From Primula veris (Eukaryota > Streptophyta > Magnoliopsida > Ericales > Primulaceae): 64,000 bases of DNA. Within the stretch, counting starts at the first letter, position 1. Each line of letters starts with the position of its first letter. The translations under genes and the position numbers were made by a program. Positions 1 through 64,000 of the stretch are shown piece by piece. Where the stretch lies: NCBI GenBank assembly GCA_963682055.1, contig OY821746.1, forward strand, positions 7,785,992 to 7,849,991. Reading direction: 5' to 3'. The notes beneath the pieces were generated by a model. The model did no database searches and was not told where the DNA came from. It saw only the letters and a program-made list of their open reading frames with translations.

Positions 1-595
1 GAGTTGGTCGATCTTTATGTACTATAAAGACATGGAGAATTGTGGGAAAATACATTTGAAATGCTATTAAATTCATATAGGATGGGATAATATCTCAAAA
101 TTGAGAAAAAGTACCTGTCTTTATTTGTCTTGTTTTGTTTTACACTTTTACTTATTCTTTTACGAGTCTGAAGGACCTATATATACAGTTTGTGAATTTT
201 AAGGCAAGTGTTTTGTTGAGTTTTCTTGGTGTTCTTTCTCTTATATTACTTTTTACATTTAATATCGCGTTTGTTTCATATTAAAAAATTTACATGGGAC
301 AAATATTTTTATGGGAAAGTTTTACGGTACAAACTTTTATTTGCCTTTCATTTATGGGCGTTTGGTGCATATAAAATTTTTCACCTAAAATTTTATACAA
401 ACTCAAGTTTTTTTTTACAAATTATTTTTTTAACAAACAAATCGTTTTTGGTAAAAAAACTCAACATGTATAGAAACTTTAGCTAAACGCATATTTTCTT
501 TCGTATACGTCACATGTAATAACTTATAAATTCTCAACCTATAAACTCATATAATTAGTATAGAAGGCATTATAAATTACTTTCAATAAAATAGA
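1..595. other. AT-rich intergenic DNA
   Basis: No gene is recognisable here. The stretch is T-rich with short low-complexity runs. Two related phrases beginning GCGTTTG (about 267 and 358) suggest a small degenerate repeat. The short open frames are composition artefacts. Confidence 0.5.
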
Positions 596-599
596 TATA

Positions 600-790
600 T
601 ACTTAAAGTAATATTGATTTTTTTAGCTTTTTCGAATTTTCTTGGCTTTTTTAGATTTGTTGGAAATTTTTGATTTTTTTTAAACCCTTTTTTGTAATTT
701 TTTTTAGAATTTCTCCTATTTTTTCCTTACTTTTATCATTTTTATTGGTTAATTAGATGGAATTGAGCTACTTATTAAATAATTTTGGAA
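600..790. repeat. T-rich right-arm relic of the foldback repeat family
   Basis: This T-rich tract ends with a TTTTTATTGGTTAATTAG motif. The same T-rich arm and terminal motif close the two complete A-rich/T-rich foldback elements at 30735-31940 and 32311-33737. I read it as a solo arm or decayed copy of that family; no left arm is visible. Confidence 0.5.
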
Positions 791-2090
791 AAGTATAACT
801 TTAATTAATAATAGTTACAATACTAGTATTAGAAAGAGTATATACAGAGTTTTCGTAAACCGTTTGCAACTTTATTTGCAGGGTAATTTTTTTCTCCAAT
901 TTTATTGAATTTATGAAAAAACTTTTCTGAAAAAAATGTTTTACGGTAAACCAATCACCCGAAAAGGAAACTTATGACCACACTATCTCTCTCCATCACT
1001 CTTAACTGTTTTCATTGTTTTTTTTTTTTTTTTTCTAGTCGTTTAGATTATGTCCCACTTGTTCATAAGCAAAGAGAAGATGTTAAATAAGTTTGGAAAC
1101 TAATTAGATTTATGTCCGACTTATTCGTCACATTTGGATGTGTCTAGGCGAGCTTTGAGCTTGAACTTGGCTGTTAAAGAGTCTCAAGAGTAAAACAAAC
1201 ACAATCCTGATAGTTTTTGTATGTACGTGCACCTCCCAAACATGAAATTATCTGCCAAAGTTTTCAGGAACATGAGCCACATTCAACCTATCTTACCGCC
1301 CACACGAGCGTAATCTGAGAAACTCATATTTTTTGTTCGTTCGACCCACTTGTTTTTCTAATATAGTCGACTTACAATTATTTGAAATGACACATTATTA
1401 AGTAGTTGTGGGTCAATCACAGGTTACGATTAGCATAGTTACCATATTAATATCTTTGTTTTAAAAAGCGCGCTTAGTTACCATATTAGTATCTTTGTTT
1501 TAAAAAGCGTAATTTGTAGTGAAAATCTCGATAAAAGCTCGATTTAATGCTTTAAAAAAGCTTAAAAGCTTGCTTTTCCGCCTTTTAGTCTGCTAAAAAC
1601 TTACACTCTGTACGTTTTTAGCATCTCTCTTACAAAAACGCTTTAACTAAGATTTCACTTTTTAAAACACTGATTAAGTATATGATCGCATCATTAGCTA
1701 ACCTTGATAAATAAATGTACGCATCAAATATTACATTCATCGACTCACCATAAATACTCTGTCATATACAATAAATTCTATACATTTGTATAATTAGTTC
1801 TATAACTTTATCAGGTGTTTATTTGTTGTCTGATTGCCTCAAGAAATGATAAGAAATGACAATTGTTTCATTTCATTTTAAAGAGGGTAGACTATTATAG
1901 AGATATTGACTATGGTCAACACATGAGTATCAATTATAGTCTATGGAGAGAAACCGAAAACAAATAACGGAAACATTAAATGTGTAAGTAACAAAAAGAA
2001 TCTATGATTCATACATGAAATAAATAAGAAACATGAAACCAAAAACAAGAAAAGATAAACGAAAAAGCAAAAAACAAAATGCTAAAAAGA
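791..2090. other. Intergenic DNA with a short tandem duplication
   Basis: No gene is seen. About 40 bases are duplicated in tandem near 1436 and 1476 (phrase TTACCATATTARTATCTTTG). The following 170 bases contain complementary segments, AGTGAAAATCT near 1518 and AAGATTTCACT near 1650, consistent with a small decayed palindromic element. The rest is AT-rich without recognisable features. Confidence 0.4.
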
Positions 2091-2099
2091 TGGTTTTTA

Positions 2100-3590
2100 A
2101 TTCTGATAACTTTTTTCACAATCGCAACGTTCAATCATCAACGGAGTATATTAACCAAATCAAAACATCCACCCTTAACACACATGCTACCCATTTTTTC
2201 TGATTTCTTTAAAAGGTCCCAGTGATTATTACGAGTATTTCCATGTGTCACCAAACACGCAACACATGTCTTCAATCCAAAAGAAACAAAAAAAAACCCA
2301 ACCAATAATAATCCAAGCTCACCATAACTACAATACACTCGTACACAGCGAATCATTACACCACACTCCATCGTACTCAAATTGAGCATGCTTTGAGCCT
2401 GCGACTTCCATAATCCCATTCCTACTTTCTTTTTTTTAATAAAAAAGAAAAAAAAGAAGCTAGACGGTTACAAAGAAAAGGACTACAGTCAAGTGCACTT
2501 GGCAAGAAATGAGGTATAGAGTCCCTCTTGAAAGAGAATCGAAAGCAGAAACATGAAATGTGAAGATAACATTTCTAAGATTCACATATGAAATAATAAG
2601 AAATACGAAACCAAAAGAAAGAAAAAAGACCCGCAAATCAATAGACAAAAAACATGGTTTTTCGACAACTTTGTATACATCAAAGTAATATATTAAGGGA
2701 ACAAATTTACTCAAGTTCGAATGTTCAAGTTTTCGTCAGGTTTTGGTTTTTTCATATGTATTTATAAAAAAATCATTTTTTTTTGTAAATCAACATATTA
2801 TTTAATTTCTAAATTGTTTGTTCAAAAAAAAAAACTGTAAATCCTGACATTTTATATAGTTTTTTATGTTTAATTATATATATAAAATGTTAAAATTTAC
2901 AGTTTTTTTGCACAAACAATTTAGAAATAAAATCGTACGCTGATTTACAAAATAAAAAATAAAAAATTATGAATACATATGAAAAAACCGATAACCTAAC
3001 AAAAACCTAACCATTCGAACTTGAGTAAATTTGAAACCGTATATTAAACCAAGTGGTCAATGTTTAATTTCACTTGAAAGTTGAAATAAAATCAAAACAT
3101 ACCCTTGAAACATGCTCACCATAACTGCAATACACTCGTACACAGCGAATCATTACAATGCTGCTAAAAAAAATGAATACATATGAAAAAAACCAATAAG
3201 CTAACAAAAACCTGATCGTTCGAACTTAAGTAAATTTGAAACCGTATATTAAACCAAGTGGTCAATGTATAGTTTCAATTGAAAATTGAAATAAAATCAA
3301 AACATGCTGCTCACCATAACTATAATGCACTCGCCACTCGTACACAACGAATCATTACAATGCTTATAAAAAAATTATGAATAAATATGAAAAAAATCGA
3401 TAAACTAACATAAATATAATCATTCGAATTTGAATAAATTTGAAACCGTATATTAAACCAGATGGTCAAGCCCATAATTTGAATAGAAAGAAACATGGTC
3501 ACCGTGCACAGGGAATCATTACACTACACTCTCCCACAACACTCACTTGAGCACACGCTTTGAGCGTGCGACTTTCCAGAATCCCATTTC
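2100..3590. repeat. Locally repeated block upstream of the NAL1-like gene
   Basis: Three kinds of segment recur here. The phrase CACTCGTACACAGCGAATCA, or close variants, appears near 2338, 3133 and 3329, with a partial copy near 3510. An ATTAAACCAAGTGGTCAATG phrase appears near 3045 and 3250, with a variant near 3452. A block ending in GCGACTTYCCAGAATCCCAT-like sequence is present near 2400 and 3568. The pattern indicates repeated local duplication of about 170-190 bp segments together with pieces of the palindrome at 2693-3039. No credible coding sequence is present. Confidence 0.6.
2693..3039. repeat. Palindromic (snapback) MITE-like element
   Basis: The left arm begins near AATTTACTCAAGTTCGAATG and the right arm is its imperfect reverse complement, ending near 3036. 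The arms are about 150 bp and the centre lies near 2875. Right-arm fragments recur at about 3170-3260 and 3370-3450, so the element was caught up in later local duplication. No target duplication was resolved. Confidence 0.6.
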
Positions 3591-3599
3591 TACTTTTTA

Positions 3600-3754
3600 T
3601 TTAATTTTATTATTTTATAATTAAAAAAAGAGAAAAAAAAACGAGAAAAATTTATAGTTCTACTTCTAATGCTATTTATTTTCTTGAGAGAGAAATAGAA
3701 GCTTCAATTATAAAGGATTTAATGATCCTTTAATTTCCAAATTCTCGTTGACAC
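3600..3754 (+). promoter_or_regulatory. Probable 5' UTR exon and promoter of the NAL1-like gene
   Basis: An AT-rich proximal region precedes a stretch ending in a strong plant donor, CAC|GTGAGT, with GT at 3755-3756. The next good acceptor in context is TTACAG at 5762-5767, about 118 bases before the start codon. This suggests an untranslated first exon here; the transcription start cannot be placed by eye. Confidence 0.45.
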
Positions 3755-5767
3755 GTGAGTACCTTCTTTTATATTCGAGTATTTTTTTTATTTTCATTTT
3801 TCTGATCATGAACTTTATTGTTGTTCTTCTGTGTGGTAAATTGATAGGACTTTTTAATTTTATTTTGGATAAGAATATATTTGTGAAGTTTTGAGCTGGT
3901 TTGTTAATTTTACATTTTTAATTATTGGTTAGATAGAGAAGAGTAGTTTTTTCTGTATATTCATTTAGTTATCAGTTGAATTTGCTTAGTGTTTTATTTT
4001 AATTTGTTGATGATGACTTTTATTTTTGTTTTTGTTTATATTCCTTTGTATAACAAATTAAGAATATTTAGATTCAGTTATTTATCAGTTCAATTCTCTG
4101 AGTAATTTAAATCATTTGTTGATAATGATCTATCATGTAACTAATGTTGTTCTTGTGTGAGGGTGAGGTAAGTTTGCTGAATAAAGTATTTATTATTTTC
4201 CTTTGGAAAAAATATATATATTTGGGAAGTTTTTAAGATGGTTTTGTTAATATTGCATTCCTACTTATGATTAGATAGACATTGGTAGTTTTTTATAGAC
4301 ATTTATTAATCAGTTCAATTTTCCGAGTGTTTTGTTGATTATGACCTTTATTGTTGTTCTTGTGTGTGGTAAGTTTGAAAAGAGTTTGTTTATTTTACTT
4401 TGGATACGAACACATTTGGAAAGCTTTGAGCTGATTTTGTTAATATTGCATTCCTAATTACTAATTCGACAGACAAGAGTAGATTTTTTATATTCAGTTA
4501 ATCAGTTCAGTTCTCTGAGTTTTTATACTTTTTTTTTTATTTTTATCATTTGTTGATTTTGATCTTTCTTGTTGTTCTTGTGTGTGGTAATTGGAGATTT
4601 TGCTAGCAATTTGTTTATTTTCTTTTGGGTAAGAATATAGTTGGGAAGTTTAAGCTAAAGTTGTTATTTTTTCCTTCCTAATTAATGATTAGATAGACAG
4701 GAATACATCTTGATTATTATCGTCCACACGGAAAGTGTGGAAGTAAAATTTGGACTAGTACAGGATTATTCGATATAATAAATCTTTGAACTGAAAAGGT
4801 GGTGAAACCCAGATTTCCTGGGCCAAGGGATGAAATTCAGAAAAGATTGTTTGTTATAGGAGGGGATACTTTTTTTTTTAAAGAAAGGGGTACTATAATT
4901 GGACGATTTCAACTAAAACACATGTCCAGAAATAGAAATATTGTTGGGTGGTATGACCTACTTGTGTGACGACCTAGTTACATATCTGCTGAAACTGAAA
5001 ATTATGTTTACCGAAGTCGGTTTTTTGAACGAGATAAAGTTATTTATTCTTTTCTGCTTACTATCTTGGTTTATCAGTGTACCGTTTTCCTTGAAAAAAG
5101 GAAGAAAGACTCACCATCTTTTAGTCCCGAGTTGTTATCCGGCTATCTGTTGTTCCAGTTTTTATGCTATTTTGATAAACAGTTCTATAGAAACGACAGA
5201 GTTAAAGACTTTTTGAATCCGTTTCCATGGTGCTAGGAAAACACCCGAGTTAGTTCCATTTATTGTCTCGTCATTAAGGACATTTCCAATTGTAGTTTCT
5301 TTCACATAAAAAGTTGTATCGAAGTGTTTAAGAACAGAAGATCGTCTCGGTGTTGTTCTAGTGTTTAAGAACAAAAGATCGTCATGGTGTTGGTATCTGT
5401 CATTATATTATGAATTACACATGAATCTTACTGTATGGTGCCTTTTCTTTTGGTATCATTATCTTCATTCACTTCTTATATCTTAATGTCATGAGCAGCT
5501 GCTTGTCGCCATACCTTATGGGGTATATACTTCCCTGTAAAAAAGAAAAATAACTCTCTTCTGATATCGAGTTTCTATACTTTCGTCTTGACTCTGATGC
5601 CGAATTGCAAAAATAAAATGAAAAAAGGGAAGGAAAGACTTTGGGTCTGCTCACAATTCGTTCTTGCTAGAAACTAGAAAGTATAAGGGAATACCTCGAG
5701 TTAATTCAATTTTGGTTTCATCATTAAGGCCATTTCCTTAAATACTTTTTATTTATTTTCATTACAG
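3755..5767 (+). other. Inferred 2-kb leader intron with degenerate tandem repeats
   Basis: This is T-rich, non-coding sequence between a canonical donor at 3755 and an acceptor at 5766-5767. A segment of roughly 200 bp recurs about four times. Its marker phrases are TTGTTGTTCTTGTGTG (near 3818, 4146, 4351 and 4570), followed by TTTGGATAAGAA-like sequence and then TTAGATAGACA-like sequence. A long U-rich leader intron just before the coding exon is the arrangement seen in intron-mediated enhancement, but that function is inference. Confidence 0.5.
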
Positions 5768-5884
5768 GGTAAAGAGCTGTATCTAGGAGCTGCAAACAAA
5801 AATACCGCTCTAAAAGGTGATTATTTGGCATCTTTGGTTGTAATAGTGCATACGGACCATTTCCAAATTGTGGTACACCGAAAG

Positions 5885-8800
5885 ATGGAGCAGGGGAGAC
5901 CTAATCCGAGCCGTCGATTTTCTGGTTCAACCCCATCAGAAGAATCAGCTTTAGACATAGAAAGGAACTGTTGTAGCCACTCTAACCTCCCTTCCCTTAG
6001 CCCTCCCTCTCTACAACCTTACGCATCTGCCGGACAACACTCTGAGAGCAACGCAGCTTATTTCTCATGGCCGACTTCGAGCCGATTGAATGACGCTGCC
6101 GAAGAGAGAGCAAATTATTTTTCGACCCTTCAGAAAGGGGTTCTTCCTGAAACCCTAGGTCGGCTCCCGAGGGGTCACCAAGCCACCACCTTGCTTGAGC
6201 TGATGACAATTAGAGCGTTCCATAGCAAGATTTTGAGGTGTTACAGCCTTGGAACAGCGATTGGGTTTCGTATTAGAAGAGGGGTTTTGACGGATACTCC
6301 AGCGATACTCGTGTTTGTTTCTAGGAAAGTTCATAAGCAATGGCTTTCCCCTATTCAGTGTTTACCTACTGCTCTAGAGGTGAGGGAAATTGTTTTATTT
6401 GAATTTTTTTATTCCCAACCTTTCAGGTGTATATGATACAGTGTCTCATCACTTTTGATAAAATTTAGTAGCAATTAAGAGTCGTTAGATTTGATAGCTT
6501 TTTCGTTCTAAACTCATAGACTCCTTATTGCATATTGACAACCTAAGTATCGCAAAGAAATTATCATGAATCCATCTACAAGAGAGTTTTTATGTCCAAT
6601 TTTTTGGTGCTACAATCTCTATTTTTTCTTTATTTTCATGGTTTAAGTTAAATGGCACAAATTTTACTTGCTTATATGAATGAGTATGAGCGAGCCAGAC
6701 GACAAAACTTTTTCCATTATTTATTAAATTTAGTGATGGGCGCTTAACTGCTACATAATAGAAAATGTTGGGAACTAAGTGAGGAAAGTATAAATATCGT
6801 TCAAACTTCAAAGTTTAACACAATAAATTGAATCTTTCCCTTCCTTTATGTTCTGGTCTTCTCTTCTTGACAGTTTCTGTTATTTTTTCATTATTCTAAA
6901 AGGTGGTTGGATGTACGATAATAGTGATTTTTATGGATATTCAGGGACCAGGAGGTGTTTGGTGCGATGTGGATGTATTGGAATTCTCATACTTTGGGGC
7001 TCCTGAGCCAGCTCCCAAGGAGCAGTTGTACACGGAAATTGTGGATGATCTTCGTGGGAGTGACCGCTCTATTGGTTCTGGATCTCAGGTACTCTTATTT
7101 TTATTTCTTAAGATTTTGTGCTTTTTGACTGCTATGACTGTACACATTGACCAATAGCATACAAAAGTGCTTGCATTTTACGATTTAGCTGTTAAAAATC
7201 TTGTATTTCTATGTAGATGAGTTACTCCTTCAGGATTAATCGGATGTACATATTAGTTGCTTGTCGTTGTAATTTCGGAGTGAGTAACAATATTGTGTCA
7301 AAAAGATTTTAGTAATGCTCATCATTCAGCTACAATTAGAAAATGGAGATCAATCAGAAGTAAGCAAGGATTAAATAGCATATCAGAACAAAAATCTAAT
7401 GATCTTATAGAATGGCAATGACAGGACTCTCTTTGCTAATTGTAGCTATGGATTTTTTGGTGCAGTCTTCTTTAGCAGTTCTTTCCCTGTTCTTTTCCAT
7501 CTAAATGGGATGGTGCTGGAAAGATCTAAATGTTCAGGAAATAATAATAGAATGAAATTACTTGCCCAGAAACTATTGAAAACCAGGTTGAAATATTCTC
7601 TTGCTCTCATAAACTCACATTTTAGTGAAAATATTTATACATAGAGTATTTGAAGTTGCTGTTGAGTTATGAAATGATATGTTTAAGAATTTCGAGTCAA
7701 TTATGAAGTACCAATGCAATAGTTTGTATATATCCTACAGTCGGTGCTTCTCTGTATTAGGATGTTGTCCTTCTCGTCATTTTGTACTCTCTGAGATACC
7801 TTTATTTATGATTTAAGGAAACCTCAAGTGTGGATGCTGAACTCTTGCAGTCCATTCACTTTATGAATCTTATCATTTTGTGTAGAGTTTTCCCTTCTTC
7901 TGATAGTTAAGTCTGTTTCGGCATATCAAATATTACCCTTGTGTGGTTTGCACCTGCCCCTATGCAGACTTATACTCGTAAATTTTCCTAGTTGATTGTT
8001 TCCAAGCATTTCATTTAATGTTTGGCCATGGGAATGGTATTGTCCTATACTTTGTGTGCCACTCAGCATTTATGTTTTTTTCTTTTGTGGGGTCTTTGTG
8101 CATTATAGTTTATACTCACCTTTGTCTTAAATACTGTAGAAAGATGTTTGAAGTTGGCCACCTTAGTTGTGGGGGTGATGTGTATAACTTTCTTGACATA
8201 TAAATTTATACTCTTAAAGTATAAAATAGTAAGTCAATATGTAACATCCCAGCAAGTTTAACGTTGTGAGGCTGATGTCTTAATACTAACACAAAACGTG
8301 AACTTGCACCGAAATTATATGTAGAAGTCATTAGAATTAGATTATTAACTTTTGTTCAATCTATTACCTTGTTCGTCTCTTCAAATGTTCTTTTAGGCTG
8401 TAGCTTTATTTTGTTGATTTAATTATGGAATTGTTATTTTCTTGAGAATTTCTTACTCTAAATGCGCGTGTGTGTGTCTATGTTTTTTGTCATTATTTTA
8501 TTTTATGATTTTTAGGTGGCCAGTCAGGAGACCTATGGGACATTGGGAGCTATCGTCAGGAGCCAAACAGGCAATCAACAAGTTGGCTTTCTAACAAATC
8601 GCCATGTGGCAGTGGACTTGGATTACCCAAACCAGAAAATGTTTCACCCATTGCCACCAAACCTTGGACCCGGTATATACCTTGGTGCCGTCGAAAGAGC
8701 AACTTCATTCATCACAGATGTGCTATGGTATGGAATCTTTGCAGGCATTAATCCAGGTAACCTTTTATTTGGCGAAAACTGCTAATTTCTCTAGGGAAAT

Positions 8801-11238
8801 ATCACTTCTCGATGGCTTTTTTACTTCGACCAGTGTGTGTCCCATCAGGAGTCTGTTGAAGTACTCGATTCAAATAAATTTGCATGTAAGGGAACATTTG
8901 ATCAATGCTAAACCTAATGTTTCGCATCGCTGGATACTATTGAGTTCGAAAACCCTAATGTTCAACATGGAAGTTTGAATAAAAAATGTGAAACAAGCAG
9001 CATGTATTTTTCAAACCGAGTTTTATGTGTTTAAAAGGTCTTATTGATGAAAGGCACGTTATGCATTTATCAGTTACGCCAAAAACATGCCTTTGCTTAT
9101 GATATTTATTCAGTAGGCTTGAGTTAGTTGCCTGCTACAAAATAGCTAGTTTTGGGACTTTCGACATGGAAAAGCGTGTATCTGGCTTAGATTTGCCCTC
9201 ACTCATGACTTATATTGGAATCGCAGTCTTGTAGTCGCCTAGAAGTTCACTTCTGGGTTTCTGATAGATCTTATATAAGCATGTTGTTTATAATGTGTTA
9301 GCTTCCTTAACGTCTTTTCACGGGGAAGATATGGGTTCCAATAGTTTAATAAATATTTCACTAAAACTTGCATCCCCATTTATTGGCATAGTTCTATACT
9401 TGCATGCTGATCCTTATCCTACCAAATGCAAAATCTACTGTTACAGAGACATTTGTTAGAGCAGATGGGGCTTTTATTCCTTTTTCGGACGATTTCGACA
9501 TGTCTACTGTAACCACATCAGTGAAAGGTGTAGGAGAAATCGGAGGTGTTAAAATCATAGACTTACAGTATCCAATCAATAGTCTTATCGGGAAACAAGT
9601 GACAAAAGTTGGAAGAAGTTCCGGCCTTACAAATGGGACAATATTAGCCTATGCCCTTGAGTACAATGACGAAAAAGGGATATGCTTTTTTACTGATTTT
9701 CTAGTCGTGGGAGAAAATCAACAAACTTTTGATCTTGAGGGAGATAGTGGGAGTTTAATTATATTAAAAGGTGAAGATGGGGAGAAGCCCAGGCCCATTG
9801 GTATCATATGGGGTGGGACTGCGAATAGAGGCCGACTTAAATTGAAAATTGGTCAACCTCCTGAGAATTGGACAAGTGGGGTCGATCTTGGTCGTCTTCT
9901 CAATCTCCTTGAGCTTGATTTGATCACAACTAACGACGCACTGAGAGGTATACTTATGTCCTGAATATATTTATGCCTCTGATATAATAATGTATTCGTT
10001 TAATACAGCCCTTAGCCCCCATTCTCCTGCTAGAAGGTTTCTCCTTTTGGTGTGTTTGTTTTTTTGGTAGCATATATATCCCTCATCTATTGTCTTGGCT
10101 GTGTACTTCAGTCCTGGGAAATCTTGTCAATTGGTGAGTGATTTGGGTTTTTGGATCATTACTTATGTTTATTGGAGAAGACATGATCGTTTGGTTTGTT
10201 AGCTTAAATTCTGCACTTCAATATAACTTTTGGTATTCCCAATGGAGACGGGCACTCAAATTGTCATTCCAAATGGTCTAAGGCTCTAAGCAAAAGAAGA
10301 AAATGATCATGGAGCTTATATTTGTCCTATTATTGTGGAGATGACGTGGCTTCATTCGATGACCAAATTATCATGGTTCATAAGTTTGATTAGCCTTATA
10401 ACCAATTTAGCAGAATACAAGTATATTCTTATTAATGTGGGAGAATAATAGGTTGCAATAGATTAGTTACCTACCATGCTTTCTATTTGCCCTCAATCTA
10501 TACTTCCGTTGAGTTGCTCTTTATTGGAATGTACCGGCATACCGCAAAATAGAACTTTTTATAATTAGTTGTGGAAAATACTGCTGAATCTTCTTTTTCT
10601 CCATCATTTATTATGCAAATGCTAAAATCGATATTATACAAATGAATTAGACAGTAAAAGGGATTTCCTGAAAAACTTTTAGATGAATACTTTTCGCAAC
10701 TTAAGCACATCAAAATTAGATGCTTGTAAAGGCTTGATTCCCAAAGCCTAACAAGAGAGTTAAGAGTCAAATTACTCATTTTCGTTCCATGTTAAGTGTC
10801 TGATAGTTCACCTTTTTGTATTTTGTAGTAGCGGTGCAAGAACAGATAGCTGCATCAGCAACGGTAGGTGGCTCGACTGTGGGAGATTCTTCACCTCCCG
10901 AGATAATTCTCCCAAAAGACAAAGTCGAACCCCTAGGTCTTCACATTCAGAATATTCCCTTGGAAGATACAACATCAATCCCAGATATAAACTCATCACC
11001 CATAGATACCGAGTTTGATTTAGAACAAACAGTCAAGACCGCGCCAAGTGTTGAGCATCAGTTCATCCCGAGCTTCGGTATTCGGTCCCCTTTGCATGGA
11101 AGAAAGAAGGAGAGAGACTCTTCTGAGAATCTCTCTGCACTGAGAGCTTTTGATGCTGATGAAGACATTTATGTTTCTCTGCAATTGGGCGACAATGAGG
11201 CCAAGAGACAACGCTCGGATTCGAGTAATAGTACATGA
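5885..11238 (+). CDS. NAL1: NARROW LEAF 1-like trypsin-family serine protease, 5 exons
   Basis: Coding exons are 5885-6379, 6945-7088, 8516-8756, 9447-9947 and 10829-11238. All junctions are GT-AG and together they give 596 residues. The start ATG opens MEQGRPNPSRRFSG, and the N-terminal 100 residues are Ser/Pro-rich. The trypsin-like fold follows: His about 243 in TNRHVAVD, Asp about 300 in RADGAF and Ser about 394 in EGDSGS. These match in order and spacing the triad known for plant NAL1 proteins, which control leaf width, vein patterning and auxin-related growth in rice. The C-terminal 130 residues are acidic and Ser-rich, ending with a basic KRQRSD patch. Catalytic class and family are seen in the sequence; cellular role is by homology. 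Phases agree at every junction, so the gene looks intact. Eudicots have several paralogues and I cannot say which this is. Confidence 0.93.
10827..10831 (+). promoter_or_regulatory. Tandem NAGNAG acceptor at NAL1-like exon 5
   Basis: The acceptor reads TAGTAG. Use of the first AG (10827-10828) gives VAVQEQ at the junction, and use of the second (10830-10831) gives AVQEQ. Both keep the frame, so the two isoforms would differ by one valine. The coding length given for the gene assumes the first site. Confidence 0.7.
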
Positions 11239-11568
11239 TATCGTGCATGAGCTATATTTGGAATAAGTTAACCAAAGTTTTGACAAGCATCTGTTTCTTT
11301 TTCTCTTGAGCGGGTGAAACTTGTAGATTTGTGTTGTATTTTGCTATTTATTGATCTTGTATAGATAAAAAAAAAAAAAGGCTGCAAGTGAATCAAGTTT
11401 ATTTCAGGTAAAATGAACCTATTGAGCAAATCCAAGTGGGAATAATCTCGTTTTTGGGTGTTGTACCATATATCTATTATTTGTGGTATTGTTTCCTGTG
11501 CAAATATGAATTGTTTCACACAAATTTTCACGAAGTGCTGAAGACAATAAAAATGAATGCGAAGCAAA
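11239..11568 (+). other. 3' UTR and flank of the NAL1-like gene
   Basis: This is non-coding sequence after the stop codon at 11236-11238. It is AT-rich and includes an A13 run near 11369. The exact polyadenylation site is not evident. Confidence 0.4.
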
Positions 11569-11761
11569 CACTACAAAATAATGTTTGATTTAGTGAGAGT
11601 CAAAAGCTGTCACAAGGCTGTCGCTAATTTAAAAAGTTGTCACAAATCTGTCGTAAATTGACTAAACTGTCGCAAAACCGTCACAAAAACCGTCGCTAAT
11701 AAGCTCGTAACAAATAATACCGTCACTAATCCCGTCGTTATTTGAGTATTTTTTTGTAGTG
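11569..11761. mobile_element. 193-bp CACTA-type MITE
   Basis: The element starts CACTACAAAA and ends TTTTTGTAGTG, the terminal inverted repeat hallmark of En/Spm (CACTA) transposons. It is flanked by the 3-bp target duplication AAA (11566-11568 and 11762-11764). The interior is packed with short direct and inverted GTCGCTAA/GTCACAAA motifs, typical of subterminal transposase-binding repeats. There is no coding capacity, so it must be non-autonomous. Confidence 0.9.
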
Positions 11762-11764
11762 AAA

Positions 11765-12600
11765 GTAAATTTTATTTATCAATTAATTTGCGGATACAAT
11801 TTCTGATAATTTCTAAAAAAAATATAGAAATGAAAGTCCTTTGATTCTCCTTTTCGAACAATTTGTGATGGCTCGAAATGTTGTTGTAGACTTTTTGATG
11901 AATTTTGTTGACTTTGCTCAAGTTGAGTAAAATTCTTCGGGTTTGATGAAGAACTTTGCAGTTTTGTTGATTTCGTTGATGATCTTGACGTTCTTTGGAT
12001 TTGGTGAAAAACTTGGAGATTTTGATCTAGAGAAACGTGTTTTTGCCTTTGTGTAGTCGTTCCTGAAGATCGAATGCCGGTTTGTTGTAGATTTCTTAGG
12101 TGGAGTTCTTCAGATTCAGTGAACAAATGTGAAGACTTTGATTTGCAGAAACATCTTGCTTATTGCTTGTAGCCGTTCCTGAAGATCGACTGACGGTTTG
12201 TTGTAGAAGTTCTTTAGATTTGGTGAAGAAGTTTGAAGACTTTGATTTGCAGAAACGTCTTGCTTATTGCTTGTAGTCGTTCCTAAAGATCGAATGACGG
12301 TTTGTTGTAGAAGTTCTTCAGATTTGGTGAAGAGCTTAAAGATTTTGATCCGTAGAAATACCTTGCTTGATGCTTTTAGACGTTCTTGAAGATCGAATGT
12401 CAAGTTTATTGAAGATTTGTTGCAGACTTTGAAGGTGTTCGTTGAGGCCGGAGTGTGCAGAGTTTCTCCTAGGAGTTGATCCCCTAACGTTTGTAGAGAA
12501 GTGGAGCTTATTCGCTGGCTTCTGTGGAGGAGTTTCTCTCTCTCCAGTATTCAATACTTTTTTGATTGTTAGAATTATGACACCCTCGTCCCTCTATTTA
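11765..12600 (-). repeat. ~115-bp tandem repeats behind a minus-strand TATA box
   Basis: Marker phrase GTTCCTGAAGATCG, with variants, recurs near 12058, 12176 and 12279, and more weakly near 12382 and 11980. The period is therefore roughly 100-118 bp. Read on the minus strand, TATAAATAG lies near 12590-12600, followed by a leader and overlapping open frames rich in Ser and Gln (11779-12554). The frames shift between repeats and match no family I recognise. It looks like a transposon end or retroelement leader that has expanded, but I cannot assign it. Confidence 0.45.
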
Positions 12601-13740
12601 TATCTTTTGTGGTGAGCTTTTAATTGCAAAAGTACCTCCCTAAGTTTCGGCTCATTATCATTTAGGACCAACACTTGTTATTTGATTTAAATTTAGTATT
12701 TGTGTTTTGAAAATATTTTAATGAGTTCTATAATTGTAAGAAACTCTTTGTTTGCTCCATATTAAATGAGTTTTAGCAAAATAAATACTTTTATTTTATT
12801 TTAATTTACTATATTAATTTTATGTGATAATAAATTATAATTTATTTTCTTTTAAATTACTAATAACTTCTTTTCTATTTAAATTTAGAGATTAGTAATC
12901 AATTTAATTTTGTTTAAAAGACATGTGGCGTATTTTTAATGACCGTAAATTTTACATGTCAACATGAATATGTTGTCATTTTCTTTTCGGATACTCATAC
13001 TATAGAATGCCATTAGTTGATGACAAAAGATAGAAGTCCATGTACCAAATCCATCAACACTATTAATGAACGTCAATCAAAATATGGTATACGATCCCTT
13101 ATAAAATTGAAGAGAAAACCGCGACAAATGATGTTGTTATAAATAGCCTTAGAAAACACGACGATCAATTAACTTAGGTCTTCTCTAACAAACTCATTGT
13201 ATAAATAATCTCAAGCAAATTTGGTTAGTACCGATAGTACAACTTTGATAGTTAGGCGTGAGCTTGATGATATGATAATTTTCAATAACTACGGCGGGTT
13301 TATCTATGTATATGAATCTTGAAATAGTTTTGGTATTTTGGTATTTTTCATGTGTGGACGGCTATGTTTGTCAACGTATTTTTTTTTGTCTAAAATCAAT
13401 TTAAATAAACTGCCAAAATCCTTATTTTGACTAAGATTCTGTAGCCTAAAAAGTTTCTTTCAAAATCTAAATGTCAACACCCACAAATTTAAAAATAAAT
13501 CAAATATAAAAAAATATATTGCCGAATCAACTAAATGTAAAACTCATTCGACCGTCAAAATTTAATTTCAATAAATTAAAACTTCGAACGAAAACTAATC
13601 AAGATTTTATATTTCATTACATTAAAACTCGGGACGAAATTGTCAAAAACCCACACCACACACGCACGGGGGTGTAGTGTATTACTAAAAGAAAGAAAAC
13701 CGATACTGAAAGAACAAACACGTCAATTCACAAACCAACT
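12600..13740. other. AT-rich intergenic DNA with a MITE relic
   Basis: No gene is seen. At about 13362-13530 the text (TGTTTGTCAACG, then runs of T, then CAGCCTAAAAA-like sequence) resembles a diverged copy of the Harbinger-like MITE at 18501-18724. The remainder carries no recognisable feature. Confidence 0.4.
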
Positions 13741-13844
13741 CACCTTATAAAAAAAGCATCCCAAAACTCTCCCTCCAAACAAACCCTACACTCACAACTC
13801 CCAATCATGGGCGGCTTAAAGAGAGATACATAACAACACAAGAA

Positions 13845-13877
13845 ATGGTGAAGTTTCTAAAGCCAAACAAGGCCTAA
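13845..13877 (+). pseudogene. Truncated RPL27 start, copy 1
   Basis: The frame encodes [10 protein letters not shown], identical to the first ten residues of the functional copy, then stops. The duplicated segment breaks inside codon 10-11. If transcription begins at the first promoter copy, this short frame would be translated upstream of the true start. Confidence 0.85.
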
Positions 13878-14087
13878 ATAATCAAAACTTTAATTTCCAT
13901 AAAATCAAACCTTCGGGATTAAATCGCCAAACACCCATATACATCAGGGTGTTTTAAATAATTACCCAAAAGGACAAACACATAAATTCACAAAATAACA
14001 CCTTATAAAAACACTCCCTCCAAACAAACCCTACATTTCTCACTCCCATTCAGCGGCGGCTTAAAAATAAAAAAAAAACAGAAAAAA

Positions 14088-14183
14088 ATGGTGCCAAGGC
14101 CTAATAATCAAAACTTTAATTTCCATAAAATCAAACCCTCGGGACTAAATCGCCAAACACCCATATACCTCATGGTGCTTTAA
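14088..14183 (+). pseudogene. Truncated RPL27 start, copy 2
   Basis: Here the start codon is kept but codons 3-8 or so are deleted (MVPRPNNQ...). A 31-residue frame follows, running through duplicated non-coding sequence to a stop at 14181. It bears no similarity to L27 beyond MV and is a by-product of the promoter triplication. Confidence 0.75.
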
Positions 14184-14229
14184 ATAATTACCCAAAAGGA
14201 CAAACACGTAAATTCACAAAATAACACCT

Positions 14230-14259
14230 TATAAAAACACTCCCTCCAAACAAACCCTA
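14230..14259 (+). promoter_or_regulatory. RPL27 proximal promoter: TATA and telo-box
   Basis: TATAAAAA at 14230-14237 is followed by AAACCCTA at 14252-14259, 50 bases before the start codon. The order and spacing are the same in the two upstream duplicate copies. Confidence 0.75.
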
Positions 14260-14308
14260 CATTTCTCATTCCCAATCAGAGGCGGCTTAAAAATAAATAC
14301 ACAAAAAA

Positions 14309-17300
14309 ATGGTGAAGTTTCTAAAGCCAAACAAAGCCGTAATAGTCCTACAAGGGAAATATGCAGGTCGTAAAGCGGTAATCGTCCGTCAATTTGACGA
14401 CGGAACACGTGACCGACCTTACGGACACTGTTTAGTCGCCGGAATATCAAAATATCCTAAAAAAGTCATACGAAAAGACTCTGCTAAAAAAACGGCCAAA
14501 AAATCACGTGTCAAGGCCTTTATTAAATTCGTTAATTATACTCATATTATGCCCACTAGGTATGGTTTTTCCCTTATCATTTAAAATATTCACTTCTAGT
14601 TCATTACTGTTTTAAATGTTTATGATTTTGTGTTTCATTAGTTGAATTTTTTGTCATAAATTAAGTTGGTTAATTAATTTATACCCATATTATGCCCACT
14701 AGGTATGGTTTTTCCCTTATCATTTAAAATATTCACTTCTAGTTCATTACTGTTTTAAATGTTTATGATTTTGTGTTTCATTAGTTGTTTTTTTGTCATA
14801 AATTAAGTTGGTTAATTAATTTATACTCATATTATGCCCACTAGGTATGGTTTTTCCCTTATCATTTAAAATATTCACTTCTAGTTCATTACTGTTTTAA
14901 ATGTTTATGATTTTGTGTTTCATTAGTTGAATTTTTTGTCATAAATTAAGTTGGTTAATTAATTTATACCCATATTATGCCCACTAGGTATGGTTTTTCC
15001 CTTATCATTTAAAATATTCACTTCTAGTTCATTACTGTTTTAAATGTTTATGATTTTGTGTTTCATTAGTTGAATTTTTTGTCATAAATTAAGTTGGTTA
15101 ATTAATTTATGCCCATATTATGCCCACTAGGTATGGTTTTTCCCTTATCATTTAAAATATTCACTTCTAGTTCATTACTGTTTTAAATGTTTATGATTTT
15201 GTGTTTCATTAGTTGGTTTTTTTGTCATAAATTAAGTTGGTTAATTAATTTATACCCATATTATGCCCACTAGGTATGGTTTTTCCCTTATCATTTAAAA
15301 TATTCACTTTAGTTCATTACTGTTTTAAATGTTTATGATTTTGTGTTTCATTAGTTGGTTTTTTTGTCATAAATTAAGTTGGTTAATTAATTTATACCCA
15401 TATTATGCCCACTAGGTATGGTTTTTCCCTTATCATTTAAAATATTCACTTCTAGTTCATTACTGTTTTAAATGTTTATGATTTTGTGTTTCATTAGTTG
15501 GTTTTTTTGTCATAAATTAAGTTGGTTAATTAATTTATACCCATATTATGCCCACTAGGTATGGCTTTTCCCTTATCATTTAAAATATTCACTTCTAGTT
15601 CATTACTGTTTTAAATGTTTATGATTTTGTGTGTCATTAGTTGAATTTTTTGTCATAAATTAAGGTGGTTAATTAATTTATACCCATATTATGCCCACTA
15701 GGTATGGTTTTTCCCTTATCATTTAAAATATTCACTTCTAGTTCATTACTGTTTTAAATGTTTATGATTTTGTGTTTCATTAGTTGAATTTTTTGTCATA
15801 AATTAAGTTGGTTAATTAATTTATACCCATATTATGTCCACTAGGTATGGTTTTGCGTTATGATTAAAATATTCACTTCTAGTTCATTACTGTTTTAAAT
15901 GTTTATGATTTTGTGTTTCATTAGTTGATTTTTTTGTCATAAATTAAGTTGGTTAATTAATTTATACCCATATTATGTCCACTAGGTATGGTTTTGCGTT
16001 ATGATTAAAATATTCACTTCTAGTTCATTACTGTTTTAAATGTTTATGATTTTATGTTTCATTAGTTGAATTTTTTGTCATAAATTAAGTTGGTTAATTA
16101 ATTTATACCCATATTATGCCCACTAGGTATGGTTTTTCCCTTATCATTTAAAATATTCACTTCTAGTTCATTACTGTTTTAAATGTTTATGATTTTGTGT
16201 TTCATTAGTTGTTTTTTTGTCATAAATTAAGTTGGTTAATTAATTTATACCCATATTATGCCCACTAGGTATGGTTTTTCCCTTATCATTTAAAATATTC
16301 ACTTCTAGTTCATTACTGTTTTAAATGTTTATGATTTTGTGTTTCATTAGTTGAATTTTTTGTCATAAATTAAGGTGGTTAATTAATTTATACCCATATT
16401 ATGCCCACTAGGTATGGTTTTTCCCTTATCATTTAAAATATTCACTTCTAGTTCATTACTGTTTTAAATGTTTATGATTTTGTGTTTCATTAGTTGAATT
16501 TTTTGTCATAAATTAAGGTGGTTAATTAATTTATACCCATATTATGCCCACTAGGTATGGTTTTTCCCTTATCATTTAAAATATTCACTTCTAGTTCATT
16601 ACTGTTTTAAATGTTTATGATTTTGTGTTTCATTAGTTGAATTTTTTGTCATAAATTAAGGTGGTTAATTAATTTATACCCATATTATGCCCACTAGGTA
16701 TGGTTTTTCCCTTATCATTTAAAATATTCACTTCTAGTTCATTACTGTTTTAAATGTTTATGATTTTGTGTTTCATTAGTTGAATTTTTTGTCATAAATT
16801 AAGTTGGTTAATTAATTTATACCCATATTATGTCCACTAGGTATGGTTTTGCGTTATGATTAAAATATTCACTTCTAGTTCATTACTGTTTTAAATGTTT
16901 ATGATTTTGTGTTTCATTAGTTGATTTTTTTGTCATAAATTAAGTTGGTTAATTAATTTATACCCATATTATGTCCACTAGGTATGGTTTTGCGTTATGA
17001 TTAAAATATTCACTTCTAGTTCATTACTGTTTTAAATGTTTATGATTTTATGTTTCACTAGTTGAATTTTTTGTCATAAATTAAGTTGGTTAATTAATTT
17101 ATACCCATATTATGCCCACTAGGTATGGTTTTTCCCTTATCATTTAAAATATTCACTTCTAGTTCATTACTGTTTTAAATGTTTATGATTTTGTGTTTCA
17201 TTAGTTGTTTTTTTGTCATAAATTAAGTTGGTTAATTAATTTATACCCATATTATGCCCACTAGGTATGGTTTTTCCCTTATCATTTAAAATATTCACTT

Positions 17301-20183
17301 CTAGTTCATTACTGTTTTAAATGTTTATGATTTTGTGTTTCATTAGTTGAATTTTTTGTCATAAATTAAGTTGGTTAATTAATTTATGCCCATATTATGC
17401 CCACTAGGTATGGTTTTTCCCTTATCATTTAAAATATTCACTTCTAGTTCATTACTGTTTTAAATGTTTATGATTTTGTGTTTCATTAGTTGGTTTTTTT
17501 GTCATAAATTAAGTTGGTTAATTAATTTATACCCATATTATGCCCACTAGGTATGGTTTTTCCCTTATCATTTAAAATATTCACTTCTAGTTCATTACTG
17601 TTTTAAATGTTTATGATTTTGTGTTTCATTAGTTGGTTTTTTTGTCATAAATTAAGTTGGTTAATTAATTTATACCCATATTATGCCCACTAGGTATGGT
17701 TTTTCCCTTATCATTTAAAATATTCACTTCTAGTTCATTACTGTTTTAAATGTTTATGATTTTGTGTTTCATTAGTTGGTTTTTTTGTCATAAATTAAGT
17801 TGGTTAATTAATTTATACCCATATTATGCCCACTAGGTATGGCTTTTCCCTTATCATTTAAAATATTCACTTCTAGTTCATTACTGTTTTAAATGTTTAT
17901 GATTTTGTGTGTCATTAGTTGAATTTTTTGTCATAAATTAAGGTGGTTAATTAATTTATACCCATATTATGCCCACTAGGTATGGTTTTTCCCTTATCAT
18001 TTAAAATATTCACTTCTAGTTCATTACTGTTTTAAATGTTTATGATTTTGTGTTTCATTAGTTGAATTTTTTGTCATAAATTAAGGTGGTTAATTAATTT
18101 ATACCCATATTATGCCCACTAGGTATGGTTTTTCCCTTATCATTTAAAATATTCACTTCTAGTTCATTACTGTTTTAAATGTTTATGATTTTGTGTTTCA
18201 TTAGTTGAATTTTTTGTCATAAATTAAGTTGGTTAATTAATTTATACCCATATTATGTCCACTAGGTATGGTTTTGCGTTATGATTAAAATATTCACTTC
18301 TAGTTCATTACTGTTTTAAATGTTTATGATTTTGTGTTTCATTAGTTGATTTTTTTGTCATAAATTAAGTTGGTTAATTAATTTATACCCATATTATGCC
18401 CACTAGGTATGGTTTTGCGTTACGATTATAGTATTCAATGCTTCATTAGGGTTAAACATATTTATGGTTTTGTGCTTCATTAGTGGAATTTTTGGCCTCT
18501 GGTTTTGTTTGGTAACAGATTTTTTTTGTCCGAAATCAGATTTAAAAATTTGTTTTAAGAATCCCACTGAAAATCTGGATTTTAAAAATGTAGTTTTTTC
18601 AGCCTAAAAATCAGTTTTTTTTAGAAGCTAAATAATCTGATTGGCCAAACACTCCAAACTCCCACAGATTTTTAAAATCAAAAATCCAAAAATGAACTAC
18701 AAAAATCTGTTGCCAAACGGATCCTCTATTTTGGCATAAATTAAGGTGGTTAACTATACGCATATTATCCCGAATTAGGTATGGTTTTGTGTTATGATTA
18801 AAATATTCAGTGCTTCATTAAGGTTTAAAATGTTTATGATTTTGTGCTTCATTAGTGGAATTTTAATTTTTTTGGCCCCTCTATTTTGGCATAAATTAAA
18901 GTTTGCGTTACAATTAAAATATTCAGTGCTTCATCAGGGTTTAAAATGTTTACGAATTTGCGCTTCATTAGTGAAATTTTTGGTCTCTATACGCATGTTA
19001 TGCCGACTAGGTCTGATTTTTTGTTATGATTAAAATATTCAGTGCTTACTTAGGGTTTAATATGCTTATGATTTTGTGCTTTGTTAGTGGGATTTTTGGC
19101 CTCTATTTTGGCATAAATTAAGGAGTCACGATCCTCTGTCCCCTCTTTCGTGCCCCTTCTGTGCCTCTTTGACAGTCTAACCCAAAAAAATTATTTTAAA
19201 AAATTAATAAAAATCTACAATTACTATTCGTTATGTATTAATACATTCCTGTTCTCATTTTTAATAGAAAGTCATACATCACTTTATGAGTAATAAATTT
19301 ACAAAAGTAGTGTAAAATAAATATTTCATCTTAACAAAATCGTTTAGACCAAGATTATGCTCATTTTTTATGAAATTTGTCTATTATACATTGCAAAAGT
19401 TTATAACGTAAGAGAAAAGTTGTAAAAAAATGATTTTTGCGTTATGATTAAAATATTCATTGCTTCATTAGTGGGATTTTTGGCCTCTATTTTGGCATAA
19501 ATTAAGGTGGTTAACTACACGCATGTTATGCCGACTAGGTATGATTTTGCGTTATGATTAAAACATTCAGTGCTTCATTAGTGGTGGTTAACTACACGCA
19601 TGTTAAGCCGACTAGGTATGATTTTGCATTACGATTAAAATATTCAGTGCTTCATTAGTAAAAATTTTGGCCTCTATTTTGGCATAAATTAAGGTGGTTA
19701 ACTATAGGCATGTTACGCTGACTAGTTATGGCTTTGCGTTATGCTTAAAATATTCAGTACTTCATTAGGGTTTTGTTTATGTTTTTTAGTGGAATTTTGC
19801 CCTCTATTTATTAAATCTGATTATGGACAAATATTCAGTGCTTCATTAGTGGAATTTTTGGCCTCTATTTTGGCATAAATTAAGGTGGTTAACTATACGC
19901 ATGTTATGCCGACTAGGTATGATTTTGCGTTATGATTAAAATATTCACTGCTTCATTAGTGGAATTTCTGGCCTCTATTTTGTCATTAATTAAGGTGGTT
20001 AACCATACGCATGTTATGCCAAATAGGTACACGATGGACGTTGATTTGAAGGATGTGGTGAGTGGTGATGTGTTGGGGAGTAAGGATAAGAAGGTTACAG
20101 CGGCCAAGGAGATTAAAGCGAGGTTCGAGGAGCGGTTTAAGAGTGGCAAGAACCGGTGGTTCTTTTCCAAGCTCCGGTTTTAA
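14309..20183 (+). CDS. RPL27: 60S ribosomal protein L27 (eL27), 2 exons
   Basis: Exon 1 is 14309-14559 and exon 2 is 20027-20183, giving 408 bases and exactly 135 residues, the usual plant eL27 length. The KOW-type N-terminus ([20 protein letters not shown]), [33 protein letters not shown] and the terminal [15 protein letters not shown] are all conserved. The protein is a structural component of the large cytosolic ribosomal subunit. The donor is ACTAG|GTATGG and the acceptor AAATAG|GTACAC, and codon 84 (Arg) is split after its second base. The acceptor has almost no polypyrimidine tract. Intron retention would terminate seven codons into the intron, at 14582-14584. The intron is 5467 bp, mostly a tandem array that repeats the exon 1 end and donor; see the findings. 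Confidence 0.95.
14527..18440 (+). repeat. 27-unit ~142-bp tandem array carrying exon end plus 5' splice site
   Basis: The donor context CCACTAGGTATGG occurs at the authentic site (GT at 14560) and then 27 more times. GT positions begin 14703, 14845, 14988, 15131 and continue to 18266 and 18407. Spacing is 141-143 bp throughout. Each unit contains ATTAAGTTGGTTAATTAATT, then ATACCCATATTATGCCCAC, a near copy of the last ~45 coding bases of exon 1, then intron sequence. Variant bases show higher-order structure: the paired 141-bp units at 15986/16127 recur 996 bp later at 16982/17123. The block around 15131-15702 recurs 2277 bp later at 17408-17980. Confidence 0.95.
18501..18724. mobile_element. 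224-bp Harbinger/Tourist-like MITE inside an array unit
   Basis: The ends are GGTTTTGTTTGGTAACAGAT and the reverse complement of GGATCCGTTTGGCAACAGAT. The 3-bp direct repeat TCT flanks it (18498-18500 and 18725-18727). Neighbouring array units read GGCCTCTATTTTGGCAT without interruption, which supplies the empty site directly. There is no coding sequence. Confidence 0.8.
18725..20026 (+). repeat. Diverged array units before RPL27 exon 2
   Basis: This region has older, shorter and irregular copies of the array module, marked by GGCCTCTATTTTGGCATAAA and TTCAGTGCTTCATTAG. Donor-like AG|GT sites persist at 18779, 19011, 19539, 19616 and 19917. One copy near 19724 has mutated to AG|TT. About 330 bases (19121-19440) of unrelated sequence interrupt the series. 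The last copy ends directly at exon 2, and there GTTAACCATACGCATGTTAT still reads as V-N-H-T-H-V, like the VNYTHI of exon 1. Confidence 0.85.
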
Positions 20184-22165
20184 ATCAACACTGGTTTGCT
20201 GGTTCTGGATTGATATTAGTACCTTGTTTTTTATTTGGTGGAGAATTTTATCATGTTATCAGACTAAGTATTTTGTTTATGATTTGGTTCTAAATCAACA
20301 CTGTTTCTACTGGTTTGATGATGGTACCGGTTTTGTTTTATTTTATTTTGGTTAACGTTATGATGCTATCAGAACAAGTATTTTTCTTATGGTTTGGAGT
20401 TTGAGACTATGTGTTGAAGTTTATAATTAGTTATGGATTTTTTGGCTTTATTTATAATTTTGTGTTGGGATTAAAATATTTAGTGCTTCATTAGGGTTTA
20501 ATGTGTGGGAATATTTGGCCTCTATCTAGAATGTGATTGATTGGAATTTTGTACCACACAGTAACAAAATAACGTAAATATGAATATAAAAAAATTCTTG
20601 ATGAGAAAAAAACACTGAGGAATCTGGTTTGCTTATGAGGTTTGGTTTATCAGACTTGTTGTCTTTTAAAAAAAATTGAGGAGTATTTTTTTTATAGTTT
20701 TTTTGTTTGATAATTTGGTTATAGTTGTAGTTTGAGACTAAGGAGATTTGCTATGTGTTTGACGTGTTAATTAGTTATGTATTTATTTGTCTAATCTATG
20801 ATTTTGCGCTATGATTTAATCATTTGCTTTTGTTATGCTTTAAGTAGCCGATGAGACTTGTGTGATTTTACTGAATGTGATGATTTTAATTATGGTCGAT
20901 GAGGTTTTGGTTTCTCAGTCTTATAGATTTTTTTTATGAGAAATGATGTTATCAGATTATGCGTTTTTCTTATGTTATTGTTGGATTTTGGGACTATGGA
21001 GGTTTTCTGAATTATGGATATTTGCTATGTGTTGATGTCTTAATTAATTATGGGTTTTAATTTATGATTTTTTGGCATGATTTAGTGTTTTGGTTGTTTA
21101 CGCAGCTGATGAAGTGTATTATCCCGTATATTGATAGAAGTTAACATTTTCCATCATTTAATTACTAATCAAAATAGACATATCACGAGAAGTTGGTACC
21201 TGTTCGGAGTTAAATATCTCTAGATATTCTTTTTACGCCATGTTTCAGTGCTTAGATTGTGGTTTATAGTTCCCATATTTACAGAAATTAGATTTCTGGC
21301 ATGTATTGTAGGCAGAATTGTCCAGTTACAGGAATTTTGTCCCCAGTGGTTGGTATGTTTTGAAGTTTTGATTAGTTGTGAGTTTGAGTTATGATTTTCT
21401 GCTATGATATGATTTAAGTATTTAATTATCCATTATGGTTTAAGGAGCTGATGATGTGTGTGTGTGATTTGAGCCCCTATCTTGACAGGATTTGCATTAT
21501 CGGCTTGTGATTATGTTAATAACATTTTAATAAATATCAAGCTCCTTTCTTAAGATTTGGAGATCAAATTTAGCTCTTTAAGTACATAGTTTGTCTTCAT
21601 TTTGTGTTGAGTGCTCGTACTCTGGAAAAATGTTTACCCTGAGACCTTTTTTTTATTTTTTTTGTTAAATTTGTTATCGACTGTTGACAGAGCGCTTTTT
21701 TCTTAATTTCTTTTGGGATATAGTGTTTGAGATTTTGGATCTTTTCTGTGTATGACACGATTCTGTATGGTTAGAACTATTTGAATTTTGGTTGATTATG
21801 ATGATTGTTATTCCCAATGGAAAGACTACGTTGTTGCAACACACATAGGCCATAGCAATTTACTAAGAGAAGTCTCATTGTGTGTTTTTAAGTCATCAAT
21901 TTACAATTTCATGACACTTGTCCCTGCAGAAATAAAAATTTCCAGTACCTCTGAGCGAACTTTCTTTGATTCTATTAAGTGCTCGTTTTGCTTGTTGTAT
22001 AATGTTCTGTAGGATCTAGATTCTGTTGTCTTTTGGTTGATAAAGAAGAGTTTGAAGTTTCTTTTAAATGTGCCTTTTTTTCGTGGTATAGATTCTATAG
22101 AATAGTGTTGCGATATATAGTAGTGTTAGTATCCGTTGTCATGTCATATGTTGTTTTCTTTAATC
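20184..22165. other. RPL27 3' flank and intergenic DNA
   Basis: No gene is seen. At about 20448-20526 the phrases GATTAAAATATTTAGTGCTT and TTTGGCCTCTAT form a copy of the intron array module lying downstream of the stop codon. Further weak echoes (ATGATTTTGCGCTATGATTT near 20801) occur. The rest is T-rich sequence with short non-conserved open frames. Confidence 0.5.
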
Positions 22166-22168
22166 ATT

Positions 22169-23034
22169 TTAGTTAAATAACAAGTATACTTTTGGATTTT
22201 AAAAATAAGTATACGTTTGTTTCAATTGTTAGGGATGGAGTTTCTTATGACGTTTATGCTTGTTGGGTTTGTTATTATATTCTTAACTTCTCTGAAATGT
22301 TGGTTAAGTTTGTATTGCTTTCATCAGTGTTTATTGTTGCATTACTTTGGTGTGAGATTAGTTCTAAGAAGTTAATCTCTGACAGAGGGGTGTGCATCTG
22401 CTAATAAAATGTGGTTGTTTTAGCTATATTTTATACCAAGCATCAAGTACATTGGAGTCGTTTGCATTATAGTTCTGTGTAGCTGCCTCAGTGGAAGTTT
22501 AGTTGTGGAGTATATGTTATTTTTTCTTGAATAACAGGGAATTTATACGAGTCATGGTTAGTAAAATTTGTATCATATCTAGTCTAATCTCAACAAATTA
22601 ATCTTTTAGTTAAATAACAAGTATACTGTTGTTTCAACTGTTAGGGATAGAGTTTTTTACGACGTTTATCCTTGTTTTGTTTGTTATTATAATCTCATCC
22701 TCTCTGAAATGTTGGTTAAGTTTGTATTATTGTATTTCTTTCTGGTCACTGTTGTTTTTCATCAGTGTTTATTGTTGTACTACTATGGTGTGCGATTAAT
22801 TCTGAAGAGTTAAGCGCTATCTGCTAAAAAATATGGTTGTTTTTGCTATATTTTATACTAAGCATGAATTACATGGGGATCGTTTGCATTATAGTTCTGG
22901 GTGTAGCTGCCTCAGGGGAAGTTTAGTTGTGGTGATATGTTACTGTATTTTTTTCCCTGAGTAACAGGGAATTTATATACGAGTCATGGTTAGTAGAATT
23001 GATAGTGCATCTACTATCTAGTCTAATCTCAACA
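22169..23034. repeat. ~430-bp tandem duplication
   Basis: Copy A (about 22169-22594) and copy B (about 22604-23034) both start TTTAGTTAAATAACAAGTAT and both end TCTAGTCTAATCTCAACAA. Small indels separate them. No reading frame is conserved between the copies, so neither appears to encode protein. Confidence 0.8.
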
Positions 23035-23654
23035 ATGTGCTTGGCAAGAACATAAAATTATAAAAGAAATAGTTTGCACATATGTATCAATGTCTCTAGA
23101 TTTTGTTAGATGTTCGACAAGACTAGTTTTGTTGTCCTTCATGTTTTAGGAATTTGTTTGTTTTGAAGCCATCAACTTGTCTGTAAAGCCTTAGACACCA
23201 ACTTAGGCCTGTGTGGCTTTATGGTAATTTAACTATTTTGGATGTATACCAAAACCTACTTTTAAATATCAATATGGTTTGTTGGAAAATATTGTTGTTT
23301 TTTGACACTGTTGGGTTGATTTTCATAATGGTTGTTTTTTTTTTTATTGTTTTTCTACTCTATTAGGTTATTAGTTGGAGTAGTGTTCTACGGTTCTCAT
23401 GTTACTCTTCGAGTCGATATGGTAATTTTCCAAAAATTGTAAAGTTGGTTTTTTCCTTCACTGAGAGAGATAAGAAACCCTTTCTCTTCTTCCTGTTTAA
23501 GTTTAGAACGAGACACAATGGTAAGTCTTGTTATATAGTTGAACCGTATGTGTTGGCATAGTTTGAGGGAAAACTTTGATGACTAGGTTGAAGGCAGTAA
23601 ATAAGAATCTAGCATCAATTAATTTGTGTAATTAGTTCTGTAACAAACATTGAA

Positions 23655-23800
23655 CCCTTTCTTTTAAGGTAAATTAATTGATGTTTTGAACTATATGCAC
23701 CTTAAAGAAAGGGTTCGATGTTTCTTTTAAGGTAAATTAATTGATGTTTTGAACTATATGCACCTTAAAGAAAGGGTTCGATGTTTCTTTAAGGTAAATT
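23655..23800. repeat. 63-bp tandem repeat with internal inverted repeat
   Basis: The unit begins CTTTTAAGGTAAATTAATTG at 23661 and again at 23724, with a partial third copy at 23787. Each unit can fold: CTTTCTTTTAAGGT pairs with ACCTTAAAGAAAG. Confidence 0.85.
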
Positions 23801-24044
23801 CTTAAATTCCTTTCCCACTACTGCGGAAACATTAACCAGCAGAATATAATATTCTTCGAAAAATTTGATTGCAAAGGGCATCAAACCTGAAATTACTTTA
23901 TATAACCCTGAATAATTGGGAAATATTTAAAATGAAAAAATAACATAAGGTTTGCCAACATAACCGTTCGTTCAAATGAAAATATTTGAAGATTAGAGTA
24001 AAAACGTGGGGCTATATTTTTGTCTTCATGTAACACCTCTATCT

Positions 24045-24475
24045 TCAAAAGCATGCATCCAAAACACAGCAGCAACACAAGGCAGCGCAACTACAAAATC
24101 AACAACAATTATTTGTTAAAACAAAAGTAATACATGCATGCTTGTGTAGGTAGTGTAGTAGTGGCAGGGAGAGAGAGAGTGCCGACGGTGCAAGTGTTTA
24201 CCATCCAGCCCATAAACCGTCGTCCCTTGTTTTAGTGGTCGCTGTCACGGCGGTAATATTTGGGGTATTGTAGTCGAGGGTAGGGTAGCCAATTGGGGCA
24301 TCACCATAATTAGGATGCGGCTCTACAGTGGGCGGATAAGCAACTGCACAAACATATAAAATGAGAGAAAATTACAATAACCATTAGTATTTTTTAATCT
24401 CTTTTGGAAGAAAATTGTGGAAGTATGTATATATGAACACTAACCAGGAATTTGTTGTTGCTCATGCTGACTCAT
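24045..24475 (-). CDS. CYSTM-family cysteine-rich transmembrane protein, 3 small exons
   Basis: Coding exons on the minus strand are 24475-24445, 24343-24202 and 24090-24045, with introns of 101 and 111 bp and GT-AG junctions. The product is 72 residues. It has a short polar start (MSQHEQQQIP), a Pro/Tyr-rich middle (AYPPTVEPHPNYG) and the hallmark C-terminus GCCAALCCCCVLDACF. This cysteine-rich hydrophobic module defines the CYSTM family, tail-anchored small membrane proteins linked in plants to stress and metal tolerance. Without the last exon the frame would stop just after WAGW, which makes the gene easy to miss. The family assignment rests on the C-terminal module; stress function is by homology only. 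Confidence 0.88.
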
Positions 24476-25073
24476 GTTTATGGGTGAGATAGACTGCAAT
24501 ACTAGATGGTTTAATAGAAGTCGTGTGATTACTTATAGTACAATTACTGGCCGGCTATTCACAATAATTAGCTTTTCGTAGTTTGATCAAGTCCACTTAT
24601 ACGTAAACAGCCAAACATATTAAGCTCTGACTTATGACCGAGAACAAGAAAATTATAGGGACAATCTTATTCGGCTCATTCTGATTCTTATTCTCCCTGT
24701 CATTGTCAAAAAGATCAGTCCGCTGAATGTCCCAATTTACTATATAGAGAAGATTACTTCAACCTTTTTGTTTATTAATTACTCGAATTAAGCTGCATAT
24801 TTTAATCAGCTAAGCTTTTATTTACGATGCTGATACCTTATGAAAGCATATGGAGATAATTTTTCTTGAAACAGAAGCAACCTTATCTTGGAAAAATGAA
24901 CTTTGTTACTCATACATATCACACCCAAAATCCCTTTTTTGATTCTAATACAACAAGCTTAATCAAATACTAATCAACAAGCTAATATACACTAATATTA
25001 CAAGTGGAATCAAAGCTCCGAGCTCTCTTTCTCTCCTAGCATCAGTTCCCTCTACCAATTCTCTCACATATAA
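24476..25073. other. Intergenic DNA between CYSTM and HEMC
   Basis: This interval lies upstream of CYSTM and downstream of HEMC, both minus-strand genes, so it should hold the CYSTM promoter and the HEMC 3' UTR. I see no distinct element. Confidence 0.4.
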
Positions 25074-30128
<5,055 letters not shown>

Positions 30129-30477
30129 TGCACTACACTCACAGTCAAAAATAATATCAATATGTATCTATATATATAGAGAGAGAGAGATATATATATA
30201 TAGAGAGAGAGAGATGATAATGTGTTTTTATGACTGAAGTTATTTATCCTGTGTGTTTGTACTTTTGTATCGTGTGTCTGTTTTTAGTTATCTGCCACGT
30301 CGGACGGGGATATTGCCATGTCAGCAAAAAAAGGTTTTAAAAAGACTTGGGTGTGGGCCCTACTGTATTTACATCTACCATTCATGTGTCTGCACGTCAC
30401 TTTGTGGCTCAAGTTTCCCAAATATCGAAATTTTAGCACAGATAATTAAACATTGATATATCAAAACAAAACCACTA
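30129..30477 (-). promoter_or_regulatory. HEMC upstream region with (GA)n/(TA)n microsatellites
   Basis: The sequence immediately upstream of the HEMC start holds two GAGAGAGAGAGA tracts near 30178 and 30204, separated by TATATATATATA. CT/GA tracts are common in plant 5' UTRs; a separate TATA box cannot be told apart from the TA repeat. Confidence 0.45.
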
Positions 30478-30705
30478 CCTAAGTTCGTATTTGATTGTTT
30501 AGTACCAAATAATTTTAATTGGTCAATAAATTATATTAAAATTATAGAAATACAAATGTTTAAAAGTTAATTATATATTTTAAATATTAAATTTTATGAT
30601 TAAATTTTATAAAAATTCATTTCGACAATTTTGATACAAGTTAGTATAAAGCGATCAAAATTGCACATAGTTTCGTGATAGACAATTAAATGAGAACGGA
30701 GTGAG
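30478..30705. mobile_element. 228-bp stowaway-like MITE
   Basis: It is flanked by TA at 30476-30477 and 30706-30707. The right end reads ...GACAATTAAATGAGAACGGA and the left end is the inverted, more diverged form. Interior ATTTCGACAATTTTGATACA matches the MITE in HEMC intron 1, so the two are one family. Confidence 0.75.
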
Positions 30706-30734
30706 TATTTAATTATTGATAACCCTATAAAATT

Positions 30735-31940
30735 TAATTAAATATTGATCCATTATTACAAAAACTAATTAAATATTGGTCCATTAATCAAAAAATAACA
30801 AAAATATCAAAAAAAGCATAAAATACCAAAAAAGCTGAAAAAAACCTTTAAAAAAATCAGAAACCCAAAAAAACCCAAAAAAAAGTTTAAAAAAACAAGA
30901 AAAATCCAAAATCCCAGCAAAAAAATGAAAAAGAGTTCAAAAAAATTAGGAATCAAAAAAATATCAGAAAATACAAAAAAAGTTGGAAAAAACCTTTAAA
31001 AAATTCGGAAATCCGAAAAACCCCCGAAAAAATGGTAAAAAAACCAAGAAAAATCCAAAATCATAAAAAAGAAAGAAAAAAAGCCGAGGACTCGAAAAAA
31101 CCAAAAAAAATTCAAAAATACAAAAACAACAAGAAAATCCAAAATCACAACAAAAAAAAGAGTTCAAAAAAAGTCGGGAACCTGAAAAATTGTAAAAAAA
31201 TTCAAAAAACCAAGAAAAATTCAAAAATTCCAAAATCACAAAAAAGTGAAAAAAGTTCAAAAAAAGTCGAAAAAAACCGGAAAGTCCAAAAAATGTTAAA
31301 AACTTTAAAATAACTTGCAATTATTTTCAAATGACTTCAAATGACTTAAAAATGACTCAAACTGTTTTTTAAAGTTACTCGAATTGTTTTTTAAAATGAC
31401 TCGGACTATTTTTAAAAGTACTTAATATGACTCAGACTGTTTCCAAATGACTTAAAAATGATTCAGACTGTTTTTAAAATCAGTCAAAACGACTCAAACT
31501 ATTTTTAAAATCAGTCAAAACAACTCAGATTATTTTTAAAATTACTTAAAACGACTCATACTATTTTTAAAATCACTTAAAACGACTCATACTATTTTTA
31601 AAATGACTTAAAACGACTCAGTCTGTTTTTTAAAATAACTTGAACTATTTTTAAAATTACTCAGACTGTTTTTAAAATGACTTAAAATGACTCATACTGT
31701 TTTTTTTTGTATTTTTGGTTTTTTGTTGATTTTAGTTTTTTTTGGAATTTTTAAATTTTATTTGTGTTTTTTCAGGGTTTTGCCTGTTTTTTTAAATCTT
31801 TTATGGGTTTTTTTTCAGATTTTTTTATTTTTCCATTTTGATTTTTTGAAAATTTTCCATTTTTCCTATTTTTATTGGTTAATTAGGCGAAATGAACCAA
31901 TTTTTAATCATTTTTAATTTCATGTATCAATCCTTAATTA
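30735..31940. mobile_element. Foldback element with A-rich and T-rich arms, copy 1
   Basis: The left arm (A-rich, phrases such as AAAATCCAAAATCACAAAAA) and the right arm (T-rich) are mutually complementary in style. The outer ends TTAATTAAATATTGATCCAT and its inverse are recognisable. The centre (31310-31700) is a minisatellite of TTTTTAAAATGACTYAAA and GACTCAGACTG phrases. Long open frames in the arms are Lys/Asn- or Phe-rich artefacts of composition. There is no transposase. Confidence 0.7.
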
Positions 31941-32310
31941 TCTAGAAACCATGGATGTATCAAAATCTCAAGCAATTGGCTACCTTTATCCTATTTCTCT
32001 ACCTCCCTAACCACCATAAATCGTAAAAGTCATTGAAGAGTAATTAATCTAGAGTAGAGCAAATTAACAAAATAATACATAAATTCCAAAACTACACAAT
32101 GCACATACATTTGTATCAACTTATACTTGGAAAATTCTAATCATTATACTTATATACATTAAGTTTCAAACAATTGTTGTAACTAATCTCAAATCATACA
32201 CTTTGCAGATTTTACATGATTTTACGAAGTGTATGATTTGAGATTAGTTAATGTATATAACTAAAATTAAAAAGAATTTTTTAAATGTAAAATAGACGAT
32301 GATTTCAGGG
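31941..32310. other. Spacer between two foldback elements
   Basis: This is AT-rich non-coding sequence. It contains a perfect short hairpin, listed separately, and no gene. Confidence 0.5.
32181..32249. repeat. Perfect 23-bp inverted repeat with 23-base loop
   Basis: The left arm is 32181-32203, with core CTCAAATCATACACTT. The right arm is 32227-32249, its exact reverse complement. Outer sequence (TTATATACATTA and TAATGTATATAA) pairs further with a bulge. This could be a miniature transposon end pair or a small-RNA hairpin. Confidence 0.85.
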
Positions 32311-33737
32311 TTAATTAATTATTGATCCATGAAAACAAAACTAAAAATTGGTCAATTATTTCTAAACCTAATTAAGTATTGCTCAACCACCTAATTACCC
32401 AATAAAAAAAACTAAAAAAACACGAAAATACCAAAAAAAAAAACCTTTTAAAAAGCCGAAAACCTTAAAAAACCCTGAAAAAATGGTAAAAAAATCAAGA
32501 AAAAACCAAAAAATCAAAATCACAAATAAATGAAAAAATGTTCAAAAAAAGGGGAACTCGAAAAAACAAAAAATTTAAATTTTTTTTTAAAAAAAACTCT
32601 CTAAAAATCAAAAATCACTAAACAATGAAAAAACGTTCGAAAAAGTCGGAAACCCAAAAAAACCCGAAAAATGGTAAGAAAAAAATAAAAAAAACCAAGA
32701 AAAATAAAAAAAATCTAAAATCACAAAAAAATGAAAAAAAGTTTGAAAAAGTCGGAAAAGGCCGAAAAGTCCAAAAAATGTTAAAAACTTTAAATAACTT
32801 GCAATTGTTTTCAAATAACTCAAAATAACTTCAAATGACTTAAAAATGACTCAGATTATTTTTAAAATTATTTGAGTTGCTTTTTAAAATGACTCAAACT
32901 ATTTTTAAACTTACCGAAAATGACTCATACTATTTTTTAAATGACTTAAATATGAATCAGACTATTTTTAAAATAACTCGGATAATTTTTCAAATTACTT
33001 AAAATGACTTAAAATGACTCAGTCTGTTTTAAAATGACTCAGACTGTTTTTAAAATGACTCAAAATAATCAGACTGTTTTTAAAATTACTCACATTTCTA
33101 AATTACTCAGACTATTTTTAAAATAACTGAAAATGACTCAGATTGTTTTTAAAATAACTGAAAAAGACTCCAATTGTTTTTAAAATGACTTAAAATGACT
33201 TAGACTGTTTTTAAAACGACTCAGTTTGTATTTCATGTCATTTTTAAAATTATTCAGACTGCTTTTAAAATGATTTAAAACGACTCAGACTGTTTTTAAA
33301 ATGAATTAAAATGACTCGTACTGTTTTTAAATGACTTAAAACGCCCGAACTGTTTTTAAAATGATTTAAAACGACTCGAACTGTTTTTAAAATGACTTAA
33401 AATGACTCGGACTGTTTTTAAAATGAGTTAAAACGACTCAGATTGTTTTTAAAATTGCTCAGAATGTTTTTAAAATGACTCAAACTATTTTTAATAGTAT
33501 GAATTAAGAAGATCCAGACTGTTTTTTTTTTGTGTTTTTGGATTTTTGGTGATTTTAAATTTGGGGTTTGTTTTTTTTTTTTGGATTTTTAAATTTTTAT
33601 TCTTGTTTTTTCGGGATTGTGCATCTTTAAAGTTTTTTTAGAATTTTTTTATATTTTTTCTTATTTTTATTGGTTAGTTACAGAAAATGGATCAATTCTT
33701 AATTAGTTTTAATTTTATGGACTAATGTTTAATTAAA
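32311..33737. mobile_element. Foldback element with A-rich and T-rich arms, copy 2
   Basis: The architecture matches copy 1: TTAATTAATTATTGATCCAT at the left, TTTTTATTGGTTAGTTA and TTTAATTAA at the right. The longer central minisatellite (about 32790-33500) is built from 35-45-bp units of the form TTTTTAAAATGACTTAAAAT then GACTCAGACTG. It is non-coding. Confidence 0.7.
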
Positions 33738-33893
33738 TTATAGATAATTTGACAATACAAAATTTACCCGGAACAAATAAAATTTGTTTTTAAATCTCTA
33801 GATGGACCGATCGGTCTATGCTGAATGGTGCTCTAGATAGTCCATCTTGGGTTTGTCCCGGACCTCTCATGATCGATCGGTCTGTCAAGGGTC
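33738..33893. other. Left flank of the retrotransposon
   Basis: A short non-coding stretch containing GACCGATCGGTC (33804) and GATCGATCGGTC (33871) palindromes. These resemble the CGATCGGTCG motifs clustered near 60 and 62.6 kb. Confidence 0.4.
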
Positions 33894-33898
33894 CTTCA

Positions 33899-34582
33899 TG
33901 GCGAGGGAATGTCAGTGTCCCCTCATCCGGACCGATATCACCACGGAAACAAACAAACCGGGGCCCTATATAGTGGATGTCTCACCACCCCGGCTCATCA
34001 CCAAACGGGGTGAAGCTAGGCCGGCCCAAAGAAGCGTACTCGATACGCTTCACCAATTAATGCTACTGCCCCCTTTGGGGGACCCTCCTGACGTTTCACC
34101 GACGTGGCCCAATCATAAGACACCTCCAGTGGGCCCCGGGAAAAGACAGTACTCTTGTCAGAGTCATAAATGCCCTAACGCCGTTGGATCAGCATCTTAC
34201 AGTACAGTGATCCAAGGGTTAATACACCTCTGAACCTCACTATAAATACCCCCCCTAATCCTACTCAGAGTGGGACGCACAAATAGAGAGGAGAGATAAA
34301 GCTCAAACAACCCGACCCCCTGAACCCTGTCTGAACCACTCGAGACACCGAACTGTAACCGGCCCGGACCCTCATCCCTCTTTACACTTCGTACTTTCAC
34401 TTAACATCGATACTGACTTGATCGTCGGAGAGGGAAAACCCGGCAACAACCCCGGGCCCCTGTTCGTTCCCTGTGCAGGTACGAAGACCATCTGACCGCC
34501 GGAGCATACCTGACCACCTCGGAAGATCGGAGCCAACGCGAAATTGATTAAGCCGAGCTTGGGAAGAAAATCAAGCTCGCCA
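33899..34582 (+). repeat. 5' LTR
   Basis: It runs from TGGCGAGGGAATG to CAAGCTCGCCA. A TATAAATA at 34241-34248 marks the likely U3/R promoter. It matches the 3' LTR over its whole length in a line-by-line reading. Confidence 0.95.
34241..34248 (+). promoter_or_regulatory. LTR TATA box
   Basis: TATAAATA in CTCACTATAAATACC, about 340 bases before the LTR end. The same box is at 44441-44448 in the 3' LTR. Confidence 0.7.
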
Positions 34583-34584
34583 AT

Positions 34585-34602
34585 TGGCGCCGTCTGTGGG
34601 AA
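34585..34602 (+). other. Primer-binding site
   Basis: TGGCGCCGTCTGTGGGAA begins two bases after the 5' LTR. TGGCGCC is complementary to the 3' end of a tRNA finishing GGCGCCA; I do not assign the tRNA from memory. Confidence 0.75.
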
Positions 34603-34648
34603 ATTTTTTGTAGCGCGTTAGCTTCGACTCCCCGTCCTTAAAAGAAAC

Positions 34649-37600
34649 ATGTCTGGCAATAACCGATTTGACACTCCATCGTCTCGACCCCCCCACGTTC
34701 TTGGGATGCCAAGAACGCTTTCTTTTGATGAGACCCCTAGGACCACATCCACCAGGGAGCCCGTTCCCCTGACCGCAACAGCTCCCGCACCCCGATCGCG
34801 GGCCGAGCTGACAGAGATGATGATCGATATTCACCAAAAAGAGCTTGTCGCTCTTGCGGCCCAGAAAGCCTTGATAGCCTCGCTGATGGAGCCGGAACCC
34901 GAGCCCGCTCAAGGCGCGAGCCAAGACAAATCGGTTCCCGTCCCCGTTAAAAGCGTGATGTCCAGGTTGGGACCCCTCCGACGACCCCCCCTAGAGACTC
35001 CCAGGGAGCCGGCTAGGGGTGCGGAGTCGGAGCATTCCCAAGAAGGAAATTCTCGCCGCGATAACGAGCGGAGTATACATTCGCAGCTCCGTTGGCAGGA
35101 TGGTAGTCGGGACTCAAGGCCAGAATCTAGTCATGCCCAAACCGACAAGCCACCTCGGACACGGAGACGTGGCCGACGCGGACGGCACGATGCAGCTGGT
35201 GAGGCAGCTTTGAAAATCGTGGCCTCTACCCGCAGCACCCCGTTCTCGGACGAAATTGAATACAGTGTCCCCCCTCGAAACTTTATCGCCCCTATCCTCC
35301 AAACCTTCAATGCGGACTCTGATCCAGAGGCCCATCTCCGACACTACCGATACCAGATGAACCATTGGTCGCACCTTGACCAGTTAATGTGCAGGTGCTT
35401 TCCCGCCAGCCTGGGAAGGCTCGCTAGTAAATGGTTCCAGTCCCTGCCCGTTAACTCTATCCACTGTTGGGACGATCTAGCTTATGACTTTGCGCACCGG
35501 TTCATAAACTTGAAAGAGAGAGCTGCCCAGCCGGAGCAACTCTATCAAGTGAGGGTCCAATCTAAAGAGACCCTTGAGAACTATGATAGTCGGTTTTGGC
35601 TGAAGCATGCCGAATGCGCGGACTGTCCCGACTCCACCGCCATAGCTGCCTTTAGGCAAAACATGGTAGTTGGGAGCAGGATCCGAAACGAGATGATCGC
35701 GACCCCACCCAACTCTGTTCCTCAACTCAGGTCCCTCATAAAACAGCATATCGACATTGAGAAGGACATGAGGTCATCCAGGGCAACACGTTCGGTAGCC
35801 CTTATCGACCAGCCAAGGGACCGGTTCGTCGCAACGAGCCCTCGAAGGAACCGGCCCATAGCGGAAAGGATGGAGCGGCCACGAACGGGAAGAAATCCGC
35901 AACCGGCCCCTAAAAGAAGAAAAGAGGATCCCCGACCGGGGCATCAAACACCTGTCGCCTCGGGGTCGGGCGCTGCCTATTCCACCACCTTTCGCCTACC
36001 TCTCGTCGACCTTCTTAACAAGATTGAGAACGAGCCTTTCTTCTCTTGGCCTCTCCCACTACGGAACGAGCCGGCCCCAGGGCCTAACGACAAAATCTGT
36101 GAATATCACAGGGGTCGTGGCCATCACACCAACGAGTGCCATGGTCTGAAGGCCAGGCTCGAGGGATGGGTCCGGGATGGCCTAATGGATAAATATGTCA
36201 AATCACGAAGAGAACCCGACCGAGATGGAGAAGGGGTTGATGAGAGGCAGCGGGACCTCCCCCCACCGGTGATGATCTGTCATGTCATTCACTCTGGGCC
36301 CAAAAGGTCAATCCAGAATGGGGCAGAAAGAACCTCAGCACGGGAAGCATTGATGAAGCAGTACGTCTGCCTCGCAGAAAGCTCAAGCCCTCAGAAAAAG
36401 TATAAGCGCAACTCTAAGCCGGATGTAAGCTTCACTGACTTCGACCTGGTGGGGGTGGACGTGCCCCACACTGATGCCCTCGTTATCTCGGCACAGATAG
36501 GCCTATGCGCAGTAGGACGGATCCTCGTTGATCAAGGAGCGTCGGTCAATATACTCTTTGAAGACCTCTTTCGAAAGATGGGACTCAAAGAGGAACAGTT
36601 GGAAACCGACGTCCCACCCCTGTACGGATTCAACTCGGAGGCGGTCCGGCCCAAAGGAAACATAACCTTGCCAGTGAAAACCGGCACGAAAGTTATGTAC
36701 GTGGAGTTCACGGTAGTGAATGTCCCCTCTGTTTACAACGTGATATTAGGGCGACCGTGGCTCCATGGAGTAGATGGAATCTCCTCCACCTTACACCAAA
36801 AGGTTAAATATCCAACTGATTCTGGTGTGGAAACCATCTCAGGAAATCAGAAAGTCTCACGCAGCTGTGCCATGGCCGTGTATTCCGGCAAAGAGATGAT
36901 GCCGGCCCAAAGTGCCATGAACATCGAGGCAGAGGACCCTAAGCTGCTGAGGGAAATAAACAAGAAGATGGGGCCTGAGGCCGAAGACAAGGTGGAGGAG
37001 GGACTGCTGAAAATCCAAATCCCGGGGTATGACGAGGACCACTTTTTTATGGTGGGGGCAAAGCTTACCAAACCAGAGGTCACCGACCTCGTCGAACTCC
37101 TTATCCAACACCTCGACAATTTCGCATGGGGTCCAAGCGAGATGCCAGGCATCAGTTCCGACCTCGCCTGCCACCGATTAAATGTCAGCCCGGATGCCAA
37201 GCCCGTGATGCAAAAGGGGCGCCGTGTCAGTCCAGAGCATGCCGATGCCATAAACGAGGAAGTAGAGAAGCTTCTGCTGGCCGGGGCCATCAGGGAGATT
37301 TATTACCCTAGATGGCTCGCCAATCCCGTAGTGGTCCCCAAAAAGAACGGAAAGTTGAGGGTGTGCATCGATTATACGAGCCTCAACAAGGCCTGTCCAA
37401 AGGATCCTTTCCCCTTGCCCAAAATCGATCAAATAGTGGACTCTACGGCCGGGGCCGCCAGAATGAGCTTCCTGGATGCCTGCTCCGGCTACCATCAAAT
37501 ACCTATGTCGGAGGTCGACCAAGAAAAAACTGCCTTCATCACCCCAAGGGGAAATTACTGCTACAAGGTGATGCCCTTCGGACTCAAGAACGCCGGGGCG

Positions 37601-40228
37601 ACCTATCAGAGAATGGTTACCAAGATATTCTCTAAGAACATAGGCCGAACCATGGAGGTCTATATTGACGATATGGTGGTAAAAAGCACCCAGGAGAGGG
37701 ACCACCTATCCGACCTAAGGGAGGTGTTCGAAACAATACGAAGGCATGACCTGAAGCTGAATGCCTCTAAATGTGCTTTCGGGGTAGGCGCCGGCAAATT
37801 CCTGGGGTTCATGGTGACCCACCGCGGCATCGAAGCGAACCCGTCCCAGATCTCTGCCTTGAAAAATTTGAAAACACCTGAGAAGAGAAGGGACATACAA
37901 AAGCTAGCCGGGATGGCCGCCGCCCTCAACCGGTTTATTGCCCGGTTCGGGGACCGATGCAAGCCGTTCTTTACGGCCTTAAAAGCCCAGAAGAAATTCG
38001 AATGGAACGATGAATGCCGGCGTGCGTTCACCGAGCTGGCTGACTATCTCGGAAGTCCGCCTCTTCTAACTAAGCCGGATCCAGGCGATGTCCTTACCCT
38101 ATACCTCGCCGTGTCCGAGATAGCCGTCAGCGCCGTCCTCATCAAGGAAATCGACAGGGAGCAAAGACCTATCTATTACGTGAGCAAAACTCTCCTCGAT
38201 GCCGAGGCTAGGTATATGCCTTTGGAAAAACTCGTCCTAGCCCTCGTCGTGGCCTCACGAAAACTTGCTCACTATTTCTCTGCACACAGCATTGTGGTCT
38301 ATACAGACCAGCCCGTGCGAGAAATACTCCAAAAAGGGGATCTCTCTCGACGAATGATGAAGTGGGCCTGCCACTTGAACGCCTACGACATCAGCTATGC
38401 GCCGCGAACTTCCGTCAAAGGACAGGCCCTGGCCGACTTCGTGGCAGAATTCACTGGGACGACTCAATGCCCCGACGTCACAGGTCGTGCCCCCGAGGCC
38501 TGGACCTTGCATGCGGATGGAGCCGCCAATAAGAAAGGGTCCGGCCTTGGCGTCGTGCTCCGATCTCCCCAGGGGGATGTGATCGAGAAGTCAATCCAGC
38601 TTGGATTCCGAGCCACGAATAACGAGGCCGAATATGAGGCCGTGATCGCCGGCTTAAAAATGGCCCGAAGCCTCGGAATAAAAAAGATACTGGTGCATAC
38701 GGACTCCCAATTAGTCAGCAGCCAGATCAGTGGTGAATTTCAGACGAAGGACGAAAGAATGGCCAGCTACGTGGCTATCGCTTCCGGAATACTCCAAAGC
38801 TTCGAATGCCAAGAAATCGTCAACATCAATAGAAACGAGAACACCCACGCCGATGCACTAGCGACCCTAGCCTCGGTCATGAGTGATAAGAAAGAGAGAG
38901 TCATCACCATAGAATATGTCCCTTCGCCTAGCATTGAGGCTAAGGCAACAATTAACATGGTGACTGACCTCCCGCCGGAGCCAAGCTGGATGGACCCCAT
39001 AATCGAATACCATCGCTCCGGAGATCTTCCCAAGGACAAGAAAGAGGCCGAGAAAATAAGAAGAACGGCACTAGGATTCTGGATAGCTCCCAACGACAAG
39101 CTCTATAAAAGATCGTTCTCTGGCCCCTACTTACTCTGCGTCCACCCCGACATGGTGGTAAGGGTCATGGAAGAAATTCACGAAGGAACGTGTGGGAGCC
39201 ATACCGGGGGCAGATCGCTGGCCAACCGAGCCTTGACCCACGGATATTGGTGGGCCCTCATGCAGAAGGACGCCAAAGCTTTCGTACTCAGATGCGAGAA
39301 GTGTCAGAGGTACGCGCCGATACCCCATGCCCCGGCGCAAAAAATGAGCAGCGTGACCTCGCCCTGGCCCTTTGCACAGTGGGGCATGGATATCGTCGGA
39401 CCATTTCCCGTGGCCCCGGGGGGGAAGAAGTTCCTCCTCATGGTCACCGATTACTTCTCAAAGTGGGTGGAGGCCGTGGCCTTAGCGAAAATCACAGAGG
39501 CCGAAGTGATACGTTTCCTCTGGAGAGACGTGATCACCAGATTCGGAATCCCCTACTCAATCGTTGCGGACAATGGGGGACAGTTCACCGGGGTCAAATT
39601 AAAAGCGATGTATGCGAAGTATCACATCAAGAACTACTATTCGACCCCATCGTATCCCCAATGCAACGGACAAGCGGAGGTGTCAAATAAGACCGTGCTT
39701 GACGGAATCAAGAAGAGGCTAGACGAGTCCAAAGGACGATGGGCTGCAGAGCTGCATCACGTCCTTTGGGCCTACCGAACGACGAGAAGACGGGGCACTC
39801 AACAGACACCCTATAGCCTTACTTACGGAATGGAAGCCATCATCCCGTTAGAAATCGGGCTTCCTTCTCTGAGGACGGACATGGTGGAAAACGGGCTTAA
39901 TGAAAAGATGATGGGGCTAGAGCTGGACTACGCCGAAGAAAGAAGGGAGGTTGCGGCCATCCGTAACGCCGAATATAAAAACGAACTGGGGCGTTCTTAT
40001 AACAAAAGAGTTAACGCCAGACGTTTCCAAGACGAAGACCTAGTGTTACGAAGAGTAAACAACAACACCAGGGTACAGTCCGACGGCAAGCTATGCCCCA
40101 ATTGGGAAGGCCCCTATCGAATCCTTGGTGCAGTAGGGAACGGGGCCTACCTGTTGGGTCGTCTTCCCAATGATGTCCCGGTCGACCGACCTTGGAACGT
40201 CAACAACCTGAGGAAGTACTATCAATAG
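34649..40228 (+). CDS. Gag-Pol polyprotein, 1859 residues, Tat type
   Basis: One uninterrupted frame. Gag occupies about residues 190-400 (LRHYRYQMNHWSHLD, SKWFQSLP, AYDFAHRF). A zinc-knuckle-like CEYHRGRGHHTNECHGLK lies at about 485. The aspartic protease motif is VDQGASVNILF (Asp about 627). Reverse transcriptase spans about 850-1010 with LRVCIDYTSLN, MPFGLKNAGATYQ and the catalytic YIDDMVVKS near 1005. The RT-linked RNase H is followed by a second RNase H (LHADGAANKKGSG, NNEAEYEAV, VHTDSQ) from about 1287. Integrase begins with an HHCC zinc module (EGTCGSH ... CEKCQRY, about 1510) and has a DDE core: GMDIVGPF, VADNGGQF, GQAEVSNK. The protein performs packaging, reverse transcription and integration of the element. 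The protease reads DQG where DSG/DTG is commonest. No frameshift or stop is seen. Confidence 0.95.
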   Translation: MSGNNRFDTPSSRPPHVLGMPRTLSFDETPRTTSTREPVPLTATAPAPRSRAELTEMMIDIHQKELVALAAQKALIASLMEPEPEPAQGASQDKSVPVPVKSVMSRLGPLRRPPLETPREPARGAESEHSQEGNSRRDNERSIHSQLRWQDGSRDSRPESSHAQTDKPPRTRRRGRRGRHDAAGEAALKIVASTRSTPFSDEIEYSVPPRNFIAPILQTFNADSDPEAHLRHYRYQMNHWSHLDQLMCRCFPASLGRLASKWFQSLPVNSIHCWDDLAYDFAHRFINLKERAAQPEQLYQVRVQSKETLENYDSRFWLKHAECADCPDSTAIAAFRQNMVVGSRIRNEMIATPPNSVPQLRSLIKQHIDIEKDMRSSRATRSVALIDQPRDRFVATSPRRNRPIAERMERPRTGRNPQPAPKRRKEDPRPGHQTPVASGSGAAYSTTFRLPLVDLLNKIENEPFFSWPLPLRNEPAPGPNDKICEYHRGRGHHTNECHGLKARLEGWVRDGLMDKYVKSRREPDRDGEGVDERQRDLPPPVMICHVIHSGPKRSIQNGAERTSAREALMKQYVCLAESSSPQKKYKRNSKPDVSFTDFDLVGVDVPHTDALVISAQIGLCAVGRILVDQGASVNILFEDLFRKMGLKEEQLETDVPPLYGFNSEAVRPKGNITLPVKTGTKVMYVEFTVVNVPSVYNVILGRPWLHGVDGISSTLHQKVKYPTDSGVETISGNQKVSRSCAMAVYSGKEMMPAQSAMNIEAEDPKLLREINKKMGPEAEDKVEEGLLKIQIPGYDEDHFFMVGAKLTKPEVTDLVELLIQHLDNFAWGPSEMPGISSDLACHRLNVSPDAKPVMQKGRRVSPEHADAINEEVEKLLLAGAIREIYYPRWLANPVVVPKKNGKLRVCIDYTSLNKACPKDPFPLPKIDQIVDSTAGAARMSFLDACSGYHQIPMSEVDQEKTAFITPRGNYCYKVMPFGLKNAGATYQRMVTKIFSKNIGRTMEVYIDDMVVKSTQERDHLSDLREVFETIRRHDLKLNASKCAFGVGAGKFLGFMVTHRGIEANPSQISALKNLKTPEKRRDIQKLAGMAAALNRFIARFGDRCKPFFTALKAQKKFEWNDECRRAFTELADYLGSPPLLTKPDPGDVLTLYLAVSEIAVSAVLIKEIDREQRPIYYVSKTLLDAEARYMPLEKLVLALVVASRKLAHYFSAHSIVVYTDQPVREILQKGDLSRRMMKWACHLNAYDISYAPRTSVKGQALADFVAEFTGTTQCPDVTGRAPEAWTLHADGAANKKGSGLGVVLRSPQGDVIEKSIQLGFRATNNEAEYEAVIAGLKMARSLGIKKILVHTDSQLVSSQISGEFQTKDERMASYVAIASGILQSFECQEIVNINRNENTHADALATLASVMSDKKERVITIEYVPSPSIEAKATINMVTDLPPEPSWMDPIIEYHRSGDLPKDKKEAEKIRRTALGFWIAPNDKLYKRSFSGPYLLCVHPDMVVRVMEEIHEGTCGSHTGGRSLANRALTHGYWWALMQKDAKAFVLRCEKCQRYAPIPHAPAQKMSSVTSPWPFAQWGMDIVGPFPVAPGGKKFLLMVTDYFSKWVEAVALAKITEAEVIRFLWRDVITRFGIPYSIVADNGGQFTGVKLKAMYAKYHIKNYYSTPSYPQCNGQAEVSNKTVLDGIKKRLDESKGRWAAELHHVLWAYRTTRRRGTQQTPYSLTYGMEAIIPLEIGLPSLRTDMVENGLNEKMMGLELDYAEERREVAAIRNAEYKNELGRSYNKRVNARRFQDEDLVLRRVNNNTRVQSDGKLCPNWEGPYRILGAVGNGAYLLGRLPNDVPVDRPWNVNNLRKYYQ

Positions 40229-40325
40229 GGCTCCGCTTTTAAGGCTCCGTTTTTGCATTTTGATGTAAATATGAAGACGATGTATTTATGCCTGCGGGCT
40301 TTATAAATGAAAACTGTTACTCGTG

Positions 40326-40683
40326 TTTATTTGAATTTTTCAGTTCATTTAAATTTTCTCTAAGTGTTTCAGAACACGAGCCTATACGGCACCCCGGTTC
40401 ATATTTACTTGAATTTTTCAGTTCATTTAAATTTTCTCTAAGTGTTTCAGAACACGAGCCTATACGGCACCCCGGTTCATGTTTACTTGAATTTTTCAGT
40501 TCATTTAAATTTTCTCTAAGTGTTTCAGAACACGAGCCTATACGGCACCCCGGTTCATGTTTACTTGAATTTTTCAGTTCATTTAAATTTTCTCTAAGTG
40601 TTTCAGAACACGAGCCTATACGGCACCCCGGTTCATGTTTACTTGAATTTTTCAGTTCATTTAAATTCTCTAAGTGTTTCTAC
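40326..40683 (+). repeat. 78-bp tandem repeats downstream of pol
   Basis: CCTATACGGCACCCCGGTTC recurs at 40381, 40459, 40537 and 40615, so the period is exactly 78. Alternating sequence is TTTTTCAGTTCATTTAAATT. Because 78 is divisible by three an open frame survives across the array, but it has only repeat-encoded content. Such arrays are frequent between pol and the 3' LTR in Tat elements. Confidence 0.9.
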
Positions 40684-40918
40684 ACGTGCCAACTCGAATT
40701 GTGATGTATATGAAATGAGCGCCCCAACGCCGAAGCATAAGGGCCCCCTCATTTGGGAGCATATATATAATGAATAAACACACAACAGAGATACACAGAA
40801 TAAAAACAAAAGACAAGTCCAAAATTGTTTTTCATTTCATTTCATAAGAGAAGCTATTACAAGCTAAAGTGTAGAAAGAAGATTACATCAAAAACAAAAA
40901 TAGAAAACTACAGAAGCC

Positions 40919-43579
40919 CTAAGAAGCCCCCCCATCATCATCAGCTTCATCCTCCGAGAGGGCTCGAGGGGTTAAGGGAACCACCTCGGGAATGGGAGCA
41001 GAGGGGACGGGAACCAAGATGTTTTCTATGTTCCACACCGGATGATCCGGTCCCGCCCTCATGAAAGCCGCTGCCTCAGACCAGCCATCAACATAGAAGG
41101 AATTAAAGTCCTTCTGTGTTGATAGCTCCAAGGCGACGCTCATATCCGCCTCGGCGGATTGGACCGCGGCCTTTACCTTATCGGCTATCCCTGCCTCAGC
41201 GGCCTCTACCGCAGCCTTGACCTTATCGGCCACGCCCGCTTCAACCTCCTCCAGAGCCGCTACCGCAGCTTGGGCACGCTCCTCGGCCTCAGCACCGGCT
41301 TTTGCGGCCTCAGCTCTCCTAGCCTCCAAGGAGTCGACGAGGCCCTCGGCCCTCTCCGCCCTTTTCTGGGCCTCTTCCGCCTTCTTCAGAGCTTCTTCGG
41401 CCCGTTTAGCATTGGCCTCAGCCTTCGAAGCCCACGATCTCACCAGTTGCCCTTGCTGGTAGACGTATTGGTTCATCGTCAAGTAGGCCTACAAAAGAAG
41501 AGAAACACTTAGCAAAAATTTAAGAAATAAACGAAAGACAATGGCACAACGAAAACAACGTTTTACCTGCGGGATCATGGCCATGGCTGACGTCATGGCA
41601 GAAGCAAGGTCGCGACCACGTTGGTCGGCCTCGACAGTCTGCTGCTGAAGCGCAGCCAGGGCAAGCAGGCCAGCAGAGGGATGGCCCTCCATTATGCTCC
41701 GAACCCCGGTCGTTGCCTTGACCTCCTCCGGAGTCTGAACAGGCATCCTTGGGAATGGGGAGCCTGAGCCTGAGCTTGAGCCTGACGCGCTAGGCGTCGG
41801 ACCCTTTGCCTGAACGGATGACACCGCTCGCTCTTCTACAGCGACCATAGGCCCCCTAAGCTCCAGGATGGGTGCAACATCCTCCCTCGGCTCAGGTTCC
41901 CCGGTCCGGGCCTTCTTCGCCTCACGAGGGGCCTTCGCCTCCCCCCTCTTTCGCTTGGCAGCCTCGGCAAGTTCGGCTTTACGAGCGGCTCGCTCGCGCC
42001 TCAATTGCCCCGCCAAGCCTCCCAACCTTTCCAAGGTCTTCGCCTTAGCATCGGCAGGGGCCACTTCCACCACCTCTTCATCCCCTGCCTCGACCGCCCC
42101 CTCTTTAACGGCTTCGTTGACCTCTCTTTCAACGACCTCGGGCTCGGGCTCCTCGACTTCATCCCCTCCCTCAGCAGGAACCACCTCCTCCTCCTCGTCC
42201 TCGTCAGAACGAACCACCTACGTAAGACAAATGAGAAAGGAGTTAGCAAAAAATTTTCTAAGTGTAAAAAGAAAAAATCCAAGGAGAACATAGAAGCAAC
42301 GTACCAGGGTCCGCGAGGTACCCAAACCCGGGCCGGTAGTTTCGGCCTCAGCAGAGCTATCTTCCAAGGGGAGGGGACTTTCCCTGGTAGGCTCCGAAGA
42401 CCTCAAAGGGGGAACCTCTGTCAGAGGCTTCCCATGCTGGTCAATGTAGGCCCGGGTACCATCCGGTCCCTCCCTATAGTGGAGGACGGTACCATCCGGC
42501 CGGGTCTCCCAGAGGACTCCGGTTGATGCAGGGGCGAAAGAGGCCACAGTCACGGCCTTCGCCTTGCTGCCTGACTTCAGCTTCGGTCTCGCCACCCTCT
42601 TCACCACGGGCACCGCCGCAACATCGGCTTCCTCTATCTTGGGAGGGAGGGTCGACTCGAAACCCTTCTCCTTTTCCCATCTCTCCCTGGAGTACCCCAC
42701 AGGACAGAAGGTCCTGTGTGGCCAGATGAACCCGTTCCCCTTGCAGCTTGTAGGGGAGCCACAGATCAGGAGGCGCTCAGCATCGCGCGCCCCAACGTCG
42801 GTCCCATCGGGACCCCACCAGTTAAGGGCCACTTCCAACGACCCGACGTTGGGCTCGCCTAGGCCTCCTATCTTCGCAGCCACCGTGAATTTGTTCTCCT
42901 TAGTGCTAAGGACCCTTCCCGGCCGGGATGGAAGAACTAGGTCGTCGCGGCAGAGCCAGTGCCCTTCAACCACTATCACGTCTTGCGTGTAACCCCGATT
43001 CGAATCGGAGTTACCCGTGATTAACTGGTTATGGGACCGACATCGCAGATAAGGTTGTCTACTCTTAGACTGAGAGCTCGGCTCAGTCTGCAGAAACTCG
43101 TAACAAGCCAACAACTCCCTCAGCCCTAAAGGTTCCGGGAGGATCGGCCCCAATAAGATGTTCAGGGCCTCCATCCCGGCACATATGCGGTGCGCCTGTA
43201 GTGGCCACTGGCACGGGAGAGTTTGCGTCCAAGCGCACAACTCCGCCAGCAGCTCTGGGATGGGGAGGTCAGTTCCCCCATACATAAGTGTGGAGAGGGA
43301 GAGGGTCACCATCTTTTTGGGATCCGCCACGATCCCGTTTACCTCGTCAACGCTCTGGCACTTCCGGAGCTTGAAGTCCTCACTAATCCCACAAAGCTGT
43401 CGGAACTCGTCGAGGTCGGGCCCATGCAGCCTCACCATAATGCTATTGTCGTTCGAAGCCACGGTCAGGTTTGGATCCAGGGTCATTGCCCGGAATGGCA
43501 AGGAGTTCTCCATAATGGCCAAGCGCCGAGGTTGGGGCGCAACCATTGGGCCTTTGCCGGCACCGTGTTTAGTAACCAT
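40919..43579 (-). CDS. Antisense three-exon accessory gene inside the retrotransposon
   Basis: On the minus strand the exons are 43579-42305, 42217-41567 and 41488-40919, with phase-0 introns of 87 bp (donor GTACGT) and 78 bp (donor GTAAAA), giving 831 residues. Exon 1 encodes a globular region (NSIMVRLHGPDLDEFRQLCG, DLPIPELLAELC, WPHRTFCPVGYSRERW). Exon 2 is acidic then basic (SDEDEEEE; KRKRGEAKAPREAKKAR, a possible nuclear signal). Exon 3 is an Ala/Glu/Lys coiled coil (KRAEEALKKAEEAQKRAE) with an acidic end. The layout recalls the antisense extra ORFs of plant Tat elements, some annotated as putative gypsy-type transposon proteins; that match is from memory and unverified. The function is unknown. 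It has its own TATA box and short introns, so it is probably expressed as a separate spliced mRNA. Confidence 0.8.
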
Positions 43580-43702
43580 CTTTTTTTTGGCTTAAGTGTT
43601 GAAAGATGAAATTTGCTAAGGGTGGAGGATGAGAGAGGGAATGGCTTGCTGTGAAAATTTTAGAGAGAGATTGAGAAAGTGAAAAATGAATGTCACTGAG
43701 GG

Positions 43703-43710
43703 TATTTATA
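43703..43710 (-). promoter_or_regulatory. TATA box of the antisense gene
   Basis: TATAAATA on the minus strand (in CCTATAAATACCC), about 125 bases upstream of the antisense start codon. It is followed by a CT-rich leader, as in ordinary plant promoters. Confidence 0.75.
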
Positions 43711-44098
43711 GGCCCCAAATGGAAGGTGAAAAGACATTTACCAGAAGGCGAAAAGACGCAACGGCTCCTTGCACGAACTCCCACAAATGACAGCCGCCAC
43801 TCAACCCACGCCTTCCACGTGTACAACAAGGAGAGGTCGTCTGCCAAGTGTCGCCTTTCAGCCGTTTTAGCATTAATGACATCGAAGAGACTGAAAAGAC
43901 AGGCAGCGCCTCGAAATTGCAAAATTGGCATGCTCCACGTGTAAGAAATCCATGAATGGTTGATACGTATCAAGAGACGAGTCACACCGAGGTGCCTCTA
44001 GACATCCAAACATGAAGACGGAATGACCGGAGCCCCCGCAAAGTGAAAAAGATACTCACCGGCATTGTCACTAACGACGACTCCGGACAGGGAGCTAT

Positions 44099-44782
44099 TG
44101 GCGAGGGAATGTCAGTGTCCCCTCATCCGGACCGATATCACCACGGAAACAAACAAACCGGGGCCCTATATAGTGGATGTCTCACCACCCCGGCTCATCA
44201 CCAAACGGGGTGAAGCTAGGCCGGCCCAAAGAAGCGTACTCGATACGCTTCACCAATTAATGCTACTGCCCCCTTTGGGGGACCCTCCTGACGTTTCACC
44301 GACGTGGCCCAATCATAAGACACCTCCAGTGGGCCCCGGGAAAAGACAGTACTCTTGTCAGAGTCATAAATGCCCTAACGCCGTTGGATCAGCATCTTAC
44401 AGTACAGTGATCCAAGGGTTAATACACCTCTGAACCTCACTATAAATACCCCCCCTAATCCTACTCAGAGTGGGACGCACAAATAGAGAGGAGAGATAAA
44501 GCTCAAACAACCCGACCCCCTGAACCCTGTCTGAACCACTCGAGACACCGAACTGTAACCGGCCCGGACCCTCATCCCTCTTTACACTTCGTACTTTCAC
44601 TTAACATCGATACTGACTTGATCGTCGGAGAGGGAAAACCCGGCAACAACCCCGGGCCCCTGTTCGTTCCCTGTGCAGGTACGAAGACCATCTGACCGCC
44701 GGAGCATACCTGACCACCTCGGAAGATCGGAGCCAACGCGAAATTGATTAAGCCGAGCTTGGGAAGAAAATCAAGCTCGCCA
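44099..44782 (+). repeat. 3' LTR
   Basis: 684 bp, apparently identical to the 5' LTR, followed by the CTTCA target duplication. Upstream, GGACAGGGAG is the best polypurine tract candidate, but it is short. Confidence 0.95.
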
Positions 44783-44787
44783 CTTCA

Positions 44788-47369
44788 TCCTTCATTTTCT
44801 GAAACACTTATAAATTGCTCGTTCAAACGCAAAATTGATCAATTGCGTGTGAACGGTTGACTTTATCAATTGGTTTCACCCATCTAGTCCGGTAAATGTT
44901 CTCAACTTCTGAAAGTCCCAAAAGCCCATGGATATACTAAGCCTTATAGTCTATTAGAAGCAGACCAATTTCCGTACTCAAAATTCAGAAAAAAAAATAG
45001 AATCCTAAATGTTCAATGAGATATACTATAATAAGTCTATAAGAACATCTACTATAGTCATGTTATGTCACTATTTACATAAAAAAATTTAGTTAACAAT
45101 CAAATTTTTACTCACATTAGTTATGTTAAACTAGCCATTAACTAAATATTGTTAAAAGAATTATTATATTTAATAATTTTTTTAATCGATGATGTGACAA
45201 CGATATTTAATCAACTACCAAATTTAAGAGCGAATCCCACCAAAGCAGTTACTTTTTTTCTTTCCTGACTTTCATGCGTCTATTCTATTTCTCTTTTATT
45301 TCGTGCATATATATTGTCCTTACTGTACCATTTCTCCACAACACCTTATTTCGTGCATATAGATATAGTAACTTTATTTTGGATTACCCGTGTTTCTACT
45401 TGTTAGTTTAGATATAAAGTAAAATTACGTTCAATAGTTTTTACGTGCATTAAATAGAGAAGTTGTATATGAATTAAATTATTAAAATTGAGTTGTGAAT
45501 AGATAATTTTGTTAAAGTTAAACACTAATGTGAGACTTAAATTTAAAATACACATGTATCACTTAAAATTTATTTAATTGATGATGTGTTAATATTTAAC
45601 AAGAAAAAATTAACAAAACTGTTATGGATACTCTAATATTGTGGATGCTCTAAACGATACGGTTCTATCATGTCATTTTGATATTAGACAGAGTTGATGA
45701 ATTAGTTGGTTTTCTATTATTTTACTACAAATTAACTTACGATGATTAACCTATACTCTGATTTTCAAATTATTATTGATCCCTTTCATCTCAACTTCGA
45801 TCTTCATCTCACCATCAATCGTGCACCCCATGTAATTAAGACATGGCCGGTTCTGAGAAATTTGAGTCCCGATACAAAATTTTTTAAAAATGCCCTTTCT
45901 TTGAAATAGACTCATGTGCTTGAAAACTAATTAAAGTAACAAAAAAAAATTCAAGTTATATACTACCGTGGTGATGTAACAATCACAATTGAATAAAAGA
46001 CCTTAACAACATAATTTGAAACGAGCTTTTCAGCCCACAAAACGGGTAAAAATTGTTAGAGAAACCAAATACCATATGGCTAAACCTTGGTATCTAAAAT
46101 AACAAATCTGTGAATTTGTGTTCCTTCTCCTGTTCTAATTTGAACTATGAGGACTAATAATAAAATTATATCAAACAACAATGGTGACTGGTGTTAAAAG
46201 ATCATCCAGTGGGCGCGTATTGGGATTGTTGGGAAATGGTCCAATAATTTAATTATTTTACAAAAGAACCCTTTACTTAATATATATTTCAAATCAGTCT
46301 CAAAATCCCATGTATCTATATATATAGTAAACAAAATATATTTTTGGGCCCTCTTTTTACATGGCACAGTGCACATGAACAGTTTGCACAGACCCAAAAC
46401 CGTCTCTAAATTAGGAGTTAATTGGGAACCAATAAACCATATATTTACAATGCAACTTAATTTGATAATATTATAACTTATAAAGTTCTATTGGATTGTT
46501 TTTCCCCATTAATAAAAATTAAGGGATTTTATTCCTACCTACGTATGATTCGAACATGCAACTTCCTATTTAAGAAAGTAAATTCCGGTCACTAGTATAG
46601 GCTCTGTTGGCTGGTTTTTTGTTTTGCATGCTATTTACATACACCAAGACAATGTTTTTCACGGATTGTTCTACATGTTGTACAATCGAATTAGGGAAGT
46701 TTAACAAACTGCTACTCTTAAGGTAAAATTAGGTATTAAACCTTGTTTCTAACAACAAATTTTGCTTTTCAATCATCGAGCTTTAAATTGATTAATCCAA
46801 TACAATAGATAGTAGATGCTAATTTTTCTTATTTGCAAAGTACCAAAACTTCCTAAGTCTAATGGGGTAGCTCCTATGTAAAGAAAGAAAATTTGATTAA
46901 ACTTTGAAATGTGGACAGTTGGATAAAAAATCTGACAGACGTGACCTTTTCGTTTGATGTGTAAATTACAAATTTTGGTAATATATGTTGGATCATGCTT
47001 TGCTAACATAGAAATTCTATAATATGACACATATTTTTGGTTTGAAGGATCAAACTTTTTATAAGGTGTATTGCATGAAGATTAAGAAACTTGTTATTAG
47101 AAGCTTTGTTTTGCACTGTATCAATAATGCCTTTTTTGTGTAACAAAACTTTTCTGGGTCTTTCTCTCAATGCTAATTAATTAAATTAACCTTAAGTGTA
47201 TGTTTCTTTTGTTTTGCAATTTACTTAAACTCGCGTGAGAACTTAGTTCAAGCTCGAAGGAAATCATATAATGTTCAATTTGACAAAATATAACAATTTC
47301 AATATTTCGTATAATAGAAAAATAAGATAAAAAGAAACTAGCTAGTGTGATTGGCAATGATGTTAATAG
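44788..47369. other. AT-rich intergenic DNA with probable decayed elements
   Basis: No gene is seen. GAACATCTACTATAG near 45043 and the inverse GTGGATGCTCTAAA near 45641 could be the ends of a ~610-bp MITE-like element whose interior is AT-rich. Near 46550-46565, on the minus strand, GTTCGAATC resembles a pol III B box, but no A box is clear. The remainder is featureless. Confidence 0.35.
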
Positions 47370-49067
47370 AATTCAAGTATCATGTCATAATATTATGCTG
47401 ACCATCTCGTTGGATACTGCTGATCATCTCTTTGGATCCAATGATATTTGCAAACAGCTTTGGAACTATTTCATCAAGTTTTTTGGTTATAATATATGCT
47501 TAACAAGTTGATGGAAGCAAAATATGGTGAAATGGTATAATTTATGTGATCAATCTCAAACTGCTATGTTAGCATCTTTAGTTCCTTTTCTTATTGTATG
47601 GGAAATCTGGTTAAGTAAAAATAAATACAATTTGACAATGAGAAGATGAGTGTTGATAGTATCGTTAATAAAGTGATTAAGTGGCTTAGAGACCTAAACT
47701 CTCTACTTAAACCTAAAAAACATACTAATAACTTTCACTGTTTAACTCTTATTACTTTGAATGTTCTGCCTATTTCTTGTAAAAGGAAAAAAGCCAAATT
47801 GATTTGGTGGAGTTGCCCACCTTCTGGTAGATTAAAACTTAATTTAGATGGTTCATCACTCAATGATAGTTCGAGTGGGTGTAATGGAATATTAAGAGAC
47901 AATAATGATAGTCTAATCTTAGCTTTTTCATGCTATATTGGAAAACATACTAATAGCTATGCTGAACTAATAGCTTTTAAAAATGGTCTGTGTATTTGTT
48001 ACACTATGAGGATAACTAACATTCTTGTAGAAACAGATTTTGAGATGATTGTAAAATATTGGAATAGTAAATCTTTCCCAGGCATTAAATTTTCTAGTTT
48101 ATGGGATGATATTACTAATTTAATGGATTATGTTTGTTTAGCCATTGAGCATGTTTTTAGAGAACAGAACCAAGTTGGTGATGGTTTGACAAAAATGGAT
48201 TCATATGGCAAGGACTTTATGACTTTCAGGGGTATGGAACTACGCAAGAAAATCTATACTGCATATTTTTTGGATGAAAAAAACACTAATTGCCTGAGGG
48301 GTAGTTATTTTAAGATGTAGAAGGGTCTAACCAATGAAGTTTTCTGAGGTTTTGACCCTGGATAAAGACCATGGTATCTTTGTACTTGGTACACATGATA
48401 AATAGATCTTTAAAGCTTATGAGGATTTATTTCTGAAGCTTTCTGTGCTCTTAAAGCAACATTTCAAGGAGGACATTGGTATGAGAAATGTTGTGCTTAG
48501 TTATGCTAATTAGATTTATATTAGATTCAGGTTTATATTATGGTTAGATGAGCTGCTGAGGCAAATTTTGCTAAAAAAGACTAATGTTTTTCTATAGAAG
48601 ACTGCTAAAAAAGATCAAACAGATTTATTTTGCTGTTTGGATCACTGCATTTTATTCTCATACTTTCAATTTTTAGAATGTCATTTTACAGTTTTTGCTG
48701 TTTTCAATAGTCAGATTTTAATGTCTTAGGGGCTATGAGGAATTGGTTATAAATCTAACTTGCTTTTGATCACATTGATCGTGGTTATTAGGTGAGCAGT
48801 AAGGATAGGGGATATGAGGAGAAAAGCTGAGATTTTGTAGTCAATTTCTTTGGTTTTTAGGCTTTAGGATTTGGTTAATTTATTTGTGGCTTTTTCTCTC
48901 CAAAATGATGCTATATAGGTTATGTTTCAGACCTTTTTCTAGAGTATGGATGATGTAATTAGTATGTTTTGCTGTTAATAGACTAATACGAGGGTTTGTT
49001 TCATGGTAAGAATATTTTGATCTTAATAATATTTTGAACCGTTCACAAAAAAAAAAAAAAAAAAAAG
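47370..49067 (+). mobile_element. 5'-truncated L1-type LINE with poly(A) tail
   Basis: The 3' end of a non-LTR retrotransposon. A zf-RVT-like segment (ADHLFGSNDICKQLWNYF, from 47419) has an in-frame stop. An RNase H domain in another frame follows. A ~730-bp 3' UTR ends in an A tract at about 49047-49066. Endonuclease and reverse transcriptase are absent. No target duplication was recognised. Confidence 0.85.
47646..48320 (+). pseudogene. LINE-encoded RNase H domain fragment (224 residues)
   Basis: This is an RVT_3-type RNase H with its acidic residues in place: LNLDGSS (Asp), YAELIAF (Glu), LVETDFEMI (Asp) and QVGDGLTK (Asp). In intact LINEs it degrades RNA in the RNA-DNA hybrid at the C-terminus of the reverse transcriptase protein. 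Here it is detached from upstream domains by stops and a frame change, so it is a remnant even though this stretch is open. Confidence 0.85.
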
Positions 49068-49705
49068 TAATCAACGCATGTCAGGATGTTTTAAGCCAGA
49101 AAAGTAATATATGAAAGTAACATATAATTGCTCTATAATTCTTTGCCACGAAAATGGTTTTGGACTAGAAAAACGAGTGTAAAAAAAAGTTCGCATTCGG
49201 CATCGGAATTTTATAACAGTGCAACGAAATAGTTGGCAATGATAATAAAACTGCTTAAATTATCACAAATGCCTTTTCCATCAGCAATAATAATATAATT
49301 AATGTTCAGAATTAGCAACAAGTATAATATTACAAAAAGTCAGCCTTTAACCTCAATTTCTAATATTGTTGCTGCGGACTTTTTGCGGCTTTAGCAACAC
49401 CGTGGCAACAACATGAGTCTTGTTGGCGATTTCTATCTGTAACAAACCTTTGATAAGAGGCAATAAATCTTTTGATATTGAGTACGTAATTTACTGTAGT
49501 GCATTATTGTTGATTAAAAAATTTGATGAACAAAAGGGTTATATCATAATTGTACCCATGAAATAATCTATTTTTAATTTTTTAGAATTGAGTAAATCCT
49601 GAAAATATCATCGGTGATTTAAAAATGAAAAGTGGAACCTTCACATGCATACTAAATTCGTGAATACAATTTGATAGTGACATGTGTTTAAATCTTTACT
49701 TGTAG
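49068..49705. other. Intergenic DNA after the LINE
   Basis: AT-rich sequence without a recognisable gene or repeat structure. Confidence 0.4.
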
Positions 49706-50065
49706 GCAGTCATTAATTTGGCATATTTCAACCCGACCCGAGTAGCAAGTTGCATTTTTAGCTATTTGATCCGGTCCGATCCATTTGATCCGTTTTTAAT
49801 TTTTTTTTTTCCTTTTAAAAAATAAATCTCATAAATATCAAAAATTTCAAATAAAATTTGTTAGTTAGATTAAAAAATCATTTGATTTAGAACTATAATA
49901 TAAAAATAATATAAAAGAGAGGGTTTAATTTATATGAGAGAGATGAGAGAGAATATTAAGTTGTACTTTTACCCATTTTAACCTGACCCGAATAGAATTA
50001 CACTTTTACCCAACCCACAACGGATCGGATCGGATCGGGTTGAAACCCGTGAAATTCCCATCACT
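49706..50065. mobile_element. Probable ~360-bp hAT-like MITE
   Basis: Inverted TTTCAACCCGACCCG (left) and CGGATCGGGTTGAAA (right) lie about 25 bp inside imperfect ends. Flanks are ACTTGTAG (49698-49705) and ACTTATAG (50066-50073), a 7/8 match, as expected for a decayed 8-bp target duplication. It is non-coding. Confidence 0.5.
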
Positions 50066-50225
50066 ACTTATAGGTGAGCCAATGTGGATCATGAGATTGA
50101 AAGAGAGGCCCGGAGAAGAGTCAAAAATATTATTATCATAAATTTCGTAATATATGTGTCTATTTGCTTTGCAAAAGTAGGGGACACAAAATATATGAAT
50201 TAAAGTTGTATCGTTAATACCTTTA

Positions 50226-50504
50226 GATCTTGTTTGATTAGGGCGGGATAAGTTTGAAATTGAGACTAGAAGTATAAACGGACCTCAAAACCTATGTTTT
50301 GATATAACATTAAACAAGGACTAGAAATGATGTTAGGATAACAAAGGGCCTTAAAATGAATTATTTAGTATTTTTACTATAATAGGGGAGGGTGGTATTA
50401 GAAATAATGTTTGGAGGGTGTATTATAAATAACTCTTTCATTCATTATCCCTCTTGCATTAATAGTCCCGATACTATGAATCACGCAACCAAATTAACGA
50501 GCCC
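50226..50504. mobile_element. 279-bp Tourist/Harbinger-like MITE
   Basis: TTA flanks both sides (50223-50225 and 50505-50507). The ends GATCTTGTTTGATTAGGGC and the inverse of ACCAAATTAACGAGCCC are imperfect inverted repeats. The TTA duplication and short length are typical of PIF/Harbinger-derived MITEs. Confidence 0.6.
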
Positions 50505-51220
50505 TTAGTCCTTTACATTTGATTTTCACTTTGCCTTCGATACAAATATTTCCAAATTGATGTGAAACAGTAGGTAAATTAATCTGCTTTATCAAACTGA
50601 AGATTCAATTAATCGAGTCCGTAGCATCCACTCGCTCTTTTATGAAAATTTTCGTATATCTTTGACTTACTAAACCAACATGGTTAAATCAGAAAGTTGG
50701 AAAAACAATTCTCACTACACAATATTCAGTAATTATTCTAAAGAAATGTGCACAATTAATCAATATTATGTTCAAAATAACTATTGAAAAAGTTTATAAA
50801 TGTACAAAACAAGTTATAAAAATTTGAAATTTAAGCTAAAATAGCAAAGGGGGCTCAAAAGAGATCATAGAAGATTCCAAGTCAATCACATGTTTTGGAT
50901 ACAAGAAAATGATCGCACCACCGCACCTCTCTGTAACTAAAATACAAATATATCACCTAAGAAGACGAGTAGTAATGTATCACCAGCATATATTTCCAAT
51001 TTTTTTATTTTAAAAAAAGTAACTAAAGCAGTGTCTTTTGTCTTGTTTTTATCAGTCTTATGTATCATTTTCATTACTACACAATGCGCTTAATTAAACA
51101 GGAGGACAAATATGTAAGGAAGTAGTCAGTGAGATGGAAATTATCAAAGTGCAGTGTGTGACAGGTCTTTATCTCTGTTAAATTAATTTATTAATATCTG
51201 GTAGTATTATTCTTCATTAC
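50505..51220. other. Intergenic DNA
   Basis: AT-rich sequence with no gene or clear repeat. Confidence 0.4.
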
Positions 51221-51228
51221 TGCATATA

Positions 51229-52294
51229 GGGGATTGTTTTTCATAGTCAATTTGCTCATCTTTGTAACAGACGCGTAAATTGAAATACCACGTTTACGTG
51301 GTACAGATAATTTTTTTTTTTTTTTTTCTTTCATTCAAAAAACTTTTTTTATTTTAATTAAAAAAAAAACCTAACTATCAACCATCAAACTAATTCGTAT
51401 ATCAAATTTATATATTTTTTTATCAAATCAACATCACTCTACCACTACAATTATCCTCAATTTTACCAACAAAAAAAATCTATCCCAATTTACCAAAATA
51501 AAACCTCTCCCAATTTTACCAAAAATAAACTTTAACGATCAACCACCAAACTACTTACTATATCAAATTAATATACTTTTTTTTATCAAATCAACATCAC
51601 TCTACCACTACAATTATACTCAATTTTACCAACAAAAAAAACCTCTCCCAATTTACCAAAATAAAACATCTCCCAATTTTATCAAAAATAAACTATAACC
51701 ATCAACCGCCAAACTACTTCATATATCAAATTAATATCATTTTTTTTATCAAATCAACATCACTCTAAATTTGATAAAAAAAATGATATTAATTTTATAT
51801 ATGAAGTAATTTGATGGTTGATAGTTATAGTTTATTTTTGGTAAAATTGGGAGATGTTTTATTTTGGTAAATTGAGAGAGGTTTTTTTTGTTGGTAAAAT
51901 TGAGAATAATTGTAGTGGTAGAGTGATCTTGATTTGATAAAAAAAATTATATTAATTTGATATAGTAAGTAGTTTGGTGGTTGATGGTTAGAGTTTATTT
52001 TTTGTAAAATTAGGAGATGTTTTATTTTGGTAAATTGGGAGAGATTTTTTTTTGTTGGTAAAATTGGGGATAATTGTAGTGGTGGAGTGATGTTGATTTG
52101 ATAAAAATATATATATATTTGATATATGAAGTAGTTTGATGGTTGATAGTTAGAGTTTTTTTTTTAATTAAAATAGAAAAGTTTTTTGAGTGAAATAAAA
52201 AAAAAAAAATTGTCAATGCCACGTAGACGTGGGATTTCAATTCCCACGTCTGTTATACAGATGACCAAATTGCCTATTGAAAAAAGAATCCCCA
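51229..52294. mobile_element. 1.07-kb foldback element, nearly fully palindromic
   Basis: Two arms of about 530 bp are inverted copies around a centre near 51775. Each arm carries ~160-bp internal repeats (ATCAACATCACTCTACCACT on the left, its inverse on the right). Outer ends GGGGATTG and GAATCCCC are flanked by TGCATATA (51221-51228 and 52295-52302), an 8-9 bp target duplication. There is no coding capacity. A transcript would form a very long hairpin. Confidence 0.85.
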
Positions 52295-52356
52295 TGCATA
52301 TACATAATACATGTGTGCTTTGGGGAATCTCATTCATCACCTCTGCAAACACGAAA

Positions 52357-52543
52357 GAGGTTGAATTTTTATACTACATTTTTTCTGAAAAAACGCACAA
52401 ACCGTAAAAAAAATCTACGGTTTACAGTGTTTTTATGCAAACCGTAAAAAAAATCTACGGTTTGCAAAAATACATGCAAACCGTACATTAAATGTACGGT
52501 TTGCATGTATTTTTGCAAACCGTATATTTTTTTTTACGGTTTG

Positions 52544-52588
<45 letters not shown>

Positions 52589-52730
52589 TAATTTCAATTT
52601 GTAAAATAGTAAAAAATATATAAAATATGCAAATCCATAATTCACTTAGCTATATATAATTGTTTGTTGTTTGTTGTTTGTTTATATTAATTATAGAAAT
52701 TATAATAATTGTTGATATTTGTCCCATTTT
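52357..52730. repeat. Left TIR with clustered CAAACCGTA palindromes
   Basis: It contains four hairpin-forming pairs of the type GCAAACCGTA-spacer-TACGGTTTGC between 52395 and 52548, then a T39 tract, then AT-rich sequence. The same arrangement is inverted in the right TIR. Confidence 0.85.
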
Positions 52731-53397
52731 TGCATTATTTATTTTTTTGAAAATTTAAAATTTGAGTGAAAATAAGTAAAGGAGCACGGAAGTAGATAAA
52801 TAATAGGGGTAGAAGATTTGTACCGCCACCCATACTGAAATATTGAAAACAAAATGAAAAAGTATAATGACTTAAAAGAAAATCATTAGAAAAATATAAA
52901 GCCAAATCCAAGAAAGTACTAGGAACCGAACATATAATATGCCTTCTAGATATCTATCGTTTTTCCACGTACACATAGTTTTCAATTTTATCCACTTTCA
53001 AACCCGAACGATATATTTTGTTGACATAAACTTTTAGAGAGACTCAATATGAATTATCAGATCTTGTATATTAGAGTAAATAAATAATGCATATATTAAG
53101 TCTTTATAAAAATTTATATCAAAAATTATTTAGTTACATCATCAATCATAATAAAAAAATATTACAAATCTTAATACAATATTACTAGTCCACATCAACA
53201 CATACATACTAAGTACAAATATACAGTACAAGTTAAAGTAATGGCAAGTGGGACAACAAAATAAAAGGTGAAAATTGAAAACAGGGGTAAATTAGCAAAA
53301 GTGGTTTTGTGAAAACTACACCAAAACCAGAGCAGAAAAAGTAGTGCTTTATAGAGTAGAGCCCACAATAATATTCTTTTAATAGTCTAAATGTGCA

Positions 53398-53405
53398 TAT
53401 AAAAG
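53398..53405 (+). promoter_or_regulatory. TATA box of the PMD gene
   Basis: TATAAAAG in GTGCATATAAAAGGGTACC. A leader exon probably ends at CAGTAAG|GTAATA (GT at 53538), and a 5' UTR intron ends at TTAG|G (53775), one base before the start codon. Confidence 0.65.
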
Positions 53406-53776
53406 GGTACCAATAGCCTTAATATTCCACCATCTCATTTTCTAAAACCATAAACAATTTCTAAATTGCTCTCATTTCGTTTATTCTGTTTAATTCCGTT
53501 TATTGAAGTTGCTACTAACTTTCTGTTCTGCAGTAAGGTAATATTTTTTTCTTCCTTAAGATAAATTTCTTGATAAAAAAAGAGAGGATATATATAATGG
53601 TCTGTTGTATTATCATTATTTAATTATCATTAATTGGTTATCATTGAGTTATCATTGTTTGGTTATCATTAATTGGTTATCATTGTTTAATTAGATAATT
53701 AAAATAATTGTTCGGTTATTATTAAATGTGTATGTTTCTTATGTTGTTTTTATTGTTAAAAATAAAAATAGTTAGG

Positions 53777-56147
53777 ATGGCAGAGCCAGGTCCACGAATT
53801 AGAGGCAGGTTAGGCATTTTACGACAGACCGGTCATATTTCAAATACGACTTGGGATGCTGGAAAAGAAGCAGGTAGAGGAGATGCCCATAAGATTAGGA
53901 TTTATAATTATAGTTGGCAGATACCGACGCCTGACAGGGTAGTTCAAAATATGATTAGGGCTGGTTTTTACGGTATTCACACTATAGGTAATTATAGCGT
54001 AGACCGAGGCTTGCTTACAGCCTTAGTTGATAGGTGGCGTGATGAGACGCACACATTCCATTATGTCGGTGGAGAGTTGGGGATATCTTTACAGGATGTA
54101 GAGATTATGTTTGGTCTCAGGATGGATGGTCTTGCTGTTACCCGATCGGAGCGGAATGATAACAGAGCGAGCAGGTTAGATATGATAGAGAGTTTGTTGG
54201 GTGTTAGACCGGCTGACAATCAAGTGGATACAAAGTGTTTGACAGTTAGACTTGATTGGATGTTACACACCTTTGGTGAATTACCCCCCAACCCTAGTGA
54301 GGAGCGTTTGTTATATCAGTCTAGGGCTGCCATGTTATTATTATTGGGGACACATGTGTTTTCAAATAAGAGCAGTGATCAGATTCCACTTTGGCCTCTG
54401 CCATTTCTGGAGGATTTTGACACATGTGCTGAGTATAGTTGGGGATCAGCTCTTCTGGCCTGGTTAGAGCCTAATCTATGCAAGTTGGTACGTGGTAAGG
54501 CAAACGGAGTAAGCGGGGCGGTGATGTTTCTCGATATGTGGGCGATGACCAGACTACTGCCGGTTAGACCATGTGAAGAGCTGCCGGAAGATATCAAGCC
54601 ACCTGAGGGCTGGCCTAGGTTCCCCCTCGGTTACAGGTATGATATTATTTAGTTTTTGTATTGGATTTGTGTTTTTTTTTTTATTGTGTCATCTATCATC
54701 TATCATTTACTTATTTATATTTATTGTTTATCGGGTTTTGTTTGTATATTACATATGGAAGATTTGGAGGCAAACTAACTTTAAGCCATATGTCTACGGA
54801 CATAATGTGGTCCACATACATGACCAGTTTGACAATATGTCGCATGAACAGGTAAAATTTTAACTTTCTTATTTACTACATGCAACTTACGTATTATATG
54901 TTGTATATGTTTACATTGGTCTTATGTTCGCAGAATTTTATTACTAGTATTTTTAAACCCTTCTTTACATATTCTAATAATAATTTTGCTGATTACAGAT
55001 AGTGTGGCAACCTTACGGGAATCTCGATAACTATCCGGAATACTGCACGCGGGGCCGTTATATGTGGCATTGTTCTGTGCCTCTCATTTGTAATGAGAAG
55101 ATTGAGTTCCACCCCGCGGACAGGTTCATAAGACAGGTCGGTTTTGTTCAGCGGGTCCCTACATATATTTGGAAACCCAGACAGGGTCACGGCAAGGATA
55201 GAAGATGTGGGATTGTGCACAAACACGATTGGCCTGCACTTTTTGCAGAGTTTATAACCGTGTGGAATGACCGTCACAACCGGCTTGTTAACGGCGAATT
55301 TGGTACGGGGACGTCACCGGATTACATGAGATGGTATAGAGAGAGGACCCGCATCTTTATAAACCCACCTGAACTTGCCCGACCATCTCACGGTTTCCGA
55401 GAGCATACGGGTGTGCTCAATAAAATGGTAACAACTAGTTAAAGTTCATTAATATTTGTGTGTTATTTTTTTGTTTGGTTATTTCAATACTAATAAATCG
55501 TTTTTTATTGTTTTTTTTTTTAGAAAGCGATGTTGCGCCGCAGTTTCAAATCGTTCAAACAGGCGAAAATGAAAACGGACGTGGACTTACTACGTGTGGA
55601 ATTCGCTGAAATGGGAATGAATCCGTATGGGTCAGCTGATGAACAGTCGGATGAGGAGGATGACAATGACGACGACAACGATGATGATGACGACCTACGT
55701 TACGACCCAAGAACTTACACTAGGGCTTTAAGTTGTCGGTGTCCCGACGAAAGAGGTAGAGGGGAAGGCGAATCTAGTAGCGGCGGGCGTAGCGGGGGTA
55801 GAAGATCGAGTGGATGTCGACCCCCGACTACAGATCAGGGTCCGGGTCCGAGTTCAAGCGGTCATGGTCGTCGTGCTTCTTTTGCTGGGTCGGACTACGT
55901 TCAGGATGATGTTCCGTTGGATCATCATAGACAATTATTTGGGTCGTACGACAGTTGGAGTCGAGGATTGACACTTACATCCCGCGAGCGTGCTCCGCAT
56001 CCAGAATCGCAGCATCGACAGAGACGTCGTCCGGAGCTAAACGAAATCGAAGAGTCTACTGAGCCGTCATCGGATAGATTAACATCGGCGGGAAAGATGC
56101 TCCCTACGTCCAACTTTAAAGTATTTACTCGTTACAAAAATAAATAA
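53777..56147 (+). CDS. Plant mobile domain (MAIN-like) protein, 4 exons, transposon-borne
   Basis: Exons are 53777-54636, 54770-54851, 54999-55427 and 55524-56147; phases agree and give 664 residues. The aminotransferase-like plant mobile domain covers about 30-450: WQIPTPDRVVQNMIRAGFYG, YVGGELGISLQDVEIMFGLR, LDWMLHTFGELPP, AVMFLDMWAM, VWQPYGNL and WHCSVPLI. The C-terminus has a very acidic stretch (SDEEDDNDDDNDDDDD) and an Arg/Gly/Ser-rich region. PMD proteins occur both as host genes (MAIN/MAIL, genome stability and silencing) and inside plant transposons. Position between the TIRs makes this the transposon type. No disabling mutation is seen; biochemical activity of the family is not established to my knowledge. 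Confidence 0.88.
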
Positions 56148-56783
56148 ATGCACATTTGTGTTTTTTGTATTTGATTTCTATGTTTGATTTGTAAGTTTTA
56201 TTCTTACCTGAGTTGGAATATTATAAATTCGTAAGTTTAATTTGATTCGTATGTTTGATTTGTACGTTATAAATTCGTAAGTTTAATTTGATTCGTATGT
56301 TTGATTTGTATGTTTGTAAAAAATATTATGTATTTTAATTGATAGGACCAATATTGAGTTTTTACGAAATGCAGGGACTGATTTGCAATTTTCTAGTTAT
56401 CATTGTTTGGTTATAATTGAGTTATAACCAAACAATGATAACTCAATTTTTTAATCATAACCAAACAATGATAACTCAATTTTTTAATCATAACCAAACA
56501 CATTTAATGATAACCAAACAATGATAACTCAATTTTTTTATAAAACGGATAAAATATCAACAATCCCAATTTTTATTGGTGATTTGGGCAAACAAACTAA
56601 TTAAAAAACATAATTTTATAAAAACCCCTAATTTTCAAAACGGGTAAATATTAATAAAACGTAACAATTTTTATTTTTCTCAATCAAAACAAATAACCAT
56701 CATAAACATGTAATATCATAACCAAACCATTAGTAATAAATATCTAAATAACACAAATTTAAATAAAAATCCTAATTTTTTTA

Positions 56784-57138
56784 TTAAATGGGACGAATAT
56801 CAACAATTATTATAATTTCTATAATTAATATAAACAAACAACAAACAATTATATATAGTTAAGTGAATTATGGATTTGCATATTTTATATATTTTTTACT
56901 ATTTTACAAATTGAAATTACAAAAAAAAAAAAAAAAAAAAATAAATACATGCAAACCGTAAAAAAAATATACGGTTTGCAAAAATACATGCAAACCGTAC
57001 ATTTAATGTACGGTTTGCATGTATTTTTGCAAACCGTAGATTTTTTTTATGGTTTGCATAAAAACACTGTAAACCGTAGATTTTTTTTACGGTTTGTGCG
57101 TTTTTTCAGAAAAAAGTGTAGTATAAAAATCCAACCTC
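56784..57138. repeat. Right TIR with clustered CAAACCGTA palindromes
   Basis: Inverted copy of the left TIR, with the same order of palindromes and an A-tract in place of the T-tract. The copies differ at few positions, suggesting recent activity. Confidence 0.85.
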
Positions 57139-57147
57139 AACACGAAA

Positions 57148-58490
57148 ACCCTAATTTTATTTTATCATGTCAGACTTTTTTTCTTGCCATGTTATAAGTT
57201 ATAACATAACATTAGAAAAAAAAAAGAAAAAAAAAGAGATACACTGGAGAGATTCTTTATCAAAGTGGCAGTTTTAAAGTTGAAGTTACCACATCACATG
57301 TTATAAATAGTCACGCATACACAAAATAGCACCATTATGGACAAACTTCGACGTATGCTTGCATGCCATTTAGTTTGTAATTTTAATTAGGGGAATTTAT
57401 AGCACGATGGAATATTGGAATTCATTATTCATAGCAATTATTGGAATGCAAACTCATTAAATTTTTGTAAAACCTCAAATTCTACGAAGTCCATTAGTGT
57501 GTAGACGAAGAACAGTTAAGATAATGTGTAGTTGTTTGGAATAATGGGAGGGACAACACGATGTTCGTTGGTTTTATAGAGGGCTGGGGAAATGTGGGGC
57601 GTGTCTATTGTCACTTTACCACTTGTGTGACTAATGAACAATAGAGTTTGGCTTTGGCTATAGCAGAAATACGAATATGTGCCTAACTTTAACAGAAAAA
57701 TGTCAGTAAATATTATGATTATATAGTCAATGCGAAGTATGCTGTGATCCATTTCCCTTCTTATATGGTTTATTTTTACTACTTTATTTTATATTTGTGC
57801 TTGAAATTCAGTGGTGGCTTAAAGAAAGGGGTGATGATCATGTGGTTGCAATATTGATGGGAACAACCGAGCAATAATGCAAAATTCAGAAACAAAGAGA
57901 GATACCTTGCAATAATATATGAATATTTGCACTACCACTTCTTGAGTAAAAGTTGGTGTCACCATAGGCCCTCAAATCACCAATTTAATATTCCCCTTTT
58001 CCACTGTTCATACATACATGATCGTCCCTTTATCAAACAGAACAGAGACAACCAGCACCTTATGTATCGGCCTACGAATATGTATATTTTTTCCCTTTTT
58101 ATTAAAGAAAAGAATTACGTCTTGAAGACATGCATATATGATTATTACTAGAATTGAGTTGAATTATTTCGGAAGAAATTGATGATATGAAATCCAAAAA
58201 AACAAAACCTATTTCAAGGTTTGAAAAAAAAAAGTGTAAATTAAGAGAGACAGATAGATTATGAGTTGGGTATGATTTTGGTTTTATTACAAAAGCGCCA
58301 TTTTTTTGAAAACTTTATAAAATAGTCACTGGTTTTTTCAATGTTACACAAAATATTGCAAGTAAAATGATAGTAACACCAAAAAGATCTCACTCGTTTT
58401 CTTGTGTATGATATGAAATAAATTGTAGACAAAGTTGAAAAGGCGTATAAACTATTAAAAGTGGGAGATCAATATCCTAACATATAAGTA
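57148..58490. other. Intergenic DNA
   Basis: No gene is recognisable. AT-rich with an A/G-rich run near 57212-57238; short open frames lack conserved features. Confidence 0.4.
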
Positions 58491-58498
58491 GGGCCGGG

Positions 58499-59202
58499 AA
58501 AAAAATACCGAAATCCCGACCGACCCGCATCCAACCTGATTTTTAAATTAATTTATATTAAATGCAAGTGATGCAAATCGAACCTTATACTTCTAACATA
58601 CAATGTAAGCACTCTATTATATGAGCTATAATCCTTTTTATTTTATATATTAGTTATAATTATATAAGTATAATATAAATTTGTAGTTTTGAATATATGA
58701 AACTATTAAAATAAAAAATATATTTTAATTAAAAAATTATATAAAAGATAAATGATTATTATTTTTCGATTATAAAAATTATATTGATAACGTATCTTAT
58801 TTAGTATGATAATTGTTGCTAGTGTGAATAAAACTAAATAATAAAAGAATCTGATAAAAAACGTATCAATTTTTTTATCTACTCCATTATTTGTATTTTC
58901 ACACTATTTTTTTTTACCACATATTAATTTTTTTTTTCATTTATTAATAATGTTATTTTTAAACTATGATTATTTTTCGTGTTAATAACATGTTTATACT
59001 TCTCAAATGAAAATTGTTAATAAAAAATGACGTCGTCGAGAGATTCGGGATAAACCTATCTCGACCCTACGAGATCCCGAAAATTCGGGTCCCGACTTTT
59101 GTCTGGTCGGGATCGGGATTTTTTTTTTCACTTTCAAAAGTAATAGGATCGGAATACGGATTGAGCGTTTACGAATCGTGTTCTGATCCTAACTCACCCC
59201 TA
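58499..59202. mobile_element. 704-bp non-autonomous hAT element
   Basis: The ends TAGGGCCGGG and CACCCCTA are short inverted repeats of hAT type. The 8-bp target duplication CATATAAG is exact (58491-58498 and 59203-59210). Subterminal CCCGACC and GGTCGGGATCGGG motifs are inverted. There is no transposase. Confidence 0.85.
58575..58628 (-). other. tRNA-like (pol III A/B box) relic
   Basis: On the minus strand, TAGCTCATATAATAGAG (58628-58612) resembles a tRNA A box and GGTTCGATTT (58584-58575) a B box, about 30 bases apart. No cloverleaf can be completed, so this is a SINE head or tRNA relic rather than a tRNA gene. It lies within the hAT element. Confidence 0.45.
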
Positions 59203-59210
59203 CATATAAG

Positions 59211-59489
59211 TATAAAAGAACTTAAAAGCACGTTTACTTGCTCGAAGTTTTCACTTCTTATCATGTGAAATTTTTGTAAGATTTAAAATTGCTAGAATAT
59301 CCACATTCTCTTACGAAATTTAAATGTGTATATTTTTTATGGATATTAATTTCCATAATGTACTTTACTAAACATTCAATCAAAGGAGTACTTCTCAAAT
59401 ATTTGAAAACTACAGAACAAGAGTTTCATATAAATTCATCTAATGCAATCCTTTTCCCTGCTACTTTCCCAATTAAATGTACACTATGA
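59211..59489. other. Intergenic DNA
   Basis: Short AT-rich spacer with no visible feature. Confidence 0.4.
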
Positions 59490-59672
59490 AAGTACCTGTA
59501 ATTTTGATCGATCAATAACTTGTATCAAAATCGTCGGAATGAAAATTTTCAAAGTTAATCGTAGTTCAAACATTAAATTATATGATTTAGTTTTAAAATT
59601 TTCATTTCGACAATTTTAATACATATTATAATCCGGTTAAAATTACACGTAATTTCGTAAAATAGAATCTGT
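59490..59672. mobile_element. Stowaway-like MITE, third copy of the family
   Basis: The palindromic interior (ATTTTGATCGATCAATAACT on one side, GGTTAAAATTACACGTAATT on the other) and ATTTCGACAATTTT match the copies at 28753-29810 and 30478-30705. The ends are decayed. Confidence 0.6.
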
Positions 59673-59789
59673 AATTTGATAGGGCAAAAAGACAAAGTTG
59701 GACCTATACCAAAGCAATTTTCATTTTTTAAACTGTATTTTCCAGTCTTTTATCTCTCTACGATGAAGCTTTAAAATAGGATGAGACTT

Positions 59790-60300
59790 GAGAGGGAGTT
59801 TTTTTCCTAAATGGTCCAGTGGACCACACAATTGCCCAGAATGGGCTACCTTTCTGAAATATTCCCAAAATGGTCTACTTTCGAAAAACGACCGATCGAA
59901 ATGATTAAAACGACCGGTCGTTTTATTATTGAACTCTGTGGAACAATTTGGACAAAAAACGACCGGTCGAATTGGACAATACGACCGGTCGTTTTTCAGA
60001 CAAAAACGATCGGTCGTTATGTACATTTCGATCGGTCGTTTTTATGGTGAACTCTCTGGAAGAAATCATACCTAAAACGATCGGTCGTTTCTGAAAAACG
60101 ATCGATCGTTTTTCTTGTGAACTCTCTGGAAGAAATTTGGATTTATTAGATCGATCGTTTTTTAATAACGATCGGTCGTCTGTGAATAAACGATCGGTCG
60201 TTTTTCACAGTCGACCGATCGACTGTAAACAATTTACAGAACAAAGAATTTTTGTCACTTTTCGACACTGATTTGGCAAAAAATATATAAAAACATGATC
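59790..60300. repeat. Left cluster of CGATCGGTCG palindromes
   Basis: About 12 copies of ACGAYCGGTCGT or close variants occur between 59887 and 60225, several perfectly palindromic (ACGACCGGTCGT, AACGATCGATCGTT). They are interspersed with GAACTCTCTGGAAGAAAT repeats. The cluster ends with CACTTTTCGACACTGATTTG. Upstream GGGAGTTTTTTTCCTAAATG (59796) looks like a possible Mutator-type terminus. Confidence 0.8.
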
Positions 60301-60926
60301 CCCTTTTTGAACATGATCACTTAAAAAATGATGTAAATTAATATGTTTAGTACATCGGATTGTCCGGAAGATTTATAGCACAAGTATTATCACATGAAAT
60401 GATGTCGTAAATTAATATGTTTAGTATAAGATGTGTAGGTGACGTTTTACTAAACATCCGATTTAAAACATCCGATTTAAAACGAAGTTAAACAAAGCTA
60501 AACGATTAAGGAAAACGATTAAGGAAAACGAACGATCAAATGCAAGCGATAAATTGGCCATAGTTTTGCCTAAAAACGGTCAATCGCCACAAATGAAAAC
60601 AACACAAATAACCCAATCAACTATAGATATATATACGCACAAGTTATAATAACAACAAAATCGCATTTGTAGAATTATAAATACGCAATCTCACAACGTC
60701 ATACAATTTAACACGTAATGATAAATAGCAACATAAAAAAGATAAAAACGCATACTATAAGTGCACAAACTCACAACGCATAAGCAACATAATAATGATT
60801 CATAAAATAAAGCGTTTGCTACTTATTACATCAAAAACCAACGTTGTTCGAAATCGAAAGAAATGAGAAATACAACGCAAAAACAAATGAGAAATACATC
60901 ATCAAAAATAACAAAAAAATATCCGC
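60301..60926. other. 3' flank of the plant-transposon-protein gene
   Basis: AT-rich, non-coding sequence with small duplications (AAATTAATATGTTTAGTA near 60335 and 60411; ACATCCGATTTAAAAC near 60453). It presumably contains the 3' UTR of the minus-strand gene. Confidence 0.4.
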
Positions 60927-60953
60927 CTAGTCGCGGTGGGAGGTTGCATCATC

Positions 60954-60991
<38 letters not shown>

Positions 60992-62279
60992 TTGGCCCGG
61001 CAAGGTTGGGAAAGAAGCGATTGTACTCGGCCCTTTGCTCGGTGCTCATTCGATCAAGTTCTTCGAGTTCTTCTTGACCCGGGTTCATGGATCGAAACAT
61101 ACGACGGGTCATTTGAGCATTGCGATATTGGTTTATATAGAGAGCGTTGTAGAAGTCGTCCGTGCGCGGGGGAGGGTTGGAGGATCCGACTTGGGCTTTT
61201 CCTTTGCCCCGAACTCGAGAGGGACGAGAGGAGGTACCGATATCGGTGGGGGGAATGGAATCGGAGGAGATAGCTACGTCCTCATGAGAAGCTCGCGGTG
61301 TTGGCTTAGGGCCGACATACTCTTCCTCTTCGGGGGTAAGAGAGGTATAGCCGGGGCCGGACACCCGCTTACCGGACCAAGTAATGGTCTTGTCGGTATT
61401 GTGGAATTTAATCGACATTTGGGAGAGATAGGAAGTGTCCCAAATGTGTTTGTCTTTGTTCTTGAAAAGCGTTCCACCGGGAACCAGGTTTTGGTCTTTT
61501 AAGATGGCAGAAATCAAGGCACCGTAAGGTAGCCCATTCTTGGATTTTGTTTTAAGCGAATCCATCTTAAAGAGAATGAGTGTCGCGAAGTCAAGTTTGA
61601 CTCGGCGATGGATACACCCAAGAAGGAAGATGTACTCGTTAGTAACATCCGTAAAGTTGGACGTATGAGGGAGGACGATGTGAGAGAGGATGTGGTAGGC
61701 TAGTTTGTTGCGGAATAGAAGGCCATGGGCTTTGTTGGAGCGATTCATATGGTTAGGATGAAAAATTTCGTCTTTCAGATCATTGAAGTTATCGATCTGA
61801 AGAGTTTCACAAAGTTCCTTGCTAGACTCATAGACACCGCCGCTATCTAGGCGTAAGAGAGTTCGTAAACGGTCGATACCGTAAACGAATTGTTGTCCGT
61901 TAAAGGATGAACGCAAACGGAGTGCGTCATCGGAGTCCCTATCTAGAACTAGGTGATAATAGAATTCATAGACATTTTCTTTGTAAAAGGGCTCTTTGAG
62001 AGTAAGAAGGGTATCAAGTTTGTAAAAGCTTAAATCTATCATAAGAGCGGAAAACCGTTCACGGAAAAGAGGCAAGTCTAGAGTGAAGTTGGTCAATATA
62101 CCTCTTTTACCCATCTCGGGTGGATAGAGAGGAGGAAGAGGGCCGGAAGAGGAACCGGGAGCGGAGGAGGAGCCGGTGCGCCGAGCGCGAGGAATAGCCG
62201 GACGACGAGTGGGCGGAGGCACGATCTCGTCCTCATGTTCATCGGCGAGGTTGAATGAGGCGCTTTTTGTACGAACCAT
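60927..62279 (-). CDS. Putative plant transposon protein (Transposase_32-like), 450 residues
   Basis: This is a single-exon frame opening MVRTKSASFNLADEHEDE. A proline/serine-rich N-terminus (to about 60) precedes a globular domain (about 60-320) with YKENVYEFYYHLVLDRDSDD, VYGIDRLRTLLRLDSGGVY and HILSHIVLPHTSN. The C-terminus has a Ser/Pro/basic stretch, YINQYRNAQMTRRMFR and a poly-Asp run encoded by a GTC/GAC microsatellite. The EFYxxL plus regularly spaced leucines recall the domain annotated as putative plant transposon protein in many plant genomes; that assignment is tentative. A TATA box lies 92 bases upstream. It is flanked on both sides by CGATCGGTCG palindrome clusters. Molecular function is unknown. 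Confidence 0.7.
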
Positions 62280-62370
62280 AGTTGAATTAGGGTTTTGAAG
62301 AATTGGGATTTTTAAAAAAACGGAATGAATCGAGAGTGATTATATGGATAATAAGAGGAATTGGGTAATA

Positions 62371-62378
62371 TATTTATA
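62371..62378 (-). promoter_or_regulatory. TATA box of the plant-transposon-protein gene
   Basis: TATAAATA on the minus strand (TTCTATAAATATATT), about 92 bases before the start codon. AAACCCTAAT precedes the ATG. Confidence 0.6.
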
Positions 62379-62499
62379 GAAAATTGGGATTTTTGGGTGA
62401 TTTGATGAAGAGGGGCGAATTTAGGGTATATAAGAGAGAGAGATATTTTTGATATAATGAAAAATTTAGGGTTTGAAACAATTAGAAGGCTGAAATACA

Positions 62500-62785
62500 G
62501 AAAAACGATCGGTCGTTTTATGAATCGATCGGTCGTTTTTGGACAGAATTCTTCCAGTGAGCACACCGAAATAACGATCGGTCGTTTTTTCATAACGATC
62601 GGTCGTCTGTGTAAAAACGATCGGTCGTTTTTCACATCGATCGGTCGTTTTTGGACAGAATTCTTCCAGTGAGCACACCGAAATAACGATCGGTCGTTTT
62701 TTCATAACGATCGGTCGTCTGTAACATTTAGACATAACAAATAATTTTTTGCACTTTTCGACACTGATTTGGCAAGAAAAATATA
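62500..62785. repeat. Right cluster of CGATCGGTCG palindromes, with 113-bp duplication
   Basis: Eight copies of (A)CGATCGGTCGTT lie between 62504 and 62721. A ~90-base block with GGACAGAATTCTTCCAGTGA is duplicated at a 113-bp interval. It ends, like the left cluster and in the same orientation, with CACTTTTCGACACTGATTTG. Confidence 0.85.
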
Positions 62786-63081
62786 TATAAATACTAAAAT
62801 ATATATAAAACCAATCAAATATATATATTTATGTTAATTGCACTTATTTATTTATGTTGTTCATTCTACTTTTTATGTTAATTGCATTTATTTATTTACT
62901 CTCATACTTATACTTAACAAACCAGTTTATCTTCTCAAAACACAGTATGAAAAAACACTGAGAATAAATATATATATTTCATCTTAAAAAAGACAATTAA
63001 AAGCGGAAAATTAAAATAGTACAAGATACATATTGTCTCGTTGATAAGCGTACAATTACAAGCGGACAATTACAGCTAAAA
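62786..63081. other. 3' flank of the MULE transposase gene
   Basis: AT-rich non-coding sequence; no feature beyond ATATATATA runs. Confidence 0.4.
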
Positions 63082-64000
63082 TCATAAGCGTCGAGGACGT
63101 ATTGGATACGGACACTTACGACAATCATGTCCTCGCCCTTGACAACTAGAACATCTCATACGTGCTCGTCTCTCCGACTGATCCATACCATTATGAATAC
63201 GAGTAGATCTTGGACGACCCCTTTCTCTTACAAGAGTAACATCCGGAAGAAATAATCTATCACATTCATCCCAATAGTCTTGATGCCGAAGAGGACAAAA
63301 TTGCGCCGAGTACGTACCTTCGTATGATTCAAGACTGTAATATTTTACTATGTAAGCTTCCCAATCAAGACGGTTTGCAGCGCATACGGAAAACACATGT
63401 GAACAAGGGATTCCATCACTCTGCCACTTACCGCAATCGCATTGCCAAAGTGAAAAGTCGACAACTTGAGTATTGCCTCCCCTGGAATTTCTTGAACTTG
63501 TACACACGGAATAAACCCCTCTTTCATAATCGAAAGTAACATTGGTATGACCAATGTCCGACCTACGTTTATCTAAAATTTTAACGATATTGGGACCATA
63601 TCTTGTGCCGCTGTTTCTCATCCCGATTACTATCTTTTTCCGCTCGCAAAAATAGTGTACCAACTTATAGAAAATAAGCTGCACAGCAGCAGTGATTGGT
63701 AAATTACGAGCAGCTTTTAAAACATTATTGAAAATTTCAGCCATGTTTGTGGTCATGTTACCATGTCGCCTCCCTTTATCATGAAAATATGACCACTTTT
63801 CCGCAGGCTCTTTCATCAACCATTGATATGCTTGAGGATTCATGACTTTTATTGCTTCCATGATTCTTTTCAATTTTCTTTCTTGTAATTCCCAAATGGC
63901 GTTCTCCGCTAACTTGTGTAAGTCAGGATCTCCTTTGAAAGCTTTCTTAAAATTATCCAAAAAATGATTTGAACAATATCGATGAACAAAACCTTGACCA
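63082..64000 (-). CDS. MULE (MuDR-type) transposase, C-terminal part
   Basis: The frame is open to the window edge (first visible residues GQGFVHRYCSNHFLDNF), so only the C-terminal ~306 residues are seen. It contains AYQWLMKEPAEKWSYFHDKG, TTNMAEIFNNVLKAARNLPI, then a SWIM zinc finger CDCGKWQSDGIPCSH. A CCHC knuckle CSSCQGRGHDCRKC lies near the stop. This order is that of plant Mutator-like transposases, which cut and paste elements with long TIRs and 9-bp duplications. The catalytic DDE part would lie beyond 64000. No stop interrupts the visible portion. Confidence 0.93.
   Translation of the reverse strand, partial: GQGFVHRYCSNHFLDNFKKAFKGDPDLHKLAENAIWELQERKLKRIMEAIKVMNPQAYQWLMKEPAEKWSYFHDKGRRHGNMTTNMAEIFNNVLKAARNLPITAAVQLIFYKLVHYFCERKKIVIGMRNSGTRYGPNIVKILDKRRSDIGHTNVTFDYERGVYSVCTSSRNSRGGNTQVVDFSLWQCDCGKWQSDGIPCSHVFSVCAANRLDWEAYIVKYYSLESYEGTYSAQFCPLRHQDYWDECDRLFLPDVTLVRERGRPRSTRIHNGMDQSERRARMRCSSCQGRGHDCRKCPYPIRPRRL

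Follow-up and report, generated by a model that had tools for sequence, protein, structure and literature searches.

The RPL27 locus and its intron

The window, that is, the whole stretch of DNA analyzed here (64,000 nucleotides; G000:C7:7785992-7849991), contains a gene for ribosomal protein eL27 (RPL27). The genome searched along with it comprised 436.5 Mb in 34 contigs. The gene has the following parts.

14309..14559, + strand: RPL27 (eL27) exon 1, codons 1 to 83 and the first two bases of codon 84; final bases ACTAG
14560..20026, + strand: RPL27 intron, 5467 nt, phase 2, GTATGG...AATAG
20027..20183, + strand: RPL27 exon 2, remainder of codon 84 through the stop codon TAA
20184..20389, + strand: 3' untranslated region (3'UTR), delimited by means of a retrocopy (see below); holds a tandem duplication of ~100 bp

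The intron lies within the Arg84 codon (AG|G). Exon 1 ends with GCCCACTAG|GTATGG, the last exonic base being 14559, and exon 2 begins with GTACACG at 20027, directly preceded by GCCAAATAG. These coordinates and boundary letters are the same as those given in an earlier reading made from the sequence alone (here called the sequence-only reading). The joined coding sequence specifies a complete plant eL27 of 135 amino acids. Its product aligns without gaps and over the full length with PDB chain 7qiw_b (60S ribosomal protein L27; E = 3.2e-77), is 91% identical over the full length to Cornus florida eL27, and matches Pfam Ribosomal_L27e (E = 2.1e-33). With a gapless 135-amino-acid eL27, the protein is left unchanged by the intron, which if read in frame from exon 1 reaches a stop within at most 10 codons. 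The GC content is 26.6% in the intron versus 43.1% in the coding sequence. A TATAAAA motif is located at 14230, ~20 nt before the point where the match to the retrocopy starts (~14249).

We compared the gene with an intact paralog on contig C3. The differences at first, second, and third codon positions numbered 5, 1, and 45 in codons 1 to 84 and 9, 4, and 22 from codon 85 to the stop, a distribution that indicates strong purifying constraint on both exons relative to the paralog. Third codon positions are A/C-rich in exon 1 and G/T-rich in exon 2 (Fisher P = 2e-5), and the C3 paralog has a similar, weaker trend (P = 0.009).

Both ends of the intron are copies of one coding block

A short coding segment is present at both ends of the intron.

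14522..14559, + strand: the block as it stands in exon 1, from which the donor context derives; encodes 14 amino acids
19986..20026, + strand: acceptor-forming copy of the block; gap-free against the uninterrupted exon of the C3 paralog, 31/41 identical

The 38 nt that end exon 1 and the 38 nt before exon 2 are identical, in register, at 29 of 38 positions (binomial P = 7e-10, or 5e-9 without the AG). Among 58,303 other plus-strand 38-mers in the window outside the locus, the best match to the block had 23 identities, and the reverse-strand maximum was likewise 23. Read in frame, the copy before exon 2 encodes 12 amino acids homologous to 12 amino acids of exon 1. A consensus of the block, written out by hand from the degenerate units described below, scored 127 against exon 1, with a maximum of 101 in 1,000 shuffles. 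The homology that the sequence-only reading had proposed between the two sites therefore stands well above background.

We then aligned the acceptor block plus exon 2 to the single exon of the C3 paralog and obtained one gap-free alignment of 197 nt. The block (31/41 identities) is as similar to the paralog as exon 2 is (121/156). Similarity stops abruptly at 19986; the sequence just upstream has 3 to 7 identities in 15 and scored at the null level in a separate comparison, and a longer coding origin 5' of the block was rejected on this basis. The continuity of block and exon 2 is the appearance that the gene would be expected to have had before any intron. Donor GT and acceptor AG are thus copies of one exonic AGGT with coding similarity flanking it, and the earlier claim that both splice sites descend from one coding AGGT segment is borne out by the 29/38 identities together with this continuity. 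Because both intron ends copy one short coding piece, the intron was probably born by its duplication.

The acceptor lacks a pyrimidine tract, as had been pointed out from the sequence, since only 10 of the 20 positions before the AG are pyrimidines. YTNAY is a branch-point motif. The acceptor block contains such a branch-like motif 24 nt before its end, with no AG in between, and in five blocks inspected the motif lies 21 to 29 nt before the end, again with no intervening AG.

Codon 84 is uninterrupted at the other RPL27 loci

Searching the genome returned nine matches, which we assigned to five loci, one being the window gene and the others lying on C3, C12, and C11 and at 19.245 Mb on C7. 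Codon 84 is continuous in all four of the others. The C3 locus (L011; G000:C3:14391500-14401400) is the intact paralog, and its codon 84 context is ACT CGC TAT, without AGGT. The C12 locus is a broken copy that lacks the codon 53 intron of C3, and the C11 locus is old and broken. In rice, RPL27.3, the one listed of two copies, is given as a single exon without an intron (PMC4995216). An intron at codon 84 is thus lacking in 4/4 of the other loci found in the genome and in this rice gene. The absence in paralogs could reflect loss. Intron counts for RPL27 of Arabidopsis or potato were not found in the portions of the literature that were searched.

No eL27-encoding DNA was confirmed in a viral contig collection (12 and 600 pattern stretches examined) or in a genome contig collection (186 stretches examined), and positions 18700 to 20200 had no match in a plasmid collection. 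The C3 paralog has its own intron of 2983 nt after codon 53, where the window gene has none; its donor (AAAAAG|GTCTTT) is unusual, and its acceptor is TATGTAG|GTC.

The intron is filled with repeat units carrying AG|GT

Between the two exons lie repeat units of different ages and one insertion.

14532..18493, + strand: recent array of ~143-bp units, each with a block containing AG|GT followed by a non-exonic part
18507..18718, no strand assigned: MITE-like insertion inside an intron unit; inverted terminal repeats of 23 nt, 87% complementary
18749..20026, + strand: old degenerate units with junctions spaced 77 to 528 bp; their blocks encode 16 amino acids

A scan that allowed 11 mismatches in 34 located 35 blocks from exon 1 to exon 2 inclusive, about thirty of them in addition to the two ends; more decayed copies may be missed because of this limit. 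AG|GT is present in 34/35 blocks (the exception, at 19725, reads AG|TT), and AG|GTATG is present in 32/35. The recent array consists of 27 whole units with a mean pairwise identity of 97%, in line with the earlier suggestion that the module was later amplified. The right half of the array unit, CATATTATGCCCACTAG|GTATGG, is the same as that of exon 1. The coding-derived portion of a unit is the block only (~38 to 42 nt); we refer to the non-exonic remainder as N. Unit types in the array (14674 to 18493) follow a higher-order pattern, e.g., runs 2,3,4,3,5 and 2,3,3,3,5.

The intron therefore has the makeup of a dual-specific array, with AG|GT in the units and both splice sites being repeat copies. 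As 32/33 internal blocks have AG|GT, stepwise splicing may be possible. We tentatively raise the idea, doubtful at present, of a splicing ratchet in which any unit used as an acceptor would rebuild a donor, leading to stepwise intron removal. If this is true, the array could grow and shrink without harm to the mRNA, a satellite could expand in a ribosomal-protein gene, and the intron would have been both born and kept by one coding AGGT.

In the older units, the non-exonic part matches repeats downstream of the gene

Related sequences occur 3' of the gene.

20405..20560, + strand: downstream repeat R1; matches N of the older units at 74/86 aligned positions, z = 7.4
20738..21510, + strand: R2 to R4, more diverged relatives of R1, 3' of the gene

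Compared with exon 2, N scored 47, where the null mean was 51; against exon 1 it was also at the null level, and N was ruled out as a copy of either exon. The body of the intron is thus not derived from a duplicated exon, as the Rogers model would have it, and N of the older units instead matches a downstream repeat. For the comparisons with R1 to R4, an N consensus was assembled by eye from several units. Besides R1, N matches R4 (z = 5.1) and, marginally, R2 (z = 3.1); the value for R3 is within the null (z = 2.4). One actual older unit compared with R1 gave a z of 10.9. The array unit matches N (z = 13.6), and directly against R1 to R4 it gave nothing beyond the null (z = 1.3 to 1.9).

R1 to R4 are related to one another in all six pairs (z = 3.5 to 8.3), and R1 is positioned downstream of the poly(A) site. 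The idea that R1 to R4 are complete units in decay was rejected, since the left portions are not block-like (P ≥ 0.34 in global and ≥ 0.13 in local alignment). Pairs of R1 to R4 agree at 79 to 85% of aligned positions, with many gaps, compared with 87% between the array and the older intron units. This somewhat greater divergence suggests that N moved from downstream DNA into the intron, and DNA downstream of the gene is probably its source.

Tandem duplication has also affected the two ends of the transcribed region.

13709..14314, + strand: gene-start fossils; 5'UTR and up to ten codons, in tandem

The RPL27 5' region is present three times in tandem, and two of these copies are fossils that include a gene start; one of them reads ATGGTGAAGTTTCTAAAGCCAAACAAGGCC and then TAA. 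With the gene start duplicated upstream and the 3'UTR duplicated as well, the whole locus appears to have a tendency to duplicate. In the 3'UTR duplication (about 20184 to 20397), copy one looks like the intron block together with the beginning of N. The resemblance of 20221 to 20285 to the block (P ≤ 0.0005 versus shuffles; 0.2% of window background) runs against the origin proposed below.

A retrocopy with joined exons and its relative age

The locus at 19.245 Mb on C7 (near C7:19,245,625) joins the two exons exactly, reading ACCCATATTATGCCCACTAG|GTACACG (junction, ACTAG|GTACACG). In a BLAST search with positions 12000 to 23000 of the window, its homology was restricted to the transcript (~14249 to 20389) and the gene-start fossils. 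A 16-bp target-site duplication, AAGTTACTTTTATTTA, occurs exactly twice in 9.9 kb, just outside both ends of the copy. The transcript-limited, intronless homology and the flanking direct repeat identify the locus as a retroposed transcript. Deletions and an insertion have since disrupted it, and codons 59 to 75 are missing. At the 3' end there is only AAA before the repeat and no clear poly(A) tail. The joined exons bear on whether the window gene might be dead or otherwise spliced, the similarity at the acceptor being a by-product of the array abutting exon 2. The acceptor is indeed weak by consensus, with its 10/20 pyrimidines, but the strong constraint on both exons and the retrocopy make this explanation barely credible.

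We used the retrocopy for relative dating. In the untranslated regions, it and the gene differ at 27/282 sites (9.6%). At third codon positions, the retrocopy differs from the gene at 9/116 sites (7.8%) and exon 1 differs from the block consensus at 5/12 (Fisher P = 0.0038), a test that assumes an even mutation rate and uses 12 sites that had been noticed before testing. Over all positions, the differences are 7/38 for the block and 44/629 for the retrocopy (P = 0.020). The consensus represents four of the seven degenerate blocks (18749, 19510, 19697, and 19888) and excludes those at 18982, 19587, and 19998; taken by itself, the acceptor block (19998) differs from exon 1 at 9/38 positions and at 5/12 third positions. 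As the retrocopy is less diverged than the duplicated block, its transcript probably came from an intron-bearing gene, and the block duplication looks older than the retrocopy. One informative site goes against this reading: the retrocopy has ACC, like the array, and exon 1 has ACT. In the resulting order of events, the block would have been duplicated and the intron born first; the degenerate units, the retrocopy, and finally the 143-bp array would have followed.

A proposed origin of the intron

We consider it fairly likely that the intron was gained at codon 84 by local duplication of codons ~70 to 84 combined with inserted non-coding DNA. The ancestral gene would have been uninterrupted at codon 84. 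A local rearrangement would have duplicated codons ~70 to 84, containing ACTAGGTA, and placed non-coding DNA, probably from 3' of the gene, between both copies. The GT of the first copy would have become the donor, and the second copy, fused to codons 84 to 135, would have supplied the branch-like motif (GTTAAC) and the AG of the acceptor. The predicted AG|GT-to-AG|GT splicing would have restored the original protein, so that the change could be tolerated. Later tandem duplications of block plus N may account for the old degenerate units, with the 143-bp array stemming from a recent round. One possible path is a tandem duplication that began at codon ~70 and reached DNA 3' of the gene, after which the first copy lost the stretch between GGTA and N. 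Because N is unlike exon 2, a one-step tandem duplication of coding DNA is insufficient.

The intron could instead have been present at codon 84 before the block was duplicated. A tandem duplication crossing the boundary of exon 1 and the intron would have carried the block and donor into the intron; a deletion between the AGGTA of the last unit and that at the junction of the old acceptor and exon 2 would then have swapped the original acceptor for a block copy. The recent array shows that boundary-crossing duplications occur at the locus, the five bases AGGTA shared by the unit and the exon 2 junction could mediate such a deletion, and N resembles ordinary non-coding DNA. This history requires an extra, exactly placed deletion, however, and no trace of an older acceptor was seen; the 4/4 other genomic loci and the rice gene also have no intron at this position. 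We regard a preexisting intron as unlikely.

Still less probable is a fusion of adjacent RPL27 copies, with exon 1 from the upstream copy, the block and exon 2 from the downstream copy, and the DNA between them as the intron. The AGGT of each copy would act as donor or acceptor, and the match of N to DNA 3' of the gene would be expected for the 3' flank of the upstream copy. The differences in the block are mainly at third positions (5/7), and the third-position contrast between the exons would fit as well. The latter is weakened as proof of a fusion, as the same trend exists in C3, and no remnant of a second exon 2 was found in the window (BLAST, E = 1e-3). Even under fusion the splice sites would come from one AGGT, and the size of the duplication would be the main difference from the favored local duplication of codons ~70 to 84.

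Relation to known cases of intron gain

Duplication of an AGGT-bearing exon segment as a source of introns was modeled by Rogers in 1989 and is exemplified by ATP2A1 (Hellsten 2011, as cited in PMC4974935). As in these cases, the RPL27 donor and acceptor both trace back to a single coding AGGT, the encoded protein stays the same, and a branch-like motif and AG arrive with the copied block. In contrast, the RPL27 units are mostly non-exonic, and the 5.5-kb intron has been amplified into an array. The sequence-only reading had invoked this AGGT tandem-duplication model; its account of the splice sites holds, whereas the sequence after the donor, which the simple model would have as an exon 2 copy, is not one. 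With splice sites that fit and a body that does not, we do not file the intron as a strict member of the class. It appears to work like a Rogers-model intron without being a purely exonic duplication.

A new intron in a potato RdRp gene (PMC4974935) is likewise from a plant, stems from a duplication across non-exonic and exonic DNA, and has a formerly exonic donor. There, according to that account, a parental intron supplied the acceptor, the tract, and the branch site, and splicing is proven by RNA reads; in RPL27 the acceptor itself is coding derived, and splicing is predicted. In the fission yeast genes SPOG_01682 and SOCG_00815 (PMC3629103), tandem exon-like copies form the intron and the splice sites lie in the repeats, as in RPL27. 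The proto-site reported there is AGGC and the repeats are coding and 24 nt long, in contrast to dozens of mixed units of ~143 bp. The UBC and VCX3A arrays (PMC10809524) similarly have tandem units with AG|GT that can be a potential donor or acceptor, and expansion of such units is a proposed route to new introns. The UBC units are described as protein coding with sites shown to be used, while those of RPL27 are intronic with predicted sites. By the accounts cited, the fission yeast exon-repeat introns and the UBC and VCX3A AGGT arrays are nearest in kind to the structure predicted here. Drosophila cases support the duplication route, but their authors found no surviving similarity in the surrounding duplicated sequence (PMC2891723). 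We found no comparable satellite-filled intron in the open-licence literature, most of it judged by title or abstract.

Few gained introns are reported to have an identified source sequence (PMC4974935). In RPL27 the coding segment that served as source can still be read at either end of the intron. The genome also contains an intact uninterrupted paralog and a joined-exon retrocopy, and the recent array represents renewed duplication beside the exon edge. Together, these open intron gain by tandem duplication to direct testing in a plant. They also suggest that a coding AGGT and nearby AT-rich DNA can jointly supply intron signals.

Other features of the window

An open reading frame of 1859 amino acids without stops, for an LTR-retrotransposon polyprotein, lies at 34649 to 40228 in a GC-rich block and had 13 matches at 24 to 40% identity. 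A 78-bp tandem repeat follows at 40324 to 40680.
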